A DNA stretch of 64,000 bases from Nitrospira sp. (GTDB taxonomy: Bacteria; Nitrospirota; Nitrospiria; Nitrospirales; Nitrospiraceae). Location: assembly GCA_016873395.1 (NCBI GenBank), contig VGXG01000001.1, positions 62,001-126,000 on the forward strand. Direction: 5' to 3'. The position numbers and the translations under genes were made by a program. Below the pieces are notes generated by a model. The model saw nothing but the letters and a program-made list of their open reading frames with translations. It made no database searches and was not told where the DNA came from. Positions 1 to 64,000 of the stretch are shown piece after piece (position 1 is the stretch's first letter; every line of letters begins with the position of its first letter).

Positions 1-105
1 GAGGAATACCAAGAACTCCGCCGTGAGTTGTTTACGTTTCTTAGGCTCATCAATGGATACATTCGGAGCATCGGTAAGGCGGGTGGTAGTGAAAAGAGTC
101 AGTAG
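1..105 (+). CDS. C-terminal end of a small helical protein (partial)
   Basis: An open frame enters from the left edge and stops at TAG 103-105. The 34 visible residues (EEYQELRRELFTFLRLINGY, then IRSIGKAGGSEKSQ) look like the last amphipathic helix of a four-helix-bundle protein of the 23S rRNA intervening-sequence type. The assignment rests on the short tail only. The stop codon lies at the start of the 7-bp repeat island that separates it from uvrC. Confidence 0.4.
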   Translation, partial: EEYQELRRELFTFLRLINGYIRSIGKAGGSEKSQ

Positions 106-255
106 TCAATGGTCAACAGTCATTGGTAGTGTGAAGGCTCGCATTACCATTGACCAATGACCGTTGACGGTTGACCGGTATTCTCAACCGTTTACCCATT
201 GACTATCGACGATTGACCGGCCTCTTACCGTTGACCATTGACCAATGACCAGTGA
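103..255. repeat. Heptad repeat island 1 (TTGACCA type)
   Basis: Degenerate 7-bp units of the TTGACCA/TGGTCAA kind. A left arm (GTCAATGGTCAACAGTCATTGG) is answered by several reverse-complement arms such as CATTGACCAATGACC. The uvrC start codon lies inside it, so the first uvrC codons (MTSD) are repeat-derived and no clear Shine-Dalgarno is visible. Confidence 0.8.
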
Positions 256-2113
256 CCGTCTTCAAGCGAAGCTTGATCGCCTTCCTAATCAGCCCGGCGT
301 GTACCTGATGAAGAACAGGCGGGGGGAGATTCTTTACATCGGCAAAGCGCTGGTGCTGGCCGATCGGGTCCGCTCGTATTTCCAGAAGGGAGGCGACCAT
401 ACGCCCAAGACGCTCGTGATGCTGAGCCAGGTTGCCGACGTCGAGACCATCGTGACCCGCTCGGAGCTGGAGGCCCTGATCCTGGAAAGCAACCTGGTCA
501 AACGGCACAAGCCCCGGTTCAACGTCGTCCTGCGGGACGACAAGCAATACCCCTACCTTCGCCTCCCCGTGAAGGAAGCGTTTCCGCGCCTCTCGATCGT
601 CCGCAAGGTCCAGAAGGACGGCGCGCTGTACTACGGCCCCTACGTCCCGACCAACGCCCTACGGGAAACGTTGAAGGTCATCAAGAAGGTGTTCCCGCTC
701 GCCACCTGCACGATCGAGATCGACGGCAAGGCGGAGCGAGCCTGCATCGAGTTCGAGATCAAGCGCTGTATGGCCCCCTGCATCGGGAACCAGACCCGCG
801 AGGAGTACCACCGGATCGTCCGGCAGGTCCGGCAGTTTTTGGAGGGCCGCGATACCGACCTGTTGGAAGGCCTGCGGGCCGAGATGCAGGCCGCGGCCGA
901 GCGCGAGCAGTTCGAAGAAGCGGCCCGGCTGCGGGATCGTCTGTTCAAGGTCGAGCGGATGTTGGAAAAGCAGCGGGTGGCCCAGACGACGGCCGCGGAG
1001 CAGGATGTGATCGGACTGGCCAGGCAGGGCGCGGCAGTGGACCTCCAGATGCTCTTCGTCCGGGGCGGGCTGCTGATCGGACGCAAGGACTTCTTCTGGC
1101 CGGAGGCGGCGGAGGCGCCGGACGAGGAGTTGGTCCGCGCCGCCATCAAGCAGTTCTACAACAAGGACGGGCTTCCGCCCAAGGAACTGCTCGTGCCGAC
1201 TCCCCTGGCCGAGACCGCGCTGATCGAGACCTGGTTGTCGGACAAGAAAGACGAGGCAGTGAAGATCATCGCTCCCGAACGAGGGGCCAAGCACCAGCTC
1301 CTGCTGCTGGCGGAGGAAAACGCCGCGTCGGCGCTGGCCGACCATCTGCGCGATGACGAAACCGACCGCCGGGCCATCGAGGAGCTGCAACGCCTGCTCC
1401 GTCTGGAACGGCCGCCCCGTCGCATCGAAGGCTTCGACATCTCGAATACGATGGGCGAGCAGTCCGTCGCCTCGATGGTCGTGTGGGAAGAGGGGCAGAC
1501 CAAGAAGGCAGACTATCGACGATTCCGCATCCAGACCGTCCTTGGAGCCAATGACTTTGCCAGCATGCAGGAAGCAGTCCGGCGGCGCTACGGGGAAGCC
1601 TGTGGTGAGCCCTTCGACAGAGCTCGGGACAGGCCAGGCCGAACCAAGGAGCGTCTGCCTCTCCCCGACCTTATCCTGATCGACGGAGGGCTGGGCCAGC
1701 TGGCCGCCGCAATGGAGGGACTGAAGAAAGTCAGTCGGGCCGACCTGCCCATCGTCGCCCTGGCCAAGGAACGGGGCGAAAAGGAGGAACGGGTCTTTCT
1801 CCCCGGCCGCAAGAACCCGATCATCCTGCACGCCTCGTCACCCGCCACGCACCTGTTGCAGCGCATCCGGGACGAGGCGCATCGGTTCGCCATCACCTAC
1901 CACCGCAAACTGCGCGGCAAAGCCATGCACGCCTCCCGGCTGGATCAGATCATCGGCGTGGGCGAGATCAGGCGGAACCGCCTGCTCCGCAGGTTCGGCA
2001 GCATCGAGCAGATTGCTGCGGCGACGGAGAAAGAGTTGCGCCAGGCGGGGATCGACGCCAAAACCGCCGTCGAGATCAGGAAAACCCTGACGCGGACGGG
2101 TGGGAAGCCCTGA
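245..2113 (+). CDS. uvrC: Excinuclease ABC subunit C (UvrC)
   Basis: UvrC makes the 3' and 5' incisions in nucleotide excision repair after UvrAB loading. At 622 aa it is full length. It has an N-terminal GIY-YIG nuclease (GVY at 18-20, YIGKA at 31-35, the ELEALILESNLVK helix with the catalytic Glu), a UVR motif at about 210-243 for UvrB contact, the RNase H-like 5' nuclease (GFDIS, LILIDGG, EAHRF acidic/His residues) and a C-terminal tandem helix-hairpin-helix (about 560-615). The ATG at 245 is the only sensible start, but it lies in a repeat island. Around residues 455-467 (EPFDRARDRPGR) a short palindromic repeat has been inserted in frame just before the second RNase H motif. uvrA lies close by on the opposite strand. 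Confidence 0.97.
   Translation: MTSDRLQAKLDRLPNQPGVYLMKNRRGEILYIGKALVLADRVRSYFQKGGDHTPKTLVMLSQVADVETIVTRSELEALILESNLVKRHKPRFNVVLRDDKQYPYLRLPVKEAFPRLSIVRKVQKDGALYYGPYVPTNALRETLKVIKKVFPLATCTIEIDGKAERACIEFEIKRCMAPCIGNQTREEYHRIVRQVRQFLEGRDTDLLEGLRAEMQAAAEREQFEEAARLRDRLFKVERMLEKQRVAQTTAAEQDVIGLARQGAAVDLQMLFVRGGLLIGRKDFFWPEAAEAPDEELVRAAIKQFYNKDGLPPKELLVPTPLAETALIETWLSDKKDEAVKIIAPERGAKHQLLLLAEENAASALADHLRDDETDRRAIEELQRLLRLERPPRRIEGFDISNTMGEQSVASMVVWEEGQTKKADYRRFRIQTVLGANDFASMQEAVRRRYGEACGEPFDRARDRPGRTKERLPLPDLILIDGGLGQLAAAMEGLKKVSRADLPIVALAKERGEKEERVFLPGRKNPIILHASSPATHLLQRIRDEAHRFAITYHRKLRGKAMHASRLDQIIGVGEIRRNRLLRRFGSIEQIAAATEKELRQAGIDAKTAVEIRKTLTRTGGKP
1604..1640. repeat. Short palindromic element inserted in frame in uvrC
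   Basis: The stretch TGAGCCCTTCGACAGAGCTC followed by GGGACAGGCC matches the palindrome also seen at 5386, 7557 and 29097. It encodes EPFDRARDRPG and leaves the uvrC frame open. Confidence 0.6.
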
Positions 2114-2135
2114 GGCCTTGCAACCGACTCCGCTC

Positions 2136-2861
2136 TCAGGTGGTGCGAAACGTGTCCAGAACTTCACGCACCTTGGCGGCCAACGTCTCTTCCGTGAACG
2201 GCTTCTTCAACAAGGCGATCCCGGATTCCAGGTCATCCTGTCGGCCGGCGAGATCCTCCGCATAGCCTGACATGTAGAGGACCCGAGCCTCCGGACGTCG
2301 GGCCAGCACCTGTTTCGCGATCTCCCAACCGCTCACGCCCGGTATCACCAGGTCGGTCAGCAAGAGGTGGATGCGCCCTTGATGCCGGTCGCAGTGCCGC
2401 AACGCCTCCTCCCCGTCGATGGCTTCCAGCACCTGGTAGCCGCTGTTTTCCAAAGATTCCCGGGCCATCGCCCGGACAAGATCCTCGTCTTCCACGAGCA
2501 GGACCGTTTCGGACCCGGAAGCAGGCGCCTGACCGGTCCGCGCCGGCTCTGACACGGCCCGCCTGTCTTCGACAGCCGGAAGCTCGATCGTGAACGTCGA
2601 GCCACAGCCCGGCTCGCTTGCAACCGAGATCGTTCCACCGGCCTGGGTCACGATCCCGTACACGGTGGCCAAACCTAAGCCGGTTCCCGTCTCCTTCGTC
2701 GTGAAGAAGGGCTCGAATATATGCGCCCTGGTCTCCGCATCCATCCCGACACCGGAATCGCGGACCACTAACCGGACCCAGAAATCTCCCTCGACGTTTG
2801 AGGTTTCAACGCTCAGGGTGCCGCCTGTGTCCCTCCTTGTGAAGATCCATTCCGCGCTGAG
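2136..2861 (-). pseudogene. Histidine kinase HATPase-receiver protein, 3' remnant
   Basis: The open frame runs from a stop at 2862-2864 down to 2136. It starts in the middle of a HATPase domain: after the N box position come GGTL, VRDSGVGMD (G1), FFTTKETGTGLGLATV (G2), GCGSTF, then a complete receiver domain (ETVLLVEDED, phospho-Asp in LLTDLVIPG, conserved Lys in LLKKPF). No sensor, His-box or N box is left. Readable starts are a GTG at 2766-2768 or later. The missing 5' end is replaced by an mrr fragment, so this is most likely a broken hybrid kinase; a residual free receiver domain could still be made. Confidence 0.75.
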
Positions 2862-3109
2862 TTATGCGGGCAATAGCCCCGACGCGTCGTCTCCAAGACC
2901 TTTGCTTGAACAAGGTAGCTTCTTGCCCACCCAACTCTGTTATCAAACTTTGTTTGCATTCCGCTTGGCAGCAATTCTTTCATGTCCTTTTCCGGCAGTG
3001 CCATGACTTTCGCAATGGCGTCTCGGACCTCTCGCATGGAGTGCTCTTTCCCATCTGCCACGAAGTCGAGTAGCGGCTTGAAGAAACTTTGAAAGTCAGG
3101 AACTGCCAT
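2813..3109 (-). pseudogene. Mrr restriction protein, N-terminal fragment
   Basis: Residues 1-68 (MAVPDFQSFFKPLLDFVADG, then KEHSMREVRDAI, ELLPSG, KFDNRVGWARSYL, KVLETT) are the winged-helix N-terminal domain of Mrr-type type IV restriction endonucleases. After about residue 75 the sequence loses all resemblance and stops inside the adjacent kinase remnant. The catalytic PD-(D/E)XK domain (about 200 aa) is missing. The join with the kinase remnant lies near 2850-2870. I infer a deletion/recombination scar rather than a functional gene. Confidence 0.75.
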
Positions 3110-3483
3110 GGGTATTCTCTTTTCCTGGTTAGTACCCTTGATCTAGCTTCAGCGATTGTCTCCGCGATTCAAGAACTTGTCAATGTCCTGAACAGGGCGG
3201 CTGAGGGCCATACGCGCCCTCAGCCGCTTCCATTTTTCTCCCTTGTGCGCGGCTGGGCGGGGTGGTTCGCGAGGTCAGGCGCCTCTGCGGGGTATTGGGC
3301 CAACGAAAGCAGCCTCAACTGCGCGGCGCTGGTTCTTATAGTCCGATGAGGCGCCGCGCGATGACGGATGCCTCGCGAAGGGAGAGGGGCATTGCCGCAT
3401 CGAGGCGCCACCCGAGCCGAACTACCCCGCCGTCAGCCGGTCCGGCTACCCCTTCGTCAGCCCTCTGCTCCTTTAGCCAGCCC
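3110..3483. other. Intergenic region with strong hairpin
   Basis: No gene seen. A 12-bp perfect stem (GCGGCTGAGGGC / GCCCTCAGCCGC) lies at 3197-3227 and is followed by a T-rich stretch. Towards the right, 3425-3490 holds GTCAGCC-type heptads that match reverse-complement units in 3195-3260, so the whole gap may be an old heptad island behind uvrA. Confidence 0.5.
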
Positions 3484-6036
3484 TCAGCCCAGCCCCGCTT
3501 CTCTTAACACCTGTCCTGTGTACGACCCTGCCACCCGCGCCACATCTCCCGGTTTCCCTTCTGCCACAATCTCGCCTCCCCGGTCTCCTCCTTCCGGCCC
3601 CAGGTCGATCAGCCAGTCCGCGTTCTTGATCACATCCAGGTTGTGCTCGATGACCAGGACCGTATTGCCCGCTTCAACCAGACGGTTCAGCACGTCCAGC
3701 AGCCGCTGGATATCGGCAAAGTGCAATCCCGTCGTCGGTTCATCCAGGATATAGAGGGTCCGGCCGGTCGCACGCTTGGACAATTCTCGCGAGAGCTTTA
3801 CCCGCTGGGCCTCTCCGCCGGAGAGCGTTGTGGCGGACTGGCCCAGCTTGATGTAGTGCAGCCCCACGTCATGGAGGGTTTGAAGCTTGGCCTTGATGAA
3901 CGGAATCGCCTCGAAGAACTCCAGGGCCTCGTCCACCGTCATGTTCAGCACGTCGGCGATGCTGCGCCCCTTGTACTGGATCTCCATCGTCTCCCGGTTA
4001 TAGCGCTGGCCCTTGCAGACCTCGCAGGTCACGTAGATGTCGGGCAGGAAGTGCATCTCGATCTTGATCAGCCCGTCCCCCTGACAAGCCTCGCACCGTC
4101 CCCCCTTCACGTTGAAGCTGTAGCGTCCCGGCTTGTACCCGCGCACCCGCGATTCCGGCAGCTTGGTGAAGAGGTCCCGGATGAAGGTGAAGAGCCCCGT
4201 GTAGGTCGCCGGGTTGGACCGGGGCGTCCGCCCGATCGGCGACTGGTCGATGTCGATGACCTTGTCCAGCGCCTCCACTCCTTGCAACTCTTTGCACCCG
4301 TCGATCCTGGGCTTCTTTTGATAGAGCAGTTGGGAGAGCGAATGGAACAGCACCTCCAGCACCAACGTGCTCTTGCCGGACCCGGACACGCCGGTCACGC
4401 AGGTCATCAGCCCCAGCGGGATGCGCGCGGTGATGCCCTTCAAATTGTGTTTTCTGGCCCCGACGACGGCGAGCACGCCTTTCGGTTGGCGGTGCCGCCT
4501 GGGCAAGGCCACGGTGAGGTCCCCGCGCAGATATTGGCCGGTCAGCGAAGCAGTGTGGGTCATGATCTCGACCGGCGAGCCCTGGGCGATAATCTGCCCT
4601 CCATGCGCGCCGGCCCCCGGCCCCAGGTCCACGATGTGATCCGCCGCCCGCATCGTCTCCGCGTCATGCTCCACGACGACGACCGTGTTGCCCATATCCC
4701 GCAGACGCAGCAGGGTCTGGAGCAGCCGCCGGTTGTCCCGCTGGTGGAGTCCGATAGAGGGTTCATCCAGGATGTAGAGGACCCCCACCAATCCGGAGCC
4801 GATCTGGGTCGCCAGGCGGATGCGCTGTCCTTCCCCGCCGGACAAAGTCGCGGCGGGTCGATCCAGCGTCAGATAGTCGAGCCCCACATTGACCAGAAAA
4901 CCGAGCCGCTCGCGGATCTCTTTCAAGATACGCTGGGCAATGAAGCTCTCCCGCTCGGTCAGTTTCAGCGACGCAAAGTAGTCGGCCGCGGCCAGGACCG
5001 AGAGTTGCGTCACCTCCGCGATCGAGCGCCGCCCCACCTTCACCGAGAGGCTCTCCGGCCTGAGGCGGGCCCCCTTGCAGATCGGACAGAGGTCCAGCAG
5101 CGTAAAGTCCTCTTCCATTTCATCTTGCGGGCTGCCGGGCGCGACCGCATAGCCGATCCCGTCGCAGGCCGGGCAGGCGCCGTGTGGACTGTTGAAGGAA
5201 AAGACCCGCGGGGTGATCTCCGGATAACTGACCCCGCAGCGGATGCAGGCCAGCTTTTCACTGTAGAGGAACGATTTGCCGCTTTCGGTCAGGACGCCGA
5301 CCAGTCCATCGGCCAGCTTCAGCGAAGTCTCCACCGAGTCGGCCAGCCGTTTGGCCAGGGCGTCGCCCGGCCCGCTTGCCGTGAGCGAAGTCGAACTGGC
5401 CGGCTTCGTGACCAATCGATCGACGACGATCTCGATCGTGTGTTTTTTCTGTTTATCTAACGTGATGTCCTCGCCCAAATCGACTATGTGGCCGTCAACC
5501 CGTGCCCGGACATAGCCGGCCCGCCTCATGTCCAATAACTCTTTGCGATACTCGCCTTTCCGGCCCCGCACGATCGGCGCCAGGATCTGAAACTTGGTCC
5601 CCTCCGGCAGCGTCCGGATCGCGTCCACCATCTGCTGGACCGTCTGCGCGGTGATCTCCTCCCCGCAGTTGAAGCAGAAGGGCCGGCCGATCCGGGCGAA
5701 GAGCAGCCGCAGGTAGTCATAGATTTCCGTCACGGTCCCGACGGTGGAGCGGGGGTTGTGGCTGGTGCTCTTCTGCTCGATAGAGATGGCCGGCGAGAGC
5801 CCTTCGATCGAATCCACGTCAGGCTTGCCCATCTGCTCCAGGAACTGGCGGGCATAGGCGGACAGCGACTCGACGTAGCGCCGCTGCCCTTCGGCGTAGA
5901 TCGTGTCGAAGGCGAGGGAGGACTTGCCGGACCCGCTCAGGCCGGTGATGACCACGAGCTGATCCCGCGGGATCTCGACGTCCAGGTTCTTGAGGTTGTG
6001 TTCCCGCGCGCCGCGGATGATGATTTTTCCGGACAT
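3484..6036 (-). CDS. uvrA: Excinuclease ABC subunit A (UvrA), shortened form
   Basis: DNA damage-recognition ABC ATPase that loads UvrB. Both nucleotide-binding halves are intact: Walker [10 protein letters not shown] near residue 31 and GVSGSGKST near 552; signature LSGGEGQR near 398 and LSGGEAQR near 737; [10 protein letters not shown] and [10 protein letters not shown] Walker B motifs. Zinc cysteines are present in CIRCG/CPAC and [16 protein letters not shown]. It is 850 aa, about 90 shorter than usual: between the CPACDGIGY motif and CPICKGARL only about 20 residues remain, where other UvrAs have about 100. A palindromic repeat encodes [13 protein letters not shown] near residue 212. The ATG at 6034-6036 matches the family start ([17 protein letters not shown]). 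Confidence 0.96.
5386..5412. repeat. Short palindromic element inserted in frame in uvrA
   Basis: CTTGCCGTGAGCGAAGTCGA is a diverged copy of the CCCTGAGC/TCGAAGG palindrome family. Read on the minus strand it encodes the Ser/Thr-rich stretch [10 protein letters not shown], which has no counterpart in ordinary UvrA. Confidence 0.5.
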
Positions 6037-6114
6037 AGTAGCCCCGTGGGCGGCGAGATTATAACATGGTGGACAACCAATGAAGTGGCCTGGAGAATGC
6101 AGGTAAGGGCGCGA

Positions 6115-6453
6115 TCAAGACTCGCGGAGAATCTGCTTCACCTGTTCCTCGAAAACCGGCAGTTTGTGCTGAATAATGTCCCAGATGATTTCGATATCGA
6201 TACCGAAGTACTCGTGAGCGAGGATGTCTCGCACACCGCCGATCTTCTTCCAATCAACATCGGGATATTTCCCCCGCACGCCCTCAGGAATTCTCTTGAC
6301 CGCCTCCCCGATGATTTCCAGATTTCTGACCACGGCATCGAAGGTCTTGTCATCCTTCGAGAGCGCGTCCATCGACAGGCCTGTCGTATACCTGCGGATC
6401 TTCCCGATCGCCTCAAGAACGTCTTCGAGGTAAACCTTATAGTCCCGGGGCAT
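6115..6453 (-). CDS. hepT: HepT-like HEPN toxin
   Basis: 112-aa HEPN-fold protein of the HepT (DUF86) family, a ribonuclease-type toxin. The catalytic RX4HXY motif is intact (RDILAHEY), and the family core NLEIIGEAVKRIPE and YFGIDIEIIWDII is present. The start is taken at ATG 6451-6453 (MPRDYKVYLEDVLEAI), which matches the family; an upstream in-frame ATG would add 18 residues of no resemblance. It overlaps the 3' end of the upstream antitoxin gene by 17 bp, as usual for this pair. Confidence 0.9.
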   Translation of the reverse strand: MPRDYKVYLEDVLEAIGKIRRYTTGLSMDALSKDDKTFDAVVRNLEIIGEAVKRIPEGVRGKYPDVDWKKIGGVRDILAHEYFGIDIEIIWDIIQHKLPVFEEQVKQILRES

Positions 6454-6745
6454 GAAGGGCTTCCCGCAAGATGACTTGACGAAGCCGAGGTTTAACAGTT
6501 TCTGCAAGAACTAAGTCCACTCGACACCCGAAGAGCCCCTCCAGGAACTCTTTGAGATCCATGTAGGCGTCGAAGGACTTCCGTTCAAACTCGACCACGA
6601 AATCCAGATCGCTGGTCTCCGTGCTTTCCCCACGGGCACCAGACCCAAACAGCCCAAGACGGCGAACACCAAACTTCCGGATGGCCGTCTGATTCTTCTC
6701 AAGGATTCCGAGGATGTCTTCCCCTGTTCTCTTCATGTCATACAC
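6437..6745 (-). CDS. mntA: MntA-type nucleotidyltransferase antitoxin
   Basis: 102-aa minimal nucleotidyltransferase with GSX10DXD (GS then GARGESTETS then DLD) and a third acidic position in CRVDLVLAE. Family members AMPylate the tyrosine of HepT's RX4HXY motif and so neutralise it. It is first in a two-gene operon with overlapping hepT. The start could be 6745 or the ATG three codons in (6736). The pair sits between uvrA and unrelated genes with no other mobile markers. Confidence 0.88.
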   Translation of the reverse strand: MYDMKRTGEDILGILEKNQTAIRKFGVRRLGLFGSGARGESTETSDLDFVVEFERKSFDAYMDLKEFLEGLFGCRVDLVLAETVKPRLRQVILREALHAPGL

Positions 6746-6881
6746 ACCCTGCTATTGAGCAGCCGGACATTGTCAGTGGGATTATAACAGAGTTGCGATA
6801 CCATCCTCTCCGCAGATAAGGCAACGGCTATTCGCTTCTTGGAAGAGAATCTTCTCTAGACGCTTAGGTATTGCAGGACGT

Positions 6882-7370
6882 CTAGCCATTTCCTACACCT
6901 TGTGCTCCCTTGTGCGCGATCAGCAATCCCAGGATCACAACAGGAATGAAGATGTCCGCATAGAGCATCGCCCCGGCATTGTTGGGAGCATAGTTGGCGC
7001 TGACGATGATCTCCCTTACATGGCCGTAGGCTGCGCCCCAGAGGAAGACGGACCAACCGATGGCTGTCGCGTACCAGAAAACCCCTCGGAACCAGATACA
7101 CAGAATGCCAAGGACTCCGTAGGACAGGTTGGCAATCGCGATTTCAAATTGAAACGGATTTCCCTTGGCCCAGCCGATGGATTCGGCGATCTCGTCGGCC
7201 AGGAAGGCATGACCGTAGAACCCGATGAGTCCTGACAGCCCTACGTCGCACACCAGCACGTAGAGCAGGACCGTTTCGATCACCTGCTGTCTGGTTCTCG
7301 GTTGCTTGCTGAGGGTTAGACTTAAACCAGCGCCGAGAAGGGCAAGGACCAGAAGCACAAAGGGGAACAT
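6882..7370 (-). CDS. DUF6790-like integral membrane protein
   Basis: 162 aa with four to five hydrophobic segments (about 2-18, 33-55, 80-98, 100-120, 135-152). The polar motif GNPFQFEIAIANLSYGVLGI in the middle is typical of the DUF6790 family, whose function is unknown. It starts at ATG 7368-7370 and stands alone on the minus strand, divergent from ubiE. The 136 bp between its end and mntA shows nothing I can name. Confidence 0.7.
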   Translation of the reverse strand: MFPFVLLVLALLGAGLSLTLSKQPRTRQQVIETVLLYVLVCDVGLSGLIGFYGHAFLADEIAESIGWAKGNPFQFEIAIANLSYGVLGILCIWFRGVFWYATAIGWSVFLWGAAYGHVREIIVSANYAPNNAGAMLYADIFIPVVILGLLIAHKGAQGVGNG

Positions 7371-7522
7371 TTTTGTTCCCTCCTCCGGTTAGAAGCCAGG
7401 TTTCCCGTGGCGGGAAGCGAGTGGCTGGAACGATAGCCCCGGAAACCCGAGAAGTCCAGCGAATACCGCCACGGACGCTGGCTTGCTTGACAAAGCGTCG
7501 AAGCTGGTGCTAGGTCCTTCCG

Positions 7523-8329
7523 ATGATTCAACTCAATGAAAAACCGGCGCACGTGAAGCCTGCCCTGAGCCGAGCCGAAGGACCGGTCCCGCCGCCACCT
7601 GCCGGCACCGTTCCCGACTGGTCCGGCAAGGGCAAGGAGCAGGCGGTCCAGCGGATGTTCACCGCGATCGCGCGCTGGTATGACCTGAACAACTCCCTGC
7701 TCAGCTTCGGGTTGCATCACCGGTGGAAACGCCGGGCTGCTGTCTTTGTGCCGACTACTCAAGGCGGCCGCGCCATGGACATCGGCGCCGGCACGGGCGA
7801 TCTGGCCCTGCTGATCGAGCCCCGCATGGGCAACGGCGGACGAGTGGCAGCGGTGGACTTGAACCAGGCGATGCTCCGCGAGGGCCTGCGCAAGATCGCG
7901 CGGCGCGGCGCGGCCGGCCGCATCACCTGCCTGCGCGCAAACGCCGAGCAGTTGGGGTTCCGAGAGGCCAGCTTCGACGCAGTGACGACCGGCTTCTGCA
8001 TCAGGAACGTGAGCGATCTCATGGCCGCCTTCGCCGAGATCCGGCGGGTGCTGAAGCCGGGCGGACGCTTTGTCTGCCTGGAGTTTTCCCGTCCCGTGCG
8101 GACCTGGTTGCTCCGCCTCTATGACTGGTATTCCTTCAGCCTCTTGCCGTGGATCGGCACCCTGGTGGCGCGCGACCGGACCGGGGTCTACCGGTACCTT
8201 CCCGCCTCGATCCGGGCCTTTCCCGATCAGGAAGCCTTGAAAGAGCTGCTGCTGAAGGCCGGCTTCAGGCAGGTGGAGTATCACAACCTGAGCGGCGGCA
8301 TCGTCGCGATCCACGTAGCCATCAAATAA
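7523..8329 (+). CDS. ubiE: Demethylmenaquinone methyltransferase (UbiE/MenG family)
   Basis: SAM-dependent C-methyltransferase of quinone synthesis. The core has AMDIGAGTGDLA (SAM motif I), AAVDLNQAML (motif II), the family signature GFCIRNVSDLMAAFAEIRRVLKPGG and a C-terminal YHNLSGGIVAIH close to the UbiE consensus. At 268 aa it is about 20 longer than usual because the N-terminus (residues 1-33) carries a repeat-derived stretch PALSRAEGP. Translation might instead begin further in, but no good internal ATG precedes WSGKGKEQAVQRMFTAIA. The organism type suggests menaquinone as product. The next gene is a B12-type radical SAM protein on the same strand. Confidence 0.9.
   Translation: MIQLNEKPAHVKPALSRAEGPVPPPPAGTVPDWSGKGKEQAVQRMFTAIARWYDLNNSLLSFGLHHRWKRRAAVFVPTTQGGRAMDIGAGTGDLALLIEPRMGNGGRVAAVDLNQAMLREGLRKIARRGAAGRITCLRANAEQLGFREASFDAVTTGFCIRNVSDLMAAFAEIRRVLKPGGRFVCLEFSRPVRTWLLRLYDWYSFSLLPWIGTLVARDRTGVYRYLPASIRAFPDQEALKELLLKAGFRQVEYHNLSGGIVAIHVAIK
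7557..7588. repeat. Short palindromic element in the 5' end of ubiE
   Basis: GCCTGCCCTGAGCCGAGCCG followed by AAGGACC is a member of the palindrome family CCCTGAGCNNNNCGAAGG. It encodes PALSRAEGP upstream of the conserved UbiE core. Confidence 0.6.
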
Positions 8330-8424
8330 CAAGAGCTGATAGCATATAGCGTATGGCTCAGTATGGCTCAGATTGACCGAAGCTTTCTTGCCACCGGCTA
8401 TATGCTATAAGCCATAAGCTCTTG
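8329..8424. repeat. Inverted-repeat island between ubiE and radical SAM gene
   Basis: CAAGAGCTGATAGCATATAG near 8330 is answered by CTATATGCTATAAGCC and AAGCTCTTG near 8398-8424, giving a long imperfect stem with internal GTATGGCTCA repeats. It has the same two-arm architecture as the heptad islands. Confidence 0.75.
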
Positions 8425-8430
8425 GTGTTT

Positions 8431-10074
8431 ATGAACTCCATCCTCTACGTCTTCCTTCCCTGCAAGAAGGTCTACCCGATCGGGGTCACCTACCTGGCGG
8501 ATTTCGTACACCGCCGGCGTCCGGACGTGCGGCAACTCATCCTGGACCTCTCTATCTATCCGCAGGACCAGCGGCCTAAGGTCTTACGCGAGGCTGCGTC
8601 GGCTTTTGCACCTGATTTGGTGTGCTTCTCCTGGCGGGACATCCAGATTTTCTCGCCCCACGAAGGGGATGCCTCGCTGGAACATGCTTTCAACTTTTAC
8701 TATGCCAGCAACCCGCTCAAGCGGATCGCCGCCTCCTTTCAGGGGCTCAAGCAGCTCTACCGGTATTACCACGACATCCAGGCGAACCTGTCCTACCCCT
8801 GGCTGATCCGCAAGGAGTTCCCCAAGGCGCGGATCATGATCGGGGGCGGCGCCTTCACTGCCTTCGCGGACCAGTTGATCGAGAAGCTCCCGGAGGGGAC
8901 GATCGGTATCCTGGGCGAGGGGGAAGATGCGATTGTGAAAGTGCTGGAGGGACAGCCGCTGGAGGATGAGCGCTACATCATCCGCGAGGGTGGCCGCACA
9001 TCGAAGGGCGAGCAGCGTGCCCCGGCGCTCTTGGATGCCCTGACCGTGGACCTCCCCTACCTCACCACGATTTTCCCTCAGTACCGTGACTACATCGGGG
9101 AATCCATCGGGGTCCAGAGCAAGCGGGGCTGCCCCTACGACTGTGCCTTCTGCCTGTACCCCTACATCGAGGGGAAGCGGGTCCGCTACCGGCCACCGGA
9201 GATGGTCGTGCGGGACATCTCACAACATTACCACCAGTGGGGCGCCAGACGCTTCTGGTTCACCGACGCCCAGTTCATCACCGGCAAGGAAGCCTACCCA
9301 CAATGTATCGAGATCCTGGAGCGGATCATCCGCGAGCAGCTTGAGATCGAATGGTCCGGCTACATCCGCACGTCGCTGATCACCGCTGATCTGGCCAAGC
9401 TGATGGTGCGCTCCGGCGTCGGCGACCTGGAAGTGGCCATCACTTCCGGCTCCCAGGAGGTGCTCAACAACCTCCACATGGGCTTTAAGCTGGAGCGCCT
9501 CTACGACGGCTGCCGCCACCTGGCCGAGGCAGGGTTCAAGGGCAAGGTGATCCTGAACTATTCGCTGAATTCCCCGAAGGAAACCGAGGAGACGCTGCTG
9601 CAGAGTGTCGAGTCTTACAAGATCGTGGCCTCGATCCTGGGGGAGGAACGGGTCTTCCCGCTCATGTTCTTCCTGGGCATCCAGCCGAACACCGACTTGG
9701 AGCACCGGCTGCTGGAAGAAGGCTACCTCTCGGCCGGCTACAACCCCCTGATGCTGACTCCGATGAGCATCCGCAAGCTCCTATACAATCCAGCGCCGCT
9801 GAACAAGTTCATCGCCAAAGCCTGCCTGGCTGCCTGGCACAAGAAGCACGGCAGCCGGGACCCGCGACGCTGGTCCGGCTCCCTGTCGCAGACCGAGACC
9901 GGCGGACAGGGAGCAGCAGCTCCCGCCTATGCCGACGGCAACCTGATCCGAGGGATCGAAGGCAACTCCGGCCGGGAAGCCCTCCTGACTTTAGAGCAAA
10001 TCCTCCGATCGAGAAAATCCCCTGATCCATCAGCCAGTGCGAGCCATCACCCCGCTGTCAGCTCCGCCCGCTGA
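8431..10074 (+). CDS. B12-binding-type radical SAM protein
   Basis: 547 aa. The N-terminal ~150 residues have the Rossmann-like layout of a cobalamin-binding domain (YPIGVTYLADF, PDLVCFSWRD, KARIMIGGGAFTAF, GILGEGED). The radical SAM core follows with the cluster motif CPYDCAFC (cysteines at about 234, 238, 241), ARRFWFTDAQF and SGVGDLEVAITSGS. The ATG at 8431 is preferred over a TTG nine bases upstream. The reaction cannot be told from sequence; such enzymes often methylate unactivated carbons or build lipids and cofactors. It directly follows ubiE in the same direction, so a quinone- or lipid-related role is possible but only inferred. The last 70 residues are Ala/Ser/Pro-rich and poorly conserved-looking. 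Confidence 0.8.
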   Translation: MNSILYVFLPCKKVYPIGVTYLADFVHRRRPDVRQLILDLSIYPQDQRPKVLREAASAFAPDLVCFSWRDIQIFSPHEGDASLEHAFNFYYASNPLKRIAASFQGLKQLYRYYHDIQANLSYPWLIRKEFPKARIMIGGGAFTAFADQLIEKLPEGTIGILGEGEDAIVKVLEGQPLEDERYIIREGGRTSKGEQRAPALLDALTVDLPYLTTIFPQYRDYIGESIGVQSKRGCPYDCAFCLYPYIEGKRVRYRPPEMVVRDISQHYHQWGARRFWFTDAQFITGKEAYPQCIEILERIIREQLEIEWSGYIRTSLITADLAKLMVRSGVGDLEVAITSGSQEVLNNLHMGFKLERLYDGCRHLAEAGFKGKVILNYSLNSPKETEETLLQSVESYKIVASILGEERVFPLMFFLGIQPNTDLEHRLLEEGYLSAGYNPLMLTPMSIRKLLYNPAPLNKFIAKACLAAWHKKHGSRDPRRWSGSLSQTETGGQGAAAPAYADGNLIRGIEGNSGREALLTLEQILRSRKSPDPSASASHHPAVSSAR

Positions 10075-10498
10075 TTCTCTCTCCTAACCCCTCCAACCCT
10101 GACGCCTCGGATGGAAACAGCCTAAACCATGGCGCGGCAGGGCTAAGAGCGGACTTCGCCGGAGAAGCGGGGCGCCCACCGTGGCTCTATCGGAGAGGAA
10201 AGCCGGAACTGACCAAGGCACCACGGTCGCAGACCGTGGCCGCGGGAATTCCGGAAGGCTTCACTCCGGTGGAGCCCGGAAGGGCCGCTTCGGGAGGCGC
10301 GGGAGCGACAGGCCCTGCCGCGCCATATCCTCCCCCTTCAACCAGCCGAGGCACCTCCCACAACCTGCTTGCATTCCCCTTTATCCCGGTGCTATCATGC
10401 CATCTCTTTTTAGTCTCAGGATCATCTGAAATCGTTGAGATTTCTTGGCGATTTCCTTGGGTTAAGCTGGCACAGGGAAGTCCTCAAGGAGGCGTCGG
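10075..10498 (+). other. Long structured leader upstream of the Usp-PCP_red gene
   Basis: 424 bp without a credible gene. It contains several stems: CCACGGTC-gca-GACCGTGG near 10221-10239, TTCCGGAAGGC facing CTCCGGTGGAGCC near 10250-10275, and GC-rich stems at 10125-10190. The end of the region becomes AT-richer and has a strong Shine-Dalgarno (AAGGAGG, 6 bp before ATG 10499). I could not match it to a known riboswitch or RNase P consensus. Confidence 0.45.
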
Positions 10499-12625
10499 AT
10501 GTACAAGACAATCTATATCCCCGTCGATAATTCGGATTATTCCAATACGGCGGTTGATTTGGGGGTCAGCCTGGCCAAGACCTTCGGCTCCAAAATCGTG
10601 GGGAGCCACGTCTACGCCGCCAAGATGCACGATAAACGCTTCAAGCAGATGGAGGCCGGTCTCCCGGAGGAGTACCACGACGAAAAGGAGCTGGACCGGC
10701 AGCGCCAGATTCACGATTCGCTGATCACCCGTGGGCTTCAGATCATCACCGACTCCTACCTCGATTACGTCGACAAGAAATGCACCGAGGCCAACCTGCC
10801 CCTGGAGCGCCGCTCCCTGGAGGGACGCAACTGGAAGGTGCTGGCCGAGGACATCAATACCAACGCCTATGAGCTGGTCATCATGGGCGCGCTGGGCGTG
10901 GGCGCCGTCAAAGACAGCATGATCGGCAGCAACACCGAGCGGGTCGTCCGCCGCGTGCGGAACTCCGACATGCTGGTCCTCAAGAACACCCAGCCGATGA
11001 GCCATCAGTTGAACGGGGGCAAGATCGTCGTCGCGGTGGACGGAAGCGCCTACTCCTTCGGCGGGCTCATGACGGGCCTGGCTCTGGGCAAAGCCCTCAA
11101 CAAGCCGGTCGAGGCCATTTCCGCCTTCGATCCCTACTTCCACTATGCCGCCTTCCACAGCATCTCCGGCGTGCTGAACGAAGAGGCCGGCAAGGTCTTC
11201 CGCTTCAAGGAGCAGGAGAAGCTGCACGAGGAGATCATCGACAGCGGCCTGGCCAAAATCTACCAGTCCCACCTGGACATCTCCCGCGAAATCGCCCAGG
11301 CGGAGAGCACCGACATCAAGACGACCCTGCTGGATGGCAAGGCCTTCGAGAAAGTCATCCAGTACGTGCGCAAGGACGTGCCCTGGCTCCTGATCGTCGG
11401 CCGCATCGGCGTCCACAGCGACGAGGACATGGACATCGGCAGCAACACCGAGAACCTGCTCCGCAGCGCGCCCTGCAACATCCTGATCTCGAACCGCAAG
11501 TACGTGCCGCCCATCGACACCCAAGCCGAGTACACGATCGCCTGGACCGAAGAAGCCCTGGCCCGGATGGAGAGAATCCCGGTCTTCGCCCGAGGGGTCG
11601 CCAAGACGGCCATTCACCGTTACGCGATCGAGAAGGGCCATACCATCATCAGCAACACGGTGGTGGACGCGGCGGTCGGCCATATCCTCCCCAAGGGCGC
11701 GATGGACGCCATGAAGGCGCTGGGCGGGAGCCTGGATGCGGCCGGGATCGACCGGAACAAGATGCAGGCGGACGACGCGGTGGCCAAGGATTTGATGGGC
11801 AATACGCTCAGCGGCATGATGACCGAGATCGTGCAGGAGAAGCCCGCGTCAGGTGCAACCCCCGTCAGCCCCGGCACCCAGGCCTACCTGGATCGTATGA
11901 GCCAGACCTACTTCGTCTGCGACGGCTGCGGCTATATCGGCAAAGGCGACACACCGGTGAAGTGCCCCGTCTGCGGAGCCGAAGGCACCCGCTTCAAACA
12001 GGTGGACAAGAGCATCTTTGAGGCGGCGGCCAAGGCGGAAGGCGGGCTGGAGACCGACCTGGCCTACGACGATGTCCCCATGCAGTGGACCAGGGACGCC
12101 AAGGAAGCCATCCGGACCGTGCCGGCCGGGTTCCAGCGACGGCGCGCCAAGGCCAAGATCGAGAAGACTGCCCGCAAGCTGGGCATGACGACGATCACGC
12201 TCGAATACGCAGCCCCGATGATCAAAGAAGCGGCGACTGAAGACTACACCCCGATCTTCGCCAATAAGGGGACCGGCACAGCGCCGGCCTCGACCGGAGC
12301 GAACGCCGACCTGGGCGGCGGACACAGCCCGGGCAGCAATGGCGGTAACGGAGGTAGCCAGATGCCTTCACCCCCACCCTCGCCCTCCCCCTATACCTGG
12401 ACCCCGGAAGCCCAGGAGCGACTCGACCGGGTCCCGGCCGGCTTTATGCGCGATTGCACCCGCGCCCTGATCCAGAAACATGCGGAGAAGATCGGCGCCA
12501 CCACCATCACGCTCGAGGTGGCGAACACCGGCATCGAGCAGGCCAAGGGGACCATGGAAGAGGCGATGAAGACCGGCAACCTGAAGGATATTATCGCCCG
12601 CCTGACGGGCGCCGGCGCCTCCTAA
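10499..12625 (+). CDS. UspA-UspA-rubredoxin-like protein with three PCP_red domains
   Basis: 708-aa soluble protein. Residues 1-160 and about 175-335 are two universal-stress-protein domains (VIMGALGVGAVKDSMIGSNT and LLIVGRIGVHSDEDMDIGSN are their nucleotide-site motifs). Three copies of the PCP_red domain, known from the C-terminus of the BchB/ChlB subunit of dark protochlorophyllide reductase, follow at about 345-400 (WTEEALARMERIPVFARG), 527-575 (WTRDAKEAIRTVPAGF) and 631-690 (WTPEAQERLDRVPAGF). Between the first two lies a rubredoxin-like knuckle (CDGCGYIGKG...CPVCGAEG, about 473-495). A Gly/Ser/Pro linker (about 595-628) precedes the last copy. It has an excellent ribosome site and is followed by a radical SAM gene with a fourth PCP_red copy. 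The domain calls are firm; I infer an Fe-binding redox or tetrapyrrole-related stress role. Confidence 0.88.
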   Translation: MYKTIYIPVDNSDYSNTAVDLGVSLAKTFGSKIVGSHVYAAKMHDKRFKQMEAGLPEEYHDEKELDRQRQIHDSLITRGLQIITDSYLDYVDKKCTEANLPLERRSLEGRNWKVLAEDINTNAYELVIMGALGVGAVKDSMIGSNTERVVRRVRNSDMLVLKNTQPMSHQLNGGKIVVAVDGSAYSFGGLMTGLALGKALNKPVEAISAFDPYFHYAAFHSISGVLNEEAGKVFRFKEQEKLHEEIIDSGLAKIYQSHLDISREIAQAESTDIKTTLLDGKAFEKVIQYVRKDVPWLLIVGRIGVHSDEDMDIGSNTENLLRSAPCNILISNRKYVPPIDTQAEYTIAWTEEALARMERIPVFARGVAKTAIHRYAIEKGHTIISNTVVDAAVGHILPKGAMDAMKALGGSLDAAGIDRNKMQADDAVAKDLMGNTLSGMMTEIVQEKPASGATPVSPGTQAYLDRMSQTYFVCDGCGYIGKGDTPVKCPVCGAEGTRFKQVDKSIFEAAAKAEGGLETDLAYDDVPMQWTRDAKEAIRTVPAGFQRRRAKAKIEKTARKLGMTTITLEYAAPMIKEAATEDYTPIFANKGTGTAPASTGANADLGGGHSPGSNGGNGGSQMPSPPPSPSPYTWTPEAQERLDRVPAGFMRDCTRALIQKHAEKIGATTITLEVANTGIEQAKGTMEEAMKTGNLKDIIARLTGAGAS

Positions 12626-12631
12626 ACACAA

Positions 12632-12757
12632 CGCTGAATGATGAGTGATGAATGCTGAGTGAAAGAAGCGATTGATCTAGCCATGGCGCGTTCTCTTCCG
12701 ATCTTCAACCCTGAACAGTCCCCCCGTTCATCACTCATCACCCATCACTCATCACTC
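12632..12757. repeat. Heptad repeat island (GTGATGA / ATCACTC)
   Basis: Left arm ATGATGAGTGATGAATGCTG, right arm CATCACTCATCACCCATCAC and CATCACTCG. The right arm is inside the predicted 5' end of the following gene and encodes SSLITHHSSLVH. Confidence 0.85.
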
Positions 12758-14035
12758 GTTCACGACGGCCGGACTGTCGATGATTTCAAGCCCTTCCTCG
12801 TCGCGCTGAACCTCACCAAACGCTGCAACCTCAAGTGCGCCCACTGCTACCTGGATGCCACGACCAAGGCCGGCGGGGGCACGGACGAGCTGACCACGGA
12901 AGAGTGCACCCGCCTTATCGACCAGATCGCGGAAGTCAACCGAGGCTGCCTGTTGGTCATCACCGGCGGCGAGCCTCTCACCAGACCCGACATCCTCGAC
13001 ATCGCCCGGCATGCCGTGTCCCTCGGCTTCATGGTCGTGTTCGGCACCAACGGGATGCTCATCAACGACCGGATGGCCAAGGAACTGGTCGAGATCGGCG
13101 TCATAGGGGTCGGGATCAGCATCGATTCCCTGGACCCGCAGAAGCACAATCGCTTCCGGGGTCTGGAGGGAGCCTGGGAAGGAGCCGTGGCCGGTATCGA
13201 GGCCTGCAAACGCAACGGGCTGCAGTTCCAGGTCCATTTCAGCGCGCAACCCATGAACTACCAGGAGTTGCCGCAGGTCATCGACTGGGCCCACGGCCTC
13301 GGCGCGCGGGTGCTGAACGTCTTCTTCATGGTCTGTACCGGCCGTGGAGAGGAGCTGACCGACATCACCCCGGCCCAGTACGAAGAGGTGCTGGGCTACC
13401 TGGTATCCTGTCAGGACAAGTACAAGGACATGCTCGTCCGCGCCCGCTGCGCGCCGCACTTCAAGCGGCTGGCCTATGAGAAGGACCCCAACTCGCCCAT
13501 CACCAAGGCCCAGGGCTATATGGGGGGCGGATGCCTGGCCGGCACCAACTATGCGCGGGTGACGCCGAACGGCGAGCTCACCCCCTGTCCTTATATGCCG
13601 CTCTCGGCCGGCAACATTCGCGAGACGAGCTTCGTGGATTTGTGGGAAAAGTCCGACATCTTCGACTCCTTCCGCTATCCGCACCTGAAAGGCAAGTGCG
13701 GAGACTGCGAATACAGCGAGATTTGCGGCGGCTGCCGCGCGCGCCCCTACGTGGACCACGGGGATTGGCTGGACGAGGACCAGTGGTGCCTCTACACCCC
13801 GAAGGGCGGCGAGAAAGTGCGCGTCGCCTTCAACACCGACGAGGCCTTTGACGGCGTGTGGGATGAAACCGCCCAGGCGCGGCTGAGCCGCATCCCCTAC
13901 TTCCTGCGCGCGATGGTGAAGAAGGGCGTCGAGCGGCATGCGCGGGAACAGGGCATCCCCGTGATCACGGTCGAGTTGATGGAAGAGCTCCGGAAGAAGC
14001 GATTCGGCAACGAAGCCCCGGTCTTCAAATTCTAG
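12659..14035 (+). CDS. Radical SAM/SPASM protein with C-terminal PCP_red domain
   Basis: 458 aa from GTG 12659, or 450 from ATG 12683; the first ~40 residues are repeat-derived and the true start is uncertain. The SAM cluster motif is CNLKCAHC (about 56-63), followed by ITGGEPLTRPDI and FGTNGMLI. A SPASM-like C-terminal cluster region has GGGCLAG, CPYMPLSAGNI, KCGDCEYSEICGGCRARP and WCLYTP. Overall order and motifs resemble NirJ/AhbC/AhbD enzymes of heme d1 and alternative heme synthesis. Residues ~400-445 (WDETAQARLSRIPYFLRAMV) form a PCP_red domain like the three in the upstream gene. I infer that the two proteins act together, perhaps on a tetrapyrrole; the substrate is unknown. Confidence 0.85.
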   Translation: MKEAIDLAMARSLPIFNPEQSPRSSLITHHSSLVHDGRTVDDFKPFLVALNLTKRCNLKCAHCYLDATTKAGGGTDELTTEECTRLIDQIAEVNRGCLLVITGGEPLTRPDILDIARHAVSLGFMVVFGTNGMLINDRMAKELVEIGVIGVGISIDSLDPQKHNRFRGLEGAWEGAVAGIEACKRNGLQFQVHFSAQPMNYQELPQVIDWAHGLGARVLNVFFMVCTGRGEELTDITPAQYEEVLGYLVSCQDKYKDMLVRARCAPHFKRLAYEKDPNSPITKAQGYMGGGCLAGTNYARVTPNGELTPCPYMPLSAGNIRETSFVDLWEKSDIFDSFRYPHLKGKCGDCEYSEICGGCRARPYVDHGDWLDEDQWCLYTPKGGEKVRVAFNTDEAFDGVWDETAQARLSRIPYFLRAMVKKGVERHAREQGIPVITVELMEELRKKRFGNEAPVFKF

Positions 14036-14152
14036 CGTGAGACGTGAAACGTTAGGCGTAAGGGGGTAATCCAGATGCGCTCTTATAACGGAATGCTTCG
14101 TCCTTTTATGTCTCACCCCTCACCCCACACCCCTCACCCCTCACGGCTTTCA
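14036..14152. repeat. Repeat island (CGTGAAA / CCTCACC arms)
   Basis: GTGAGACGTGAAACG just after the radical SAM stop codon, and CTCACCCCTCACCCCACACC plus CCTCACCCCTCACGG before the next start. Two-arm layout as in the other islands. Confidence 0.7.
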
Positions 14153-14154
14153 GA

Positions 14155-14682
14155 ATGAGCGCCCTCCAGTCCATCCTGACTGATCTCAACCAGCTCATCC
14201 CGATCCTGAACCATTGGTTTCACCTCGTCTCCGCGGTCGTCTGGATCGGCGGCCTGGCCTTCCTGGTCATGACCGTGACACCGGGCCTGCGCAAGGCGGT
14301 GCCCCAGGAGTTCGTCAAACCGATCACGGACACCTTCTACCGGCACTTTAAGCGCATCATCGGGGTCCTGTTGGTGGTGATCCTGTTCACGGGCGGGATC
14401 AACCTCCACTACGTCAACCAGATGATGCTATCCCAGACCGGCCTGGGGGTCGTCAACAACGCCAAGTACCTGACTATTTTCTTCATCAAGCTCTTTCTGG
14501 TCCTGGGGGTGATGACCCTCTTCCTCTACACCGTCATCTTCAAAACCGACGCGACCGGCGAGGAGACGGCCGAGGAGAAGGAAGAGCAGCTCCGGGAGCC
14601 CATCCCCTTCCAGCGCGCCGCCCTCTGGATGGGTCTCTTCATCATCCTCTGCGCCGCGGCCTTAAAACACCTGCATAACTAA
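14155..14682 (+). CDS. CopD-like small membrane protein
   Basis: 175 aa with four transmembrane segments (about 19-41, 62-80, 97-122, 155-170). The first carries HWFHLVSAVVWIGGLAFLVM, a His-containing, WIGG-type motif found in CopD and other small b-heme or copper-related membrane proteins; a second His cluster (KHLHN) closes the protein. A charged loop with many Glu lies at 128-145. It follows the PCP_red radical SAM gene on the same strand and ends at a possible terminator, so it is probably the third member of that group. The ligand is not determined by the sequence; heme is my guess. Confidence 0.65.
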   Translation: MSALQSILTDLNQLIPILNHWFHLVSAVVWIGGLAFLVMTVTPGLRKAVPQEFVKPITDTFYRHFKRIIGVLLVVILFTGGINLHYVNQMMLSQTGLGVVNNAKYLTIFFIKLFLVLGVMTLFLYTVIFKTDATGEETAEEKEEQLREPIPFQRAALWMGLFIILCAAALKHLHN

Positions 14683-14710
14683 TTCAGGTAGCCCGTTCCG
14701 TGTCTGCAAG

Positions 14711-14742
14711 AGCGGCAGCCACATTCAGTCAACGCCGCTTTT
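14711..14742 (+). terminator. Possible Rho-independent terminator
   Basis: AGCGGC (14711) pairs with GCCGCT, then TTTT. The loop is long (about 17 nt) and the stem short, so support is moderate. The position, just after the CopD-like gene, fits the end of the PCP_red gene group. Confidence 0.4.
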
Positions 14743-14787
14743 CCCCCTTGCCTGAAGAGTCCTATTGACAAAGCTTTTCCGTAGTGA

Positions 14788-15417
14788 TTACGTATGCCCT
14801 CGTCCAATCACCTCGGGGCAAGCCGGTTGAGGGCCGCCGATGGCTGGTCCGGCTTGGCAGGTCATTGTCTCTGCGTCGCTTGCGCGGCGCCACAGAAGGC
14901 TGAGGCGTTCTAGCGGTTCCCATATGAATTCCCATTCGCAGCAGGCATCTCCCTTGGCCACGCACTGGAGATCCGTGATGACGGCCCGTTTCACATGATG
15001 GATCTTTTCCGGCACCGCCGCCAGGGCGTTCTTGGCGGACTGGCAGACCAGTTCGGCGCAGGCGTTGCGGTAGGGGCCGAACTGCCGGTAGATCGACTCC
15101 GGATAGCGCATGCTCAGGATCGCCGAGTGGTCCGTGACTTCTCCGACGCCGAGGATGAGACAGGAGAATTTTTCGCCGAAGTGCGGGAACATTTTGAAAA
15201 TCTGCTCCAACGAAAAAAGCCGACCGAGCGTCTGGATCACGGACGAAATGAATTTTTCCTCTCCCACGCGGGCCGGGAAGTGCGGACAACCTGGACAACC
15301 TCCTCGGTTTCCCCAACTACTACTATGACCCGGACCTGCTGCGAGTCTATGCGGAGCCGGGAGAAGTTTTTTGCCACCAGGAGGCTCAAGTTCCTCAAGC
15401 TTCGCTTGAGCCGCCAC
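14788..15417 (-). pseudogene. V4R-like sensor domain remnant
   Basis: Only the last ~160 residues read like protein (FISSVIQTLGRLFSLEQIFK onward). The end, CVAKGDACCEWEFIWEP, matches the CX3GDXXCXWEFXW signature at the C-terminus of V4R/heme-NO-type small-molecule sensing domains. The first 50 residues of the frame (Gly/Pro-rich, MAAQAKLEELEPPGG) overlap a palindromic repeat and look non-native. I read it as a truncated, probably inactive gene; the original N-terminus and any output domain are missing. Confidence 0.4.
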
Positions 15418-15563
15418 GTTCGATCAAACCGTGGCGGAGAGGTACTTTGCCTCCAGTGGGCTTGGATTCCCGAAGGCTTGCGCAGCAGCGGATCGCGGGC
15501 ACCCATTGCGCCAGGAATGCACCGGGTGCCCAGCAGAAGCCTTCATGAATAATGCGGCCCTAG
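15371..15563 (-). repeat. Decayed copy of the stop-codon TIR element, with hairpins
   Basis: Read on the minus strand from the lolA stop codon it begins GGCCGCATTATTCATGAAGG then CTTCTGCTG, the same start as the elements at 25135 and 36569. The interior differs and is full of stems (GCACCC...GGGTGC at 15500-15528; CCGCCACG facing CGTGGCGG near 15413-15440; CAAGCTTCGCTTG). No opposite terminal repeat is recognisable. Confidence 0.6.
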
Positions 15564-16267
15564 GGCGGGCTCAGGGACGGCGCCTTGACGACCTCCACGC
15601 CGGCCGGCACCTTGAACTCAAACAGGGCGTTTTTAAGGCCGGCGTTGGGCTTGAGGGCGGTGAACTGAAAGGTCGAGACGTTTCCGCTGATTTCGTGGAT
15701 CGACACCCGCTTGATGAAATAGGTCTTGGGCTGAACCTCCAGGACGATCCGGACCACGGTGCGGACCGATTCATCTCCGGTGTGTTTCGGCAGCAAGGTC
15801 AGGAGCGGCAGTCCGCCTTCGCCCTTCTCGCCGCCGGCGGTTGCCTCCACTGCGAACTGCTCCTCAAGCTTGGCGGCTCCTTGCAGCAGTTGTAAGGGCG
15901 CCTGGGAGGCCGCCATCTGCGTCAGCTTGCCGACCAGCACTTGTTTGTGCTCCGGCACGTACATCATGACGTCGTTCTGGGTGACGTAGATCTCTTCCAC
16001 GTTGGGCTCCCGGTAGTCCCAGCGGAGCCGGCCCGGCTTCTTGATGTACATACGCCCGCTGGACGTGATCGGCGTGGCGAAGCCTTCGATCTTGGTAAAC
16101 TGCTTGAACTCGGCTTGCAAGTCCCTTGTCTGCTCGTAGCGCGCCTGCAGTTTTTTCACGACCTCCTTCACGTCCTTCCCATCGTCCGCCGCCAGGTAGG
16201 GTGCAAATATCAGAGCAATACATGGCAACAGAGCATAGGCCACAGATAATGAACGCCAAGTTTTCAT
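15560..16267 (-). CDS. lolA: Outer-membrane lipoprotein carrier protein LolA
   Basis: 235-aa periplasmic chaperone that ferries lipoproteins from LolCDE to the outer membrane. A signal peptide spans about 1-27 (LLPCIALIFAPYLAADD). The mature protein has the family core LQARYEQTRDLQAEFKQFT, SGRMYIKKPGRLRWDY (the conserved KPGRLRW motif) and VTQNDVMMYVPEHKQV. The acidic/Gly stretch near 145-155 is a variable loop. It lies downstream of ftsK in the same direction, the order also found in enterobacteria. Its TAG stop is the last base triplet of a palindromic element. Confidence 0.92.
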   Translation of the reverse strand: MKTWRSLSVAYALLPCIALIFAPYLAADDGKDVKEVVKKLQARYEQTRDLQAEFKQFTKIEGFATPITSSGRMYIKKPGRLRWDYREPNVEEIYVTQNDVMMYVPEHKQVLVGKLTQMAASQAPLQLLQGAAKLEEQFAVEATAGGEKGEGGLPLLTLLPKHTGDESVRTVVRIVLEVQPKTYFIKRVSIHEISGNVSTFQFTALKPNAGLKNALFEFKVPAGVEVVKAPSLSPP

Positions 16268-16284
16268 CTTGATTTTAAAACTTC

Positions 16285-16535
16285 ACAAGCGCATGGAGGG
16301 GTGGCCGAGCTTGCATCGCGAATCGCTGAGGGCCGGGATACCGCACTTGCTGAGCAGATGCGGTCCGCCGCAGGCGGACGGCGAGGACTGTTTGAAGTTC
16401 CATTCAAGCGAAGCTCGGGATGGAACGAGTTCCGCAGCCGAGCCGGGTACCCGTTGCTCCAGCAGTTGCAACGGGTGATGAGGCTTAGTGCGGTCGGTTC
16501 GAAGCGTCTGAGCAGGGCAGGCTCGGCCATCCCGC
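16285..16535. repeat. Palindromic intergenic element between ftsK and lolA
   Basis: About 250 bp bounded by GTGGCCGAGCTTGC on the left and GCAGGCTCGGCCAT on the right, which are inverted. Internal stems include GGTCCGCC-GCA-GGCGGAC (about 16361-16379), GTTCCAT...ATGGAAC, and ACCCGTTGC...GCAACGGGT (16449-16476). The last hairpin recurs at 50718 and 53873. Confidence 0.7.
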
Positions 16536-16536
16536 T

Positions 16537-19002
16537 TCATACTTCATCCTCCCCCACCGGCCCGCGGCGCACCAACACTTCGCGCCGCCCGTCACGGCCC
16601 GCCGCCCCTACGATGCCTTCCTCCTCCATCTGCTCGATCATGCGGGCCGCCCTGGGGTAGCCGACGCGCAGACGCCGCTGGATCAGCGAGGCGGAGGCCT
16701 GGCCGGAGGACATCACCAACTCCTTCGCCTGCTCATACACCTCATCCTTGGCTTCTTCCTCCTTTGCCTCCTCCTGTCGCAGCGACTGCAGCTCCTCACT
16801 GTAGCTCGGCACCGCCTGCTTCTTGATAAAGTCCACCACTTCCCAGACATCGTCGTCCGCCACGAAGGACCCGTGCAGGCGGGTGAGCTGGCCGGCCCCG
16901 GAGAGGAAGAGCATATCGCCGCGCCCCAACAGAGCCTCGGCGCCGTTGGCGTCCAGGATTGTGCGGGAATCCGTCTTGGACGAGACTTTAAATGAAATCC
17001 GCGCCGGGAAGTTGGCCTTGATCAAGCCGGTCAGCACGTCCACCGAAGGCCGCTGCGTGGCCAGCACCAGATGGATTCCCGAGGCCCGAGCCATCTGGGC
17101 CAGGCGCGCGATCTTTTCCTCCACTTCCTTGGGCGCCACCATCATGAGATCGGCCAACTCGTCGATCACGACCACGATGTAGGGCAGCGGCGAGGGAGGC
17201 GTTTTCGGCGCGGCGGTCGAGCCGAGCGGCTGAACCGATTCCGGTACCGCGCTCTCCCCCGCCGACAGCCGAGCCTCTTCGGACAGAAACTCCACGGCCT
17301 GTTCCGCCGGCTCCGCTTCTTTCTTCTCGGCTGAGGCCGGCAGGACACCCTGCGCCTCCGCCACCAGCCGGTTGTAGGCATCCACGTTGCGCACGCCGGC
17401 CTCGGCTAGCAGCTTGTATCGCTGATCCATCTCCTGCACCACCCACCCCAACCCGCGTGCCGCTGATTTGGCGTCCGTGATCACCGGCCGCAGCAGGTGC
17501 GGAATGCCATCATAGGATTTCAACTCCAGCATCTTGGGGTCGATCAGGAGCAGCTTGACCTCGTCCGGTCTGGCTGAGAAGAGAAGGCTCATGAGAATGG
17601 TATTGAGCCCGACGCTCTTGCCCGCCCCGGTCGCGCCGGCCACGAGCAGGTGGGGCATGGTCTTCAGGTCGGCGGTGGCCGGCTGGCCGAAGATATCCTT
17701 GCCCAGCGCGAGGGCCAGCTTGGACCGGCCCTGGGCCTTGACGAAGGATTCGCTGGTCATCACTTCCTTGAGCGACACGGTCTCGCGGCACCGGTTGGGG
17801 ACCTCGATGCCCACGACCGATTTGCCCGGCAGCGGGGCGACGATCCGAAGACTCTCGGCTCTCAGCGCAAGGGCCAGGTCGTCGGCCAGGTTGACGATGC
17901 GGGCCACCTTCACCCCCGGCGCCGGCTCGAACTCGTACATGATGACGACCGGGCCAGGGTGGACCTCGGTGACCTTTCCCTCGATCCCGAAACTCAGCAG
18001 CGCCCGCGTCAAGACCTCGGACTGAGCCTTCAGCTCTTCATCGCTCATCCGATCCATCGGACCGGAGGGATCGCTCAGCAGCTCTCCGGGATCCGGCAGC
18101 ACGTAGCCCATCGTCGCCACCCCGGCTGCCACAAGGGGTCGTTCCTCTTCCTCCTCAGGCTCCACGACCGCAACAGACTTCTTGGCAGCCTTCTCCTGAC
18201 TAATAACGGCCGGCGGCTGATCATCATTTAGCGGCACAGGCGTCGCCTCCGTCCGCGCCATCTCAGCCGGTTCGGCAGGACGGTTGATCTTGACCGGCTT
18301 CGGCTTTGACTTCTTCACCTTCTCCGGCCGCTCTGCCCGCTCAGATGGTTCGGGCAGAAGAGCCAACGTGACTTCCTGCAGCATGGCCCACCAGCCGGGC
18401 GCCCGCTGCCAGAGCTCGGCGAGCGACATGGGCGTGGCCAACAGGAGTGAGACGACCAGCCCCGCCAGGATAAGGATGTGGGCGCCGGTGCTGGCGAAGT
18501 AGCTGCGCAAGCCGCCGGCCAGGATCTGCCCGACCGTGCCGCCGGCCATTCCGCGGTAGACCCAGCCGCTGGCGAGGGTCGGCACGGCAACCATTTCGAG
18601 ATGGAGAAGGCCGCTCAGAAACAGGAGAGCCGCCAGAGAGCCGGCGGCGCTGCGAAGCGTGACCGAGAGGGCTCCTTCGACGAAACAGCGGGCGCCCAAC
18701 ATCGCCAGCAGGAAAGGCAAGAGGTAGGCCCCGCCTCCGACAAGCCAGAAGAGACCGGCCGCCAGCGTGGCGCCCACCGTCCCGATCATGTTCTGGGTTG
18801 CGGGAGGAGAGCCCGCGTCAGTGGGGTCGGAGGCAAACAGGAGGCGATCCGTCGGCGAATAAGAAACGAGGCTCAGCAGCGTCAAGAGGCTAAGAGTGAT
18901 CAGCAGGACGCCGGTCACTTCATGTTTCAGAGGGGAGGATTCACGAGAAGCCGGGCGGGCGTCGCCGCGCTTCGCCGTGGTGGATACACCCATGCGCGGC
19001 AT
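16537..19002 (-). CDS. ftsK: DNA translocase FtsK
   Basis: Septal DNA pump for chromosome segregation. The N-terminal ~190 residues hold four transmembrane segments, followed by a short Lys/Pro/Glu-rich linker (about 215-300) and the motor domain: LVAGATGAGKSVGLN (Walker A), IVVVIDELADLMM (Walker B), LATQRPSVDVLTGLIKANFP. A 50-residue Ala/Glu/Pro insert lies just before Walker B. The C-terminal gamma winged helix (VMSSGQASASLIQRRLRVGY) reads KOPS-type sequences in relatives. The start is uncertain: ATG 19002 or 18993; an in-frame TTG at 19029 is less likely. It is followed by a palindromic element and lolA. Confidence 0.95.
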   Translation of the reverse strand: MPRMGVSTTAKRGDARPASRESSPLKHEVTGVLLITLSLLTLLSLVSYSPTDRLLFASDPTDAGSPPATQNMIGTVGATLAAGLFWLVGGGAYLLPFLLAMLGARCFVEGALSVTLRSAAGSLAALLFLSGLLHLEMVAVPTLASGWVYRGMAGGTVGQILAGGLRSYFASTGAHILILAGLVVSLLLATPMSLAELWQRAPGWWAMLQEVTLALLPEPSERAERPEKVKKSKPKPVKINRPAEPAEMARTEATPVPLNDDQPPAVISQEKAAKKSVAVVEPEEEEERPLVAAGVATMGYVLPDPGELLSDPSGPMDRMSDEELKAQSEVLTRALLSFGIEGKVTEVHPGPVVIMYEFEPAPGVKVARIVNLADDLALALRAESLRIVAPLPGKSVVGIEVPNRCRETVSLKEVMTSESFVKAQGRSKLALALGKDIFGQPATADLKTMPHLLVAGATGAGKSVGLNTILMSLLFSARPDEVKLLLIDPKMLELKSYDGIPHLLRPVITDAKSAARGLGWVVQEMDQRYKLLAEAGVRNVDAYNRLVAEAQGVLPASAEKKEAEPAEQAVEFLSEEARLSAGESAVPESVQPLGSTAAPKTPPSPLPYIVVVIDELADLMMVAPKEVEEKIARLAQMARASGIHLVLATQRPSVDVLTGLIKANFPARISFKVSSKTDSRTILDANGAEALLGRGDMLFLSGAGQLTRLHGSFVADDDVWEVVDFIKKQAVPSYSEELQSLRQEEAKEEEAKDEVYEQAKELVMSSGQASASLIQRRLRVGYPRAARMIEQMEEEGIVGAAGRDGRREVLVRRGPVGEDEV

Positions 19003-19062
19003 GGTAGCACAGCAGAAAACCGATTTCAAAGCGAGCCACGACCGTTCCCCGCCTCCGCCGAC

Positions 19063-19854
19063 CTAACCCAAGGCATCGGCGAGGGCGGCAAACTCCTCGA
19101 TCGACAGGGTCTCGGCTCGCCGGGACGGGACGATCCCGGTGCGCGCCAGCGCCTGGGCGACCTGCTGAGCAGGCAAGCCCTCATCGCGCAGGGAGTTGGC
19201 GAGGGTCTTCCGCCGATGGGCGAAGGCGGCCCGCACGGTCTTGGTAAAGCGGGCTTCATCCTCCACCGGAACGACAGGCTGTCTTCGCATGACCAGGGAG
19301 ACGACGGCTGAGCCGACGTCCGGCTTTGGGCGGAAGCAGTTCAGCGAAACTTGAAAGGCGAGGGACGTCTCAGCCGCAACCTGCGTCAGCACAGACAGGA
19401 TGCCGTAATCGCTCGATCGGGGCGTTGCCACCAGCCGTCTGGCCACCTCGGTCTGGAGCATCAGGACCATCCGGTCGATCCGCTGCCTGGCTTCCAGCAG
19501 CTTGAACAGGAGCGGCGTGGACAGATAATAGGGGAGGTTGGCCACCACGACCGTCCCCTCGGGCAGCGACGCATAGGGAAATTCCAGCGCATCGCCGAGC
19601 CTGAGGTCGAGATTCCGACAATCGCTAAGCTGATCCTGCAGGTAGTCTCCCAGCTTCTTGTCCAGCTCGACTGCGATGACCCGTCTGGCCGCCGCACAGA
19701 GAGGTCTGGTCAGGATCCCGCGCCCTGGTCCGATTTCCAGGACTGTCTCCTCAGGCTGTAGTCTTGCCAGTGCCACGATCTTGCGGACAATGTTGGGATC
19801 AACCAGGAAATGCTGGCCAAGGCGCTTGAGGGGAGGAGGGGGGGAAGAAGGCAT
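19063..19854 (-). CDS. rsmA: 16S rRNA dimethyladenosine transferase (RsmA/KsgA)
   Basis: 263 aa. Dimethylates the two adjacent adenosines near the 3' end of 16S rRNA. Family motifs: LGQHFLVDPNIVRKIV, VLEIGPGRGILTRPL (SAM motif I), VIAVELDKK, VVANLPYYLSTPLLFKLL (catalytic NLPY) and the C-terminal KTVRAAFAHRRKTLANSL. The ATG at 19854 gives a slightly extended MPSSPPPPLKR leader. It lies 60 bp upstream of ftsK on the same strand. A few heptads (GTGATGA type) precede the start. Confidence 0.96.
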   Translation of the reverse strand: MPSSPPPPLKRLGQHFLVDPNIVRKIVALARLQPEETVLEIGPGRGILTRPLCAAARRVIAVELDKKLGDYLQDQLSDCRNLDLRLGDALEFPYASLPEGTVVVANLPYYLSTPLLFKLLEARQRIDRMVLMLQTEVARRLVATPRSSDYGILSVLTQVAAETSLAFQVSLNCFRPKPDVGSAVVSLVMRRQPVVPVEDEARFTKTVRAAFAHRRKTLANSLRDEGLPAQQVAQALARTGIVPSRRAETLSIEEFAALADALG

Positions 19855-19882
19855 CAGTGATGAGTTATGAGTGATGCGACTG
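19852..19882. repeat. Short GTGATGA heptad run
   Basis: CATCAGTGATGAGTTATGAG followed by TGATGCGAC. One arm only; it spans the end of the preceding small gene and the start of rsmA. Confidence 0.6.
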
Positions 19883-20176
19883 CCGAACTCGCTCGGCCAA
19901 GGCTGTCAGAAAATCCCGGTAGACTTCCACATTATCACCAAGCTCTTCCAAAAGATCGTTTGTAAAAGAGGGGCCCGTCTGGATCTCTGCGAATCGCTTG
20001 GCTTCCTCCTGCCCCACATGCTGGGCCAACAAGGGGACCAGCCGCACCTTCCACTTGGCCACGCGCTCGGCCCCCGCCACCGTGTTGAGGTCCTTCGACG
20101 CCCGCAGGAACAGTTCATCCAGTTCTTTGATCTGCGCCTGGATGAAGTCGAGCGCCGCCTGTTTACTGTCGGACAT
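19865..20176 (-). CDS. Hypothetical helical protein
   Basis: 103 aa, cytosolic, mostly alpha-helical and charged (DFIQAQIKELDELFLRASKD near the start; LLEELGDNVEVYRDFLTALA near the end). The start is ATG 20174-20176, supported by AAAGGAG 8 bp upstream; a further ATG upstream would lack a site. It lies between pdxA and rsmA on the same strand and may be co-transcribed. I do not recognise a family. The last codons run into a short heptad repeat (RQSHHS). Confidence 0.6.
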   Translation of the reverse strand: MSDSKQAALDFIQAQIKELDELFLRASKDLNTVAGAERVAKWKVRLVPLLAQHVGQEEAKRFAEIQTGPSFTNDLLEELGDNVEVYRDFLTALAERVRQSHHS

Positions 20177-20215
20177 CCTGGCTGCTCCTTTCAGCACATC
20201 TGACAAGACGTGCGA

Positions 20216-21223
20216 TCACCGCGCTGCCGCCAACCGCGCCGCGAGTTTCATCGCTTCGAGCAAACTGCCGGGATCAGCCACACCCTTGCCGGCGATGTCG
20301 AAGGCGGTCCCGTGATCGACCGAGGTCCTGATGATCGGCAACCCCACCGTCAGGTTGACGCACCGGCCGAAGGCCAGCAGCTTCAGCGGGATCAGCCCCT
20401 GGTCATGGTACATGGCCACAACACCGTCATAGTCACCGCGCACGGCTTTCCCGAACAGAGTATCGGCGGGGAGCGGATCGCTCGCCTGGATGCCGGCCTC
20501 CCTGGCGCGACGCGATGCGGGCAGGATGTGATCTCGTTCCTCATCTCCGAAGAGGCCCGCTTCGCCCGCATGGGGATTCAGGGCCGCCACGCCGATCTTC
20601 GGTCTCGCCACGCCGAAATACTCCCGCAGCGCCCGATCTGCAAGACGAATCGCCCTCCCAATACGCGCTTGCGTCAGGGCCAGCGGCAGGCGTCGGATCG
20701 CCACATGGGTCGTGACGAACATGATCTTCAGCGGCCCTCCCAGGATCATCATCCCGACCTCGTGACTCTGGGTGAGGTCGGCCAGGAGTTCCGTGTGCCC
20801 AGGGTAATCATGTCCCGCCTTGTTGATCGCTTCTTTGTTGATCGGCCCCGTGACGATCGCGTGGATACAATGGGCTCGAGCCAGCTCGACGGCCTTGGTG
20901 ATGAAGGCCACGGAGGCAGCGCCGCACTGTTTCGATATCCTCCCCATCGGGAATCGGCCCAGCGGCCGCTCCAGCGGGTCCAGCACCGGCAGCTCGTCCC
21001 GACGTCCCAGTTGGCTGTCATGTCCCTTGACCGCAACCGTCCGAAGCGGCAGACGGAGGGCTCGCACCGTCCGCTCCATCACCTGCTTCGAGCCGATGAC
21101 CATCGGCCGGCATAGCCGGATGACATCGGGCCGCGCCAGGGCCTTGGCGATCACTTCCGGGCCGATGCCGGCCGGATCACCCATGGTCAGGCCGAGGATC
21201 GGCCGCCGGTCAGCTTGTGGCAT
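20216..21223 (-). CDS. pdxA: 4-hydroxythreonine-4-phosphate dehydrogenase (PdxA)
   Basis: 335-aa NAD-dependent, metal-requiring oxidative decarboxylase of the DXP-dependent pyridoxal phosphate pathway. Motifs: LTMGDPAGIGPEV at the N-terminus, VTGPINKEAINKAGHDYPGHTE (metal and substrate His), FVTTHVAIRRLP, ALNPHAGEAGLFGDEE and VAMYHDQGLIPLKLL (third metal His and Asp). The start at ATG 21221-21223 (MPQADRRPILGLTMGD) matches the family; the frame stays open far upstream but only as an overlap with the antiporter gene. It precedes rsmA, a common pairing. Confidence 0.95.
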   Translation of the reverse strand: MPQADRRPILGLTMGDPAGIGPEVIAKALARPDVIRLCRPMVIGSKQVMERTVRALRLPLRTVAVKGHDSQLGRRDELPVLDPLERPLGRFPMGRISKQCGAASVAFITKAVELARAHCIHAIVTGPINKEAINKAGHDYPGHTELLADLTQSHEVGMMILGGPLKIMFVTTHVAIRRLPLALTQARIGRAIRLADRALREYFGVARPKIGVAALNPHAGEAGLFGDEERDHILPASRRAREAGIQASDPLPADTLFGKAVRGDYDGVVAMYHDQGLIPLKLLAFGRCVNLTVGLPIIRTSVDHGTAFDIAGKGVADPGSLLEAMKLAARLAAAR

Positions 21224-21231
21224 GAATCTTA

Positions 21232-22230
21232 TCAGCCCCCGTACAAAAAGGCGGTAAAGCCCACATAGAGCAACGCGCTCCCGCCCAGCAGCCAGGGCCG
21301 CCAATGACCGCTCCAGAGCAGTTGCGTGAAGCTCAACCCCACCGCCAGTAAGGCGAGGCCCATCGTGGCGAGCGCCGAGGGCGTCAGAGTCCATTCTGTC
21401 CCAATGAGACCGACCGACACGGGAAAGGTCCCCTGGAACACCATCGCCCCCGTCACGTTGCCGACCGCGAGGGTGTCCTTCTTGCGATAGAGCCAGAGGA
21501 AACTGTTGGACATCTCCGGCAGCTCGGTCGCCAGCGGCGCGATGAGCAGAGCCAACAGGAGCGTCGAGACATGCATCACTGCCGCCATTTCCTTGGCCGC
21601 CGTCACGAACAGATGGGCACCGCCGGCCAGCCCCACCAGCCCCACCAGCCCTTGCAGGCCGATCAGGCCGTAGGAAGGCCTGGCCGATTGACGGGCGAAG
21701 AAGAGCGGATCGAGGGCCGCCTCCTCTTGATGCGCGCCGGAAAATTTCAGCTTGACGTAGAAAATATAGAGGGCAACCAGAAGCCCGGCGGCCAGGTAGT
21801 GCAGAGAACGGGAAGGCAGGAATGCGCAGGCCATCGCCAGGCCGTAGGCAACCAGGAAAAACTGCAAGTCGATCCGCACCTCCCCGTAATCCAGGTCGAA
21901 GGTGGGACCCCGCTTGCCGAGCCTGGCATAGAGCAACAAGAGGCCGGCCAGCAGCGGAAGGACGAGCGTGCTGAGCATGAAGGGCGCCCCCAGGATTGCG
22001 CCCAGACCCACTTCCGTCCGCTCCTGGCCCGATCCAAAAAAGATCGCGATAACCGGAATCGAGGTTTCCGGCAGCGTCGTGCCCACCGCAGCAAAAACGC
22101 TCCCGATCGCTCCTTCCGGCACTTTCAACCGCTTGCCCAGCCATTCGATCCCGTTCGTAAACAGCGCACAGCCCCCCAGCGTCACGACCACGGAGGCAAC
22201 GAACAGCAGGGTGTAGAACAGAATCATCAT
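21232..22230 (-). CDS. Sodium/calcium exchanger family antiporter
   Basis: 332 aa, about ten transmembrane segments in two inverted halves. Each half has the CaCA alpha-repeat signature: AAVGTTLPETSIPVIAIF near residue 45 and LLIAPLATELPEMSNSFLWL near 225, both with the ion-binding Glu. It likely exchanges Ca2+ (or another divalent ion) against Na+ or H+. The start is ATG 22228-22230 (or the next ATG); the frame upstream is only repeat DNA and the end of larC. It overlaps the larC stop by 4 bp, so the two may be translationally coupled. Confidence 0.88.
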   Translation of the reverse strand: MMILFYTLLFVASVVVTLGGCALFTNGIEWLGKRLKVPEGAIGSVFAAVGTTLPETSIPVIAIFFGSGQERTEVGLGAILGAPFMLSTLVLPLLAGLLLLYARLGKRGPTFDLDYGEVRIDLQFFLVAYGLAMACAFLPSRSLHYLAAGLLVALYIFYVKLKFSGAHQEEAALDPLFFARQSARPSYGLIGLQGLVGLVGLAGGAHLFVTAAKEMAAVMHVSTLLLALLIAPLATELPEMSNSFLWLYRKKDTLAVGNVTGAMVFQGTFPVSVGLIGTEWTLTPSALATMGLALLAVGLSFTQLLWSGHWRPWLLGGSALLYVGFTAFLYGG

Positions 22231-23456
22231 GGGTGACGAGTGACGAGTGACGAGTGACGAGTTCTGCCCCTTGCCTTTGCGAAGGCGAGCATCGCCTCCT
22301 CCATGATCTCGCGCACCGGCCGCCCCGTCTGCTCCGCGATCTTCTTGCAATCCCGATACTCGGGCGCCGCTTTGACCCCCTGCGCTCCTGTTCGAGCCAC
22401 CTTCACCCGAACGACGCCGCTTCTGGTGCGGACCGTCTCCATATGACGCGGCAGGACCAACCGGCCCACTTCATGCAGCCTGACACCCAGCGTGGTCGTT
22501 TCCCGCATCATGACGCCGACGACCGCCTCGACCTTCTGGCGAGGAGCCAGGGCCGCCAGCAGAACTCCCGGCCGGCCTTGCTTCATGATCACGGGGGTCA
22601 GCGTGACATCCAATGCGCCGGCGACGAAGAGCCGGTCCATGACTGTGTCGTAAACCTGGGGGTTCAGATCGTCCAGGTTCGTCTCCACCTGCACCACCGC
22701 ATCCGACTCGCCGGACGAGAGAGAACCGGACGTCAGGAATGGTTCGCCGAGAAACACCCGCAGCACATTCGGCCATCCATCCAGGTCGGCAGTGCCGGCC
22801 CCATAGCCGATCGTCCTCGGCCGCATCAGCGGCAGAGGTCCGTAGGCCTGCGCCAGCGTGCTCAGGATCGCGATGCCCGTGGGAGTCGTCAACTCCCTGG
22901 TCGGACCGGCGCTGAAGACGGGCACCGAGCGGGCCAGGGCCGCGACCGCCGGCCCCGGCACAGGCAGGAGCCCATGCGCACTGTCAATGGTCCCGGAGCC
23001 GAGATTCACCGGAGACGCGGTCACTCGCTCAATGCCGAGCAGGTGGCAGCCGAGCACCGACCCGACCACATCCACGAGCGAATCCACGACTCCCACCTCA
23101 TGAAACTTGACCTGCGTAGGAGCCACCCGATGGGCGATGCCTTCGGCTCGAGCGAGCCGTTCAAAGACTTCTCGCGATCGGTCCTTCACCGGCGCCGGCA
23201 GCCGGCTCGACCGGATCGTTCGGTGGATCGCGTGGAGCGACAGAGGAGATCGGAAGCCGTCCCGGATCACCACCTCCACCTTGGTCGCATGCAGCCCGCC
23301 CCTTGAGACCCTCTTCGACCGCAACACATACTCCCCCGCCCGCACCGACGCGAGACCCCGGACCAGTCCCTTCAAGGGCAGCCCCGCATCCACCAGCGCG
23401 CCGAGCACCATGTCTCCGCTGATCCCGGAGAAACAGTCAAAGTGAAGATGGGTCAC
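22227..23456 (-). CDS. larC: Nickel-pincer cofactor CTP-dependent nickel insertase LarC
   Basis: 409 aa, intact as a single frame (in some bacteria it is split). LarC inserts Ni into pyridinium-bis-thiocarboxylic acid mononucleotide to finish the NPN cofactor of lactate racemase-type enzymes. Family motifs: HLHFDCFSGISGDMVLGALV at the start, HEVGVVDSLVDVVG, TASPVNLGSGTI, ELTTPTGIAIL and METNLDDLNP-like VETNLDDLNPQ. The C-terminal RTRHSSLVTRHP is encoded by a GTGACGA repeat island and is not part of the family. larB lies 0.9 kb away on the same strand; larA and larE are not in the window. Confidence 0.92.
   Translation of the reverse strand: MTHLHFDCFSGISGDMVLGALVDAGLPLKGLVRGLASVRAGEYVLRSKRVSRGGLHATKVEVVIRDGFRSPLSLHAIHRTIRSSRLPAPVKDRSREVFERLARAEGIAHRVAPTQVKFHEVGVVDSLVDVVGSVLGCHLLGIERVTASPVNLGSGTIDSAHGLLPVPGPAVAALARSVPVFSAGPTRELTTPTGIAILSTLAQAYGPLPLMRPRTIGYGAGTADLDGWPNVLRVFLGEPFLTSGSLSSGESDAVVQVETNLDDLNPQVYDTVMDRLFVAGALDVTLTPVIMKQGRPGVLLAALAPRQKVEAVVGVMMRETTTLGVRLHEVGRLVLPRHMETVRTRSGVVRVKVARTGAQGVKAAPEYRDCKKIAEQTGRPVREIMEEAMLAFAKARGRTRHSSLVTRHP
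22231..22264. repeat. GTGACGA heptad run
   Basis: Four tandem GTGACGA units at the larC/antiporter junction. One arm only; it codes for the larC tail. Confidence 0.85.
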
Positions 23457-23547
23457 TGAAAGTCCTTCGGTTTCACGGCTGGATAAACGGGCTCATCTTA
23501 ACGTAAGCCTTCACCGGACAGCAATCGACAATCAGACAGAAGCTCTC

Positions 23548-23602
23548 AGCGTTCAGCATTCAGCTTATTGAGCGAAGACTGCGCGCTGAACGTTTGTTGA
23601 CA
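23548..23602. repeat. Heptad island (TTCAGCR type)
   Basis: CAGCGTTCAGCATTCAGCTT followed after ~15 bp by GCGCGCTGAACG. This is the only two-arm island found between divergent genes (larC and the secreted protein). Confidence 0.65.
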
Positions 23603-23687
23603 GTCAGGATGCCCTGTGCTATCCACGGGCCTGCCCTCAGCCGGCTGGATGAGTGGAACAACCGTTCGCCGGACCTGGGCCCTGTTC

Positions 23688-24269
23688 ATGATGCACCCAA
23701 TTAGGTCAGAAGGCCCGCCGGCGGCTTCATCGACCAAATCAGGTAGATACTCCCTGGCCTTGCTGGCAAGCCTGATTCTGTGCCTGCTAGGCCTGTTGCT
23801 GGAAGACCAGGCGGAAGCGAAGCACAGGCATGTCCAGCGGCCCCAGCCGGACCTTAAGATTCTCTCGATCAGTTCCTCGCCCGCCGCCTATTCCACGCAA
23901 ACCGGCCCGCTCGACTTTTCAATCGAGGTCGAACTGCCCAAGGATCTCGATGGCGCCACCATCTTGGAAGTCTCCTCCTTGATCAGTTCTCCATCCAAGC
24001 GGTCCATGCGATTCCTTTCAACTCGCCGACCGGTGGGAACTCAGGGCCAATCCTCTTCTTCCGCTGTTCAGGCTGCCGAGGCCCAACTGGGGGTCAAGCC
24101 CCGCATGGCCGTGACGCTGACATGGGACGGCACGGACCAAAGCCGGCAACTGGTGGACCGCGGAAGGTACCACTACGAAGTGCGAGCGAAGCTCCTGGCT
24201 GCCGGAGAGAAGGGACCCAGAACCCAAATGGTGTCCTGGCCGATGCGCGGCGTCGTCGAAGTGAAATAA
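23688..24269 (+). CDS. Secreted protein of unknown function
   Basis: 193 aa from ATG 23688. A signal peptide is clear (SLALLASLILCLLGLLLEDQAEA, cleavage near 42). The mature part reads as beta-rich: DLKILSISSSPAAYSTQTGP, FSIEVELPKDLDG, MAVTLTWDGTDQSRQLVDRG, YHYEVRAKLLA. The WDGTD...V..G.Y.Y pattern is like the Ig-like FlgD/T9SS-type domain that follows WDG(T)...G.Y, but I would not name a family. It sits alone on the plus strand between larC and larB. Confidence 0.7.
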   Translation: MMHPIRSEGPPAASSTKSGRYSLALLASLILCLLGLLLEDQAEAKHRHVQRPQPDLKILSISSSPAAYSTQTGPLDFSIEVELPKDLDGATILEVSSLISSPSKRSMRFLSTRRPVGTQGQSSSSAVQAAEAQLGVKPRMAVTLTWDGTDQSRQLVDRGRYHYEVRAKLLAAGEKGPRTQMVSWPMRGVVEVK

Positions 24270-24352
24270 GGCATGGCAAGGGGCCAGAGGCAAGAGGCGA
24301 GGGGTCGGATCATCTTCCCTCTAGCCACGAGCCGCTCGCCGCTCGCCATTTT
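24270..24352. repeat. Island GGCAAGA / CTCGCCG between convergent genes
   Basis: GGCATGGCAAGGGGCCAGAG then GCAAGAGGCGAGG on the left; CTAGCCACGAGCCGCTCGCC on the right. The right arm encodes the last larB residues (ENGERRAARG). Confidence 0.7.
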
Positions 24353-25100
24353 CAAGCCCGAGTATATTGATCCGGTGCGCCAGACATCCAGCGCCGAATC
24401 CGTTGTCGATGTTCATCACACCCACACCGGACGCGCAGGAATTGAGCATCGTCAGCAGGGCCGCCAGGCCCCCGAAACTCGCCCCATAGCCCCGGCTGGT
24501 GGGCACTGCAATCACCGGCCGGTCCACCAGCCCGCCGACCACGCTGGGGAGCACCCCGTCCATCCCCGCTACCACCACCAGCGTGCGAGCTCGCAGCAGT
24601 CGGTCGTGCCGCGTCAGGACACGGTGAATGCCGGCCACACCTACATCATAGAGTACCTCGACGTGGCTGCCCATTGTCTCAGCCGTCACCCGCGCCTCTT
24701 CCGCCACCGGAATGTCGGCGGTCCCCGCCGTCACCACCAGGATATCTCCCTTGGCCTGAGGCCTCCGTCGTTGCACCACCAGGCAGCGTGCCAGCTCATG
24801 ATAGACGGCCCGCCGATCGAGCTTCGCAAGCGCGCGGGCCACGTCAGGCTCGACCCTGGTTGCCAGAAGAGGCCCGCCCTTTTCCAACAGGCCCCGCGCG
24901 ATGGCCAAAATTTGCGCGCGGGTCTTGCCTTCGCAGAAGATCACTTCCGGAAACCCTTGCCGGATCGACCGGTGATGGTCCACAGAGGCAAAACCCAGGT
25001 CTTCGTAGGGGAGGGTCCGTAACCGCTCCATGGCTTCCGCCACAGCGAGCTTTCCGACCCGCACCTCTTTCAGCAGCTTCTTGAGGAGATCATGATCCAT
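24321..25100 (-). CDS. larB: Nickel-pincer cofactor biosynthesis protein LarB
   Basis: 259 aa. LarB carboxylates nicotinic acid adenine dinucleotide at C5 and hydrolyses its phosphoanhydride, the first step of NPN cofactor synthesis. The C-terminal two thirds is the PurE-like (AIR carboxylase) fold: ILVVTAGTADIPVAEEA, YDVGVAGIHRVL, VVVAGMDGVLPSVVGGL, PVIAVPTSRGYGASFGGLAA and LNSCASGVGVMNIDNGFGA. The N-terminal helical part (LLKEVRVGKLAVAEAMERL) is also typical. It is 35 bp downstream of a TIR element. Together with larC it makes the pathway two thirds present here. Confidence 0.93.
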   Translation of the reverse strand: MDHDLLKKLLKEVRVGKLAVAEAMERLRTLPYEDLGFASVDHHRSIRQGFPEVIFCEGKTRAQILAIARGLLEKGGPLLATRVEPDVARALAKLDRRAVYHELARCLVVQRRRPQAKGDILVVTAGTADIPVAEEARVTAETMGSHVEVLYDVGVAGIHRVLTRHDRLLRARTLVVVAGMDGVLPSVVGGLVDRPVIAVPTSRGYGASFGGLAALLTMLNSCASGVGVMNIDNGFGAGCLAHRINILGLENGERRAARG

Positions 25101-25134
25101 CGAAAGTCCGCGAACGGAGAGCCCCTCGCTCCTT

Positions 25135-25328
25135 AACCCGCATTATTCATGAACGCTTCTGCTGCAATCGCGGATTCGCGGCTGCGACAAGCCTACCGGC
25201 GAGCGGGCTCGCCGCTTAGTCCCTCAACGTACTGTTTCAAGTACGCCTCGGTCCTTCGCGGCTCCACGCGCCCGTCTCGCTTCGCGACTCCACAATTCCG
25301 CGACGAACCGTCACGAATAATGCGGGTT
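25135..25328. repeat. TIR element copy A
   Basis: About 190 bp with inverted ends TAACCCGCATTATTC and GAATAATGCGGGTTA. Next to the left end comes ATGAACGCTTCTGCTGCAA; the right interior has TTCCGCGACGAACCGTCACG. A clearly related full copy is at 36569. The final TTA is the reverse complement of the gpsA stop codon TAA. Confidence 0.85.
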
Positions 25329-26370
25329 AGGTTTCCGCTTCTGCCTTGGCCGACCGTTCCATCAGGTCCGCCACGGCGCGCGCGCAGGGCTTACCCTCGA
25401 ACAGCACGGCGCAAACTTCCTGGACGATCGGCATCTCTACCCGATGTCGCGCCGCCAATCCCTTCGCCGCCCGCGCAGTGCGCACGCCTTCCGCGACCGC
25501 GCGCATGTCCTTCAGAACGGCCTCCAGCCGCTCTCCCTTTCCGAGCCGGACCCCCACCGCGTAGTTGCGGCTCAACGGACCCGTGCAGGTCAGGACCAGA
25601 TCCCCGACACCGGAGAGTCCGTGAAAAGTCCTGGGATGAGCCCTCATGGCGGTGCCGAGCCGAATCATCTCGGCCAGGCCCCGCGTGATCAAAGCCGCCC
25701 GCGCATTGTGGCCGAGCCCCAACCCATCGACGATGCCGGCGGCCACGGCCATCACGTTCTTGAGCGCCCCGCCCAGTTGCACGCCCAGCGGATCATCCGC
25801 CCGGTATACCCGAAACAGCGGGGTCATCAGCCACGCCTGAAGCCGGCGGACCAGTTCGTCGTCTTCTCCCGCCAGGGTCACGGCCGTCGGCTGTCCCCGG
25901 CAGACTTCAGCCGCAAAGCTAGGACCGGACAGAACCGCGAGTGAACGATGGCAAGCGGGCGGCAGGGTGTCCTGCATGATCTGAGTCATTAATTTGAGCG
26001 TCTCTTCCTCGATCCCCTTCGTCGCGCTGACCAAGGGGACGGGGACGGACAGCAGAGGACCGAGTTGTCGCAGCACCGACCTGGCTGCGTGGGACGGCAC
26101 CGCGAAGATCAGCCACTCCACTCCGCGGACTGCCTCCGCCAGAGAGACGGTCGGCGTGACGGAAGACGGAATCGCGACTCCCGGCAGGAACAAGGTATTT
26201 TCCCGCTTGTCACGGATGGCCGCAACCACTTGCGGCTCGTAGGCCCAGAGCCGGACCAGGGCGCCCTTCTCAGCCAGATGGCGCGCCAGGGTCGTGCCCC
26301 AAGCCCCGGCCCCGATGACTGCCATACTGGGGACCGACTGATCGACCTGGTTTGCCTGGAGGTCAGCCAT
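25327..26370 (-). CDS. gpsA: Glycerol-3-phosphate dehydrogenase (NAD(P)+)
   Basis: 347 aa. Reduces dihydroxyacetone phosphate to sn-glycerol 3-phosphate for phospholipids. The Rossmann motif is AVIGAGAWGTTLARHLAEKG; further family motifs are LPGVAIPSSVTPT, FAVPSHAARSVL, SATKGIEEETLKLM, LSGPSFAAEVCRGQPTAVTL, ALKNVMAVAAGIVDGLGLGHN (catalytic Lys) and SGVGDLVLTCTGPLSRN. Start ATG 26370 has GGGGAG 8 bp upstream, although the Rossmann fold only begins at residue 16. The stop codon is the end of TIR element A. Confidence 0.96.
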   Translation of the reverse strand: MADLQANQVDQSVPSMAVIGAGAWGTTLARHLAEKGALVRLWAYEPQVVAAIRDKRENTLFLPGVAIPSSVTPTVSLAEAVRGVEWLIFAVPSHAARSVLRQLGPLLSVPVPLVSATKGIEEETLKLMTQIMQDTLPPACHRSLAVLSGPSFAAEVCRGQPTAVTLAGEDDELVRRLQAWLMTPLFRVYRADDPLGVQLGGALKNVMAVAAGIVDGLGLGHNARAALITRGLAEMIRLGTAMRAHPRTFHGLSGVGDLVLTCTGPLSRNYAVGVRLGKGERLEAVLKDMRAVAEGVRTARAAKGLAARHRVEMPIVQEVCAVLFEGKPCARAVADLMERSAKAEAET

Positions 26371-26556
26371 AAACTCCGCTCCCCTTTCTTCGCCGCATCA
26401 CAAAAGCGCCGGATTATAGGAACCCCCCAGACAGGCTGTCAATCAATGAGATGGAAGAGCTGAAGACCCTGGAAATCGCATGGGCTTCGCGGTACCCTAG
26501 TGGTTGATCTCGATCGAGCGGTCATCGTTCAGCGGACCGCGAGGGCATAAAGGGCC

Positions 26557-26937
26557 ATGCGTCTCTGCAACACCTGCGGCCGGGAAGTGCCGGAAGGGAA
26601 TCGCTTCTGTACTAACTGCGGGACCGCTGTCGCCCAACCGGCTGGGGAGGATCAAAAAAGACCAGCGGGCGCAGCTCCCGGCGCAGAGACGGAAGAGATG
26701 AACATGCCGGTGCTCTACCTGATGGTGGGGCTTTTGGTCCTGGCCGGTCTGTTTCCTCCTTGGGAGACCGCTCCCGGCCAACCCCCTGAATTCCTCGGCT
26801 TTCACTTCATCCTGACCCCTCCTGAAGATGCCGCAGGCAGGACCGCGGTGATCAGCCGGCTCCTGATCACGATCGAGCTGGTGACGATTGCGATCGCAGG
26901 CTTCTACTTCTCCTGGCTCTTCCGAAAGAACGGCTAG
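26557..26937 (+). CDS. Zinc-ribbon membrane protein
   Basis: 126 aa. An N-terminal zinc ribbon with two CXXC knuckles (CNTCGREVPEGNRFCTNCG) is followed by a Gly/Ala/Glu linker and two transmembrane segments (about 48-66 and 100-120) that enclose a 35-residue external loop (PPWETAPGQPPEFLGFHFIL). Proteins of this plan are common and mostly uncharacterised. It stands alone, convergent with the arginine-degradation pair. Confidence 0.75.
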   Translation: MRLCNTCGREVPEGNRFCTNCGTAVAQPAGEDQKRPAGAAPGAETEEMNMPVLYLMVGLLVLAGLFPPWETAPGQPPEFLGFHFILTPPEDAAGRTAVISRLLITIELVTIAIAGFYFSWLFRKNG

Positions 26938-27020
26938 CGGCTAGTGGCCAGGGGCTGAGGGTCGGAGTCGGTCTTCTCTTGCCACTTGCCACTTGCCCCT
27001 TGCCCCTCACCTCTCGCCTC
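26936..27020. repeat. Island TTGCCAC / GGCCAGG between convergent genes
   Basis: Left GCTAGTGGCCAGGGGCTGAG; right TTGCCACTTGCCACTTGCCC then CTTGCCCCTCACC. It separates the zinc-ribbon gene and the dihydrolase gene tail to tail. Confidence 0.8.
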
Positions 27021-27831
27021 ACTCCAGCGCCAGCGTCAGGCACTTAGCGGACCCGCCGGCCTTCATAAACTCATCGAGCGGAACAGGATGGGGCTGGTAC
27101 CCTCGGGTCTCCAACAGGGTCATCGCCCTGGGACAGCCGGCCGGCAGGACCACGTGCTTGCCCACACACACGGCGTTGCAGGCGAAGCGAAGGGCCTCCG
27201 TTTCGGTCACGACCAGACGGAACGGCTCGCCGACCCGCTCCGCAATCACGGTCTTAGCGTAGGAGTCGAACGCAGTCGGATAATAGAGCAGCTCGCCCCC
27301 GCTCAGCGGACAGAAGCAGGTATCCAGGTGGTAAAAGCGGCTGTCCACGAGCTCAAGCGGAATAATCTCGCGGCTGAACAGCTCGCCGAGCCGCACATAG
27401 GCGCGGATGTCGCTGCGTTGGCGGTACCCGCCGAACCAGGCGCCCTGGACTGAATCAGGAAAGCCCAGAAGATCGCCGGCCCCTTCGAAATACAAATCAT
27501 CGTCCAGTTTTTGCACCTCATACCCCTGCTTCCGGAACCAGGCCTCAAAATAGGGCTCCTCACGCTGCCGCTCCGGATGGCGGAACCGGCTGGGCACAGC
27601 CCGCCGCCCGCAGACAGTCCCGGCGTTGGCGGTAAACACCATGTCGGGTAGCCCCGGGGCCGGCTTCATCCGAACCAAGACAGCCCCGACGTCCTCCTCC
27701 AGCACCTTCATGAGCCCGGACCACTGCGCGCGGGCCCGCTCCGGATTGACCCTATTGGACAAGCGCATCCAGGGGTTGATCTCGTAGGCGACGGAAAAAT
27801 AGTCGGGCGGGCAGACCAGCAGCCGGCTCAT
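27019..27831 (-). CDS. Arginine dihydrolase-like protein (ArgZ/AgrE N-terminal half)
   Basis: 270 aa of the amidinotransferase/arginine-modifying fold. It corresponds over its whole length to the N-terminal domain of cyanobacterial ArgZ/AgrE, which converts arginine to ornithine, CO2 and two NH3: CPPDYFSVAYEINPWM, PDMVFTANAG (Asn69), RFRHPERQREEPYFEAWF, FEGAGD, SRFYHLDTCFCPLSGG (catalytic His) and AGGSAKCLTL (nucleophile Cys264). In cyanobacteria this domain is fused to an ornithine cyclodeaminase; here that domain is the upstream gene, overlapping by 4 bp (ATGA). A citrulline-forming or DDAH activity cannot be excluded from sequence. Confidence 0.88.
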   Translation of the reverse strand: MSRLLVCPPDYFSVAYEINPWMRLSNRVNPERARAQWSGLMKVLEEDVGAVLVRMKPAPGLPDMVFTANAGTVCGRRAVPSRFRHPERQREEPYFEAWFRKQGYEVQKLDDDLYFEGAGDLLGFPDSVQGAWFGGYRQRSDIRAYVRLGELFSREIIPLELVDSRFYHLDTCFCPLSGGELLYYPTAFDSYAKTVIAERVGEPFRLVVTETEALRFACNAVCVGKHVVLPAGCPRAMTLLETRGYQPHPVPLDEFMKAGGSAKCLTLALE

Positions 27832-29060
27832 GCCTTGTATCCCAGTTCGCGCGCCAGCTCGCGCAGGAACGAGGCGGCGTCCATGACCAGGCCGACAGCC
27901 TGAAAGCTGCCTCGGTCGGCCAGCTTGGTCGGCACGGATGGATTCACGTCCACACAGACGGTGGGGACCGTGGCCGGGAGTAAGTTGCCGGTGGCGATGG
28001 ACAACAACGTGGACGCGACCAGCAACGCCAGCCCCACGCCGGGGAGCGCCGCCCGCATGGCGGACTGCGCGGCCAGCGTGTCGGTGATCACGCCGGGGAG
28101 CGGACCGTCGTCCCGGATCGAGCCGGTCAACACTACCGACACATGCCGCCTCACACAGGCAGCCATGATGCCATCCTGGATCACGCCGGTGCTCACGGTC
28201 TGCTCGATACTCCCGATGGCCCGGATGCGGTTGATGGTTCTTAAATGATGCTCGTGCCCGTGAGGCACCGAACGTCCGGCAGTCAAGCCGTAGCCCAGCG
28301 ACGTGCCGTACAGGGCCGCTTCCATGTCATGGGCCGCGAGGGCGTTGCCGGCAAAGAGCACATGCACGAAGCCTTCCTCGATCAGCCAGGCCAGCGCCTC
28401 GCGGCCCCCGGCATGGATGATGGCCGGCCCGCCGGAGAGCAACACTTTGCCGCGACCCTGGCCGTCGCGCAGCGCGCGCATGCGGCGCGCGATGTCCGCA
28501 ATGATGTGGCCGTGCGGCCGCTCGGCCGAGACCTGCGCCTCCATGAAACCGAACACGTCTTGCTCCTTCGGCCGCTCCAGCGGTAGAACCCGCACACCGT
28601 CACGCCCGACGACGACCGCGTCGCCCTGTTTCACGTCGTGCATCGGCACGGCTTTCGCCGAGGGCCGCGAGCGATTCGCCACGATCGCCACATCCATTTC
28701 GATCCCCTCCACCTCCACCCACTGTCCGTTCAGCCGAACCTGCGTCGGCAGATGCGTCGTGGCATAGAACTGGTCGGGCAGGATGCCGTCGGCCGGCGCA
28801 AGCTCGACCGAGCAGTCCCGCTCTCGCTCCACCGACGCCCCATGAGGCTGGATGGCTTCCAGAATCTCAGCCAGCAATTCAGTCGAGGCGGCCCGCACGA
28901 CGATCCTGGCGCGTGACGGCTCGTCCCGCGTCACGCCGATCCGCACGTCTTGCAGGTCGAAGGTGCCGCCCATCATGAGGATGGTATCCAGCACCTTCGC
29001 GAGGATCAGCGAATCGATAATGTGGCCATGAAGGACGACCGTTTCCTGGATCGTTGCCAT
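27828..29060 (-). CDS. LOR/SDH-type ornithine cyclodeaminase (ArgZ/AgrE C-terminal half)
   Basis: 410 aa of the TIGR00300 LOR/SDH family, which includes the archaeal ornithine cyclodeaminase and the C-terminal domain of cyanobacterial AgrE; it turns ornithine into proline and ammonia with bound NAD. Visible features: N-terminal VVLHGHIIDSLILAKVLD and GGTFDLQDVRIG, then DQFYATTHLPTQVRLNGQWV and EVEGIEMDVAIV as in AgrE, followed by a nucleotide-binding half (KVLLSGGPAIIHAGG, HVLFAGNALAAHDMEAALYG, TGSIRDDGPLPGVITD). It is the first gene of a two-gene operon with the arginine dihydrolase. The start at ATG 29060 fits the family. Confidence 0.87.
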   Translation of the reverse strand: MATIQETVVLHGHIIDSLILAKVLDTILMMGGTFDLQDVRIGVTRDEPSRARIVVRAASTELLAEILEAIQPHGASVERERDCSVELAPADGILPDQFYATTHLPTQVRLNGQWVEVEGIEMDVAIVANRSRPSAKAVPMHDVKQGDAVVVGRDGVRVLPLERPKEQDVFGFMEAQVSAERPHGHIIADIARRMRALRDGQGRGKVLLSGGPAIIHAGGREALAWLIEEGFVHVLFAGNALAAHDMEAALYGTSLGYGLTAGRSVPHGHEHHLRTINRIRAIGSIEQTVSTGVIQDGIMAACVRRHVSVVLTGSIRDDGPLPGVITDTLAAQSAMRAALPGVGLALLVASTLLSIATGNLLPATVPTVCVDVNPSVPTKLADRGSFQAVGLVMDAASFLRELARELGYKA

Positions 29061-29096
29061 GAGGCACCTACGCCATTATCATACCATCTAGCTGGC

Positions 29097-29135
29097 CGGC
29101 CCTTCGACCGCGCTCAGGGCAGGCCCTTCAGCGAC
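29097..29135. repeat. Intergenic copy of the short palindromic element
   Basis: GGCCCTTCGACCGCGCTCAG followed by GGCAGGCCCTTC. Same family as the copies inside uvrC, uvrA and ubiE, here in non-coding DNA. Confidence 0.7.
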
Positions 29136-29177
29136 GGAGGACGGGCAGCAGTGGCTTCCTGCGTAAGTGGGTGAAGA

Positions 29178-29555
29178 TTACCGGAACCGGTCAATGAAGC
29201 GCTGCGTGTCGCGGAGGGCATCCTTGACGATCGAGGAACGGTCGAGCAGTCCTCGGTAGTAGCCCGCAATATGCAGGAGGCGATACAGGCTCTCGAATTC
29301 CCGGAGCAAGAGGCCGTTATGCGCGGCGAAATGCCGTTTCAGCGCCGCCCGATATGCCTCCACCGAGCGCGGGAGTTCGCGGGTGGTCACTCCCTTTGCC
29401 AGCAACGCCGCGTCAATCGCTTCCAGGACGGCCAAGTACGCAGTCCCGAAGGCTTCACGGACTGGTTTGCGGTCGGTATAGATGTCATCCGCAAGAGGGG
29501 CCTGCTTGAGCAGCGCTTTGGCATTCTGCAGATATCGCGCGGCTTCTCTCGGCAT
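29178..29555 (-). CDS. DUF5618 family protein
   Basis: 125 aa, all-helical, HEPN-like. Family-like motifs: YLQNAKALLKQAPLADDIYT, YLAVLEAIDAALLAKG, and YRLLHIAGYYRGLLDRSSIVKDAL. No RX4-6H toxin motif is seen. Proteins of this family are often found with nucleotidyltransferase or small accessory genes; here the neighbours are the ornithine cyclodeaminase gene and an Imm70 gene. Function unknown. The start at ATG 29555 fits family members that begin MXREAXRYLXNAK. Confidence 0.7.
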   Translation of the reverse strand: MPREAARYLQNAKALLKQAPLADDIYTDRKPVREAFGTAYLAVLEAIDAALLAKGVTTRELPRSVEAYRAALKRHFAAHNGLLLREFESLYRLLHIAGYYRGLLDRSSIVKDALRDTQRFIDRFR

Positions 29556-29637
29556 GGGGCGCTTCTCCTGAAGTGGTTATAGCAGAGGCGACCCGCACTG
29601 TCTACTCCGCGTATCCGGTTCCTCCCCCTCACCCTCC

Positions 29638-29670
29638 CCCTCTCCCCTTAGCAGGGGCGAGGGATTTTTT
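29638..29670 (+). terminator. Hairpin with T-run (terminator-like or repeat)
   Basis: CCCTCTCCCCT-TAGC-AGGGGCGAGGG followed by ATTTTTT. It has the form of a plus-strand terminator, but both neighbouring genes are on the minus strand, and the arms (CCTCACCCTCCCCCTCTCCC) resemble the heptad islands. A repeat is the likelier reading. Confidence 0.4.
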
Positions 29671-29738
29671 CCATGATTCCCTCAGGCGAATGTTCGTCGC
29701 ATAGCAAAATCTCCACCTGAATTTATCGCCACTGGTAT

Positions 29739-30140
29739 TCAGCGGATGACAATGGCCTTCTGTTCCTTCCGCGCGACGCGGCACAGATCGATCAACCGTC
29801 CGAGCAGCGGTTTACCTTCCTTATCCACAAAGACGTCGTAGAGGCTGGAGTATCGCCGTTTGGAAGTGGCCAGCCGGCCTCGCCAGTGAGAGTCAAAAGG
29901 CTCGGGGGGAAGTCCTTTAAACGCTTCCGCGATCGTCTCGAGCTCCCCTTGGAGTTGGTCGAGCTCCTCAACCTTCCATTCATCAGGTTCGAAGCGGCGC
30001 ATAAAAACGGGGTACTTGGAGCCAAACGCTCCTTCTTCCAACGCATCATGGATGCTGTCCCGAAAATAGTAAAAGTCGTCCACGCTTCCCGTGGACACCG
30101 TATTCAGCTTTCTGCCCCCGCTCTGAATGTAGAATTCCAT
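29739..30140 (-). CDS. Imm70-like immunity protein
   Basis: 133 aa. The N-terminal region MEFYIQSGGRKLNTVSTGS, then VDDFYYFRDSIHDALEEGAF, GSKYPVFMRRFEPDEW resembles the Imm70 family of polymorphic-toxin immunity proteins (short beta hairpin, helix, GSXXPVLM-type strand). ATG 30138-30140 is preferred; an ATG 12 codons upstream falls in unrelated DNA. No toxin gene is visible on either side, so it is an orphan, perhaps carried for protection against neighbours' toxins. Confidence 0.6.
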   Translation of the reverse strand: MEFYIQSGGRKLNTVSTGSVDDFYYFRDSIHDALEEGAFGSKYPVFMRRFEPDEWKVEELDQLQGELETIAEAFKGLPPEPFDSHWRGRLATSKRRYSSLYDVFVDKEGKPLLGRLIDLCRVARKEQKAIVIR

Positions 30141-30147
30141 CGTTTTA

Positions 30148-30276
30148 CTAAGGAGTCTTCGCGCACCGGATGCCATAGCGGCTGACTCGTCCCTCCGGCG
30201 AAGCGTTGGTCCGGAACGCTGAGCGCAGGTAGTTCGCGATATTGCTCCACGACCCGCCGCGGATCACCTTAGAAGA
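30148..30276 (-). pseudogene. FGE-sulfatase (SUMF1) domain C-terminal remnant
   Basis: The last ~42 residues before the stop at 30148 (KVIRGGSWSNIANYLRSAFR, then SPEGRVSRYGIRCAKTP) are a typical C-terminal end of the formylglycine-generating-enzyme/C-type-lectin fold (RGGSW...LRSA.R...GFRC). Upstream the frame is open but unrelated. The rest of the ~250-aa domain is absent. The fragment abuts the Imm70 gene. I read it as a gene remnant. Confidence 0.7.
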
Positions 30277-30470
30277 ACGGGATCCCGGCGACGCGGACTC
30301 ATGGAAGCCCTCCTGGTTGATGCGAGATGGGCTCAGAGAACAGTCCAAGGCTAGACCAACTGAGCACACTTCTGAGCACACTTCGCAAGGATTGTGGCGC
30401 AACGCACAGCCGGACGCAATACGCCCTGTAGCGTAGAGGACCTCCACGTTCCGCCACCGGGGTTCCGTCC

Positions 30471-31520
30471 TCACAGCCGTCCCTGGTCGTCGCCTTTCAT
30501 CAACTCTCGCAGCAAGCTCGTGGCATAGGCGCCGGGAGGCAGCGCGAACGATAGGTGCAGCACGTCACCTCGAAGAGACCAATCCAGGTTCTCGATCTTG
30601 ACCCGGAGGGCGCGGCGCTCGCCGCGAAAGCCGCAGTCCTTGGCCGCAAGGCTTAGGGATTCTGGCGTGGCGCCAACGTCGGCCACAACGGCCCGCTCGA
30701 TCTCGCCCGGCTCGCCGGAGGCCCAGGACGCCCGCGAGCCGAACAGCGGCCCGGTGGGGCTGATCGCAAAGGCGTCGGCCCGCGGCTGTTCCACCGCCGC
30801 ATCCTCCACCGAAAAGCAGGCGCCGTTGTCGTGCTTCATCGCCCAGTCTCCCGTCAGCACCCGGTCGATCCGGTCGATGCGACGGGCCAGGATTCGGTTG
30901 AAGAGATAGGACTGGTAGGCATGCAGGTACCAGAGGCGCTTGGACCTCGGCATCCTGGCTCGTCGCGCCCCGTCCAGGAGCAACGCGGCGCCGATCTGAT
31001 AATTGAGCCCTTCCCGGCCTTGCCGCTGCGGACCGAAGTAGTTGGGAAGGCCGCGCCGGGTCAGCTCCGCCATCACCAGCGGCACCGACTCGCCCGCGCA
31101 GGGATGGAGACCCCGGACCACGAGGTGAAAGACATTGCCGGCATGATGGCCGGTGCGCAGGCGGTTGCGATGGCGCCCCAGCACTTCGATTGAGAGAATC
31201 CGCTCGTCCTGGTTCAGCTTCGAGACCGACTCGGGCGGGGCTCCTTGCACCGACACCATCTGGGTGGTCACGGCGTTGGCGTCCTTGAGCCCCGCCACAC
31301 CGATGCAACGGGCCTTGACCCCCAAAGTGGAGGCGAACCGCGCGACCATTTGCGGTGTGGAGAGCCCTCGTTTGGTCACGCGGAGGTAGAGGTGCTCTCC
31401 CGAGCCGCAGGGCAGGTAGAGGGGCCGCTCTTCGACCCGGAAGTCTTCCGGGGCCATTCTGACCCTGCCCCCGATGCCGGGTACTGCTGCGGTCAGAACC
31501 GGCAACGCCGTGTCCGTCAT
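30471..31520 (-). CDS. truD: tRNA pseudouridine(13) synthase TruD
   Basis: 349 aa. Isomerises U13 in tRNA-Glu. Motifs: MAPEDFRVEE at the N-terminus, HLYLRVTKRGLSTPQMVARF, GVAGLKDANAVTTQMVSV (catalytic Asp in LKDA), LPNYFGPQRQGREG and the TRUD insertion, LHAYQSYLFNRILARR, and FALPPGAYATSLLREL at the C-terminus. The start could also be ATG 31538, which would overlap the ATG of the divergent EF-hand gene (31537). A TATACT-like box lies between the two starts. Confidence 0.94.
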   Translation of the reverse strand: MTDTALPVLTAAVPGIGGRVRMAPEDFRVEERPLYLPCGSGEHLYLRVTKRGLSTPQMVARFASTLGVKARCIGVAGLKDANAVTTQMVSVQGAPPESVSKLNQDERILSIEVLGRHRNRLRTGHHAGNVFHLVVRGLHPCAGESVPLVMAELTRRGLPNYFGPQRQGREGLNYQIGAALLLDGARRARMPRSKRLWYLHAYQSYLFNRILARRIDRIDRVLTGDWAMKHDNGACFSVEDAAVEQPRADAFAISPTGPLFGSRASWASGEPGEIERAVVADVGATPESLSLAAKDCGFRGERRALRVKIENLDWSLRGDVLHLSFALPPGAYATSLLRELMKGDDQGRL

Positions 31521-31536
31521 GGTATACTGATCCATC

Positions 31537-32196
31537 ATGAACCCGCTCTTGATCCGAACCAGTTTCCAGGCCTGGCTCCCTATCGTACCATTGCTGGCCG
31601 GTTTTTGGCTCCCGGTTCCGACCGGGCTGGCGGCCGAGCCTCCCGACGCCACCAACGGGTTCGGCCCTTTCACCGCCCACATCCAGCGGCAGATTCAGGC
31701 CGACAAACGGGTCTTCGCCGTCGCCCAGGTCTGCACAGAATGGTTCTACAAGCAACAGCGGAAAAAACCGCCGAAGCCCGGGGTCCAGGGGGTCGTTTTC
31801 AGAGCCGGCCTCCAGCCCGGAGGAAAGGTCCTGGAGACCGCCGAGTGCCAATCGCGATACCCGGGTGGAATCGATGCGGCGCGGGAAGACTTCAGCCGCA
31901 CGCAATCCTCGCTTGCCCTGAGTCTCACCTTCTACGAGTTTGCCTTGGTGGGAGATCGTAACGATGACGGGCGTTACAGCACCGCCGAGCTCAAAGATAT
32001 CCTGGAATCGTTCGGCCTCATGTACGAGAGGGGACAGCCTCCCGCCGTCCACCTCGCCGTCCTCAACGCCCAGTTCGACATGATCCGCAAGGCCGGCGGG
32101 CTGGATACCCTGATGACCAGCATGGGCCTTCTCTACGACAAGGGGTACCGGTTCACCAGCCTGGATCGGGCCGCCCTCAATCGGGTTTCCGAATGA
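31537..32196 (+). CDS. Secreted protein with one EF-hand-like loop
   Basis: 219 aa with a signal peptide (about 1-33, ending TGLAAEPPDA). The mature part is helical and has one calcium-loop motif, DRNDDGRYSTAE (about residues 145-156). It has no recognised family. It overlaps the next gene by 4 bp (ATGA), so the two form an operon with a metallophosphoesterase. The start codon nearly touches that of truD on the other strand, with little room for a leader. Confidence 0.72.
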   Translation: MNPLLIRTSFQAWLPIVPLLAGFWLPVPTGLAAEPPDATNGFGPFTAHIQRQIQADKRVFAVAQVCTEWFYKQQRKKPPKPGVQGVVFRAGLQPGGKVLETAECQSRYPGGIDAAREDFSRTQSSLALSLTFYEFALVGDRNDDGRYSTAELKDILESFGLMYERGQPPAVHLAVLNAQFDMIRKAGGLDTLMTSMGLLYDKGYRFTSLDRAALNRVSE

Positions 32197-33029
32197 TTCA
32201 GCTCCCGCTCTGCTGGCCCAGACGGCTTCAACTCGCCCTGGCCCATCGGGTCTCCCTCCCCCTGCATCACTTCTTCCGCCTGCTTCCCGGTTCCGAAGTC
32301 GGCCACAACCGCGTGGAGGTCACCAACATCGAGTGTCGGCACACCCCCTTGGCCGGGCGCCGGGCGGTTCAGATCAGCGACCTGCATTTGGACCGTTACC
32401 ATCCCCGCCATGATGCCCTGCTTGTGACGATTGCCGGCCTGCGACCGGATTGGATCTTCGTGACCGGCGATCTCCTGACCGTCTCGGAGGGGCTCCCGCA
32501 CCTCTTCCGGTTCCTGGCGGGCCTGCGCAGCCTGGCTCCCGTCTACCTCACCCTGGGCAACCATGACCATTACAGCGGCGTCCCCTTGCACCGGCTCAGC
32601 GAGCTGGCGGACCGGCACAAGCTGCACCTGCTGGTCAACCAGGTGATCTTTGTTCCCACGGAGGGAGGCGAGTTGGGAATTGTCGGGCTCGACGATCCAT
32701 CCCTGCACCGCGCCGATCTCCGGTGCATCCCGCCGCGCGCGCCGGGCCGCTTTACCGTCCTGCTGGCCCACGCCCCTAATGTACTCGACCACCTGGATCA
32801 TCGGCACGCCGTTGATTTCATTCTCTGCGGCCATAGTCATGGAGGGCAATGGCGCCTCCCGCTTGTCCACCCCTTCTGGCTGCCCTACGGGTGCAGCGGC
32901 AGGCCGGCAGGCCATCATCGTCGAAACGGGCACCAGCTCTATGTCAATCGCGGGCTCGGCTGGTCGATGCTGCCGATTCGATTGAGCTGTCCGCCAGAAA
33001 TCGTGGTCATCGACTGGACATCCTCCTGA
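32193..33029 (+). CDS. Metallophosphoesterase (YkuE/LpxG-like)
   Basis: 278 aa calcineurin-like phosphoesterase with the five metal-site blocks: QISDLHLDRYH, VTGDLL, LTLGNHDHYSG, LLAHAPNVLD and LCGHSHGGQWRLP. A short amphipathic N-terminus (residues 1-30) could hold it at the membrane. Relatives act on UDP-2,3-diacylglucosamine or other phosphoesters; substrate not determined. It is translationally coupled to the upstream EF-hand protein. Confidence 0.85.
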   Translation: MIQLPLCWPRRLQLALAHRVSLPLHHFFRLLPGSEVGHNRVEVTNIECRHTPLAGRRAVQISDLHLDRYHPRHDALLVTIAGLRPDWIFVTGDLLTVSEGLPHLFRFLAGLRSLAPVYLTLGNHDHYSGVPLHRLSELADRHKLHLLVNQVIFVPTEGGELGIVGLDDPSLHRADLRCIPPRAPGRFTVLLAHAPNVLDHLDHRHAVDFILCGHSHGGQWRLPLVHPFWLPYGCSGRPAGHHRRNGHQLYVNRGLGWSMLPIRLSCPPEIVVIDWTSS

Positions 33030-33057
33030 CGTCGCTCGTATCTCGTTGCTCATCATC

Positions 33058-33150
33058 AGTAACAAGTTGCAAGTGGCCACGTGACCAAGTTGGACTTGCC
33101 ACTTGCTCGCTTGGTCACTTGTCAGCTTGCTCCATTTGTCATTGGCACGC
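33058..33150. repeat. Island CAAGTGGC / GCCACTTG between convergent genes
   Basis: Left CAAGTTGCAAGTGGCCACGT, right GACTTGCCACTTGCTCGCTT and GGTCACTTGTCAGCTTGCTC. The right half (GCTTGGTCACTTG through TTCACG) is almost identical over ~48 bp to the island at 37660-37805. Confidence 0.85.
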
Positions 33151-33151
33151 T

Positions 33152-33805
33152 TCACGGTATTCGCTCCAACGCCTCGCGCGCCCGGCTTCGCACTGTTTGG
33201 TCCCAGTCCTCCTGCATCACCTCTTCCAGTTTCTTTCTCGCTTCGCCCGCCCTCATTCGTCCCAAGGCCAGGGCAGCGCAGGCCCGGACATAGGCATGGT
33301 CATCCTCGAGGGCCGACAGCAGCAGTGGGAGCGCAGCCTTGTCCTGGAGCACCCCCAGATGGCTGGCCGCCATACCCCGCATGCGATGTTGCTTGTCACC
33401 CAGCGCCGTTTTCATGGTGGTCATGAACAGGTCCCGCAGAGACGGCGCGACGCGCTCCAGCCCTGTCAGCCTGTAGCCGTTCAGTTCGATCAGGGCAAAG
33501 GCCAACTCCAGCCGTTGTTCGTTTGCGGCTGCCTGCTCGAACCGGGCGATGAGACGGTCCCGTTCGGCCCTGGCCTTGAGGCGCCGTGCGATCTTGGCTG
33601 CCGCCCACCAAAGAAGCAGCCCGGCCGCCAGGCCAACCAGCGCGATTGGGATGATGTGCTCGACAAAGGATTCTTTGATATCCGGCGGGATGCGCTTCCA
33701 GACCCAGACAGCGGCGACGATCACCCCGACCAGCAGAAGGATGGCCGTCAATCGGGCTTGCCCACGTTGAGATCGACCGGTTGCCACGGCCGCATCATAC
33801 CTCAC
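33152..33805 (-). CDS. HEAT-repeat membrane protein
   Basis: 217 aa. Two transmembrane segments near the N-terminus (about 19-37 and 51-70), then a helical domain with HEAT-like repeats (MRGMAASHLGVLQDKAALPL, ALEDDHAYVRACAALALGRM, WDQTVRSRAREALERIP). Such repeats serve protein-protein contact. It is divergent from the MarR gene. Its last codons abut an island. No specific function can be given. Confidence 0.75.
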   Translation of the reverse strand: MRYDAAVATGRSQRGQARLTAILLLVGVIVAAVWVWKRIPPDIKESFVEHIIPIALVGLAAGLLLWWAAAKIARRLKARAERDRLIARFEQAAANEQRLELAFALIELNGYRLTGLERVAPSLRDLFMTTMKTALGDKQHRMRGMAASHLGVLQDKAALPLLLSALEDDHAYVRACAALALGRMRAGEARKKLEEVMQEDWDQTVRSRAREALERIP

Positions 33806-33874
33806 CTTTCCTTCTTTTTCTCCCCTGTACTATTTTCCTCGTGAAGGAATAGGCGCCTGCGGCAGCGCCATCGC

Positions 33875-33903
33875 TTGACAGTCATTCTAACTAGGACTAT
33901 TAT
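33875..33903 (+). promoter_or_regulatory. Sigma-70 promoter of the marR-cytochrome operon
   Basis: TTGACA (33875-33880), 17-bp spacer, TATTAT (33898-33903). The marR ATG at 33915 follows only 11 bp after the -10 box, so the transcript would be nearly leaderless. No Shine-Dalgarno is seen. Confidence 0.7.
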
Positions 33904-33914
33904 CCGCGCTGCAC

Positions 33915-34436
33915 ATGGACTTGCCGGACTTCAAAGACGATCCTTACTTGAAGGTGCTGCGGCCGCTGGTGGAAGCCTACCTCGCATTCTGGCGGGAAGA
34001 CAGCCGCCACATCCGGTCAATGCGTCTGACCCCTTCCCAGTTCGACGTCATCGCCACGCTGGGCGACACGGAGGGGATGACCTGCTCGGAGCTGTCGGCC
34101 GCCACGCTGGTGACCAAGGGGACGCTCACCGGCGTGCTGGACCGGCTGGCCGCCAAGGGGTTGATCTTTCGTGATGCCGTGGCCGGGGATCGGCGCTGCA
34201 TTCACATTCGCTTGACGGACAAGGGCCAGGCCCTGTTTCGCAAGACCTTCGCAGCCCACGCCTCCTTCTTGCGCCCGCGCTTCGAGCGGGCTCTGACGCA
34301 AAAAGAGGCGGAACAACTCCAGACTCTGCTGTTGCGCATCCGCGACAGTTTTCAGAAACCGCAAAGCAGCCCACGTGAGAGAGTCACACCCGCTTCACCG
34401 ATGGGTCGGCTACGGTGCGGACAAGGAGAAAAATGA
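33915..34436 (+). CDS. MarR family transcriptional regulator
   Basis: 173 aa, winged-helix regulator: RLTPSQFDVIATLGDTEGMT, CSELSAATLVTKGTLTGVLD (recognition helix), LAAKGLIFRDAVAGDRRCIH (wing). The C-terminal 20 residues look unstructured. It is the first gene after a consensus promoter and one base upstream of the cytochrome c gene start, so it probably regulates both. Confidence 0.88.
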   Translation: MDLPDFKDDPYLKVLRPLVEAYLAFWREDSRHIRSMRLTPSQFDVIATLGDTEGMTCSELSAATLVTKGTLTGVLDRLAAKGLIFRDAVAGDRRCIHIRLTDKGQALFRKTFAAHASFLRPRFERALTQKEAEQLQTLLLRIRDSFQKPQSSPRERVTPASPMGRLRCGQGEK

Positions 34437-34437
34437 T

Positions 34438-34962
34438 ATGCTATTACCCGGTCACTCCCTTCGTCTTTTCTTACCGGCAATGCTCCTGGCCGTGTCTTAC
34501 GGCGTGTATGCGGCGGCCGAACCTGTGATGCAGTCGAACAAACCGGGCAAGCGAGCCGATGCCGCTGCGCTTGAGCGCGGGCGCTACCTCGTCAAACTCG
34601 GTGGATGCAACGATTGCCATACACCGGGATATGCCCAGTCCGGAGGCAAGATCGATGAGAACCAGTGGCTCGTGGGCGACAAGCTCGGCTGGCGCGGGCC
34701 ATGGGGCACCACCTATGCGTCCAACCTCAGGCTCTACATCACAACCCTGTCCGAGGACCAATGGGTACAAGTCGCTCGCGCCCTGCAAACGCGCCCACCC
34801 ATGCCGTGGTTTACGCTTCGCGGTCTCCATGAGCGCGACCTGCGAGCGATGTACAAGTTCATCAAACACCTTGGGCCGTCTGGTGAACAGGCCCCCTCAT
34901 ATCTGCCGCCTGATCGGGAGCCTCCGCACCCGTATGTCCAGTTCCCGCAACCTCCGAAATGA
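34438..34962 (+). CDS. Monoheme c-type cytochrome
   Basis: 174 aa with a signal peptide (LRLFLPAMLLAVSYGVYAAA, cleavage near 28) and one heme site GGCNDCHT (CXXCH). A Met ligand candidate is in TRPPMPWF. The body (RGRYLVKLGGCNDCHTPGYA, TTLSEDQWVQVARALQTRPP, LRAMYKFIKHLGPSG) follows the plan of cytochrome c subunits associated with alcohol-type dehydrogenases and diheme families. ATG 34438 has AAGGAG upstream and overlaps the marR end. It likely transfers electrons in the periplasm. Confidence 0.85.
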   Translation: MLLPGHSLRLFLPAMLLAVSYGVYAAAEPVMQSNKPGKRADAAALERGRYLVKLGGCNDCHTPGYAQSGGKIDENQWLVGDKLGWRGPWGTTYASNLRLYITTLSEDQWVQVARALQTRPPMPWFTLRGLHERDLRAMYKFIKHLGPSGEQAPSYLPPDREPPHPYVQFPQPPK

Positions 34963-34978
34963 TTCGCGAGAGAACGAA

Positions 34979-35152
34979 ATGCGATTCCGCATGACTTACG
35001 AGCCGATCACGGTCATCGCCCTCGGCCATCCCGGCGACCCGGATCAACTTCCCGACAAGCTGCGCCAACCTAAACTGGCCGCGCGAACACGCAAACCGAT
35101 CGGCGAGTTCGTTTTCAGCGGCCGTTGGGGTCAGAAGTCGAAGCTCGCCTGA
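34979..35152 (+). pseudogene. Nitroreductase, C-terminal remnant
   Basis: 57 codons ending at TGA 35150-35152. The sequence YEPITVIALGHPGDPDQLPD, LAARTRKPIGEFVF and SGRWG is the usual C-terminal end of nitroreductase-fold flavoproteins. The FMN-binding N-terminal ~140 residues are absent. It lies immediately before the tag pseudogene. Confidence 0.75.
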
Positions 35153-35154
35153 CC

Positions 35155-35694
35155 ATGCCCATTTCCAAGGCCAGCATCCCCCGACATCGCTGCGAGTGGG
35201 GCGTGCCGACTCACAACGACCGCAAATTGTTCGAGTTCCTGATCCTAGAAGGTGCGCAGGCCGGGTTAAGTTGGGAAACAGTTTTGAAGAAGCGCTCAGC
35301 CTAACGGAAAGCCTTCGATAACTTCGATGCGAGAAAAATCGCCCGATACAGCCGTCACAAGAGAAAGCAGTTGCTCGCCAACCCGGGCATCATCCGCAAC
35401 CGGCTCAAGATCACCTCTGCCGTTCAGAACGCGAAGGCCTTCCTCGCCGTCAAAAAAGAGTTCGGCAGTTTTGCTGCCTACATCTGGCGATTCGTCGGCG
35501 GGCGTCCTATCATGAACGCGCGGCACTCACTCAGGCAGATCCCTGCCCGCACGCTGGAATCCGATGCGATGAGTAAGGATTTGAAAAAACGAGGATTCAA
35601 TTTCGTGGGTTCGACCATCTGCTATGCGTTCATGCAGGCCGTCGGCATGGTGAACGACCATGTGACCACTTGCTTTCGTTACAATAAGACATGA
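35155..35694 (+). pseudogene. tag: 3-methyladenine DNA glycosylase I (Tag), nonsense-mutated
   Basis: A single reading frame from ATG 35155 to TGA 35692-35694 is recognisable as Tag: WGVPTHNDRKLFEFLILEGA, QAGLSWETVLKKRSA, then TAA (35302-35304), then RKAFDNFDARKIARY, ANPGIIRNRLKI, FAAYIWRFV, KRGFNFVGSTICYAFMQAVG and MVNDH. The stop falls where the family has Tyr (AYRKAF), one base from TAC. The N-terminal Cys/Tyr segment (CXWC...YHDE) is deleted. So it is a decayed alkylation-repair gene. Confidence 0.88.
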
Positions 35695-35736
35695 CCCAGC
35701 ACGTGCGTTCTTGAGAAACCGCAGGATGATAAACAA

Positions 35737-35785
35737 CCTCACCCTTTCACGCCCATCGCGCGTCACGCGTCACGCGTCACGGTTT
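35737..35785. repeat. GTCACGC heptad run upstream of the MBL gene
   Basis: CGCGTCACGCGTCACGCGTC then ACGG, immediately before ATG 35788. Only a weak partner arm (CCTTTCACGCCC) is visible. Confidence 0.7.
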
Positions 35786-35787
35786 CC

Positions 35788-36540
35788 ATGCACCTGACCA
35801 TCCTCGGCTCCGGCACCAACGTTCATCCCACGCGGGCGGCGGCCGGGTACCTGGTGCAGACTGACCAGACGCTGCTCCTCGATTTTGGCCCGCGCACGCT
35901 GGGCAACCTGATGAAGCTCGGCGTGAACAGGCATGCGCTCCGCTATATTCTCTTTTCCCACTTCCACGCCGACCATTTCGCCGACTTTATTCATTTCTTC
36001 TTCGATGCCGTCTTCTATTCCAAGTTCGTCGGCAAACGGCCGGACCTCACGATTATCGGCCCGCGTGGGACGAAGAAACTGTTCGGCCTTATGCTGAAGA
36101 ATTTTCCCGGGTTCAATGCCGGCGCCTTTCGCGTGACGATTCGGGAGGTCGCGGACCGGAGCTTCCGGATCGGCCGTGCCAATATTACGGCCCGCACGGT
36201 CGAGCACAGTCAACGGCTCCACTGCCTCGGCTATCGGATTGAATATGGGAAGAAGGTGCTCGCCTACTCAGGAGACGCTATGTACTGCGATGGTCTGCTC
36301 CGCCTCTGCCACGGAGCGGACGTCGCAGTTCTGGACTGCTCGTTCCCGGCCAACCGGCCCGGTCCGAACCATCTTCACGCTGGCGACTGCGGGCGCGTGG
36401 CGCGCGAGGCCAGCGTCAAGCGCTTGGTCCTCTCGCACTTCTATCCGATCACGGAACGGTTCGACGTCAAGAAGCAGGCGGGCCGCTTGTTTAAAGGGAG
36501 GATTACGATGGGACGGGATTTGATGCGGGTCGTGCTGTAG
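35788..36540 (+). CDS. RNase Z-like MBL-fold hydrolase
   Basis: 250 aa metallo-beta-lactamase fold of the ElaC/RNase Z-like group: LTILGSGTNVHPTRAAAGYL, LLLDFGPRTLGNL, LFSHFHADHFADFIHFFFDA (HXHXDH), AYSGDAMYCDGLLRL, LVLSHFYPI. It lacks the long flexible arm of true tRNA RNase Z. The N-terminal GSGT...R motif favours a phosphodiesterase. The start codon follows a repeat run and has no clear Shine-Dalgarno. Confidence 0.82.
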   Translation: MHLTILGSGTNVHPTRAAAGYLVQTDQTLLLDFGPRTLGNLMKLGVNRHALRYILFSHFHADHFADFIHFFFDAVFYSKFVGKRPDLTIIGPRGTKKLFGLMLKNFPGFNAGAFRVTIREVADRSFRIGRANITARTVEHSQRLHCLGYRIEYGKKVLAYSGDAMYCDGLLRLCHGADVAVLDCSFPANRPGPNHLHAGDCGRVAREASVKRLVLSHFYPITERFDVKKQAGRLFKGRITMGRDLMRVVL

Positions 36541-36568
36541 CGCGGCGCGACTCGAACGGATTCGCCTT

Positions 36569-36752
36569 TAGCCCGCATTATTCATGAACGCTTCTGCTGC
36601 AAACGCGGATACGCTGTTCCGATGGACGTGCTCGCCACTCAGTCGGTCAACATACTGTTTCAAGTATGCCTCCCTCCTTCCTGGCTGCGCTTGCCCGTCT
36701 CACAACGCGTCTGCGCGTTTTCGCGACGAACCGCCATGAATAATGCGGGCTA
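36569..36752. repeat. TIR element copy B
   Basis: About 184 bp. Ends TAGCCCGCATTATTCATG and CATGAATAATGCGGGCTA are perfect inverted repeats of 18 bp. Interior matches copy A (ACGCTTCTGCTGCAA, ACTGTTTCAAGTATGCCTC, TTCGCGACGAACCG). Relative to A (TAACCC/GGGTTA) the third base pair changes from A:T to G:C on both arms. The last triplet CTA is the stop codon TAG of the minus-strand gene. Confidence 0.88.
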
Positions 36753-37628
36753 GCCGCCCTGGCATTGTTCCTGACTGCCGCCCGTGGGACCTTCCAACGC
36801 CTCAATGAACCGGCCCAGCCGGGCCCCCTTCACCGGATCGTCCAGCTTCTGGTAAATGGCGATGAGGTTCTTCACGATCCGGACCAAAATGGCACGGGTG
36901 GAGCTTTTCTGCAGATATTTTTCCTCGAAGCCATACCCGGCCTGCGTCAGGAATCGCGCGCAGTCCTTCTCGGTCAGCAAGGCCCCGCCGTTGAAGCAGT
37001 CGATGAAGATTTTGTAGCGTTCCGAGTCGAACTTGACGAGGAAATGACCGGGCATGCCGATGCCCGCCACCGGCAACCTCAAGCGACGCGCCACCAGCAG
37101 GTAGATGACCGACAGGCTGATCGGGATGCCGGTCCGACGCTCGAGCACCCGGTTCAGATAGCTGTTGTCCGCCTCATAGTAATTCTTGGTATTGCCCCGG
37201 AACCCCTGTTCGGCGAACAGGTACCGCCCCAGTGTTTTCACCGTTTCCTCACCGGACACCCGAGGTCCCATGCGGTCCCGGACCTCAGCCGCCATCGCAT
37301 CGAGCTGCCTGGTGTAGATTCGCGCCTCCAGGCTGGGATAGGCGTAGCGGGCGATCAGGAACGCGCCGGCTTCCAGGTCGATCCGATCGTCCGGCCTGGC
37401 CGCCAGGTCGCGAAGCTCTTCCTGCAGCCGGCTGCCTCGGATCTCATCGAGGACCTCCTCGATCCGCCTGGCCATCTCCGGTTGCTCGATCTCAGCTTCC
37501 TGCAAGAGGGGAACGGCCGAATCGCCGATCTCGACCAGCTTGCCGCTGATGGTCTTGACGATCCGCTCGTTCTCGTCGGACAGGAGCTTGATCAACGCCC
37601 GAATCTGATTTTCACCGGCCTGCGTCAT
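36750..37628 (-). CDS. SirB1/transglutaminase-like domain protein
   Basis: 292 aa. The N-terminal ~80 residues look like a HEAT-type pair (ALIKLLSDENERIVKTISGK, LEIGDSAVPLLQEAEIEQPE-like). Residues ~85-290 are the SirB1 family: YPSLEARIYTRQLDAMAAEV, YLFAEQGFRGNTKNYYEADN, SYLNRVLERRTGIPISLSVI, LPVAGIGMPGHFLVKFD (conserved GMPGHFL). The transglutaminase-like core is thought to be non-catalytic in many members. The stop codon is the end of TIR element B. Confidence 0.85.
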   Translation of the reverse strand: MTQAGENQIRALIKLLSDENERIVKTISGKLVEIGDSAVPLLQEAEIEQPEMARRIEEVLDEIRGSRLQEELRDLAARPDDRIDLEAGAFLIARYAYPSLEARIYTRQLDAMAAEVRDRMGPRVSGEETVKTLGRYLFAEQGFRGNTKNYYEADNSYLNRVLERRTGIPISLSVIYLLVARRLRLPVAGIGMPGHFLVKFDSERYKIFIDCFNGGALLTEKDCARFLTQAGYGFEEKYLQKSSTRAILVRIVKNLIAIYQKLDDPVKGARLGRFIEALEGPTGGSQEQCQGG

Positions 37629-37659
37629 ACGCCGTCCGTCTCGCGTATCTCGTCGTCAG

Positions 37660-37805
37660 TCACACGTGGCAAGTCCCAAGTGGCAAGTGCACAAGTGACC
37701 AAGTAACAAGGGCCCGAAACTTGTTTTGGCTACTTGCAGCTTGTCAGCTTGGTCACTTGTCAGCTCGCTCCATTTGTCATTGGCCCGTTTCACGTTTCAC
37801 GTCTC
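37660..37805. repeat. Island GGCAAGT / CACTTGC between minus-strand genes
   Basis: Left GTGGCAAGTCCCAAGTGGCA and AGTGCACAAGTGACCAAGTA; right GCTACTTGCAGCTTGTCAGC, then a ~48-bp stretch nearly identical to 33100-33150, then TTTCACGTTTCACG. Confidence 0.85.
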
Positions 37806-37807
37806 TT

Positions 37808-38587
37808 TCAACCCATTGCCCGGCGGAACGCTTTGGCACTGCCGTACAGGCAGAGCGCGTCAAAGGCCACCATGATCACCACAACCATGGCGACGGGACC
37901 CAGCGCGGCAGCCCAGCCGGACAGGATCAACGGCCGGACCGCGTCGATAGCCCAGGTCATGGGATTGAACCGGGCCAGCAGGCTCATCCAAGCCGGCATC
38001 GCCGATAAGGGAACCAGGGCCGAACTCAGAAAGATCATCGGCAGCGAAAGAAACCCGAGCACGGAGAAAAAATCACCGTGGCTCTTGACCGAAAACGCCA
38101 AGGCCATCGAGATGGCGGTCAACCCGACGCCGAACAGCAGGCCGATGAGCAGGATGACCGCTACGCCCAGAAAGCCGGTGGCCGGACGGACGCCGAAGAG
38201 AAAGGCAACGCCCAGGATCACCAGGACTTGCAGGCTCGTGATCGTCATCACGAAGAGAAACCGGCTCAGGATCACGGAAGTGCGATGGATCGGCGTCGAC
38301 ATCAGCCGCTCCAGGAAGCCGTTCTCCTTGTCGAAGAGGAGATCCACCCCGCCCGCCAGCCCGTTGTTGAGCACCGTCATCACCACCACCCCGGCTGCCA
38401 GAAAGCTGATGTAGGTGGGCGCCTGGACCACCTGCGTATCCGCCGCCCGCTGGAAGAGGTTGCCGAAGAAGATCAGCCAGAACAGCATCGGCTGCACCAG
38501 CGTGAACAGCATGCTGAACTTCTCGCGGCTGAGCCGGCGGACCCACCGCATGGTCAAGGCACTGATTTCTTGAAGATATTCGCGCAT
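37808..38587 (-). CDS. ABC-2 type transporter permease
   Basis: 259 aa, six transmembrane segments. ABC-2 features: YLQEISALTMRWVRRLSREK (N-terminal coupling helix), FLAAGVVVMTVLNNGLAGGV, DKENGFLERLMSTPIHRTSV (intracellular loop signature), FLSLPMIFLSSALVPLSAMP and NPMTWAIDAVRPLIL. This is the DrrB-like drug or lipid exporter type. It is downstream of its ATPase (38665-39648), with a repeat island in the 77-bp gap. Confidence 0.93.
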   Translation of the reverse strand: MREYLQEISALTMRWVRRLSREKFSMLFTLVQPMLFWLIFFGNLFQRAADTQVVQAPTYISFLAAGVVVMTVLNNGLAGGVDLLFDKENGFLERLMSTPIHRTSVILSRFLFVMTITSLQVLVILGVAFLFGVRPATGFLGVAVILLIGLLFGVGLTAISMALAFSVKSHGDFFSVLGFLSLPMIFLSSALVPLSAMPAWMSLLARFNPMTWAIDAVRPLILSGWAAALGPVAMVVVIMVAFDALCLYGSAKAFRRAMG

Positions 38588-38591
38588 GAAA

Positions 38592-38668
38592 TTCGGTTAA
38601 AAGTTTTCAGTTATCAGTTCTTAGTTTTCAGTTCTCAGATTTTAAACTGATCACTGATAACTGATTAC
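38592..38668. repeat. Island CAGTTNT / AACTGAT between ABC genes
   Basis: Left GTTTTCAGTTATCAGTTCTT and AGTTTTCAGTTCTCAG; right AACTGATCACTGATAACTGA. A near-perfect stem of about 25 bp. Confidence 0.9.
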
Positions 38669-39648
38669 TCTTCAGCCTCCGGAAACTCACTGCGGATCGC
38701 GTGACCCGTGTGCGCCACGAAGACGTCGTCCAGCCTCGGACGGTGGTACTCGATGAATTCCAGCCGACAGGCGAGACGGCCGGCCGCCTCCAGGACTGCG
38801 GGCAAGGCCTTCTCCGGAGACTCCACCCTGATCTCCAGGCCGGTCGGTCTGGTACTGATCGCCCGGATGGCCGGCAGGCCCTTCAGAGCGGAGGCCAACA
38901 GCTCAACCCGTCCCATGTCGGCCTCGCCTACGGTCAATGACAGGGTGTCCCCCCCCAACGCCGTTTTGAGCTCGCTGGGCGATCCCAGCGCTTTGATACG
39001 TCCTTCGTCGATGATCGCCAGTCGATCGCACAACTGATCCGCCTCATCCAGGTAGTTGGTGGTCATGACCACCGTGATGCCCCGTTCCCGCAGACGCCGG
39101 ATATACTCCCAGATCCGCAGGCGACTCTGCACGTCCAATCCCAATGTCGGCTCATCGAGGAAGAGGATCTTGGGGTTGGGCAAGAGTCCACAGGCAATGT
39201 CCAGCTTGCGTTTCATGCCCCCCGAATAGGTCTTTGCCGGCAGGTCGGCCTTGCCCTCCAGATCCACGAGCTTCAAGAGCTCAGCGATCCGGCGGCAGCT
39301 CTCGTCTTTGGGTAGGTGGTAGAGATCGCCGAGCAGGAGCAAATGCTCCCGGCCGGTGAGGAAACGATCGATGGCCCGCTCCTGCGGCACGTAGCCGATC
39401 AGCCGGCGGACCGCTTCGGCCTCTCGGACCACGTCGTGGCCCAGCACCGTGGCCTGGCCGGTGGTCGGACGCAAGAGCGTGATGAGGACACGAAGCGTTG
39501 TGCTCTTACCGGCCCCGTTGGGCCCCAGCAGCCCGAAGATCTCTCCGGCATAGACTTGGAAGGAAAGATCCTGGACGGCTGTGACGCCGTCATAGACCTT
39601 GCCCAGCTTCGAGACGTCGATGGCGACTGCCCGGCCCATCATCCCCAT
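38665..39648 (-). CDS. ABC transporter ATPase, DrrA-like
   Basis: About 327 aa. LLGPNGAGKSTTLRVL (Walker A), YVPQERAIDRFLTGREHL (Q-loop), YSGGMKRKLDIACGLLPNPK (signature), ILFLDEPTLGLDVQSR (Walker B), VVMTTNYLDEADQLCDRLAI (H-loop position is Asn: TTNY, where most ABC ATPases have TTHY). A C-terminal ~90-residue regulatory domain follows, as in DrrA/daunorubicin-type proteins. Several starts are possible (39648, 39642, 39639); a purine-rich GGATGGGG favours the inner ones. It is 4 bp downstream of the Lon-domain gene. Confidence 0.92.
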   Translation of the reverse strand: MGMMGRAVAIDVSKLGKVYDGVTAVQDLSFQVYAGEIFGLLGPNGAGKSTTLRVLITLLRPTTGQATVLGHDVVREAEAVRRLIGYVPQERAIDRFLTGREHLLLLGDLYHLPKDESCRRIAELLKLVDLEGKADLPAKTYSGGMKRKLDIACGLLPNPKILFLDEPTLGLDVQSRLRIWEYIRRLRERGITVVMTTNYLDEADQLCDRLAIIDEGRIKALGSPSELKTALGGDTLSLTVGEADMGRVELLASALKGLPAIRAISTRPTGLEIRVESPEKALPAVLEAAGRLACRLEFIEYHRPRLDDVFVAHTGHAIRSEFPEAEE

Positions 39649-39652
39649 CCTT

Positions 39653-40324
39653 TTACGCGTCGCCTTTCGCGCCACCGCGTTCGTCGAGCTTGAACTGGAT
39701 CAGGTCGCGCAGCCGGCTGGCCCGTTGCCAAAGGCCGTCGGCTTCCACGAGAAACTGTTTTTCAAGAGGAGTCAGGTCCAAGTAGGTCGCCAGGCTATTG
39801 ACGAGCACTTCGTCATCGACATCAGGGCGAACCAGCCCCTGCCACTGATGACCGTCCTCGCAGGAGATCAGGTACCGCTCCAGAGCGCGGACCAGTTCCG
39901 TTCGCACGGATGGCCCCAACGGCGTATCGGCTTCGGCCGGTTTCAAGGCCACTCGAGCCTCGCGGTAGCCTCTCTCGAAATATTGCTCGCGCACCTCGAA
40001 TCGGTGCAACCCCTGAAGAAGGATGTTGTAGCGGCCGTCCGGCAAGGGCTGCACGCTGACCAACCGCCCAACGCACCCCATCTCGAAGATGGGCGGGTTC
40101 CCGTAGTAGTCCTGCTCCCACCCTTCCTTGAGCAACACCATCCCGATGCACCGTCCGCCGGCGGCTGCATCGGCCACCATGGCCCGGTAGCGAGGCTCGA
40201 AGATATGCAGCGGCAAGTACATCTTCGGGAAGAACACGACGTTCGGAAGGGGAAAGAGGGGGAACCGCTCCGGCACGCGGAACAGGTCTTTGCCGGGAGG
40301 AGTCCGCTCCTGCTCGATTTGCAT
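39653..40324 (-). CDS. LON peptidase substrate-binding domain protein
   Basis: 223 aa. Consists of the N-terminal domain of Lon only: FPLFPLPNVVFFPKMYLPLH, IFEPRYRAMVADAAAGGRCI, GMVLL, GCVGRLVSVQPLPDGRYNIL, LQGLHRFEV, followed by a helical part ending in LDERGGAKGDA. No ATPase or protease domain. Stand-alone copies are common and are thought to bind protein substrates. It is first in a run with the ABC exporter. Confidence 0.9.
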   Translation of the reverse strand: MQIEQERTPPGKDLFRVPERFPLFPLPNVVFFPKMYLPLHIFEPRYRAMVADAAAGGRCIGMVLLKEGWEQDYYGNPPIFEMGCVGRLVSVQPLPDGRYNILLQGLHRFEVREQYFERGYREARVALKPAEADTPLGPSVRTELVRALERYLISCEDGHQWQGLVRPDVDDEVLVNSLATYLDLTPLEKQFLVEADGLWQRASRLRDLIQFKLDERGGAKGDA

Positions 40325-40479
40325 GCTTCACGATAGCCGAAGGTCCCTCACTGTGTCAACTGCGCGTCGGCTCCCTTCGACGACCAATAAATTGCTCGAA
40401 ACCCTCTCCAGCAGAGGAGATTTGCGTCCTCGCCTCCCGCGTGCTATAAGCCTCTCCAGGAGAGGATGACCTCAATCTC

Positions 40480-41709
40480 GTGGCTGGGAGGCTCTGCATT
40501 CAGGCCGTGCCCTATGGGATCCCCAACCGTCCGCCGCATCGGACAGCCTGGCCGGCTCGATTCAGCCGACACGTTGCGATCGGCGTCTGTTTGACCGCAC
40601 ACCTGGCCTTGGCCGCTTCAGCCCCTGCCGGAAATCCCGCGGCAGGCAATCCCCCTCTCCCTCCGTCTGCATTCCGACCGGCGCTCGCAGGATATCCGTA
40701 TCACTTCCCGTTCGACCACGGATCTCACGACGAGTTCCGTACCGAGTGGTGGTACTACACGGGACATCTTTCCACGAAACAACACCGGCGGTTTGGGTAT
40801 CAACTCACCTTCTTCCGAAGGGGCGTGGACCAGCCCTCGGTCAACTCCAACCCCTCCCGCTGGGCGATGCGGCACCTCTACTTGGCTCACCTGGCCTTGT
40901 CGGATCACGAGCGGTCCCGCTTCCGCTACGCCGAAAAGGTGAGCCGGGCGGGCATCGGAAAAGCCGGCGCCGAGACCGGGCGCCTGCATGTCTGGATCGA
41001 CCGCTGGAGCGCTGACACGCCGTCATCGGAACAGGATCGCCACTATCTTCGGGCCTCGGCCGAAGACTTCTCGCTGGACCTCACCGTGACGTCTGAAAAA
41101 TCCCCGATCATCCACGGCCGGGCAGGGGTCAGCCGAAAGGGTCGCGCGGTGGAGCAGGCCTCCCACTACTATTCCCTGACCCGCCTGGCGACGACCGGCA
41201 CCCTCGTCGTGGAGGGGGAGATCATGGAAGTCGAGGGGACCAGTTGGATGGACCACGAGTTCGGCTCCGGCGACCTGGGGGCCGATCAAGTCGGATGGGA
41301 CTGGTTCAGCTTCCAACTGGACAACCGGACCGAGTTGATGTTCTATCGGTTGCGCCGTGCCGACGGGACGGCTGATCCGGCCTCCAGCGGAACCCTGATC
41401 CTTCCGGATGGACGGTCGCAGCACCTTCTGCTGTCGGACGTCCGGATCGAGCCGCTGGATTACTGGACCAGCGGCGCGAGCGGCGCCCGCTATCCCAGTC
41501 GCTGGCGCTTCTCTGTGCCGACGGCCGGCCTGACCTTGGACGTAACTCCCAGGCTCCCAAATCAGGAGCTGATCACCCAACGCAGCACTCAGGTGACCTA
41601 TTGGGAGGGGGCCGTGGAGATCGCCGGCGCGCTTCGTGAGGCGCCGATCGCCGGACTGGGCTACGTCGAGCTGACCGGCTATGCCGAGCGGTTTAGACAG
41701 AAACTATGA
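40480..41709 (+). CDS. AttH/CrtC-like lipocalin-type protein
   Basis: 409 aa from GTG 40480. A signal peptide (about 28-50, VAIGVCLTAHLALAASAPAG) suggests export. The mature part is the AttH/carotenoid 1,2-hydratase-like double lipocalin: FPFDHGSHDEFRTEWWYYTG, HLSTKQHRRFGYQLTFFRRG, GTSWMDHEFGSGDLGADQVG (conserved WMDHEF), WDWFSFQLDNRTELMFYRLR and LGYVELTGY. In some genomes AttH is encoded with an ABC permease; here it overlaps a beta-propeller lipoprotein gene by 4 bp. Whether it acts on a carotenoid is unknown. Confidence 0.85.
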   Translation: MAGRLCIQAVPYGIPNRPPHRTAWPARFSRHVAIGVCLTAHLALAASAPAGNPAAGNPPLPPSAFRPALAGYPYHFPFDHGSHDEFRTEWWYYTGHLSTKQHRRFGYQLTFFRRGVDQPSVNSNPSRWAMRHLYLAHLALSDHERSRFRYAEKVSRAGIGKAGAETGRLHVWIDRWSADTPSSEQDRHYLRASAEDFSLDLTVTSEKSPIIHGRAGVSRKGRAVEQASHYYSLTRLATTGTLVVEGEIMEVEGTSWMDHEFGSGDLGADQVGWDWFSFQLDNRTELMFYRLRRADGTADPASSGTLILPDGRSQHLLLSDVRIEPLDYWTSGASGARYPSRWRFSVPTAGLTLDVTPRLPNQELITQRSTQVTYWEGAVEIAGALREAPIAGLGYVELTGYAERFRQKL

Positions 41710-42782
41710 GTCGGCTCCTTGTTCGCGACAGACCGCTCGCCACCAACCGGCCGCCCCTCGCATGTGTTGCCCTGCTGGCCCTGCTTTGCGGCTGCGGCAG
41801 GCAGAGCGACACCATCGTCTCGATCGCGCTGCACCCGACGAACCAGCACATCATGTACGTGGCGACGAACGAATCGGTCTACAAGACCAGGGACGGCGGC
41901 GACACCTGGGAACGGATGGCCACCGACTTGAGTACCTATCGCGTCATTACCCTGGCCCTGGATCCGAAGCGTCCGGCCTCCGTCTACGCCGGCACGATGG
42001 GGGACGCGGTCTACAAGAGTCCGGATGGAGGGCAGCGCTGGATTGTCCACAATGCCGGCCTCAAAGAGCATATTTCCGTCGTCAACCAATTTGTGTTCGA
42101 TTCTCGTGACAGTGAGACGGTCTATGCCGCCACGACGGTTGGGGTCTTCCGCACCACGGACGGAGGCCGCCTGTGGGACGAGCGGATGACGGGGATGAAA
42201 GAGGTGCATATCGTCTTCAGCCTCGCCATGGACCCGACGAGGCCCCACGTCTTTTACGCAGGGACCTCCGGGGGCGTGTACCGAAGCGCCGACGCGACCG
42301 CCACCTGGCAGAAGATCAACGAGGGGCTCATCCCCGCCGAGATCCTGGACGCCTCGCTGGCATTAGGCGTGAGCAGTCTGGCGGTGGATCGCCAACATCC
42401 GGACACGGTCTATGCCGGCACAAACAAGGGCCTCTTCAAGAGCGCCAACAGGGGTGAGTCCTGGGTGCGTATCGGACAGTCCATGACGGATCAGTACATC
42501 AGTTGCATCGTGATCGCCCCGGACGACACCGCCATCCTGTACGTGGGAGGACGAGCCGGTATTCAGAAGAGCGTCGACGGAGGACAGACCTGGCAGGTCA
42601 TGAACGAGGGGTTGGCCACCACCAACATCCGCACGATCGTCATGAGCCCGCTTGATTCGCGCACGCTCTTTGCCGGCACCAACGGCAGCGGACTCTATCG
42701 GAGCCGCGACGGCGCGAAAAGCTGGGCGCGGGTGCCGCTGGCTTCCAAAGAAGAAGCGACCGCCCCCGCCACCGGCGGGTAG
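41706..42782 (+). CDS. BNR/YCF48-type beta-propeller protein
   Basis: 358 aa. N-terminal signal with a weak lipobox (LLALLCGC, Cys near 31). The rest is about seven repeats of an Asp-box or sortilin-like propeller: VYKTRDGGDTWERM, VYKSPDGGQRWIV, VFRTTDGGRLWDE, VYRSADATATWQK, LFKSANRGESWVR, IQKSVDGGQTWQV, LYRSRDGAKSWARV, each with a preceding VYAGT-type strand. Relatives include assembly factors of YCF48 type and glycosidase-like proteins; no catalytic set is visible. It is coupled to the AttH-like gene upstream and the phosphatase gene downstream. Confidence 0.82.
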   Translation: MSRLLVRDRPLATNRPPLACVALLALLCGCGRQSDTIVSIALHPTNQHIMYVATNESVYKTRDGGDTWERMATDLSTYRVITLALDPKRPASVYAGTMGDAVYKSPDGGQRWIVHNAGLKEHISVVNQFVFDSRDSETVYAATTVGVFRTTDGGRLWDERMTGMKEVHIVFSLAMDPTRPHVFYAGTSGGVYRSADATATWQKINEGLIPAEILDASLALGVSSLAVDRQHPDTVYAGTNKGLFKSANRGESWVRIGQSMTDQYISCIVIAPDDTAILYVGGRAGIQKSVDGGQTWQVMNEGLATTNIRTIVMSPLDSRTLFAGTNGSGLYRSRDGAKSWARVPLASKEEATAPATGG

Positions 42783-42795
42783 GAGTCAGGCACAG

Positions 42796-43410
42796 ATGAC
42801 GACGATTGTTCTCGTCAGGCACGGAGAGACGGACTGGAACCGCAGCGGCCAGATCATGGGAGAGCGGCCGGTGCCATTGAACCGGCAGGGAGAAATTCAG
42901 GCGACCAGGCTGGCTTCCCTGCTCAAGAGGCGACCGGTCGGCGCCATCTACTCCAGCCCGGTGGCCCGGACCGTGCAAACGGCCGAGATCCTGGCTCAGA
43001 CGCTGCACGTGCCGGTGAGGACCGATCCAGGGCTCACGGAGATCGGGGTCGGGCAATGGGAAGGGCGGTTTTGGAAAGACCTGGCGGATGAACTCGTACG
43101 GCAGAACTTCTATCGCAATCCGCTTGAGGCACGCCCTCCCGGAGGGGAAACGCTCCGCGAGGTCCAGACGCGAGCCGTGGCAGCAGTCGAGCGGGCCAGC
43201 GCCGACGCCGCCGGCCCCCTGCTGGTCGTATCCCATGCAGACGTGGTCCGCGCCATCCTGGCCCACTACCTTCGGTTCGACTTGCAGACGGTCCGCCAAC
43301 TACGCATCGACCATGCGTCCTTGACCGTTTTCCAGCTCAATGGAACCACCGCGGACCTTCTCTGCCTGAACTATCCCCCCGACCTCAATTCCCTCTGGCC
43401 AGCCGGCTGA
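42796..43410 (+). CDS. Histidine phosphatase family protein
   Basis: 204 aa. Phosphoglycerate-mutase-like fold with LVRHGETDWNRSGQIMG (phospho-His), YSSPVARTVQTAEILA (Arg), LTEIGVGQWEG and VVSHADVVRAILAHYL (second His). ATG 42796 has AGGAG 9 bp upstream, within the end of the previous gene. The family includes cobalamin and alpha-ribazole phosphatases and broad phosphatases; substrate unassigned. Last in a three-gene run. Confidence 0.88.
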   Translation: MTTIVLVRHGETDWNRSGQIMGERPVPLNRQGEIQATRLASLLKRRPVGAIYSSPVARTVQTAEILAQTLHVPVRTDPGLTEIGVGQWEGRFWKDLADELVRQNFYRNPLEARPPGGETLREVQTRAVAAVERASADAAGPLLVVSHADVVRAILAHYLRFDLQTVRQLRIDHASLTVFQLNGTTADLLCLNYPPDLNSLWPAG

Positions 43411-43441
43411 AGCGGCGCCGCTTCCGATTCGTCCGTCGTTC

Positions 43442-43936
43442 TCAGGCCCCTTCCTTCCCGCCTTCCGGAGCATCCTTGCCGTGTCTGTAGCGGCTCCTGA
43501 GATCATTCATGCCGTCGGACAGGACTTTCCATTCTTGCGCTGTCAAGAGTTCCTTCATCTTGAACCGCATAACCAGTATCTTGCTTGCGGAGCGCATGCG
43601 GCTGTTGTTCATTTCGTCCAGAATCTTCGTGAAGTCCTCCGGCGTCGCTTCATAGTCGGCGTTCAGCTCGTAGAGTTTGCGATGGTAGTGCCGATTCTGC
43701 CGGGAGGTGTGCTTGACCTCGGCGATGATGTCCCCCACGATGGCTTGTACCTGCTTGGCCTTCTCCTGGTCCTGCACTGTCTTGTCGATCAGCACCGTCA
43801 TTTCCTGGGCCCCTTTCTCGGCCGCATACTCGCCTCCGCGACCTGGATAGTCCATCCCATGATGGTGGGAGCCGCAACCCGCCGTCACCATGATGGTTGC
43901 CGCAAACAGTCCCGCGAGCAGTGGTGCTTGTTTCAT
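43442..43936 (-). CDS. Lipoprotein with Spy/CpxP-like helical domain
   Basis: 164 aa. Signal peptide with lipobox VTAGC (Cys near 21), then a His/Gly linker and an all-helical domain: IDKTVQDQEKAKQVQAIVGD, HTSRQNRHYHRKLYELNADY, LLTAQEWKVLSDGMNDLRSR. The LLTAQEW element resembles the LTXXQ motif of Spy/CpxP periplasmic chaperones and metal sensors. Possibly involved in envelope stress; this is inference. Confidence 0.7.
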   Translation of the reverse strand: MKQAPLLAGLFAATIMVTAGCGSHHHGMDYPGRGGEYAAEKGAQEMTVLIDKTVQDQEKAKQVQAIVGDIIAEVKHTSRQNRHYHRKLYELNADYEATPEDFTKILDEMNNSRMRSASKILVMRFKMKELLTAQEWKVLSDGMNDLRSRYRHGKDAPEGGKEGA

Positions 43937-44215
43937 TCGTTCCTCCTCTCAGCGTGGATCATTCTAACCCTCGCGCCGGCCTCACGATAACATAGGCCGA
44001 TTCCGATTTCGAGCATTCGGAGACAGCTTTTCCCCCGCACGGTTCAGTAAGAAATTCCCGGTCCTGACCGCTGGATGGGCCTGTTTTCCATCAAATCAGC
44101 CGCTTATGAAACCGCACAACCTCGAATACAAGCCTTTGAAATTCACTGATCTTGCGAATAGAACACGAGCGGAGTACAGGAGTATTCTTGTAAATCGAAG
44201 CTGCTTAAAATTTTC

Positions 44216-44244
44216 TTGACAGCTCTTCTAAGCTCTGCTACAAA
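44216..44244 (+). promoter_or_regulatory. Sigma-70 promoter for coiled-coil/HARE-HTH gene
   Basis: TTGACA (44216-44221), 17-bp spacer, TACAAA (44239-44244). It lies ~30 bp before the preferred GTG start at 44273. The 270 bp upstream back to the lipoprotein gene are AT-rich and show no gene. Confidence 0.6.
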
Positions 44245-44272
44245 GCAAGCATGTTCACAAGGGGTCTTGCTT

Positions 44273-44779
44273 GTGGAAGAATTGAAAGACATATTGGTCG
44301 GCCTCGAACAGCGTATCAGCGCCTATAAAAACCGCCTCCAAGAGCTTGAAAAAAAGCGCGCGCGTCTCGAAGAGGAAATCGCCACAATTAAGAAGTATCT
44401 AGAGTTGGCAGAAACCCTGTATCGCGTTGAAGCCGACAAGGCCAAGCTTGCCAGCCTGTCCAGCCAGATTATTACCGACGACAAGGCTCCACGACACCTC
44501 CCCGTCGATGTCACCGATCAGTCCAGAGAAATTTTGCTCGGGCGCAGCAAATACGTCGCCATGAGCGTCCCTGAGGCGGCGCATCAAATCTTGCGAGAGG
44601 CGCGTCGGCCCATGCATGCCAAGGAGCTATTACAGCGTCTGATTGAAGGGGGCATGCCGATCAAAGGGAAGACCCCCTTGACGTCGGTCGCCACCTCGCT
44701 GAAGCGCGATAAACGTTTCAGAAAGGTCGGGCCCAATACCTTCGATGCGCTCGAAGAAGTGTTGACGAAGGCTGTGTAG
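44273..44779 (+). CDS. Coiled-coil protein with HARE-HTH-like winged helix
   Basis: 168 aa. Residues 1-60 form a coiled coil (EELKDILVGLEQRISAYKNR, LQELEKKRARLEEEIATIKK). Residues ~95-160 resemble the HB1/HARE-HTH domain: MSVPEAAHQILREARRPMHA, KELLQRLIEGGMPIKGKTPL, TSVATSLKRDKRFRKVGPNT. That domain occurs in RpoE delta, restriction and chromatin proteins. The GTG start is chosen because AAGGGG stands 8 bp before it and because an upstream TTG start would coincide with the -35 box. It has its own promoter. Confidence 0.75.
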   Translation: MEELKDILVGLEQRISAYKNRLQELEKKRARLEEEIATIKKYLELAETLYRVEADKAKLASLSSQIITDDKAPRHLPVDVTDQSREILLGRSKYVAMSVPEAAHQILREARRPMHAKELLQRLIEGGMPIKGKTPLTSVATSLKRDKRFRKVGPNTFDALEEVLTKAV

Positions 44780-44826
44780 GATTGCCGAGACCCCCAACCC
44801 TGAGTCTGTGAAAGGAGGTGAGCGCT

Positions 44827-44862
44827 TTGGCGACGAAGAAGGCGAAGAAGAAAAAGAGGTAA
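44827..44862 (+). CDS. Possible 11-residue basic peptide (MATKKAKKKKR)
   Basis: Reading frame TTG to TAA encoding MATKKAKKKKR. It is preceded by AAAGGAGGTG (44811-44820), a perfect anti-16S Shine-Dalgarno, with 8 bp spacing, and is followed 16 bp later by a strong terminator. A GTG start at 44808 in another frame gives an acidic 22-aa peptide with no ribosome site. Such a short gene is unusual; the ribosome site is the main argument. Confidence 0.45.
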   Translation: MATKKAKKKKR

Positions 44863-44877
44863 CCCCTCCATGATTAC

Positions 44878-44922
44878 GGCGCCGGACGTAAGGCCACTTG
44901 CGCCCGGCGCCTCTTTTTTATT
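44878..44922 (+). terminator. Rho-independent terminator
   Basis: GGCGCCGG (44878-44885) pairs with CCGGCGCC (44904-44911), followed by TCTTTTTTATT. It ends the plus-strand unit that begins at the 44216 promoter; lpxC comes from the other side. Confidence 0.85.
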
Positions 44923-45035
44923 CTCCACGGTCCTGCCGACTGTCCCCCGGCTTGCTTTCACGGAAACAAGAGTCAGGAAGGCTTGTGCTGCTTCTTCAAG
45001 AAGCGGCACTTTCGAGGGCGCTATCGCGTGGAGTC

Positions 45036-45980
45036 TTAGGCTGCGGGAATCGCCTGCAGCGCGGCGCCCTGCGCAAGCGCATAGACAGGGCGAGAAAACG
45101 GTGCGGAGGCGGCAACAGAGGCTTGATCGGCGCTCAGCAAGACCCAGCTATCCGGCTGTGCGAGAATCTTCTCCACCAATTTTGTGTGGAGCGCGTGGCC
45201 TGAGCGATCGGCAATGAGGTGCCCGATGAACGGAATACCTAGCAGCGCCAAGTCGCCGATCAGATCCAGGACTTTATGGCGCACGAACTCATTCTGGAAG
45301 CGAAGCCCTGACGCATTGAGAATCTCCCGATCCGACAGCACGATCGTGTTATCGAGCGATCCGCCCTTGGCCAACCCCTTGGCCCACAGGCCTTCCACTT
45401 CTTTCAGAAATGCGAAGGTGCGGGCGTCCGCAATATCTTGCTCAAACGCGGCGGTGGACCAGTCGTACACGTACGCCTGCTTCTTGATCATCGGATGATC
45501 GTACTCGACCGAGCACGTGATGCGGGGAGTCGCAGAAGGCTCGATGATCACACGCCGACGGCCATCCGTGACCTCGATCGGCCGCATAATTTTCAGGTAC
45601 GGCTGGCGCCGCTCTTGCGCAACGACCTCGGCATCGCGAATCAGCCGCACGAATGAGTTGGCGCTTCCGTCCATGGCCGGAACTTCTCCGCCGTCCAATT
45701 CCGCGAACACGTTGTCAACTTCCAAACCGGCCAGCGCGGCCAACACATGCTCGACCGTCTTGATCTGCGTCCCGTCGACGCTCAAGGCCGTGCAGAACTC
45801 CGTCGACACCAGGTGACTGATCGATGCGCTCAACGACACCGTTCCACCCGTCTGATGCCGCACGAACACGACGCCGGTATCCGGCGGGGCCGGACTCAGC
45901 GTGAGCGTCACCGGCTGCCCCGTATGGAGCCCTACTCCCGAACAGGTGATTGAACGACCGATGGTCTGTTGCTGGCGCAT
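45036..45980 (-). CDS. lpxC: UDP-3-O-acyl-N-acetylglucosamine deacetylase (LpxC)
   Basis: 314 aa. The zinc-dependent committed step of lipid A synthesis. Motifs: RQQQTIGRSITCSGVGLHTG, IKTVEHVLAALAGLEVDNVF (zinc His), PAMDGSANSFV, RTFAFLKEVE, GLRFQNEFVRHKVLDLIGDL (zinc His and Asp), and HLIADRSGHALHTKLV (catalytic His). The ATG at 45980 is typical. It shows that the organism makes lipid A. Transcription comes from a 400-bp upstream gap. Confidence 0.96.
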   Translation of the reverse strand: MRQQQTIGRSITCSGVGLHTGQPVTLTLSPAPPDTGVVFVRHQTGGTVSLSASISHLVSTEFCTALSVDGTQIKTVEHVLAALAGLEVDNVFAELDGGEVPAMDGSANSFVRLIRDAEVVAQERRQPYLKIMRPIEVTDGRRRVIIEPSATPRITCSVEYDHPMIKKQAYVYDWSTAAFEQDIADARTFAFLKEVEGLWAKGLAKGGSLDNTIVLSDREILNASGLRFQNEFVRHKVLDLIGDLALLGIPFIGHLIADRSGHALHTKLVEKILAQPDSWVLLSADQASVAASAPFSRPVYALAQGAALQAIPAA

Positions 45981-46304
45981 AGTCTTTATTGCTCTAAATA
46001 GACCAAGAGAAGTTTAGCAATGACCATGCCAACATTCCCACATTCATAAGTTTTCACAAGATATTGATTCTCAATGAAATAGTTTGAAGTTGCGGCTAGA
46101 AATTATGGCTCCGTGTTGCCAAAACGCAACAGGTGTGGCTTTTAAGCAGGTGCCTTCCTGTTGGACAGATGATGCACCACCCTTTCTCGCTCAAACTAAG
46201 ATCGGCTAGAAACCGGAAAAACTGTACCCTAACCGGAGCAACTGCGACACAAGAGAGGCCCGCACTCGAACGGGTTTGCCGTGGGGAAAAAACTGGTATG
46301 CCTG
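45981..46304. other. Intergenic region upstream of lpxC
   Basis: About 320 bp with no gene and lower GC than its surroundings. It holds an inverted repeat ATTGA-TTC-TCAAT (about 46064-46076) and a stem TGTTGC-CAAAAC-GCAACA (about 46117-46134). The lpxC promoter should lie at its left side, but I cannot place a good -10/-35 pair. Confidence 0.4.
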
Positions 46305-46380
46305 AAAGTTTTCAGTCATCAGTTGTCAGTTCTGGTTTTCAGAAACCGAATACCGACAACTGATCACTGCCACTTCTGCC
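46305..46380. repeat. Island TCAGTTN / AACTGAT behind the response regulator
   Basis: Left GTTTTCAGTCATCAGTTGTC and AGTTCTGGTTTTCAG; right CGACAACTGATCACTGCC. Same class as 38592 and 55540. Confidence 0.8.
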
Positions 46381-47051
46381 TACGGCCTCGGGTTCAGCTC
46401 GATCAACCCCTTACGGATCGCCAGGATGGCTGCCTGCGTACGGTCGTAGACTTGGAGCTTGTGAAAGATATTGCGGACATGATTTTTGACGGTCTTCTCG
46501 CTCAGATCCAGGCTGTTGGCAATCTCCTTGTTGGTCTTCCCGTCGGCTACGAGCCGCAGCACGGTGATCTCCCGCTCGGTCAAATCGTGCTCCACCCAGG
46601 CCGGCTTCTTGCCCTTCCGCTGCGCCAGCAGTGAAAACTCCGCCAGGATTTTGCTCGCCACGGACGGGTGGATCAGAGATTCTCCGCGATAGACGGCCCG
46701 GATCGCCGCCACGATCTGGGCCGAGTCCGTATCCTTCAGCAAATAGCCGGTTGCGCCCGCCCGCACCAGATCGAAGATGTACTGTTGCTCCTCATACATC
46801 GTGAGCGCGATAACGCCGATGTGGGGGAACTCCCGCTTGACGATGCGGGTCGCCTCCACGCCGCCCATCCGCGGCATGCTCACATCCATCAGGATCACGT
46901 CCGGCAGCAGGGATCGCGCTTTCTCGACCGCCTCCTGCCCATCCTGCGCCTCCCCCACCACCTCAATGTTGTCCTTGGTCTTCAGGATGGCGGCCAAACC
47001 TTCCCGCACCACCCGGTGATCGTCCGCAATGAGCACCTTAATCCGTTCCAT
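46380..47051 (-). CDS. NarL/FixJ-type response regulator
   Basis: 223 aa. Receiver domain KVLIADDHRVVREGLAAILK, phospho-Asp in DVILMDVSMPRMGG, YLLKDTD (Lys); LuxR-type HTH at the C-terminus (LTEREITVLRLVADGKTNKE, IANSLDLSEKTVKNHVRNIF). It overlaps the upstream kinase gene by 14 bp. Target genes are not deducible. Confidence 0.95.
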   Translation of the reverse strand: MERIKVLIADDHRVVREGLAAILKTKDNIEVVGEAQDGQEAVEKARSLLPDVILMDVSMPRMGGVEATRIVKREFPHIGVIALTMYEEQQYIFDLVRAGATGYLLKDTDSAQIVAAIRAVYRGESLIHPSVASKILAEFSLLAQRKGKKPAWVEHDLTEREITVLRLVADGKTNKEIANSLDLSEKTVKNHVRNIFHKLQVYDRTQAAILAIRKGLIELNPRP

Positions 47052-48129
47052 GGAGCTCCGCCTCCTTCGTCGTCAGCGGCACCTCGATAACCACCCGCGT
47101 GCCGTGCCCCTTCTTCGATTCGATCAGTCCCTCTCCGCCTACCAGGCGAGCCCGCTCCAAGATGCCCCTCAAGCCGAAATGGTCCCACTTCTCGGGGTCC
47201 CGCGCCACCGCCTCCACGTCGAACCCGATCCCGTTATCGCTGATCGTGGCCGTCAAAACATCGCGGCCGATAGCCAACTGGACCGCGACGCGGTCAGCCT
47301 TTGCGTGCTTTTGCACGTTGCTCAGCGCCTCCTGCACGATGCGGAACAGGAAGATCTTGGTGCGCGGAAACAGCATGGTCTCATCGCCGGATACCGAGAA
47401 TTCGGTCTTGATGTGGTATTGCGTATCGTACGACTTCAGATAGTTTATGAGCGCCGGGATCAGATCGAGCTTGTCGTAGTGGAGCGGACGCAGGTTGAAG
47501 ATGACCTGGCGGGCCTCCTGGATGGCCAGTTTCAGTTGCGCTTTGGTCTCCCGCAGCGTGGCCTGGCAGGCCTTCGGATTTTTCCGGAGGAGCTCCTGGC
47601 AGAGATCCAGCTTGAAATTCACGCCGGCCAGGTTTTGCACCAAGCCGTCGTGGATCTCGCAGGCGATGCGGGTGCGCTCCTCGCTGACGGCCGCCCCGGC
47701 CTCTTTGACATAAAGCCGGTAGAGCGATTGGTATTTGCTGAGCGTCCGTTCGATCTCGGCCGTGGCCCGGATGCGGGCTTCGATCAGTTGCCACATGAAC
47801 TTCGCGCTGGCGCCCCCGATCACCGCCACGCCCATGCGGTGAAAATCCTGCAACACCTGCCCCACCTCTGCATTGCCGGTCACATCGATGATCAAATCGA
47901 CGCGCTCCATCTCCAGCAGCTCGCGGTAGTCGCGCGTCACCGGTACCTTGAGACGGCGGGCCAGCGCGAGGCCGGGCGCCTGGGGATTCACCTCCGCGAT
48001 CCCCACGATCTGCACCAACGGATCCCGCGCGAAGATCTCCATCAAGGCGGTCCCCCCGCGGCCGGCCCCGATGATGGCCACGTAGGTCGCGGCGGTCGGC
48101 GGCCGTCTCCGGACCGAACCGGCTTTCAT
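47038..48129 (-). CDS. NarX-type histidine kinase with N-terminal Rossmann domain
   Basis: 363 aa from ATG 48127-48129. Residues ~17-145 are an NAD(P)- or nucleotide-binding Rossmann fold: VAIIGAGRGGTALMEIFARD (GXGXXG), IVGIAEVNPQAPGLALARRL, VDLIIDVTGNAEVGQVL, MGVAVIGGASAKFM. They are followed by a coiled linker, HisKA_3 (ERTRIACEIHDGLVQNLAGV with the phospho-His) and a HATPase (EALSNVQKHAKADRV, ISDNGIGFD, HFGLRGILERARLVGG, GHGTRVVIEVP). No transmembrane segment, so the signal is cytosolic, perhaps the NAD(P)H ratio. Longer starts exist upstream (to 48291) but are low-complexity and overlap nrdR. Confidence 0.9.
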   Translation of the reverse strand: MKAGSVRRRPPTAATYVAIIGAGRGGTALMEIFARDPLVQIVGIAEVNPQAPGLALARRLKVPVTRDYRELLEMERVDLIIDVTGNAEVGQVLQDFHRMGVAVIGGASAKFMWQLIEARIRATAEIERTLSKYQSLYRLYVKEAGAAVSEERTRIACEIHDGLVQNLAGVNFKLDLCQELLRKNPKACQATLRETKAQLKLAIQEARQVIFNLRPLHYDKLDLIPALINYLKSYDTQYHIKTEFSVSGDETMLFPRTKIFLFRIVQEALSNVQKHAKADRVAVQLAIGRDVLTATISDNGIGFDVEAVARDPEKWDHFGLRGILERARLVGGEGLIESKKGHGTRVVIEVPLTTKEAELHGTD

Positions 48130-48271
48130 CCGCCCGGACTGTCGAGCTGTGTGTTTCGTTGCCGGCACGCACCGCCTCGCACGCGACGGGTTCGGAGAAC
48201 GGGTCAGCTTGCCTGAGCCAAAACCGACGGCGAGCGGAGAGGAAGGAATGATGAAAACGGACGAGGACGGC

Positions 48272-48736
48272 CTACTTCTCCCGCCGCTCACGGGCCAATG
48301 CTTTCAGCTCGTCCATGAACTGATCGATGTCCTTGAATTCCCGGTAGACCGACGCAAACCGGACGTATGCCACCTGGTCCAATTGATGGAGTTCCTTCAT
48401 CACTTCTTCCCCGACCGCCGTGCTCGGAATCTCGGTCTCCCCCATCTCCTGGATGCGTTTCTCGATCCGATCCGTCACGGCCTCGATCGTGGCGGTGCTG
48501 ATCGGCCGCTTCTCACACGCTTTCTTGATGCCGCCCAGGATCTTCATGCGATCGAAGGGTTCGCGCCGCCCGTCTTTCTTCACCACCACCGGCAGGCTTT
48601 CTTCGACCCGCTCATAGGTGGTATAGCGGCGCTTGCAGGCGAGGCACTCCCGGCGGCGGCGAATGACCTCGCCTTCCCGGGCCGTCCGCGAATCTACGAC
48701 CTTGTCTTCGTCTTCATCGCAGAAGGGGCATCTCAC
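48272..48736 (-). CDS. nrdR: Transcriptional regulator NrdR
   Basis: 154 aa. Represses ribonucleotide reductase genes when dATP binds. A zinc ribbon ([20 protein letters not shown] with C31-type [20 protein letters not shown]) precedes the ATP-cone ([40 protein letters not shown]). Full length. It lies 24 bp downstream of glyA, a frequent neighbour. Confidence 0.97.
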
Positions 48737-48760
48737 CGGCGGGGCATCCTCATCAGCCGC

Positions 48761-50038
48761 TTAACCTGGCGTCGCGTCGTAGGGGTAAAAGATCGGAAAC
48801 CGGCCGCAGAGGGCTTTGGCCTGCTTGCGGACCTCCCGTTGCGCCCGCTTATCCTGGGGCTTCTGCAAGACACGATCGATCAGTCCGACGATCTCGCCCA
48901 TCTCCGTTTCTCTCATGCCGCGCGTGGCCACGATAGGCGTTCCCAACCTGATCCCGCTCGCGACGGCCGGCGGCTTCTCGTCGTAGGGGACGGTGTTCTT
49001 GTTGACGATGATGCCGGCCGCGTCCAGCGCCGTCTCCGCCTCCTTGCCGGTAATCCCTTTCGCGCTCAAATTGACGAGCATCAGGTGCGTGTCGGTGCCC
49101 CCGGACACCACGCGGTAGCCGCGCTCCGTCAGCCCGGAAGCAAGGGCCTTGGCGTCGGCCAGCACCTGCCGCTGGTAGGTGTGAAACCCCGGCGACAGGG
49201 CTTCCTGCAGCGCCACCGCCTTGGCCGCGATCACATGCATGAGCGGCCCCCCCTGCGTGCCCGGGAAGATGATCTTGTCCACCGCCTTGGCATGTTCCGC
49301 CTTGCACATCACGATGCCGCCGCGGGGGCCCCGCAGGGTCTTGTGTGTGGTGGTCGTCACGAAATCCGCGTAGGGCACCGGGCTCGGATGGAGGCCGGCG
49401 GCGATCAAGCCCGCGATGTGGGCGATGTCCACCATGAGGTACGCACCCACCGACCGGGCGATCTGCTGGAAGCGGGGGAAGTCCAGAATCCTCGCGTAGG
49501 CGCTGGCGCCCACCACAAGCATGCGGGGCCGGCATTCCTCCGCGATGCGCTGGACTGCGTCATAGTCAATTTGCTCGGTCTGGCGATCCACTCCATAGAA
49601 ATAGGAATGAAAGAGGATGCCGGAAAAATTCACCTTGCTGCCGTGGGTCAGGTGCCCGCCCTGCGCCAAGTCCATGCCCAGGATCGCGTCCCCCGGCTTC
49701 AGCACCGACAGGTAGGCCGCCATGTTGGCCTGCGAACCGGAGTGCGGCTGCACGTTGACGTGCTCGGCGCCGAAGATCTGCTTGGCCCGCTCGATTGCGA
49801 GCGACTCCACCGTATCCACGTGCTGACAGCCGCCGTAATAGCGGCGACCCGGATAGCCCTCGGCATACTTATTGGTCATCAGGCAGCCCTGGGCCGCCAG
49901 GACCGCCGGGCTGGCAAAATTCTCTGAGGCGATCAGCAGCAGCTTCTCCTTCTGGCGCTTTTCCTCTTTCCGGATCGCCTCGAAGACAGCCGGGTCGGTC
50001 GCCTTTAACGCCTTCATGGAGCCTACCGCGTTTTTCAT
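48761..50038 (-). CDS. glyA: Serine hydroxymethyltransferase
   Basis: 425 aa PLP enzyme interconverting serine and glycine with tetrahydrofolate. Motifs: [113 protein letters not shown] (PLP Lys), [13 protein letters not shown]. It is 62 bp downstream of rplI and upstream of nrdR. Confidence 0.98.
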
Positions 50039-50044
50039 ATAGAA

Positions 50045-50112
50045 GTTTGTCGTGTTAAGTGTTCAGTTTTGAGTTAGCCGGACATTCATCACTCACAACT
50101 CACACTTCACCA
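50045..50112. repeat. Island AGTGTTC / CACTCAC between rplI and glyA
   Basis: Left GTTAAGTGTTCAGTTTTGAG; right CATCACTCACAACTCACACT then TCACC. The right arm holds the rplI stop codon. Confidence 0.65.
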
Positions 50113-50573
50113 CTGTCTTGTGGCGCGTCCTGTTTCTTCACCACATGGATCGAGACGGTGGCGGTCACGTCCCGATGCAGCTTCACCGGCACGGCAACGG
50201 TGCCCAGTTCTTTGATCGGGTGCGTCAATTGGATCTTCCTCCGGTCCACCGTGAAGCCCTGCTCGGCCAAGCCCTCGGCGATGTCCTTGACCGTCACCGA
50301 GCCGAACAGCTTGTCATCCTTCCCGACCTGGGCCTGGATGGTCACGGACACGGCCGACATCTTCTTGGCCAAGGCTTCGATCTCCAGCTTCTCCTTCTTG
50401 ACCTTCTCCGCCATCACCCGCTTGGCATGCTCCAACGCCTTGACGTTGCGGGGATTGGCTTCCAACGCCTTCTGCCGAGGCAGCAGATAGTTCCGCGCAA
50501 AGCCGTCCGAAACGTCCAGGAGGTCTCCCAGATGTCCCACCCCTTCCACATTCTCTTGCAGAATCACCTTCAT
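50100..50573 (-). CDS. rplI: 50S ribosomal protein L9
   Basis: 157 aa. MKVILQENVEGVGHLGDLLD and VSDGFARNYLLPRQKALEAN are the L9 N-terminal signature; a long connecting helix and the C-terminal domain (KLFGSVTVKDIAEGLAEQGF, VDRRKIQLTHPIKELGTVAV) follow. ATG 50571-50573 has AGAAGGGG at proper spacing; an upstream ATG would add 22 unrelated residues. Confidence 0.96.
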   Translation of the reverse strand: MKVILQENVEGVGHLGDLLDVSDGFARNYLLPRQKALEANPRNVKALEHAKRVMAEKVKKEKLEIEALAKKMSAVSVTIQAQVGKDDKLFGSVTVKDIAEGLAEQGFTVDRRKIQLTHPIKELGTVAVPVKLHRDVTATVSIHVVKKQDAPQDSGEV

Positions 50574-50694
50574 AGTCATAACCCCTTCTGTTAGAAAGCA
50601 AAAATCATACTGACCGCCAGAGGAAAAGTCAATGAACAACCAAGCGTAGGCGCAGCTTCAATATATTTCCCCTCTATTCGAGAGGTGGCCAGGC

Positions 50695-50810
50695 TGTCCT
50701 AGACTGCGCGCGTCATCACCCGTTGCAAAGCCCATTGCAACTGGAGGGCAATGGGCGCCCCAGCAACGAGTACCCAGCACCTTTCGAAGTGTGCGCGCTC
50801 TGCGAGCACA
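50695..50810. repeat. Palindromic intergenic element
   Basis: Outer arms GACTGCGCGCGTC and GTGTGCGCGCTC; inner hairpins ACCCGTTGCAAAGCCCATTG (50718 on) and CCCATTGCAACTGGAGGGCA ATGGG (50730-50754). Shares the ACCCGTTGC hairpin with the elements at 16285 and 53640. Confidence 0.6.
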
Positions 50811-50875
50811 GGGATTATGCAGGTCGGCCGCCCATACCACCTCCCTGCTGGACTGTCTGCCGGTCCTACGTTAAG

Positions 50876-51379
50876 ATGCCCGTCACCATGAGAGCGCTGT
50901 TCCTCCTGCTCCTGCTCGCCCTTGCCTTTGCCGGCACAGGAAACGCGGAAACCTCTATCGTTGGAGACGGGACCGGCGCGGGCGGCACGGGTCCGGCCCC
51001 TGCCACGGGACCAGACCTGTCCTCCTTGAACATCCGATTGAGCAGCCGCGCGATCCGACCGCCCGACGAGGTGGTCAAAAAGGCGGTCTCATTGGAAGGG
51101 ATCAGAGTTGCCCGACCTGTGACCGGCGAGCCGACCAGGGCGGTGATCCTGGAGGACGATGCGCGCCAGCGCGTGCTCGTGCTCTCGCTTGCACCGGATC
51201 AAGCGAACAGTGGAGAGGGCCGGATTCAGGCCTACCTGCTTGTTGACATCAACCTTGAAAGCCGGCTGCCGCAGCTCATCGCCTGCAGCAACCAGCGCCG
51301 TTGCGCGGAGGACCGGACTCCCGGTGTCGGCGGGCTCGGCTGCGTGGCCTTCTGCCTGGTCGAAACGCTGCGCCCATGA
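50876..51379 (+). CDS. Secreted protein of unknown function
   Basis: 167 aa from ATG 50876 (or 50888). Signal peptide RALFLLLLLALAFAGTGNAE, cleavage near residue 25. The mature part begins with a Gly/Thr-rich stretch (GDGTGAGGTGPAPATGP) and then a beta-rich region (LNIRLSSRAIRPPDEVVKKA, RVLVLSLAPDQANSGEGRIQ). Two Cys pairs lie near the C-terminus (ACSNQRRCAEDR, GLGCVAFC). Not recognised. It is 21 bp upstream of the helicase-like gene. Confidence 0.65.
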   Translation: MPVTMRALFLLLLLALAFAGTGNAETSIVGDGTGAGGTGPAPATGPDLSSLNIRLSSRAIRPPDEVVKKAVSLEGIRVARPVTGEPTRAVILEDDARQRVLVLSLAPDQANSGEGRIQAYLLVDINLESRLPQLIACSNQRRCAEDRTPGVGGLGCVAFCLVETLRP

Positions 51380-51400
51380 GCTCTTCCATGATGCTGCCCC

Positions 51401-52867
51401 ATGAAATTCATTGACCTGCTCCACCACTTCTCCCACCAACTGGATCAAGAGCGGGCCCAAGCAGCGGGGCGCGGACTGGACGCTCCGATCCAAGCGACCA
51501 GAGGCCGCAGACTGTCCACGGCTGGCACCCTGCACCTCTATGCCTTCGACGTGCCCCGTGGGGTCGCTCTCAGTGAAGATATACCGGTCACGGTCATCCC
51601 TCCGAGCAGTCAGCAGGAGCCGACGGAAGGATTCATCGTCGGTCGCGACGACACATCCATCCTCATCCAGACCTTTGACGCCTTCGGCCAGCAGGTCGAA
51701 TCCGCGACCATCGTGCCGGACACGACGGCTTTTTACGATCATGCGGCACGGCGGCTCTCCGGGATGGCGGCCAAGGCCGACACCTATACCCTGGGACCGG
51801 CCGAGCGTCTTGTGCCCTGGCTGGCTCCCGGTGGCCAGGGGGCCGACCAACGACCGCAATCGGCCGCCGCCACCTCCGTCTTCAGCACGATCTGGAACGA
51901 AGACCGCGCGGCGCGACGGACCGCGCTCATTGCCCAGATCATCGAGCTGGTGCGCGCCAACAAACGTCTGCTCCTGATCAGCCCGACCCATCGGGCATCG
52001 GATGACATCCTGACGGCCCTCGCCCGAGCGATGCGCGCCGCCGGCCTGTCTTTCAAGAGCCTGCTCTGCCGTTATGAGATGCCGCTGCAGCCGGAATTGG
52101 CGGGCATCGCGGTGCACGAACTGGGATTTGAAGCGCAGATGCACCAGTTCTACGCCAGGTCCAGGGCTGATAAGGCCGCCCTACGCCGCAAGTATGAGCG
52201 ATTCCGCGAGCTGACGCCGCTGCTGGCCTATAAGGCGGAAAAACAGCGTGATCTGGACGAAGTCAAGCTGCTCGAATGGCGGCTCCTGACCCAGCTCAGC
52301 GAGCTGCAGGGCAAGATCAAAGAGGTCAACGGGACGCTGGCTGAATACGAATCCATCCCGATCTGGAAGCGCCTGGCCATGCAAGCGACGGGAAAGAACG
52401 TGCAGTCGCTGGGCGAATACCGGACGATCTACGAGCAGCAGGTGCAGGGCTTGCTCGGTGAGCTGGAAACGGCCAAGCACCGGATCGAAGAGCTGACTCC
52501 GGAAGCGGCAATCCCGAAGGATCTGCGGCCGGAATATGCCGAACTCAAGGATGAGATCACAAAGCTGGGCGGGACCAAACAGATCAGGGAACTGTTGGCC
52601 GCCGAGGAAGGGACCAACCGGCAAGCTTTCATCCAGAACAAGCGCGTGGTCGCCACGACCGCCGCCCGAGTGGTGTCCGATCCCCTCTTCAACCGGGTCC
52701 GGTTCGATGTGCTCATCGCCGAGGAAGCGCCTTTCATCCAAGCCCCATTCCTGCTGGCCTGCGCCGGCCTCGTGCGCGAGCGGATCGTCCTGAGCGGGAA
52801 CACGAACGACATCGCCAAGGCAGGAGCCTGGGAGGGGGATCGTTACTCGTTATCCGTTAAACGTTAA
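51401..52867 (+). CDS. Helicase-like protein lacking Walker A
   Basis: 488 aa. The plan is that of a DNA2/UPF1-type SF1 helicase RecA1 domain. RTALIAQIIELVRANKRLLL, ISPTHRASDDILTALARAMR correspond to the segment after motif I and motif Ia; a long coiled insert (residues ~255-390, EKQRDLDEVKLLEWRLLTQL) follows, then VVATTAARVVSDPLFNRVRF and FDVLIAEEAPFIQAPFLLAC (motif II, EEAP instead of DEAS) and RIVLSGNTNDIAKAG (motif III-like). But where GPPGTGKT should stand the sequence is SVFSTIWNEDRAARRTAL. Domain RecA2 is absent. The last residues (YSLSVKR) come from a repeat island. It cannot bind ATP in the usual way. Confidence 0.65.
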   Translation: MKFIDLLHHFSHQLDQERAQAAGRGLDAPIQATRGRRLSTAGTLHLYAFDVPRGVALSEDIPVTVIPPSSQQEPTEGFIVGRDDTSILIQTFDAFGQQVESATIVPDTTAFYDHAARRLSGMAAKADTYTLGPAERLVPWLAPGGQGADQRPQSAAATSVFSTIWNEDRAARRTALIAQIIELVRANKRLLLISPTHRASDDILTALARAMRAAGLSFKSLLCRYEMPLQPELAGIAVHELGFEAQMHQFYARSRADKAALRRKYERFRELTPLLAYKAEKQRDLDEVKLLEWRLLTQLSELQGKIKEVNGTLAEYESIPIWKRLAMQATGKNVQSLGEYRTIYEQQVQGLLGELETAKHRIEELTPEAAIPKDLRPEYAELKDEITKLGGTKQIRELLAAEEGTNRQAFIQNKRVVATTAARVVSDPLFNRVRFDVLIAEEAPFIQAPFLLACAGLVRERIVLSGNTNDIAKAGAWEGDRYSLSVKR

Positions 52868-52925
52868 CCGTGAAGGTCGAGTCCCCCACGTTTGGCGAAT
52901 AACGGATGACGAGTAACGCGACTCC
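52842..52925. repeat. Island CGTTACTCG / CGAGTAACG
   Basis: CGTTACTCGTTATCCGTTAA ACG on the left and CGAATAACGGATGACGAGTA ACG on the right form a long stem with ~35-nt loop region. It supplies the stop codon of the helicase-like gene. Confidence 0.9.
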
Positions 52926-52981
52926 GCACGGCTTGACAGCGTGGAAGACAATCAGTGACAATGCAATCGTCTTATCTTTCA

Positions 52982-53103
52982 AGGCTGCTCAAAATGGTTT
53001 CCAGCAAGGCCGCAAGGAGCGCAGACCCCGAGGCGTACTTTTCGCCGGTACGTTGAGGGGGATGGGCGACTGAGAACGACGCTGGAAGGCATTTTCAGCA
53101 GCC
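52982..53103. repeat. Nitrospira-type intergenic element
   Basis: About 120 bp with inverted ends (GGCTGCTCAAAATGGTTTCC AGC and GCTGGAAGGCATTTTCAGCA GCC) and interior AGCAAGGCCGCAAGGAGCGC, GAGGCGTAC...GTACGTTGAG, GAGAACGACGCTGG. From memory the same interior recurs in intergenic DNA of Nitrospira genomes. It lies 8 bp upstream of the tRNA gene. Confidence 0.75.
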
Positions 53104-53110
53104 TGGAAGT

Positions 53111-53197
53111 GCCGAAGTGGCGGAACTGGCAGACGCACTAGATTCAGGGTCTAGCGCCCTCACGGGTGTCCGGGTTCAAATCCCGGCTTCGGCACCA
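53111..53197 (+). tRNA. tRNA-Leu (anticodon CAG)
   Basis: Acceptor GCCGAAG/CTTCGGC, anticodon stem CTAGA/TCTAG with loop TTCAGGG (anticodon CAG at 53145-53147), a long variable arm (GCGCCCTCACGGGTGTC) as in class II tRNAs, T-arm CCGGGTTCAAATCCCGG, and an encoded ACCA end. D-arm region TGGCGGAACTGGCAGACGCA is the leucine type. Confidence 0.97.
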
Positions 53198-53218
53198 GCC
53201 CTCTCTGTAGCACTCTTC

Positions 53219-53539
53219 TTACCGCCCCTGCTTGTCGTGCTTCTCCTTGGCAATGTGCTTGCTGCTGCGGTTCAGGTCCCGCTGTAATTCTTTCCGCTCC
53301 TGCTTGGTCACCACCCCGTCTGCTTTCATGGCCTGCTCTTTGGCCCTGATCTTCGCCTGTTCCACTTCCAGCTTCGCGGCTTCTCTAGGAGTCAGCGCTC
53401 CACTCGCGACCCCCTCCTGAATCCGCATCTGCTGCTTGTGTTCCCGGCGGTCCGCACCGGGCGTGTCGTTCGGACCGGCGAACGCCCGTACAGCAACAGT
53501 CGCCGCCAGCACCACTGCGACAACCACTCGTCCAACCAT
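53219..53539 (-). CDS. Small secreted helical protein
   Basis: 106 aa. Start ATG 53537-53539 with AAAGGAG 8 bp upstream. Signal peptide GRVVVAVVLAATVAVRAFAG (cleavage near 22), then a highly charged helical region (REHKQQMRIQEGVASGALTP, REAAKLEVEQAKIRAKEQAM, VVTKQERKELQRDLNRSSKH). The segment GALTPREAAKLEVEQAKIRA is recurrent in small periplasmic proteins of unknown role. Confidence 0.75.
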   Translation of the reverse strand: MVGRVVVAVVLAATVAVRAFAGPNDTPGADRREHKQQMRIQEGVASGALTPREAAKLEVEQAKIRAKEQAMKADGVVTKQERKELQRDLNRSSKHIAKEKHDKQGR

Positions 53540-53639
53540 GATCGGCTCCTTTCGTTCGGAGAGCAACCAGCACACGTTGACTCAAGGGTACTGCCGCTCC
53601 AAGCGGAGGTCAAGAAAATGGTTGTCATGGCTGAGGCCA

Positions 53640-53945
53640 GAGCTGGCGGCTCCGCGCCTCTTGCGGTCCCCCCTTCTTCGGCGCTCTGGAGCGGAAGCCT
53701 TCTGGAATTCCCGTAGCCAGGGTTGGCTCAGCCAACCCTGGTGCCGTGGTCAGTTCCAGCTTTCCTTCTCCAGACGCCGGGTGGGACCCACCGCTCCGGC
53801 ACAGTCGCGCCGCGCTCTGGCCTCTGCCATCTGGAATGATGAAAATGCGGGTGGCTCGAGTGGGCGCCCTTCACCCGTTGCAATCTTGGGGCAACGGGTC
53901 CCCGGGCTGCTCGGCGACCCGCATTTTCAAAACAGCTACGTTCGG
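53640..53945. repeat. Palindrome-rich intergenic region upstream of pyrE
   Basis: Successive stems: CCAGGGTTGGCTCAGCCAAC CCTGG near 53714-53742; CCGGGTGGGACCCACCGC region; ATGAAAATGCGGGT facing ACCCGCATTTTC (53838-53937); ACCCGTTGC-AATCTTGG-GGCAACGGGT (53873-53899). CTCGGATTGTTCATGAACAT at 53991 looks like a decayed end of the TIR element. No gene seen in 53540-54023. Confidence 0.6.
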
Positions 53946-54023
53946 CAAAGCGCCGCGTGACATCAGGCTGAAACGTCCGCTATACTAGCTCGGATTGTTC
54001 ATGAACATCTATTGCGGCTGCCG

Positions 54024-54608
54024 ATGTCACTGAAAGAAGACCTGGCCAAAGCTTTCGTCACGACCCAGTCCTTCAAGTGGGACCAAGCCGGCGGGTTCAA
54101 GCTGGCCTCCGGGGCCACCAGCCCCTTCTATGTGGACTGCCGGGTCCTCATGGCCCATCCAGGGCCACGACACCTGGTTGCGCAACTAGCCTTCGAGCAA
54201 CTCAAATCACTGGAATTCGATTGCATCGGCGGGTTGGAGATCGGCGCCATCGCCATCGCCACGGCCATCGCCGACGAGGCCTACCGGGCCAGCCGGCGGC
54301 TGGAATGGCGGACCTTCGTCGTCCGCAAGCAGCCCAAGGACCACGGGCTGGGCAAGCTGATCGAAGGGGCGGTGAAGCCGGGCGATCGGGCTGTGATCGT
54401 GGATGACGTCCTGACCAGCGGAGGGTCGGTCATTAAAGCGGTGACAGCAGCCCGCGAGGCGGGCCTCAAGGTCGAACGGGCCCTGGTGATTGTGGACCGG
54501 AAGGAGCAGGACGGGCGGGCCAAAGTGGAAGCCGAGGGGCTAGCCCTCTTCAGCCTCCTGACCATCGACGACCTCCTCACCGCACATCGCGTGACGGGTG
54601 ACAGGTGA
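54024..54608 (+). CDS. pyrE: Orotate phosphoribosyltransferase
   Basis: 194 aa. Makes OMP from orotate and PRPP in pyrimidine synthesis. KLASGATSPFYVDCRVLMAH, GGLEIGAIAIATAIADEAYR, FVVRKQPKDHGLGKLIEG (flexible loop Lys/Arg), AVIVDDVLTSGGSVIKAVTA (PRPP motif). ATG 54024 fits; an upstream TTG (54012) also opens the frame. The C-terminal residues HRVTGDR are repeat-derived. Confidence 0.95.
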   Translation: MSLKEDLAKAFVTTQSFKWDQAGGFKLASGATSPFYVDCRVLMAHPGPRHLVAQLAFEQLKSLEFDCIGGLEIGAIAIATAIADEAYRASRRLEWRTFVVRKQPKDHGLGKLIEGAVKPGDRAVIVDDVLTSGGSVIKAVTAAREAGLKVERALVIVDRKEQDGRAKVEAEGLALFSLLTIDDLLTAHRVTGDR

Positions 54609-54690
54609 CGTGTGACAAGGGTTGCCCCCTTGAGCACGCCCGGCTTACTTCCCGCAACTCGTCACTCGTCACGTGTCACTTGTCACTTAC
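54590..54690. repeat. Island GTGACNN / GTCACNN between convergent genes
   Basis: Left CGTGACGGGTGACAGGTGAC GTGTGAC; right CGTCACTCGTCACGTGTCAC TTGTCAC. The arms encode the tail of PyrE and the tail of the lipoprotein (VSDK). Confidence 0.92.
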
Positions 54691-54999
54691 TTTGCACCTG
54701 AACTGCAGCCCCCAGCGCCGCTCAACGACCTGATCCGGCCCTCCAGCGGCGGTCTCCACAACTCTGGTCCGCCCCTTGGCTTCCCCCTCTTTGATGATCG
54801 AATAGCGCCCCTTGCAGCGGTCCTCGATCATCGCAATCGCCTCCTGGCGCAACTTGGTGAACAGGTACCCGTTCTCGCCTTTGAATGGGTAGGTGACGAC
54901 CCCTCCCTGGTCCGTTTCCTGCACCAGCTTGGCTCCTTCGGAGCAGCCAGAACAGCAGACCAGGACAGTCAGGACGAGGGCTCTTGACCAGGGTTTCAT
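54676..54999 (-). CDS. Small lipoprotein
   Basis: 107 aa from ATG 54997-54999. Signal with lipobox region VLVCCSGCSEG (lipid Cys near 19). The mature part has GGVVTYPFKGENGYLFTKLR, QEAIAMIEDRCKGRYSIIKE, GEAKGRTRVVET, and ends ERRWGLQFRCKVSDK. This pattern (GVVTYPF...RQEA...M...C.G.Y.I..EGEA) is seen in conserved hypothetical lipoproteins. Divergent from the rhodanese gene. Confidence 0.75.
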   Translation of the reverse strand: MKPWSRALVLTVLVCCSGCSEGAKLVQETDQGGVVTYPFKGENGYLFTKLRQEAIAMIEDRCKGRYSIIKEGEAKGRTRVVETAAGGPDQVVERRWGLQFRCKVSDK

Positions 55000-55077
55000 G
55001 AGGGTCCTATGATAGTTTCGGACGCGCCAAACAGTGCCACTGGAGTTCTCCATCCTTTTACACCAAAGAGGTCGGCC

Positions 55078-55533
55078 ATGAAGCACCGTCGATTCACCAT
55101 AGGGCTCGTCTCAGCGTCCGGGCTGGCGCTCCTTCTTTTCGTATTGGCGGCCAGCGGCCCAGCCTCGGCCTACCATTCCTTTCTCTTGACCGTCCAGCAA
55201 CTCAAGGCCGGCCTGGACAAGGCTGCCGGCAAGGGGACCAGCCCGACTGCCAAGGGCTTTTTCCTGGTTGACGTCCGGAGCCCGGAAGAACATGTCACCG
55301 GCGTGATCCCCGGCACCGATCTCAACATCGAATACACGGAGATCAAACGACGGCACCGTGAGATCGGCGCCAAGCCGGACGATCACGTCGTCGTGTACTG
55401 CCAGAGCGGGCAGCGGAGCAACATCGCGGCGGAAACCCTTGCCGATCTGGACTACAAGCACGTGTACAACGTCAGGGGCAGCATGAACGCGTGGGTAGCG
55501 GCAGGCTATTCCGTCGATTCCCCTGATCGCTGA
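55078..55533 (+). CDS. Exported rhodanese-like protein
   Basis: 151 aa. Signal peptide (GLALLLFVLAASGPASAYHS, cleavage near 31), then a single rhodanese domain: FFLVDVRSPEEHVTGVIPGT, VVVYCQSGQRSNIAAETLAD (active loop CQSGQRS), YKHVYNVRGSMNAWVAAGY. Located in the periplasm; sulfur-transfer substrate unknown. ATG 55078 has AGAGG upstream. Confidence 0.9.
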   Translation: MKHRRFTIGLVSASGLALLLFVLAASGPASAYHSFLLTVQQLKAGLDKAAGKGTSPTAKGFFLVDVRSPEEHVTGVIPGTDLNIEYTEIKRRHREIGAKPDDHVVVYCQSGQRSNIAAETLADLDYKHVYNVRGSMNAWVAAGYSVDSPDR

Positions 55534-55539
55534 CGAAGA

Positions 55540-55625
55540 ACAGTTTTCAGTTGTCAGTCGTCAGGGTTTAGGTTCAGAAAAAGACTGATGACTGATAACT
55601 GAGCACCGACAACTGTGTACTGACT
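55540..55625. repeat. Island CAGTTGT / AACTGAG between convergent genes
   Basis: Left CAGTTTTCAGTTGTCAGTCG TCAGGG; right GACTGATGACTGATAACTGA and CGACAACTGTGTACTGAC. Confidence 0.9.
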
Positions 55626-56472
55626 ACTTCCTCGCAAACACTCCGATCACCGAGGGCAAGGGGATGTGTGCCGTCTGGCTTCCGTCCACCAGCGGCTGCC
55701 AGGCTTTAGATTGACTGGCCTCCCCCTGCCTCGGCAGAAGCTCTGCTCCAATCAACAGATCGGATGACGATCCCCCATCCATGGCCATGGCCTGGTGAAT
55801 CGCAGGCATCCGATCCCTGATACATTCCGCCAGCGCCCGTAGCGTGACCGTCGCCGCGGTCTTGATGAGCAAAATGTGGCCTTCCGCGTCTTCCCCCACG
55901 ATCATCTGGTGCGCCTGCTTCCCCGCCTGGCGGACCCTCGGCTTGCCGGTCCGATCAAGCAACATAAAGGACTGGGCCGCTTCCCGGTAGGGGGACCGAT
56001 CGTCGGCGAAGGCATCCGTCGCCAAATCCAGCACGCGCGCTTTTCGCAAGCCTGTCTCAACCGGCTCCGCGACAAACAACCCCTGCCATTGCGGATGCCG
56101 CTTGCTCCCCAGCGACCGTCCGTCCTTGTAGAGCAACCCCAAGTAGGTGAAGTCTTCGCGGAAGAGGCCGGCGTTGAACAGCACTACGGCACGGGTCCGC
56201 CGCTGCCATTCCTGAATGGTCAACGGAGCCGGCAGGCCCTCATCGCGGAAGTAGTAGATCGAAAACCGGAACCGCTCAGGATCTATTTTCACGATGTAGA
56301 GAGGCGGGACTTCGTTGCCGCACCGCTCTCCTGCTTCCCAAACCGTGACCGCCAGTCCGTCCACGATCTGCTCCCAAACGGGGGTTTGTGCAGCCGAGAA
56401 CTGCGGCGGGATACCCCACCCCCATGCGATCGCAAGAGCAGCCAGAAAGACTCGACTTGGCATACCTGTCAC
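55624..56472 (-). CDS. Phosphodiester glycosidase (NAGPA/DUF2233) family protein
   Basis: 282 aa with a signal peptide (about 1-29). The NAGPA-like domain shows VVLFNAGLFREDFTYLGLLY, KDGRSLGSKRHPQWQGLFVA, HQMIVGEDAEGHILLIKTAA, HQAMAMDGGSSSDLLIGAEL (catalytic DGGSS motif) and IPLPSVIGVFAR. Relatives cleave phosphodiester-linked sugars, for example in cell-wall polymers. It acts outside the cytoplasm. Confidence 0.85.
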   Translation of the reverse strand: MTGMPSRVFLAALAIAWGWGIPPQFSAAQTPVWEQIVDGLAVTVWEAGERCGNEVPPLYIVKIDPERFRFSIYYFRDEGLPAPLTIQEWQRRTRAVVLFNAGLFREDFTYLGLLYKDGRSLGSKRHPQWQGLFVAEPVETGLRKARVLDLATDAFADDRSPYREAAQSFMLLDRTGKPRVRQAGKQAHQMIVGEDAEGHILLIKTAATVTLRALAECIRDRMPAIHQAMAMDGGSSSDLLIGAELLPRQGEASQSKAWQPLVDGSQTAHIPLPSVIGVFARK

Positions 56473-56551
56473 TCACGCGGAGTATAAAGGGGGGCCAGAA
56501 GGGCGTCAATCGGCAGACAACGTGATGAGCGCGCCTGCGACAAGAGGTGGG

Positions 56552-57751
56552 TCAGGACCGAAACTCCCAATACCGGAGCCCGTTGTGTTCCCTGGGGAGC
56601 AGCCCGAACCGCTCATCCGGCGGCCTTCCATGCCGCAAGAGATTGAAGAGATCAAACAGGATGGATCGGCTGTCTGCATAGTAGGAGTGACCGGTGAGCC
56701 CGGTATCCACCGACGAAGCGTCGATGGTGTCCACGCCGGGGACCACCACCTTCACAGGATTCGTGTCCCCCGCTCGCGGATACCCGTGCATGGTCTTGGA
56801 CCAGGTGAGGGCCTTGTCCCTGGAGGAGGCATAGAGCGTGATTCGCTCGACCACCGTTCGAACCTCCGGGATCAGGTGCAGGAAAATGTCCGCATCGATG
56901 TCCGGCGCCAGGAGCACAAGCTCGTTGAACTGGAGCGTCGCACCCTGTGGAGCCTGCGCCATCTGCCTCATCGCAGAGACCAGAGCCCTGGCGCCCATGC
57001 TGTGGGCAACCAGATGGATCTTCTGCGCCCCGGACCTGGCGGCCAGTTGCGTCAGGAAGTCCTTGAGGTGAGGAACCGTCCACTCGACATTGGTTTCGTC
57101 GACCAGATACCCGGCCAGTTTCCCCTGCGAAGGCCAGCTATACAGGATCGGAACGCCGTTGAATCCCAGGTCATAGGCCAACTGCGCGGTTCGGCGGGAG
57201 GCCTCTTCGAACGTCACGTTGTAGCCATGCACAAACACCAGCGCTTCTTTCTGCTTGGACTCGGCGATTCGGTCGCGGAGGATCGGGAAGAACTCCTCCA
57301 GCGGTTTGGGCTTCACGATGGGATGAACATCCAGAGACCCCTTCCGATAATCGCCCGCAATCCCCACCGCGGAGACTCCTAATTGGAGCGGGCCACGGTC
57401 TCCCCCATACGGTTCAGCCGACTCTTCCTTGCCGCCTATCCCGCTTGCCCTGCGGTCCGTTGCATAGAGGACCCGCACCAGCGTGTAGTCCAGCAGTTCT
57501 CCCCCCGAGGCCTCCATCACCCGGCGAGACATTTCCTTCTCGACGGCCCGACGCTCCACCTGCACAGCCGCCCGGCGTTTCTCTTCTTCAAGCGCCCGGC
57601 GTTTGTCTTCCTCTGAAGGGGCTGGCTGTTCGACAGCCGTCGGTTTGGGAACTTCCGCGACCTCGCCCGCGCAGGCCTGGATGAAGAGGCAGCCCAGGAG
57701 CCAGAGCAGTACCGGAGACTTTCTCGGACCTGGGAGAGAGGCTGGCCACAT
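56552..57751 (-). CDS. DUF900-type alpha/beta hydrolase lipoprotein
   Basis: 399 aa. Signal with lipobox FIQAC (Cys near 27), then a Glu/Arg-rich helical linker (KRRALEEEKRRAAVQVERRA). The hydrolase domain starts at about residue 87 (YTLVRVLYATDRRASG): EALVFVHGYNVTFEEASRRT (oxyanion HGYN), PILYSWPSQGKLAGYLVDET, IHLVAHSMGARALVSAMRQM (nucleophile Ser in HSMG), LLAPDIDADIF and GLTGHSYYAD (catalytic His). A longer start at 57799 is possible. Substrate unknown. Confidence 0.85.
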   Translation of the reverse strand: MWPASLPGPRKSPVLLWLLGCLFIQACAGEVAEVPKPTAVEQPAPSEEDKRRALEEEKRRAAVQVERRAVEKEMSRRVMEASGGELLDYTLVRVLYATDRRASGIGGKEESAEPYGGDRGPLQLGVSAVGIAGDYRKGSLDVHPIVKPKPLEEFFPILRDRIAESKQKEALVFVHGYNVTFEEASRRTAQLAYDLGFNGVPILYSWPSQGKLAGYLVDETNVEWTVPHLKDFLTQLAARSGAQKIHLVAHSMGARALVSAMRQMAQAPQGATLQFNELVLLAPDIDADIFLHLIPEVRTVVERITLYASSRDKALTWSKTMHGYPRAGDTNPVKVVVPGVDTIDASSVDTGLTGHSYYADSRSILFDLFNLLRHGRPPDERFGLLPREHNGLRYWEFRS

Positions 57752-57816
57752 TACAGAATGGGCACCGGCTCGCTCATCTGGTAAGGAGGGCACGGTCACA
57801 GAACTCGGTTTGTTGA

Positions 57817-58320
57817 TTATCGCTCGACCAGCTTGGTTGGCGCCTGGCTGGCAAGACTGGGCGGGATGATCAGTTGAGGGACTTGCTCGGTGTTGTAGGT
57901 CCGGCGGGCAACCCGCTGCACCTGCGGTTTGAGGTACTCGTAGAGTTCCTGGATGTCAATGGCTCCATCCCCGTTCCCGTCCGCATCGCCGCTCATACCC
58001 TGCAACGCATAGAACGTGAACAAGCCGTGGCCTTTCTCCTGATCGGCGAGGCTGAGATGACTCCCCGAGGTCGCGGCCAGGACCACGGCCTTGGTGCTGC
58101 TCGACAGGCCTTCTACGGTCAGGACCATCGGCCTGGCCCCCTTGGCCAGGACGGATCTGCCGCCGGCACCCGAGAAGCAGGAATCCAACATTACGATGAT
58201 GTTTCTGGTCGGCAGCTTGTCTAGCGTCTGGTAGAGCCGCTTGAGCGGATAGCCGGTCTGCTCGATGAAGGCCGGGTCCCCGTCGTAGGGAACGAGATAG
58301 GCATCTCCCGTCGTGGCCAC
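57817..58320 (-). pseudogene. Caspase (C14) domain, truncated
   Basis: 167 codons from GTG 58320. The sequence GDAYLVPYDGDPAFIEQTGY, IIVMLDSCFSGAGGRSVLAK (catalytic Cys in DSCFSG) and ATSGSHLSLADQEKGHGLFT is the second half of a prokaryotic caspase/metacaspase p20 and its C-terminal part; it also has an EF-hand loop (DADGNGDGAIDI). The first ~100 residues with the catalytic His (FXYXGHG) are absent: in the same frame only ~20 odd residues precede and then TGA. It begins 60 bp behind the nuoN stop. I infer a fragment left by a recombination next to the complex I operon. Confidence 0.75.
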
Positions 58321-58381
58321 CTTTGGGGGAAAGGGGAAAGATTGGAGAAAGTCTATTCTTCCAGCTCTACCTTGTCAATCG

Positions 58382-59881
58382 TCACCCGCCGAAGGGAAGC
58401 ACCGCAGGCGGCACGGCTGAGGCGGCGGGCGCAGCGAACTGGGAGAACATGAGCGTGGCGGACACGGCCCAGTCGATGAAGGGCCGGGGATAGACGCCCA
58501 GGATCAAGGTGCCCGCGAGACCCACGTAGATGACCGCCTTCATCGGCGCGGACACATACAGCGGCGAGGGATCGATCGGCTCGTTGATGTACATCTTCTT
58601 GACCACGATCAGATAGTAGTACATCGAAATCACGATGTTGATCAGCCCCACGATGAGGAGGGTGTACAGCCCTTCGTTGATCGCCGCCACGAAGATGTAG
58701 AGCTTGCCGATGAAGCCGGCCAGCGGCGGCACGCCGGCCAGGGACAAGAGAAACACCAGCATCGCCATGGCCAGGAACGGGGAACGGCGGTTCAGGCCGC
58801 TGTAGTCCTCGATCTCGTCGCTCTGGATCAGGTTCCCGACCGCAATCACCACCGCAAACGCGCCCAGGTTGGCAAACAGATAGGTCAGCAGGTAGAACAG
58901 GATCGCATCGCCGCCCATCTTGGTGCCGGCCGCCAGCCCGATCAGAATGTTGCCGATCTGCGCGATCCCTGAGTAGGCCAGCAGCCGCTTGATGTTTTTC
59001 TGGGCGATGGCGACGATGTTGCCGTAGGTCATCGAGAGGATGGACGCCCCCACCAGCAGCAACACCCAGGCCGGCTTGAGCGTGGCCAGGGACACCATGA
59101 ACATCCGGAGCAGGATCGCAAAGGCGGCCCCCTTGGGCGCAATCGAGAGAAACGCGGTCACCGGCGTCGGCGCCCCGTGGTAGGTGTCCGGGATCCAGGA
59201 ATGGAAGGGCACGGCGCCGATCTTGAAGCCGAGCGCTGCAAAGATCAGCAGGAACCCGATCACCAAGCCGGTCGTCGGCTGGGCCGCGGCAATGTCCGAG
59301 AAGACCAGCTTGCCCGTCTCGCCAAACACCAGGCTGATGCCGTAGGCCAGCACGCCGGCCACGAACACACCCAGGATGAAGAACTTGAGCCCCGCCTCGT
59401 TGGAGGCGACGTCATCGCGAAGGTAGGCGACCAGGACGTAGAAGCCGAAGGTCGAGAACTCCAGCGTGATGAAGACCGACAGCAGGTCGTTCGCCGAGGC
59501 CATGAACATCATGCCCAAGGCCGACATCAGCACGAGGAAGTAATACTCGCCCTTGAAGAACCTGAACTTCCTGACGTAGTCCACCGAGATCAGGACCACG
59601 AGGATCGTGGCCGCCACGATCATGATCTTGAAGAAGACCGCCAGCCGATCCACGACGAACATGTTCGCGAAGAGCGTGCCGGTGACGTCGGCCCGGTCGA
59701 ACCAGATGAGGTTCAGCAACACGGCCGCCAGGCCGCCGACGCTCAGGTACGCCAGCCGGTCCTTGGGCAGCCGCGGCATCGCAAAGTCCACGATCAGGAC
59801 GACGCAGAGCCAGACCGTTAGCAGCAGCTCTGGCAGCATGAGCAGGAGATCGGAGCCGGACAGGGTCAGGTTAAAGGTCAT
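58382..59881 (-). CDS. nuoN: NADH-quinone oxidoreductase subunit N
   Basis: 499 aa, 14 transmembrane segments, antiporter-like proton-pumping subunit of complex I. Key features: LITLEFSTFGFYVLVAY-type TM5 Glu (FITLEFSTFGFY), GFKIGAVPFHSWIPDTYHGA (Lys and HSW motif), TAFLSIAPKGAAFAILLRMF (Lys), LAYSGIAQIGNI, LSLAGVPPLAGFIGKLYIF. ATG 59879-59881 matches the family; the frame upstream is a heptad island. Last gene of the complex I block. Confidence 0.96.
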   Translation of the reverse strand: MTFNLTLSGSDLLLMLPELLLTVWLCVVLIVDFAMPRLPKDRLAYLSVGGLAAVLLNLIWFDRADVTGTLFANMFVVDRLAVFFKIMIVAATILVVLISVDYVRKFRFFKGEYYFLVLMSALGMMFMASANDLLSVFITLEFSTFGFYVLVAYLRDDVASNEAGLKFFILGVFVAGVLAYGISLVFGETGKLVFSDIAAAQPTTGLVIGFLLIFAALGFKIGAVPFHSWIPDTYHGAPTPVTAFLSIAPKGAAFAILLRMFMVSLATLKPAWVLLLVGASILSMTYGNIVAIAQKNIKRLLAYSGIAQIGNILIGLAAGTKMGGDAILFYLLTYLFANLGAFAVVIAVGNLIQSDEIEDYSGLNRRSPFLAMAMLVFLLSLAGVPPLAGFIGKLYIFVAAINEGLYTLLIVGLINIVISMYYYLIVVKKMYINEPIDPSPLYVSAPMKAVIYVGLAGTLILGVYPRPFIDWAVSATLMFSQFAAPAASAVPPAVLPFGG

Positions 59882-61559
59882 TCGTTCCCTCGTGACGAGT
59901 GACGAGTGACGGGTGACGAGCGACAGGTGACACATTATCGGCTTGCTTCCTCGACGCGTCACGCGTCACGCGTAACGCGTCACCGTTCTGCGCCGCCAGC
60001 GGCACGACCTGCATGATCCGGGAAACCAGCGGGTCCGTCCCGGCTCGGATGACGTTGTAGAAGTGCCCGGGGAAGATCCCGAACGTGATGCTGCACGCGA
60101 TCATGAGCAGCAACGGCAGCCGGTCATACCAGGCCACCGCGTCGTGCGCATGGCTGTACTGGCTGTCCATCGGCCCGTAGAACAGGCCCCGCATCATCCG
60201 GAAGAGATAGGCCATCGTCAGCACGATGCCGACCACTGCCACGATCACCTGGAACGGGTACCGGTTCCAGCTTCCCACCAGGATCATGACCTCGGCGATG
60301 AAATTCACGGTGCCGGGCATCCCGATGGAGGCCATGCAGGCGACCAGAAAACAGCCGGCGACGAACGGCATGCGGTTGACCAGCCCGCCGAGCGAGGGGA
60401 TGTCGCGCGAGTGAGTCTGGTCGTAGACCCAGCCGGCCATGGCGAACAGCATCCCCGTGGCCAGCGCATGGGCGAACATGTAGAGGACGGCGCCGCTCAA
60501 ACTGATGTAATCCAGCGCCGCCATGCCGAGGAACACATAACCCATGTGGCTAGAGCTGGAATAGCCGATGACATACTTGGTGTCCTTCGCGTAGTAGGCC
60601 ACGAACCCGCCGTAGATGATGCTGAACACGCAGAGGAACGCCGCGATCGGCATCAGCTCACGGGTGGTCTCGGGCAGGATCTCGAAGGCCACGCGGATGA
60701 TCGAGAAGTGCCCCAGCTTCATCAGCACGCCCGCGTGCAGCATGCTCGTGGCGGCCGGCGCGGCAGCGTGGCCGACCGGCGACCAGGAGTGGAGCGGCCA
60801 GATCGGCGCGATCGAGGCAAAGCCGAAGAAGACCAGTAGCCAGATGATCGTGGCCAGATTCCCCGAGAACTTGGCCTGCTCGCGCAGCACCAGGATGTCG
60901 AAGGTGTGCAGCCCCGAGAACTTGTAAATCAAGAGGATTCCCAACAGGGCGACGACCGCTCCGGCCGAGAGGAACAGGGTCAGCTTCATCGCCGCATACT
61001 CTTTGCTGTTGGCGGCGAAGTTGAAGATGAAGCCGACCGAATCGCGCTGCTTCAGTCCTTCGGGATCCTTCATCTCCAGGTATCCCTTGGTATGGCTCCC
61101 CCACACGCCGAGCAGGACATACATCGGGAGCACGGACATCTCATAGAAGAAATAGAGGAAGAACAAGTCCAGCGACATGAACACGCCGATCGTGGCGGCG
61201 GCCAGGATCAGCAGGAAGATGTAGAACTCCTTGGTCCGATCCTTGATATGCCAGGAAATGAAGATCCCTGCAAACAGCAGAATGGCCGAGGCCAGCACCA
61301 GCGGCGTGCCGATCCCGTCCACCCCCAGATAGAAGGCGATACCCAACTCCTTGGACCACTCAAACCGCTGGACGAACTGGAACCCTCCCTTCACCGGATC
61401 GTAGGCGAAAAACAGATAGAAGGATGCAAGCAGCGAGATGCCGGCGGCGATCGCGGCGACCAGGCGGACCTGGAGGGCTTGCCGGTTCGGCACGAACAGC
61501 AGCACGATCGCCCCCAGGAAGGGCGCGAAGAGGATGTAGAGCAAGGTATAGTCTGCCAT
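59871..61559 (-). CDS. nuoM: Second NuoM-like subunit (NuoM2)
   Basis: 562 aa, ~14 transmembrane segments, NuoM family. The TM5 Glu is present (FFLYFFYEMSVLPMYVL), as are the TM8 Lys (LMKLGHFSIIR) and the TM12 acidic residue (GMPGTVNFIAEVMIL). But the TM7 motif, normally GLAFKAPMFPFHTWLPDAH, reads GFASIAPIWPLHSWSPVGHA: the conserved Lys is Ile and the PFHTWLPD loop is altered. An extra ~35-residue hydrophilic loop (SHTKGYLEMKDPEGLKQRDS, VGFIFNFAANSKEYAAMK) lies near residue 155. The last ~30 residues (VARHPSLVTRHEGTNDL) come from a repeat island, and the gene overlaps nuoN by 11 bp. This is the extra M subunit of a 2M-type complex I. Confidence 0.92.
   Translation of the reverse strand: MADYTLLYILFAPFLGAIVLLFVPNRQALQVRLVAAIAAGISLLASFYLFFAYDPVKGGFQFVQRFEWSKELGIAFYLGVDGIGTPLVLASAILLFAGIFISWHIKDRTKEFYIFLLILAAATIGVFMSLDLFFLYFFYEMSVLPMYVLLGVWGSHTKGYLEMKDPEGLKQRDSVGFIFNFAANSKEYAAMKLTLFLSAGAVVALLGILLIYKFSGLHTFDILVLREQAKFSGNLATIIWLLVFFGFASIAPIWPLHSWSPVGHAAAPAATSMLHAGVLMKLGHFSIIRVAFEILPETTRELMPIAAFLCVFSIIYGGFVAYYAKDTKYVIGYSSSSHMGYVFLGMAALDYISLSGAVLYMFAHALATGMLFAMAGWVYDQTHSRDIPSLGGLVNRMPFVAGCFLVACMASIGMPGTVNFIAEVMILVGSWNRYPFQVIVAVVGIVLTMAYLFRMMRGLFYGPMDSQYSHAHDAVAWYDRLPLLLMIACSITFGIFPGHFYNVIRAGTDPLVSRIMQVVPLAAQNGDALRVTRDASRKQADNVSPVARHPSLVTRHEGTNDL
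59885..59985. repeat. Island GTGACGA / GCGTCAC at the nuoM2-nuoN junction
   Basis: Left CGTGACGAGTGACGAGTGAC GGGTGACGAGCGACAGGTGAC; right GACGCGTCACGCGTCACGCG TAACGCGTCAC. It lies in the 3' end of nuoM2. Confidence 0.93.
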
Positions 61560-61569
61560 AGCGCTTCGC

Positions 61570-61680
61570 TTTGGGCGAGAGGCAAGCGGCTAGAGGCGAG
61601 TGGTACGGAAAATCTTCATGGTTCTCTTCTTGTTTCCGTTCTCTCCACTTGCCACTTGCCACTTACCACTCGCCCCGTCG
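61570..61680. repeat. Island GGCGAGA / CACTTGC between nuoM genes
   Basis: Left GGGCGAGAGGCAAGCGGCTA GAGGCGAG; right CCACTTGCCACTTGCCACTT ACCACTCGCC. The right arm codes for the last residues of NuoM (SGKWQVERTETRREP). Confidence 0.88.
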
Positions 61681-63229
61681 ATAGCAACACGTCAATCTTA
61701 GCCACTTGCGCGCCGCGGTCCAATCTATCCACCAGCGCCTGCACCGACCCATTCATGATGCGCAAGAACGGCGACGGGTAGAGCCCGATCCAGAACACCA
61801 TGACCGACAGCGACACAGCGATCACCAGCTCGCGCCCCTTCAGATCCGCCATCGTGTGGCTGAGGCCCTGGGCCAACGGCCCGAACATGGCCCGCTCGTA
61901 ATACCAGAGAAAGTAGGCGGCTCCCAAAATCACCCCCGTCACCGCGACCGTCCCATAGAGCCAGTAGGCCTTGAAGGCGCCCAGCAGGATCAAAAATTCT
62001 CCGACAAAGCCGTTCGTCCCGGGCAACCCGATGGAGGCCAGCCCGATGATCAGCAGGAACGTGGCCAGGAGAGGCACCTTCCTGGCGAGCCCCCCGAAGG
62101 CCGCCAGGTTGGTGGTCTGCCGCCGATGGTAGAGGAAGCCGGCCAGGAAGAACAGCCCGGCCGTGCTGAAGCCCAGATTGATCATCGTGAGCAGGCTGCC
62201 TTGCAGGCCCTGAAAGTTCAAGGCGAACAGCCCGACCACGACAAAGCCCAAGTGGCTGATGCTGCTGAAAGCCAACAGCCGACGGAAGTCAGGCTGGATC
62301 AGGGCCACGATCGCTCCATAAAGGATGGCGATCAACGCCAAGGTCATCATGACCGTCACCACCCCCTCATTCCGCGAGGCATCGGGCAGCAGCGGTAGGC
62401 TGAACCGGATGAAGCCGTAGGTCCCCAACTTGATCCCTGCCAGGATCACGGCCATGCCGATCGGTCCTTCCAGCAGGGCGTCCGGGAGCCAGGTATGGAA
62501 GGGGAACATCGGGGCCTTGAAAGCCAGGCCCATGAACAGGAGCCAAAAGATCAACACCTGCCGGTCGATCGGGATCGGAATCGTCAGCAGTTGCAGAAAA
62601 TCGAAGGTGTAGGGCGGGTCCGCGTGATTCGTCACCGCCCACTCGTGATAATTGAGGTCCAGCAGCACGATCCCCACCAGCATAAAGACGCTGCCCAGCA
62701 GGGTGTAGAGGACATACTTGAGCGCCGCATACTGACGCTCGGCTCCGCCGCCCCAGAGCTTAATCAGGAAATAGCTCGGGATCAGCATGAGCTCCCAGAA
62801 TACGAAAAAGAGGATCAGGTCGAGGGACACAAAGACGCCGACGATCGTAGTCTCCAGGGCCAACAGCGCCACGAAGTAGGTTTTGACTTGATGCCGGACC
62901 GTATCCCACGAATAGAGCACGATCAGTACGGTGAGGAAGGCCGTGAGGGCGACGAACAGGACGCTGATGCCGTCGACCCCCAGGTGATAGCCGATCCCCA
63001 GGGGGGGAATCCAAGCGACCCGTTCGACGAATTGCATCGCGGCGGAGTCCGGCACGAAGTGCAGCAAGACAACGCAGGCCAGAACCAATTCCAGCCCCGC
63101 CACCGCCAGCGCCGCGTTCTTGATCAAGTCGTCATCATTGTCCAGCAGCCACAGGACAATGGCGCCCAGCAGCGGAAAGAACAAGAGCATCGACAGGACC
63201 GGGAATCCGAATGTCAGTTCTTCAAGCAT
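61616..63229 (-). CDS. nuoM: NADH-quinone oxidoreductase subunit M
   Basis: 537 aa, ~14 transmembrane segments, canonical NuoM. All pumping residues are in place: TM5 Glu in ILFFVFWELMLIPSYFL, TM7 Lys in GLAFKAPMFPFHTWLPDALL, TM8 Lys in VILAGIKLGTYGFIRF, TM12 Glu in GLPGTNGFVGEFLIL. The N-terminus (GFPVLSMLLFFPLLGAIVLW) is usual. It lies between nuoL and the second M copy, with islands on both sides and ~55 bp to nuoM2. Confidence 0.95.
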   Translation of the reverse strand: MLEELTFGFPVLSMLLFFPLLGAIVLWLLDNDDDLIKNAALAVAGLELVLACVVLLHFVPDSAAMQFVERVAWIPPLGIGYHLGVDGISVLFVALTAFLTVLIVLYSWDTVRHQVKTYFVALLALETTIVGVFVSLDLILFFVFWELMLIPSYFLIKLWGGGAERQYAALKYVLYTLLGSVFMLVGIVLLDLNYHEWAVTNHADPPYTFDFLQLLTIPIPIDRQVLIFWLLFMGLAFKAPMFPFHTWLPDALLEGPIGMAVILAGIKLGTYGFIRFSLPLLPDASRNEGVVTVMMTLALIAILYGAIVALIQPDFRRLLAFSSISHLGFVVVGLFALNFQGLQGSLLTMINLGFSTAGLFFLAGFLYHRRQTTNLAAFGGLARKVPLLATFLLIIGLASIGLPGTNGFVGEFLILLGAFKAYWLYGTVAVTGVILGAAYFLWYYERAMFGPLAQGLSHTMADLKGRELVIAVSLSVMVFWIGLYPSPFLRIMNGSVQALVDRLDRGAQVAKIDVLLSTGRVVSGKWQVERTETRREP

Positions 63230-63239
63230 GATCGAAGAT

Positions 63240-63385
63240 CAGTTCCAAGTTGCAAGTCTCAAGTGGCAAGTGACGAGGCACAAGTGACAAGTTAGCTCTC
63301 GCTGCCCGCTTGCTACTTGTTCCCTTGTCAGCGTGCTCCTTATGTCCGCTTGGTCGCTTGTCAGCTTGTCCACTTTCAAACTCAC
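63240..63385. repeat. Island CAAGTGN / CTTGTCA behind nuoL
   Basis: Left CAAGTTGCAAGTCTCAAGTG GCAAGTGACGAGGCACAAGTG; right GCTACTTGTTCCCTTGTCAG, GCTTGGTCGCTTGTCAGCTT. Same class as the islands at 33058 and 37660. Confidence 0.85.
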
Positions 63386-63386
63386 G

Positions 63387-64000
63387 CTAGCGCGACGCTA
63401 CGCCGATGCCGGACGACCCGCTCCACCAGACCAGAATCAGGTGGACAAGGATAAACAGCCCTGCCACGATGATGGCCGCATAGTGGTGCACCTTGCCGCT
63501 CTGAAGCCGGCGCCAGGAGCGCGCGGCCAGGTGATTGGCGTACCCCACGACGTTGATCAATCCGTAGATTGCGTGCTTCTCGATCCAGGTGCTGCCGGCC
63601 GAGCCGGACTGGGTCAAGCGTCCCACCCCCAGCACGATTCCGTCGATCACGGTCCGATCGAACCAGTCCCAGACCACCCCCAGCCGTTTGGCCGGCTCGA
63701 CGAACAGGAAATCGTAGAGTTCATCAACATAGTATTTGTTCAACAGCGTCCGGTAGGCGCCGGGGGCCCGCGCGGCCAGGTTGTCAGCCGCTTCGGTCCG
63801 GACGCTGTAGAGATAATGCGCCAGCCCCCATCCCAGCAGCGCAATCGCCGTCGCGACCACCATGAGCGTCGCCACCAGGCCGAACCCGGCCCCATGCTCC
63901 TCGCCCCCCCCGGCCGCAACCGTGACCGGATGGAGGAAATGGTGGAACCAGCCTGACTCTGGAGGCACACCGGGAAATCCGCCGATCACCGAGAGGACCG
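63387..64000 (-). CDS. nuoL: NADH-quinone oxidoreductase subunit L, C-terminal part
   Basis: About 204 residues visible; the start lies beyond the right edge. It is the end of NuoL: SVIGGFPGVP entry, a TM near 35-55, the characteristic NKYYVDELYDFLFVEPAKRL (NKYYVDELYD motif before the long lateral helix), WFDRTVIDGIVLGVGRLTQS and two last membrane helices (YAAIIVAGLFILVHLILVWW). With nuoM, nuoM2 and nuoN it forms the membrane arm distal genes of complex I. Confidence 0.94.
   Translation of the reverse strand, partial: VLSVIGGFPGVPPESGWFHHFLHPVTVAAGGGEEHGAGFGLVATLMVVATAIALLGWGLAHYLYSVRTEAADNLAARAPGAYRTLLNKYYVDELYDFLFVEPAKRLGVVWDWFDRTVIDGIVLGVGRLTQSGSAGSTWIEKHAIYGLINVVGYANHLAARSWRRLQSGKVHHYAAIIVAGLFILVHLILVWWSGSSGIGVASR

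Follow-up and report, generated by a model that had tools for sequence, protein, structure and literature searches.

PCP_red is a small domain known mainly from chlorophyll synthesis. It forms the C-terminus of DPOR subunit B (BchB/ChlB), which has a nitrogenase-like core. Radical SAM enzymes that act on tetrapyrroles include AhbD, the heme b synthase, a radical SAM/SPASM protein that combines a CX3CX2C motif with the cysteine motif CX20-33CX17CX36-37CX2CX5CX2CX17-35C. The full SPASM cysteine motif has been published for AhbD of methanogens and sulfate reducers (PMC10452713), and ahbD is known to colocalise with hemY, hemH and hemQ (PMC10548856). NirJ2 and NirJ/AhbC belong to the same subfamily as the enzyme described below. 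Tandem Usp proteins such as UspE, Rv2623 and TTHA0350 have two Usp domains with an ATP motif. On the respiratory side, three papers (PMC3578206, PMC6606698, PMC8026999) describe a gene cluster with an alternative NxrC (alt-NxrC) and a bd-like oxidase, whose function is enigmatic and which Nitrospira, Nitrospina and anammox bacteria have in common as a conserved unit. According to these papers, the oxidase and the alternative NxrC are strongly expressed and their cofactor content is not known. Their passages on the cluster count neither PCP_red nor radical SAM genes among its members, and a text search of all three gave no mention of radical SAM.

Here, we analyse a window of 64,000 nucleotides from Nitrospira sp., which sits in a 2.34-Mb draft genome (the source genome, G000). 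The three genes picked out by an earlier sequence-only reading were all recovered at the same positions: a tandem Usp protein with PCP_red domains (Usp2-PCP), a radical SAM/SPASM enzyme ending in PCP_red (rSAM-PCP) and a four-transmembrane (4-TM) protein (Table 1).

Table 1. Features of the locus, followed by the further PCP_red proteins of the source genome
Feature	Coordinates	Strand	Basis
Usp2-PCP_red-rubredoxin-PCP_red2 protein, 708 aa	10499..12625	+	Pfam, Usp motifs, model
PCP_red copy 1	11543..11674	+	Pfam; profile matches PDB DPOR B subunits
Rubredoxin-like CX2CG..CX2C knuckle, optional part	11912..11998	+	RUBY_RBDX, 25.1 bits, just below threshold
PCP_red copy 2	12086..12220	+	Pfam
PCP_red copy 3	12398..12529	+	Pfam
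Radical SAM/SPASM-PCP_red enzyme, 458 aa	12659..14035	+	Pfam, SPASM motif, clade, model
CX3CX2C radical SAM cluster motif (C56, C60, C63)	12824..12847	+	Invariant in 41 sequences
PCP_red copy 4, at the C-terminus of rSAM-PCP	13859..13993	+	59.5 bits
4-TM CopD/HemJ-like membrane protein, 175 aa, HX6WIGG	14155..14682	+	Weak CopD/DUF4149
PCP_red protein 3: 258-aa Cys4-ribbon protein (Cys4-PCP), two PCP_red; adjoins ApbC/Mrp ATPase
PCP_red protein 4: 333-aa protein with four PCP_red (4xPCP)
PCP_red protein 5: 172-aa Cys-rich protein, two PCP_red (contig C43)

The PCP_red domains

Both carriers of the domain in the window exceed the PF08369 cut-off of 32.5 bits, with 113.9 bits for the three copies of the 708-aa protein and 59.5 bits for the single copy of the 458-aa protein. 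A profile built from these copies finds DPOR B subunits in the PDB (2kru, 5e-13; 2xdq, 3e-11; 3aek, 1e-7), and the same short-strand/three-helix pattern is predicted for all four, the helices of copy 4 being placed at residues 403-449 of rSAM-PCP. The PCP_red identity proposed earlier is thus sustained, and nothing in the predicted pattern points to a different fold. By sequence and predicted fold, this is the same small domain as in DPOR subunit B. The whole proteins differ, however, since the alignment to the DPOR subunit B profile is limited to the PCP_red part (positions 478-529 of 535), the nitrogenase-like core is missing from all PCP_red proteins found here, and the domain is repeated and borne by other enzymes. 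The source genome yielded no DPOR-type B subunit, all five of its PCP_red proteins being of other kinds, which supports its earlier description as a non-phototroph. We found no literature description of PCP_red outside phototrophs, in a search of incomplete coverage that does not prove novelty. The PCP_red profile also weakly matches histone H4 (E 0.03).

The radical SAM enzyme

The 458-aa protein matches the Pfam families Radical_SAM (88.4 bits) and SPASM (38.4 bits) and shares ~40% identity with AhbD. It stays below the cut-off of 500 bits for both AhbD (TIGR04545, 309.3 bits) and NirJ2 (TIGR04055, 322.8 bits). Its SPASM cysteines, C264-X27-C-X17-C-X36-C-X2-C-X5-C-X2-C-X17-C, make up the full two-auxiliary-cluster motif of AhbD, which is present in 40 of 41 homologues. 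In a tree of 89 sequences, 34 rSAM-PCP proteins form one clade (support 99/94) that covers at least eight phyla (Nitrospirota, Nitrospinota, Planctomycetota, Poribacteria, Rokuibacteriota, Chloroflexota, Bacteroidota, Pseudomonadota and others). AhbD falls in a separate clade (100/98), and the sister group of rSAM-PCP, with weak support, is NirJ2 together with two archaeal proteins. The AhbD-invariant residues E51 and R64 are replaced by N51 and Y64, as in NirJ2, which differs in having no PCP_red and in lying outside the PCP clade. The enzyme belongs to the AhbD/NirJ2 branch, in agreement with the tetrapyrrole-type identity first assigned to it. On sequence grounds it adds a third lineage to AhbD and NirJ2, distinguished from AhbD also by its C-terminal PCP_red. 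The structure model (pLDDT 82.5) has PqqE, SuiB and anSME as nearest PDB folds.

The partner proteins and their conservation

The 708-aa protein contains two Usp domains (PF00582, 97.5 bits against a cut-off of 24), both of which retain the ATP motif GX2GX9GS (test motif GX2GX9G(S/T)). Its model resembles the tandem Usp proteins Rv2623, UspE and TTHA0350, from which it differs by its own C-terminal PCP_red/rubredoxin region. The knuckle (CX2CGY..CPVC) scores 25.1 bits with RUBY_RBDX (PF21349), just below the threshold of 26.5, and a homologue with three knuckles (L067) reaches 55.2 bits. Most Usp2-PCP forms carry such a knuckle, which is absent in L053, L056 and L103.

The 175-aa protein does have four transmembrane segments, as reported earlier, and its motif is HX6WIGG (H23, W30) instead of the HXXXXWIGG first read. 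The CopD likeness claimed at the same time is weak and below threshold (PF05425, 21.4 bits for a cut-off of 32.1), and the score for HemJ is 13.8 bits for a cut-off of 138 (TIGR00701). An identification as HemJ was rejected, PF03653 giving no true HemJ in 21 relatives, where the weak matches are other genes. H23 and K112 are invariant among 14 aligned members.

The gene order is strictly kept in the Nitrospirales families f1 and f3. There, rSAM-PCP is followed by the 4-TM gene in 28 of 28 fetched loci; elsewhere, a 4-TM gene stands beside the enzyme in 8 of 42 rSAM-PCP loci and in none of 38 controls. The Usp2-PCP gene lies 5' of rSAM-PCP wherever the contig permits, and neighbouring genes of the trio often overlap by a few bases. 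Usp2-PCP is conserved at 77-90% across Nitrospirales, and the named homologues that share 80-88% identity with the radical SAM gene come from Nitrospira and other Nitrospirota/Nitrospirales; the homologues are mostly drawn from metagenome assemblies. Family f4 differs in having only a more divergent rSAM-PCP (46%). The trio thus co-occurs far beyond the source genome. A promoter/terminator scan and RNA folding of the gap 5' of the 4-TM gene gave no signal above chance.

A wider PCP_red set

The source genome encodes 12 PCP_red domains (11 above the cut-off) in five proteins. All 61 relatives carry the domain, mostly in many copies, and 78 of 148 genomes from the phylum contain it. The parts of this set are tied together by fusions and shared clusters. 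A fusion joins rSAM-PCP to the 4xPCP protein in f15 and Usp2-PCP to the tail of that protein in f9, and the Usp, rSAM and 4xPCP genes adjoin one another in f7. Clusters joining several parts were found at L066, L067, L094 and L114. The first of these (f6) gathers, within 14.5 kb, the genes of Usp2-PCP, rSAM-PCP, 4xPCP, a heme-oxygenase-like protein, Cys4-PCP, Mrp, a DUF420 membrane protein and alt-NxrC, and the last two (Poribacteria and Bacteroidota, respectively) have Usp-PCP, Mrp, Cys4-PCP and rSAM-PCP on one stretch. Mrp adjoins the Cys4-PCP gene in the Nitrospirales families f1 and f4 as well as in other Nitrospirota, Poribacteria and Bacteroidota. On contig C7 of the source genome, Cys4-PCP and 4xPCP lie 15 kb apart; they were considered as one functional cluster and rejected as such, since yebC, ruvAB, aro and rpsA genes intervene, and only direct neighbours were counted. 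The five-protein set with ApbC/Mrp, and its recurrent alt-NxrC/bd-like oxidase neighbourhood, had been overlooked in the sequence-only reading.

Heme routes in genomes with rSAM-PCP

Every route to heme b was found alongside rSAM-PCP: HemQ in f1, f3, f7, Nitrospina and one member of the Chloroflexi, HemF in f5, HemN in f6 and f15, and a separate AhbD-like enzyme in f9, Brocadia and Anammoxibacter. In f13 and f14, no HemQ, HemN, HemF or AhbD was found. Within the phylum, families with a PCP-less AhbD are mostly without any PCP_red. This coexistence implies that rSAM-PCP is not simply a replacement coproheme decarboxylase, and the replacement of AhbD was rejected as the best overall answer; the pattern speaks for a step that either follows heme b synthesis or is separate from it. 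Two further observations connect the set to tetrapyrroles. In f16, PCP_red is fused to a HemQ-like domain of the chlorite-dismutase family, and in f15 and L089 the next gene matches TIGR00562 (304 and 240 bits against a cut-off of 98) and encodes a protoporphyrinogen/coproporphyrinogen oxidase.

Respiratory neighbours

At L088 (f15; contig shared with L056), a single strand carries in a row a bd-like oxidase, two cytochromes c, an alt-NxrC with three c hemes and EB_dh, Usp2-PCP and the rSAM-PCP-4PCP fusion, with HemY next, as seen at L056 and L059. At L058, a cytochrome c, alt-NxrC, Mrp and Cys4-PCP are separated by gaps of ~30 bases. The rSAM-PCP gene is accompanied by alt-NxrC and/or a bd-like oxidase in Anammoxibacter (L103), Scalindua (L095), Chloroflexi (L113) and Bacteroidota (L114), and at two loci of Betaproteobacteria (L117, L144) it immediately follows an NXR-like molybdenum operon that includes an EB_dh heme b subunit. 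The association is seen in several independent lineages.

Outside f1 and f3, 9 of 42 rSAM-PCP loci (8 non-redundant, from 7 lineages) have such a neighbour (alt-NxrC/EB_dh, bd-like oxidase or NXR-type operon). The corresponding count is 0 of 38 for AhbD/NirJ2 loci (Fisher p 0.003), in a comparison that used one probe set and control genomes not matched for carrying respiratory genes. If a chance rate of 2-5% per locus is assumed, the probability of 8 in 41 loci is 5e-6 to 8e-4. The remaining 33 of 42 loci, many of them on short contigs, have no respiratory neighbour within ~6 kb, and the trio itself stands beside a respiratory cluster in 0 of 28 Nitrospirales loci. In the source genome, it is the 172-aa PCP_red protein that occupies this position: on contig C43, its gene is flanked by one for a DUF420 protein and one for a membrane protein, the latter preceding a bd-like oxidase; downstream come another bd-like oxidase, two cytochromes c and alt-NxrC. 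This gene order is repeated in L182 and L183.

Discussion

Genes of the PCP_red set adjoin NXR-linked respiratory genes in several lineages and may thus form a heme/cofactor maturation system for them. We put at close to an even chance the explanation that we favour, in which the trio is part of a tetrapyrrole/heme maturation system serving the NXR-linked respiratory module. rSAM-PCP would perform oxygen-independent radical chemistry on an iron porphyrin, either heme or a late heme precursor, and the altered iron porphyrin would be destined for the module (alternative NxrC, c-type cytochromes and bd-like oxidase) found in nitrite oxidizers, anammox bacteria and their relatives. The PCP_red domains carried by rSAM-PCP, by the scaffold with its tandem Usp and by the 4xPCP and Cys4-PCP proteins may hold the tetrapyrrole or dock partners, the latter a role also raised in the sequence-only reading, while ApbC/Mrp and Cys4-PCP could supply Fe-S clusters and the HX6WIGG protein could act as membrane-side partner. 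Domain make-up, conservation, the rSAM-PCP clade, the fusions and the gene neighbourhoods are shown directly, whereas substrate, reaction, PCP_red role and service to a respiratory complex are what we infer. A bolder version, which we regard as rather unlikely, makes PCP_red a general tetrapyrrole handler in a system that would build an undescribed modified heme for the bd-like/alt-NxrC complexes, the substrate being relayed among the PCP_red domains of scaffold, enzyme and membrane partner.

The closest relatives of rSAM-PCP also lend themselves to a simpler proposal, in which it would be an oxygen-independent coproheme decarboxylase, i.e. a functional AhbD making ordinary heme b, perhaps at low oxygen. 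The complete AhbD-type SPASM motif, the relationship to AhbD and NirJ2, the HemQ-like fusion, the adjacent protoporphyrinogen oxidase (reminiscent of the published ahbD colocalisation, PMC10548856) and the two families in which no heme b route was detected (f13 and f14) are all consistent with it. We nonetheless consider it improbable, because rSAM-PCP lives side by side with HemQ, HemF, HemN or an AhbD-like enzyme in most of the groups surveyed above (AhbD-like also in anammox bacteria), falls outside the well-supported AhbD clade and has N51/Y64 in place of the invariant E/R pair. Besides this, the main rival is a peptide-modifying enzyme. SPASM enzymes modify peptides too, so the substrate could be a protein; PCP_red would then be a plain docking domain and the enzyme would modify a respiratory-complex protein or peptide. 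The occurrence of PCP_red in tandem and in many partners, the scaffold-like appearance of the Usp pair and the closest matches among solved structures, which are peptide maturases and PqqE, would fit. This is somewhat less probable still, since the nearest sequence families act on tetrapyrroles and both the HemQ-like fusion and the protoporphyrinogen oxidase neighbours point the same way; no precursor-like peptide was noticed in passing.

Much lower stands a system devoted mainly to Fe-S or metal-centre assembly by ApbC/Mrp, Cys4-PCP and rubredoxin. The recurrent pairing of Mrp with Cys4-PCP argues for it, but it leaves unexplained an AhbD/NirJ2-type enzyme with eight auxiliary-cluster cysteines and the HemQ-like fusion, and we hold it to be very unlikely. 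Least likely of all is a stress-regulated set for heme handling or repair, tuned by ATP-binding Usp domains: both domains keep their ATP motif, but no stress genes lie nearby and the Usp tandem is the sole link to stress. The Fe-S/rubredoxin-fed tetrapyrrole system tied to stress that was first envisaged is retained in its tetrapyrrole part, by virtue of the PCP_red-HemQ-like fusion and the adjacent protoporphyrinogen oxidase. Its stress component is not borne out, nor is a central place for rubredoxin, the knuckle being missing in the f9, f15 and anammox forms.

If the maturation system that we favour is real, it would name missing helpers for making bd-like/alt-NxrC complexes in the laboratory, give PCP_red a function and enlarge the small family of heme-tailoring radical enzymes by a new clade. 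On a minor point of annotation, comparison with relatives indicates that the radical SAM gene probably starts at about 12683 and not at 12659.

Genes accompanying PCP_red and domains fused to it

PCP_red, the small domain known from DPOR subunit B, occurs in several further settings (see the table). In both Chloroflexi (L113) and Bacteroidota (L114), a PNPOx-like split-barrel gene adjoins that of the radical SAM/SPASM enzyme with a C-terminal PCP_red (rSAM-PCP), and in loci L066 and L087 a heme-oxygenase-like gene, whose family assignment was made by a Pfam match run for L066 only, is flanked by genes for a Cys4-ribbon protein with two PCP_red domains and for a protein with four. In family f16, PCP_red itself is joined N-terminally to a HemQ-like domain of the chlorite-dismutase family, and this fusion is the sole chlorite-dismutase-family match in most of the f16 genomes concerned. 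Separately, a HemQ homologue in a reduced 2.0-Mb relative (G155:C23:13293-13733) is interrupted by TGA and TAG stops.

The conserved Poribacteria protein (137-138 aa) carries a degenerate PCP_red at its C-terminal end, its gene lying a short way downstream of rSAM-PCP. The giant form combines five PCP_red domains with three rubredoxin-like knuckles; the adjoining radical SAM frame appears as two separate pieces in the profile match.

Coordinates of PCP_red-associated and other features
Feature	Location	Strand	Remark
PNPOx-like split-barrel protein	L113 7802-8533; L114 7247-8023		
Heme-oxygenase-like gene	L066 8566-9252; L087 4300-4992		Haem_oxygenas_2
PCP_red + HemQ-like fusion	L062 4552-5679; L063 5036-6061		f16
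Small PCP_red protein	L094 8062-8478; L097 8258-8674; L098 6634-7050; L102 8078-8491		Poribacteria
Giant PCP_red form	L067 3459-6155		898 aa
B12-binding radical SAM protein	window 8422-10074	+	profile match to slr0320 family, under cut-off
ubiE	window 7523-8329		accompanies B12-binding radical SAM gene
NuoN + two NuoM genes in succession	window 58382-63229	-	

Surroundings of the trio in the window

The B12-binding radical SAM product is closest to the cyanobacterial slr0320 family, 'photosystem II high light acclimation', with 443 bits against a cut-off of 775. Family f1 keeps its gene directly 5' of the trio; f3 does not. Within the trio, the stretch that separates the radical SAM gene from the 4-TM gene (14036-14145) holds imperfect short repeats, CGTGAGACGTGAAACG and TCACCCCTCACCCC. 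Elsewhere in the window, NuoN with a double NuoM is the mark of a '2M' type complex I, known from Nitrospira.
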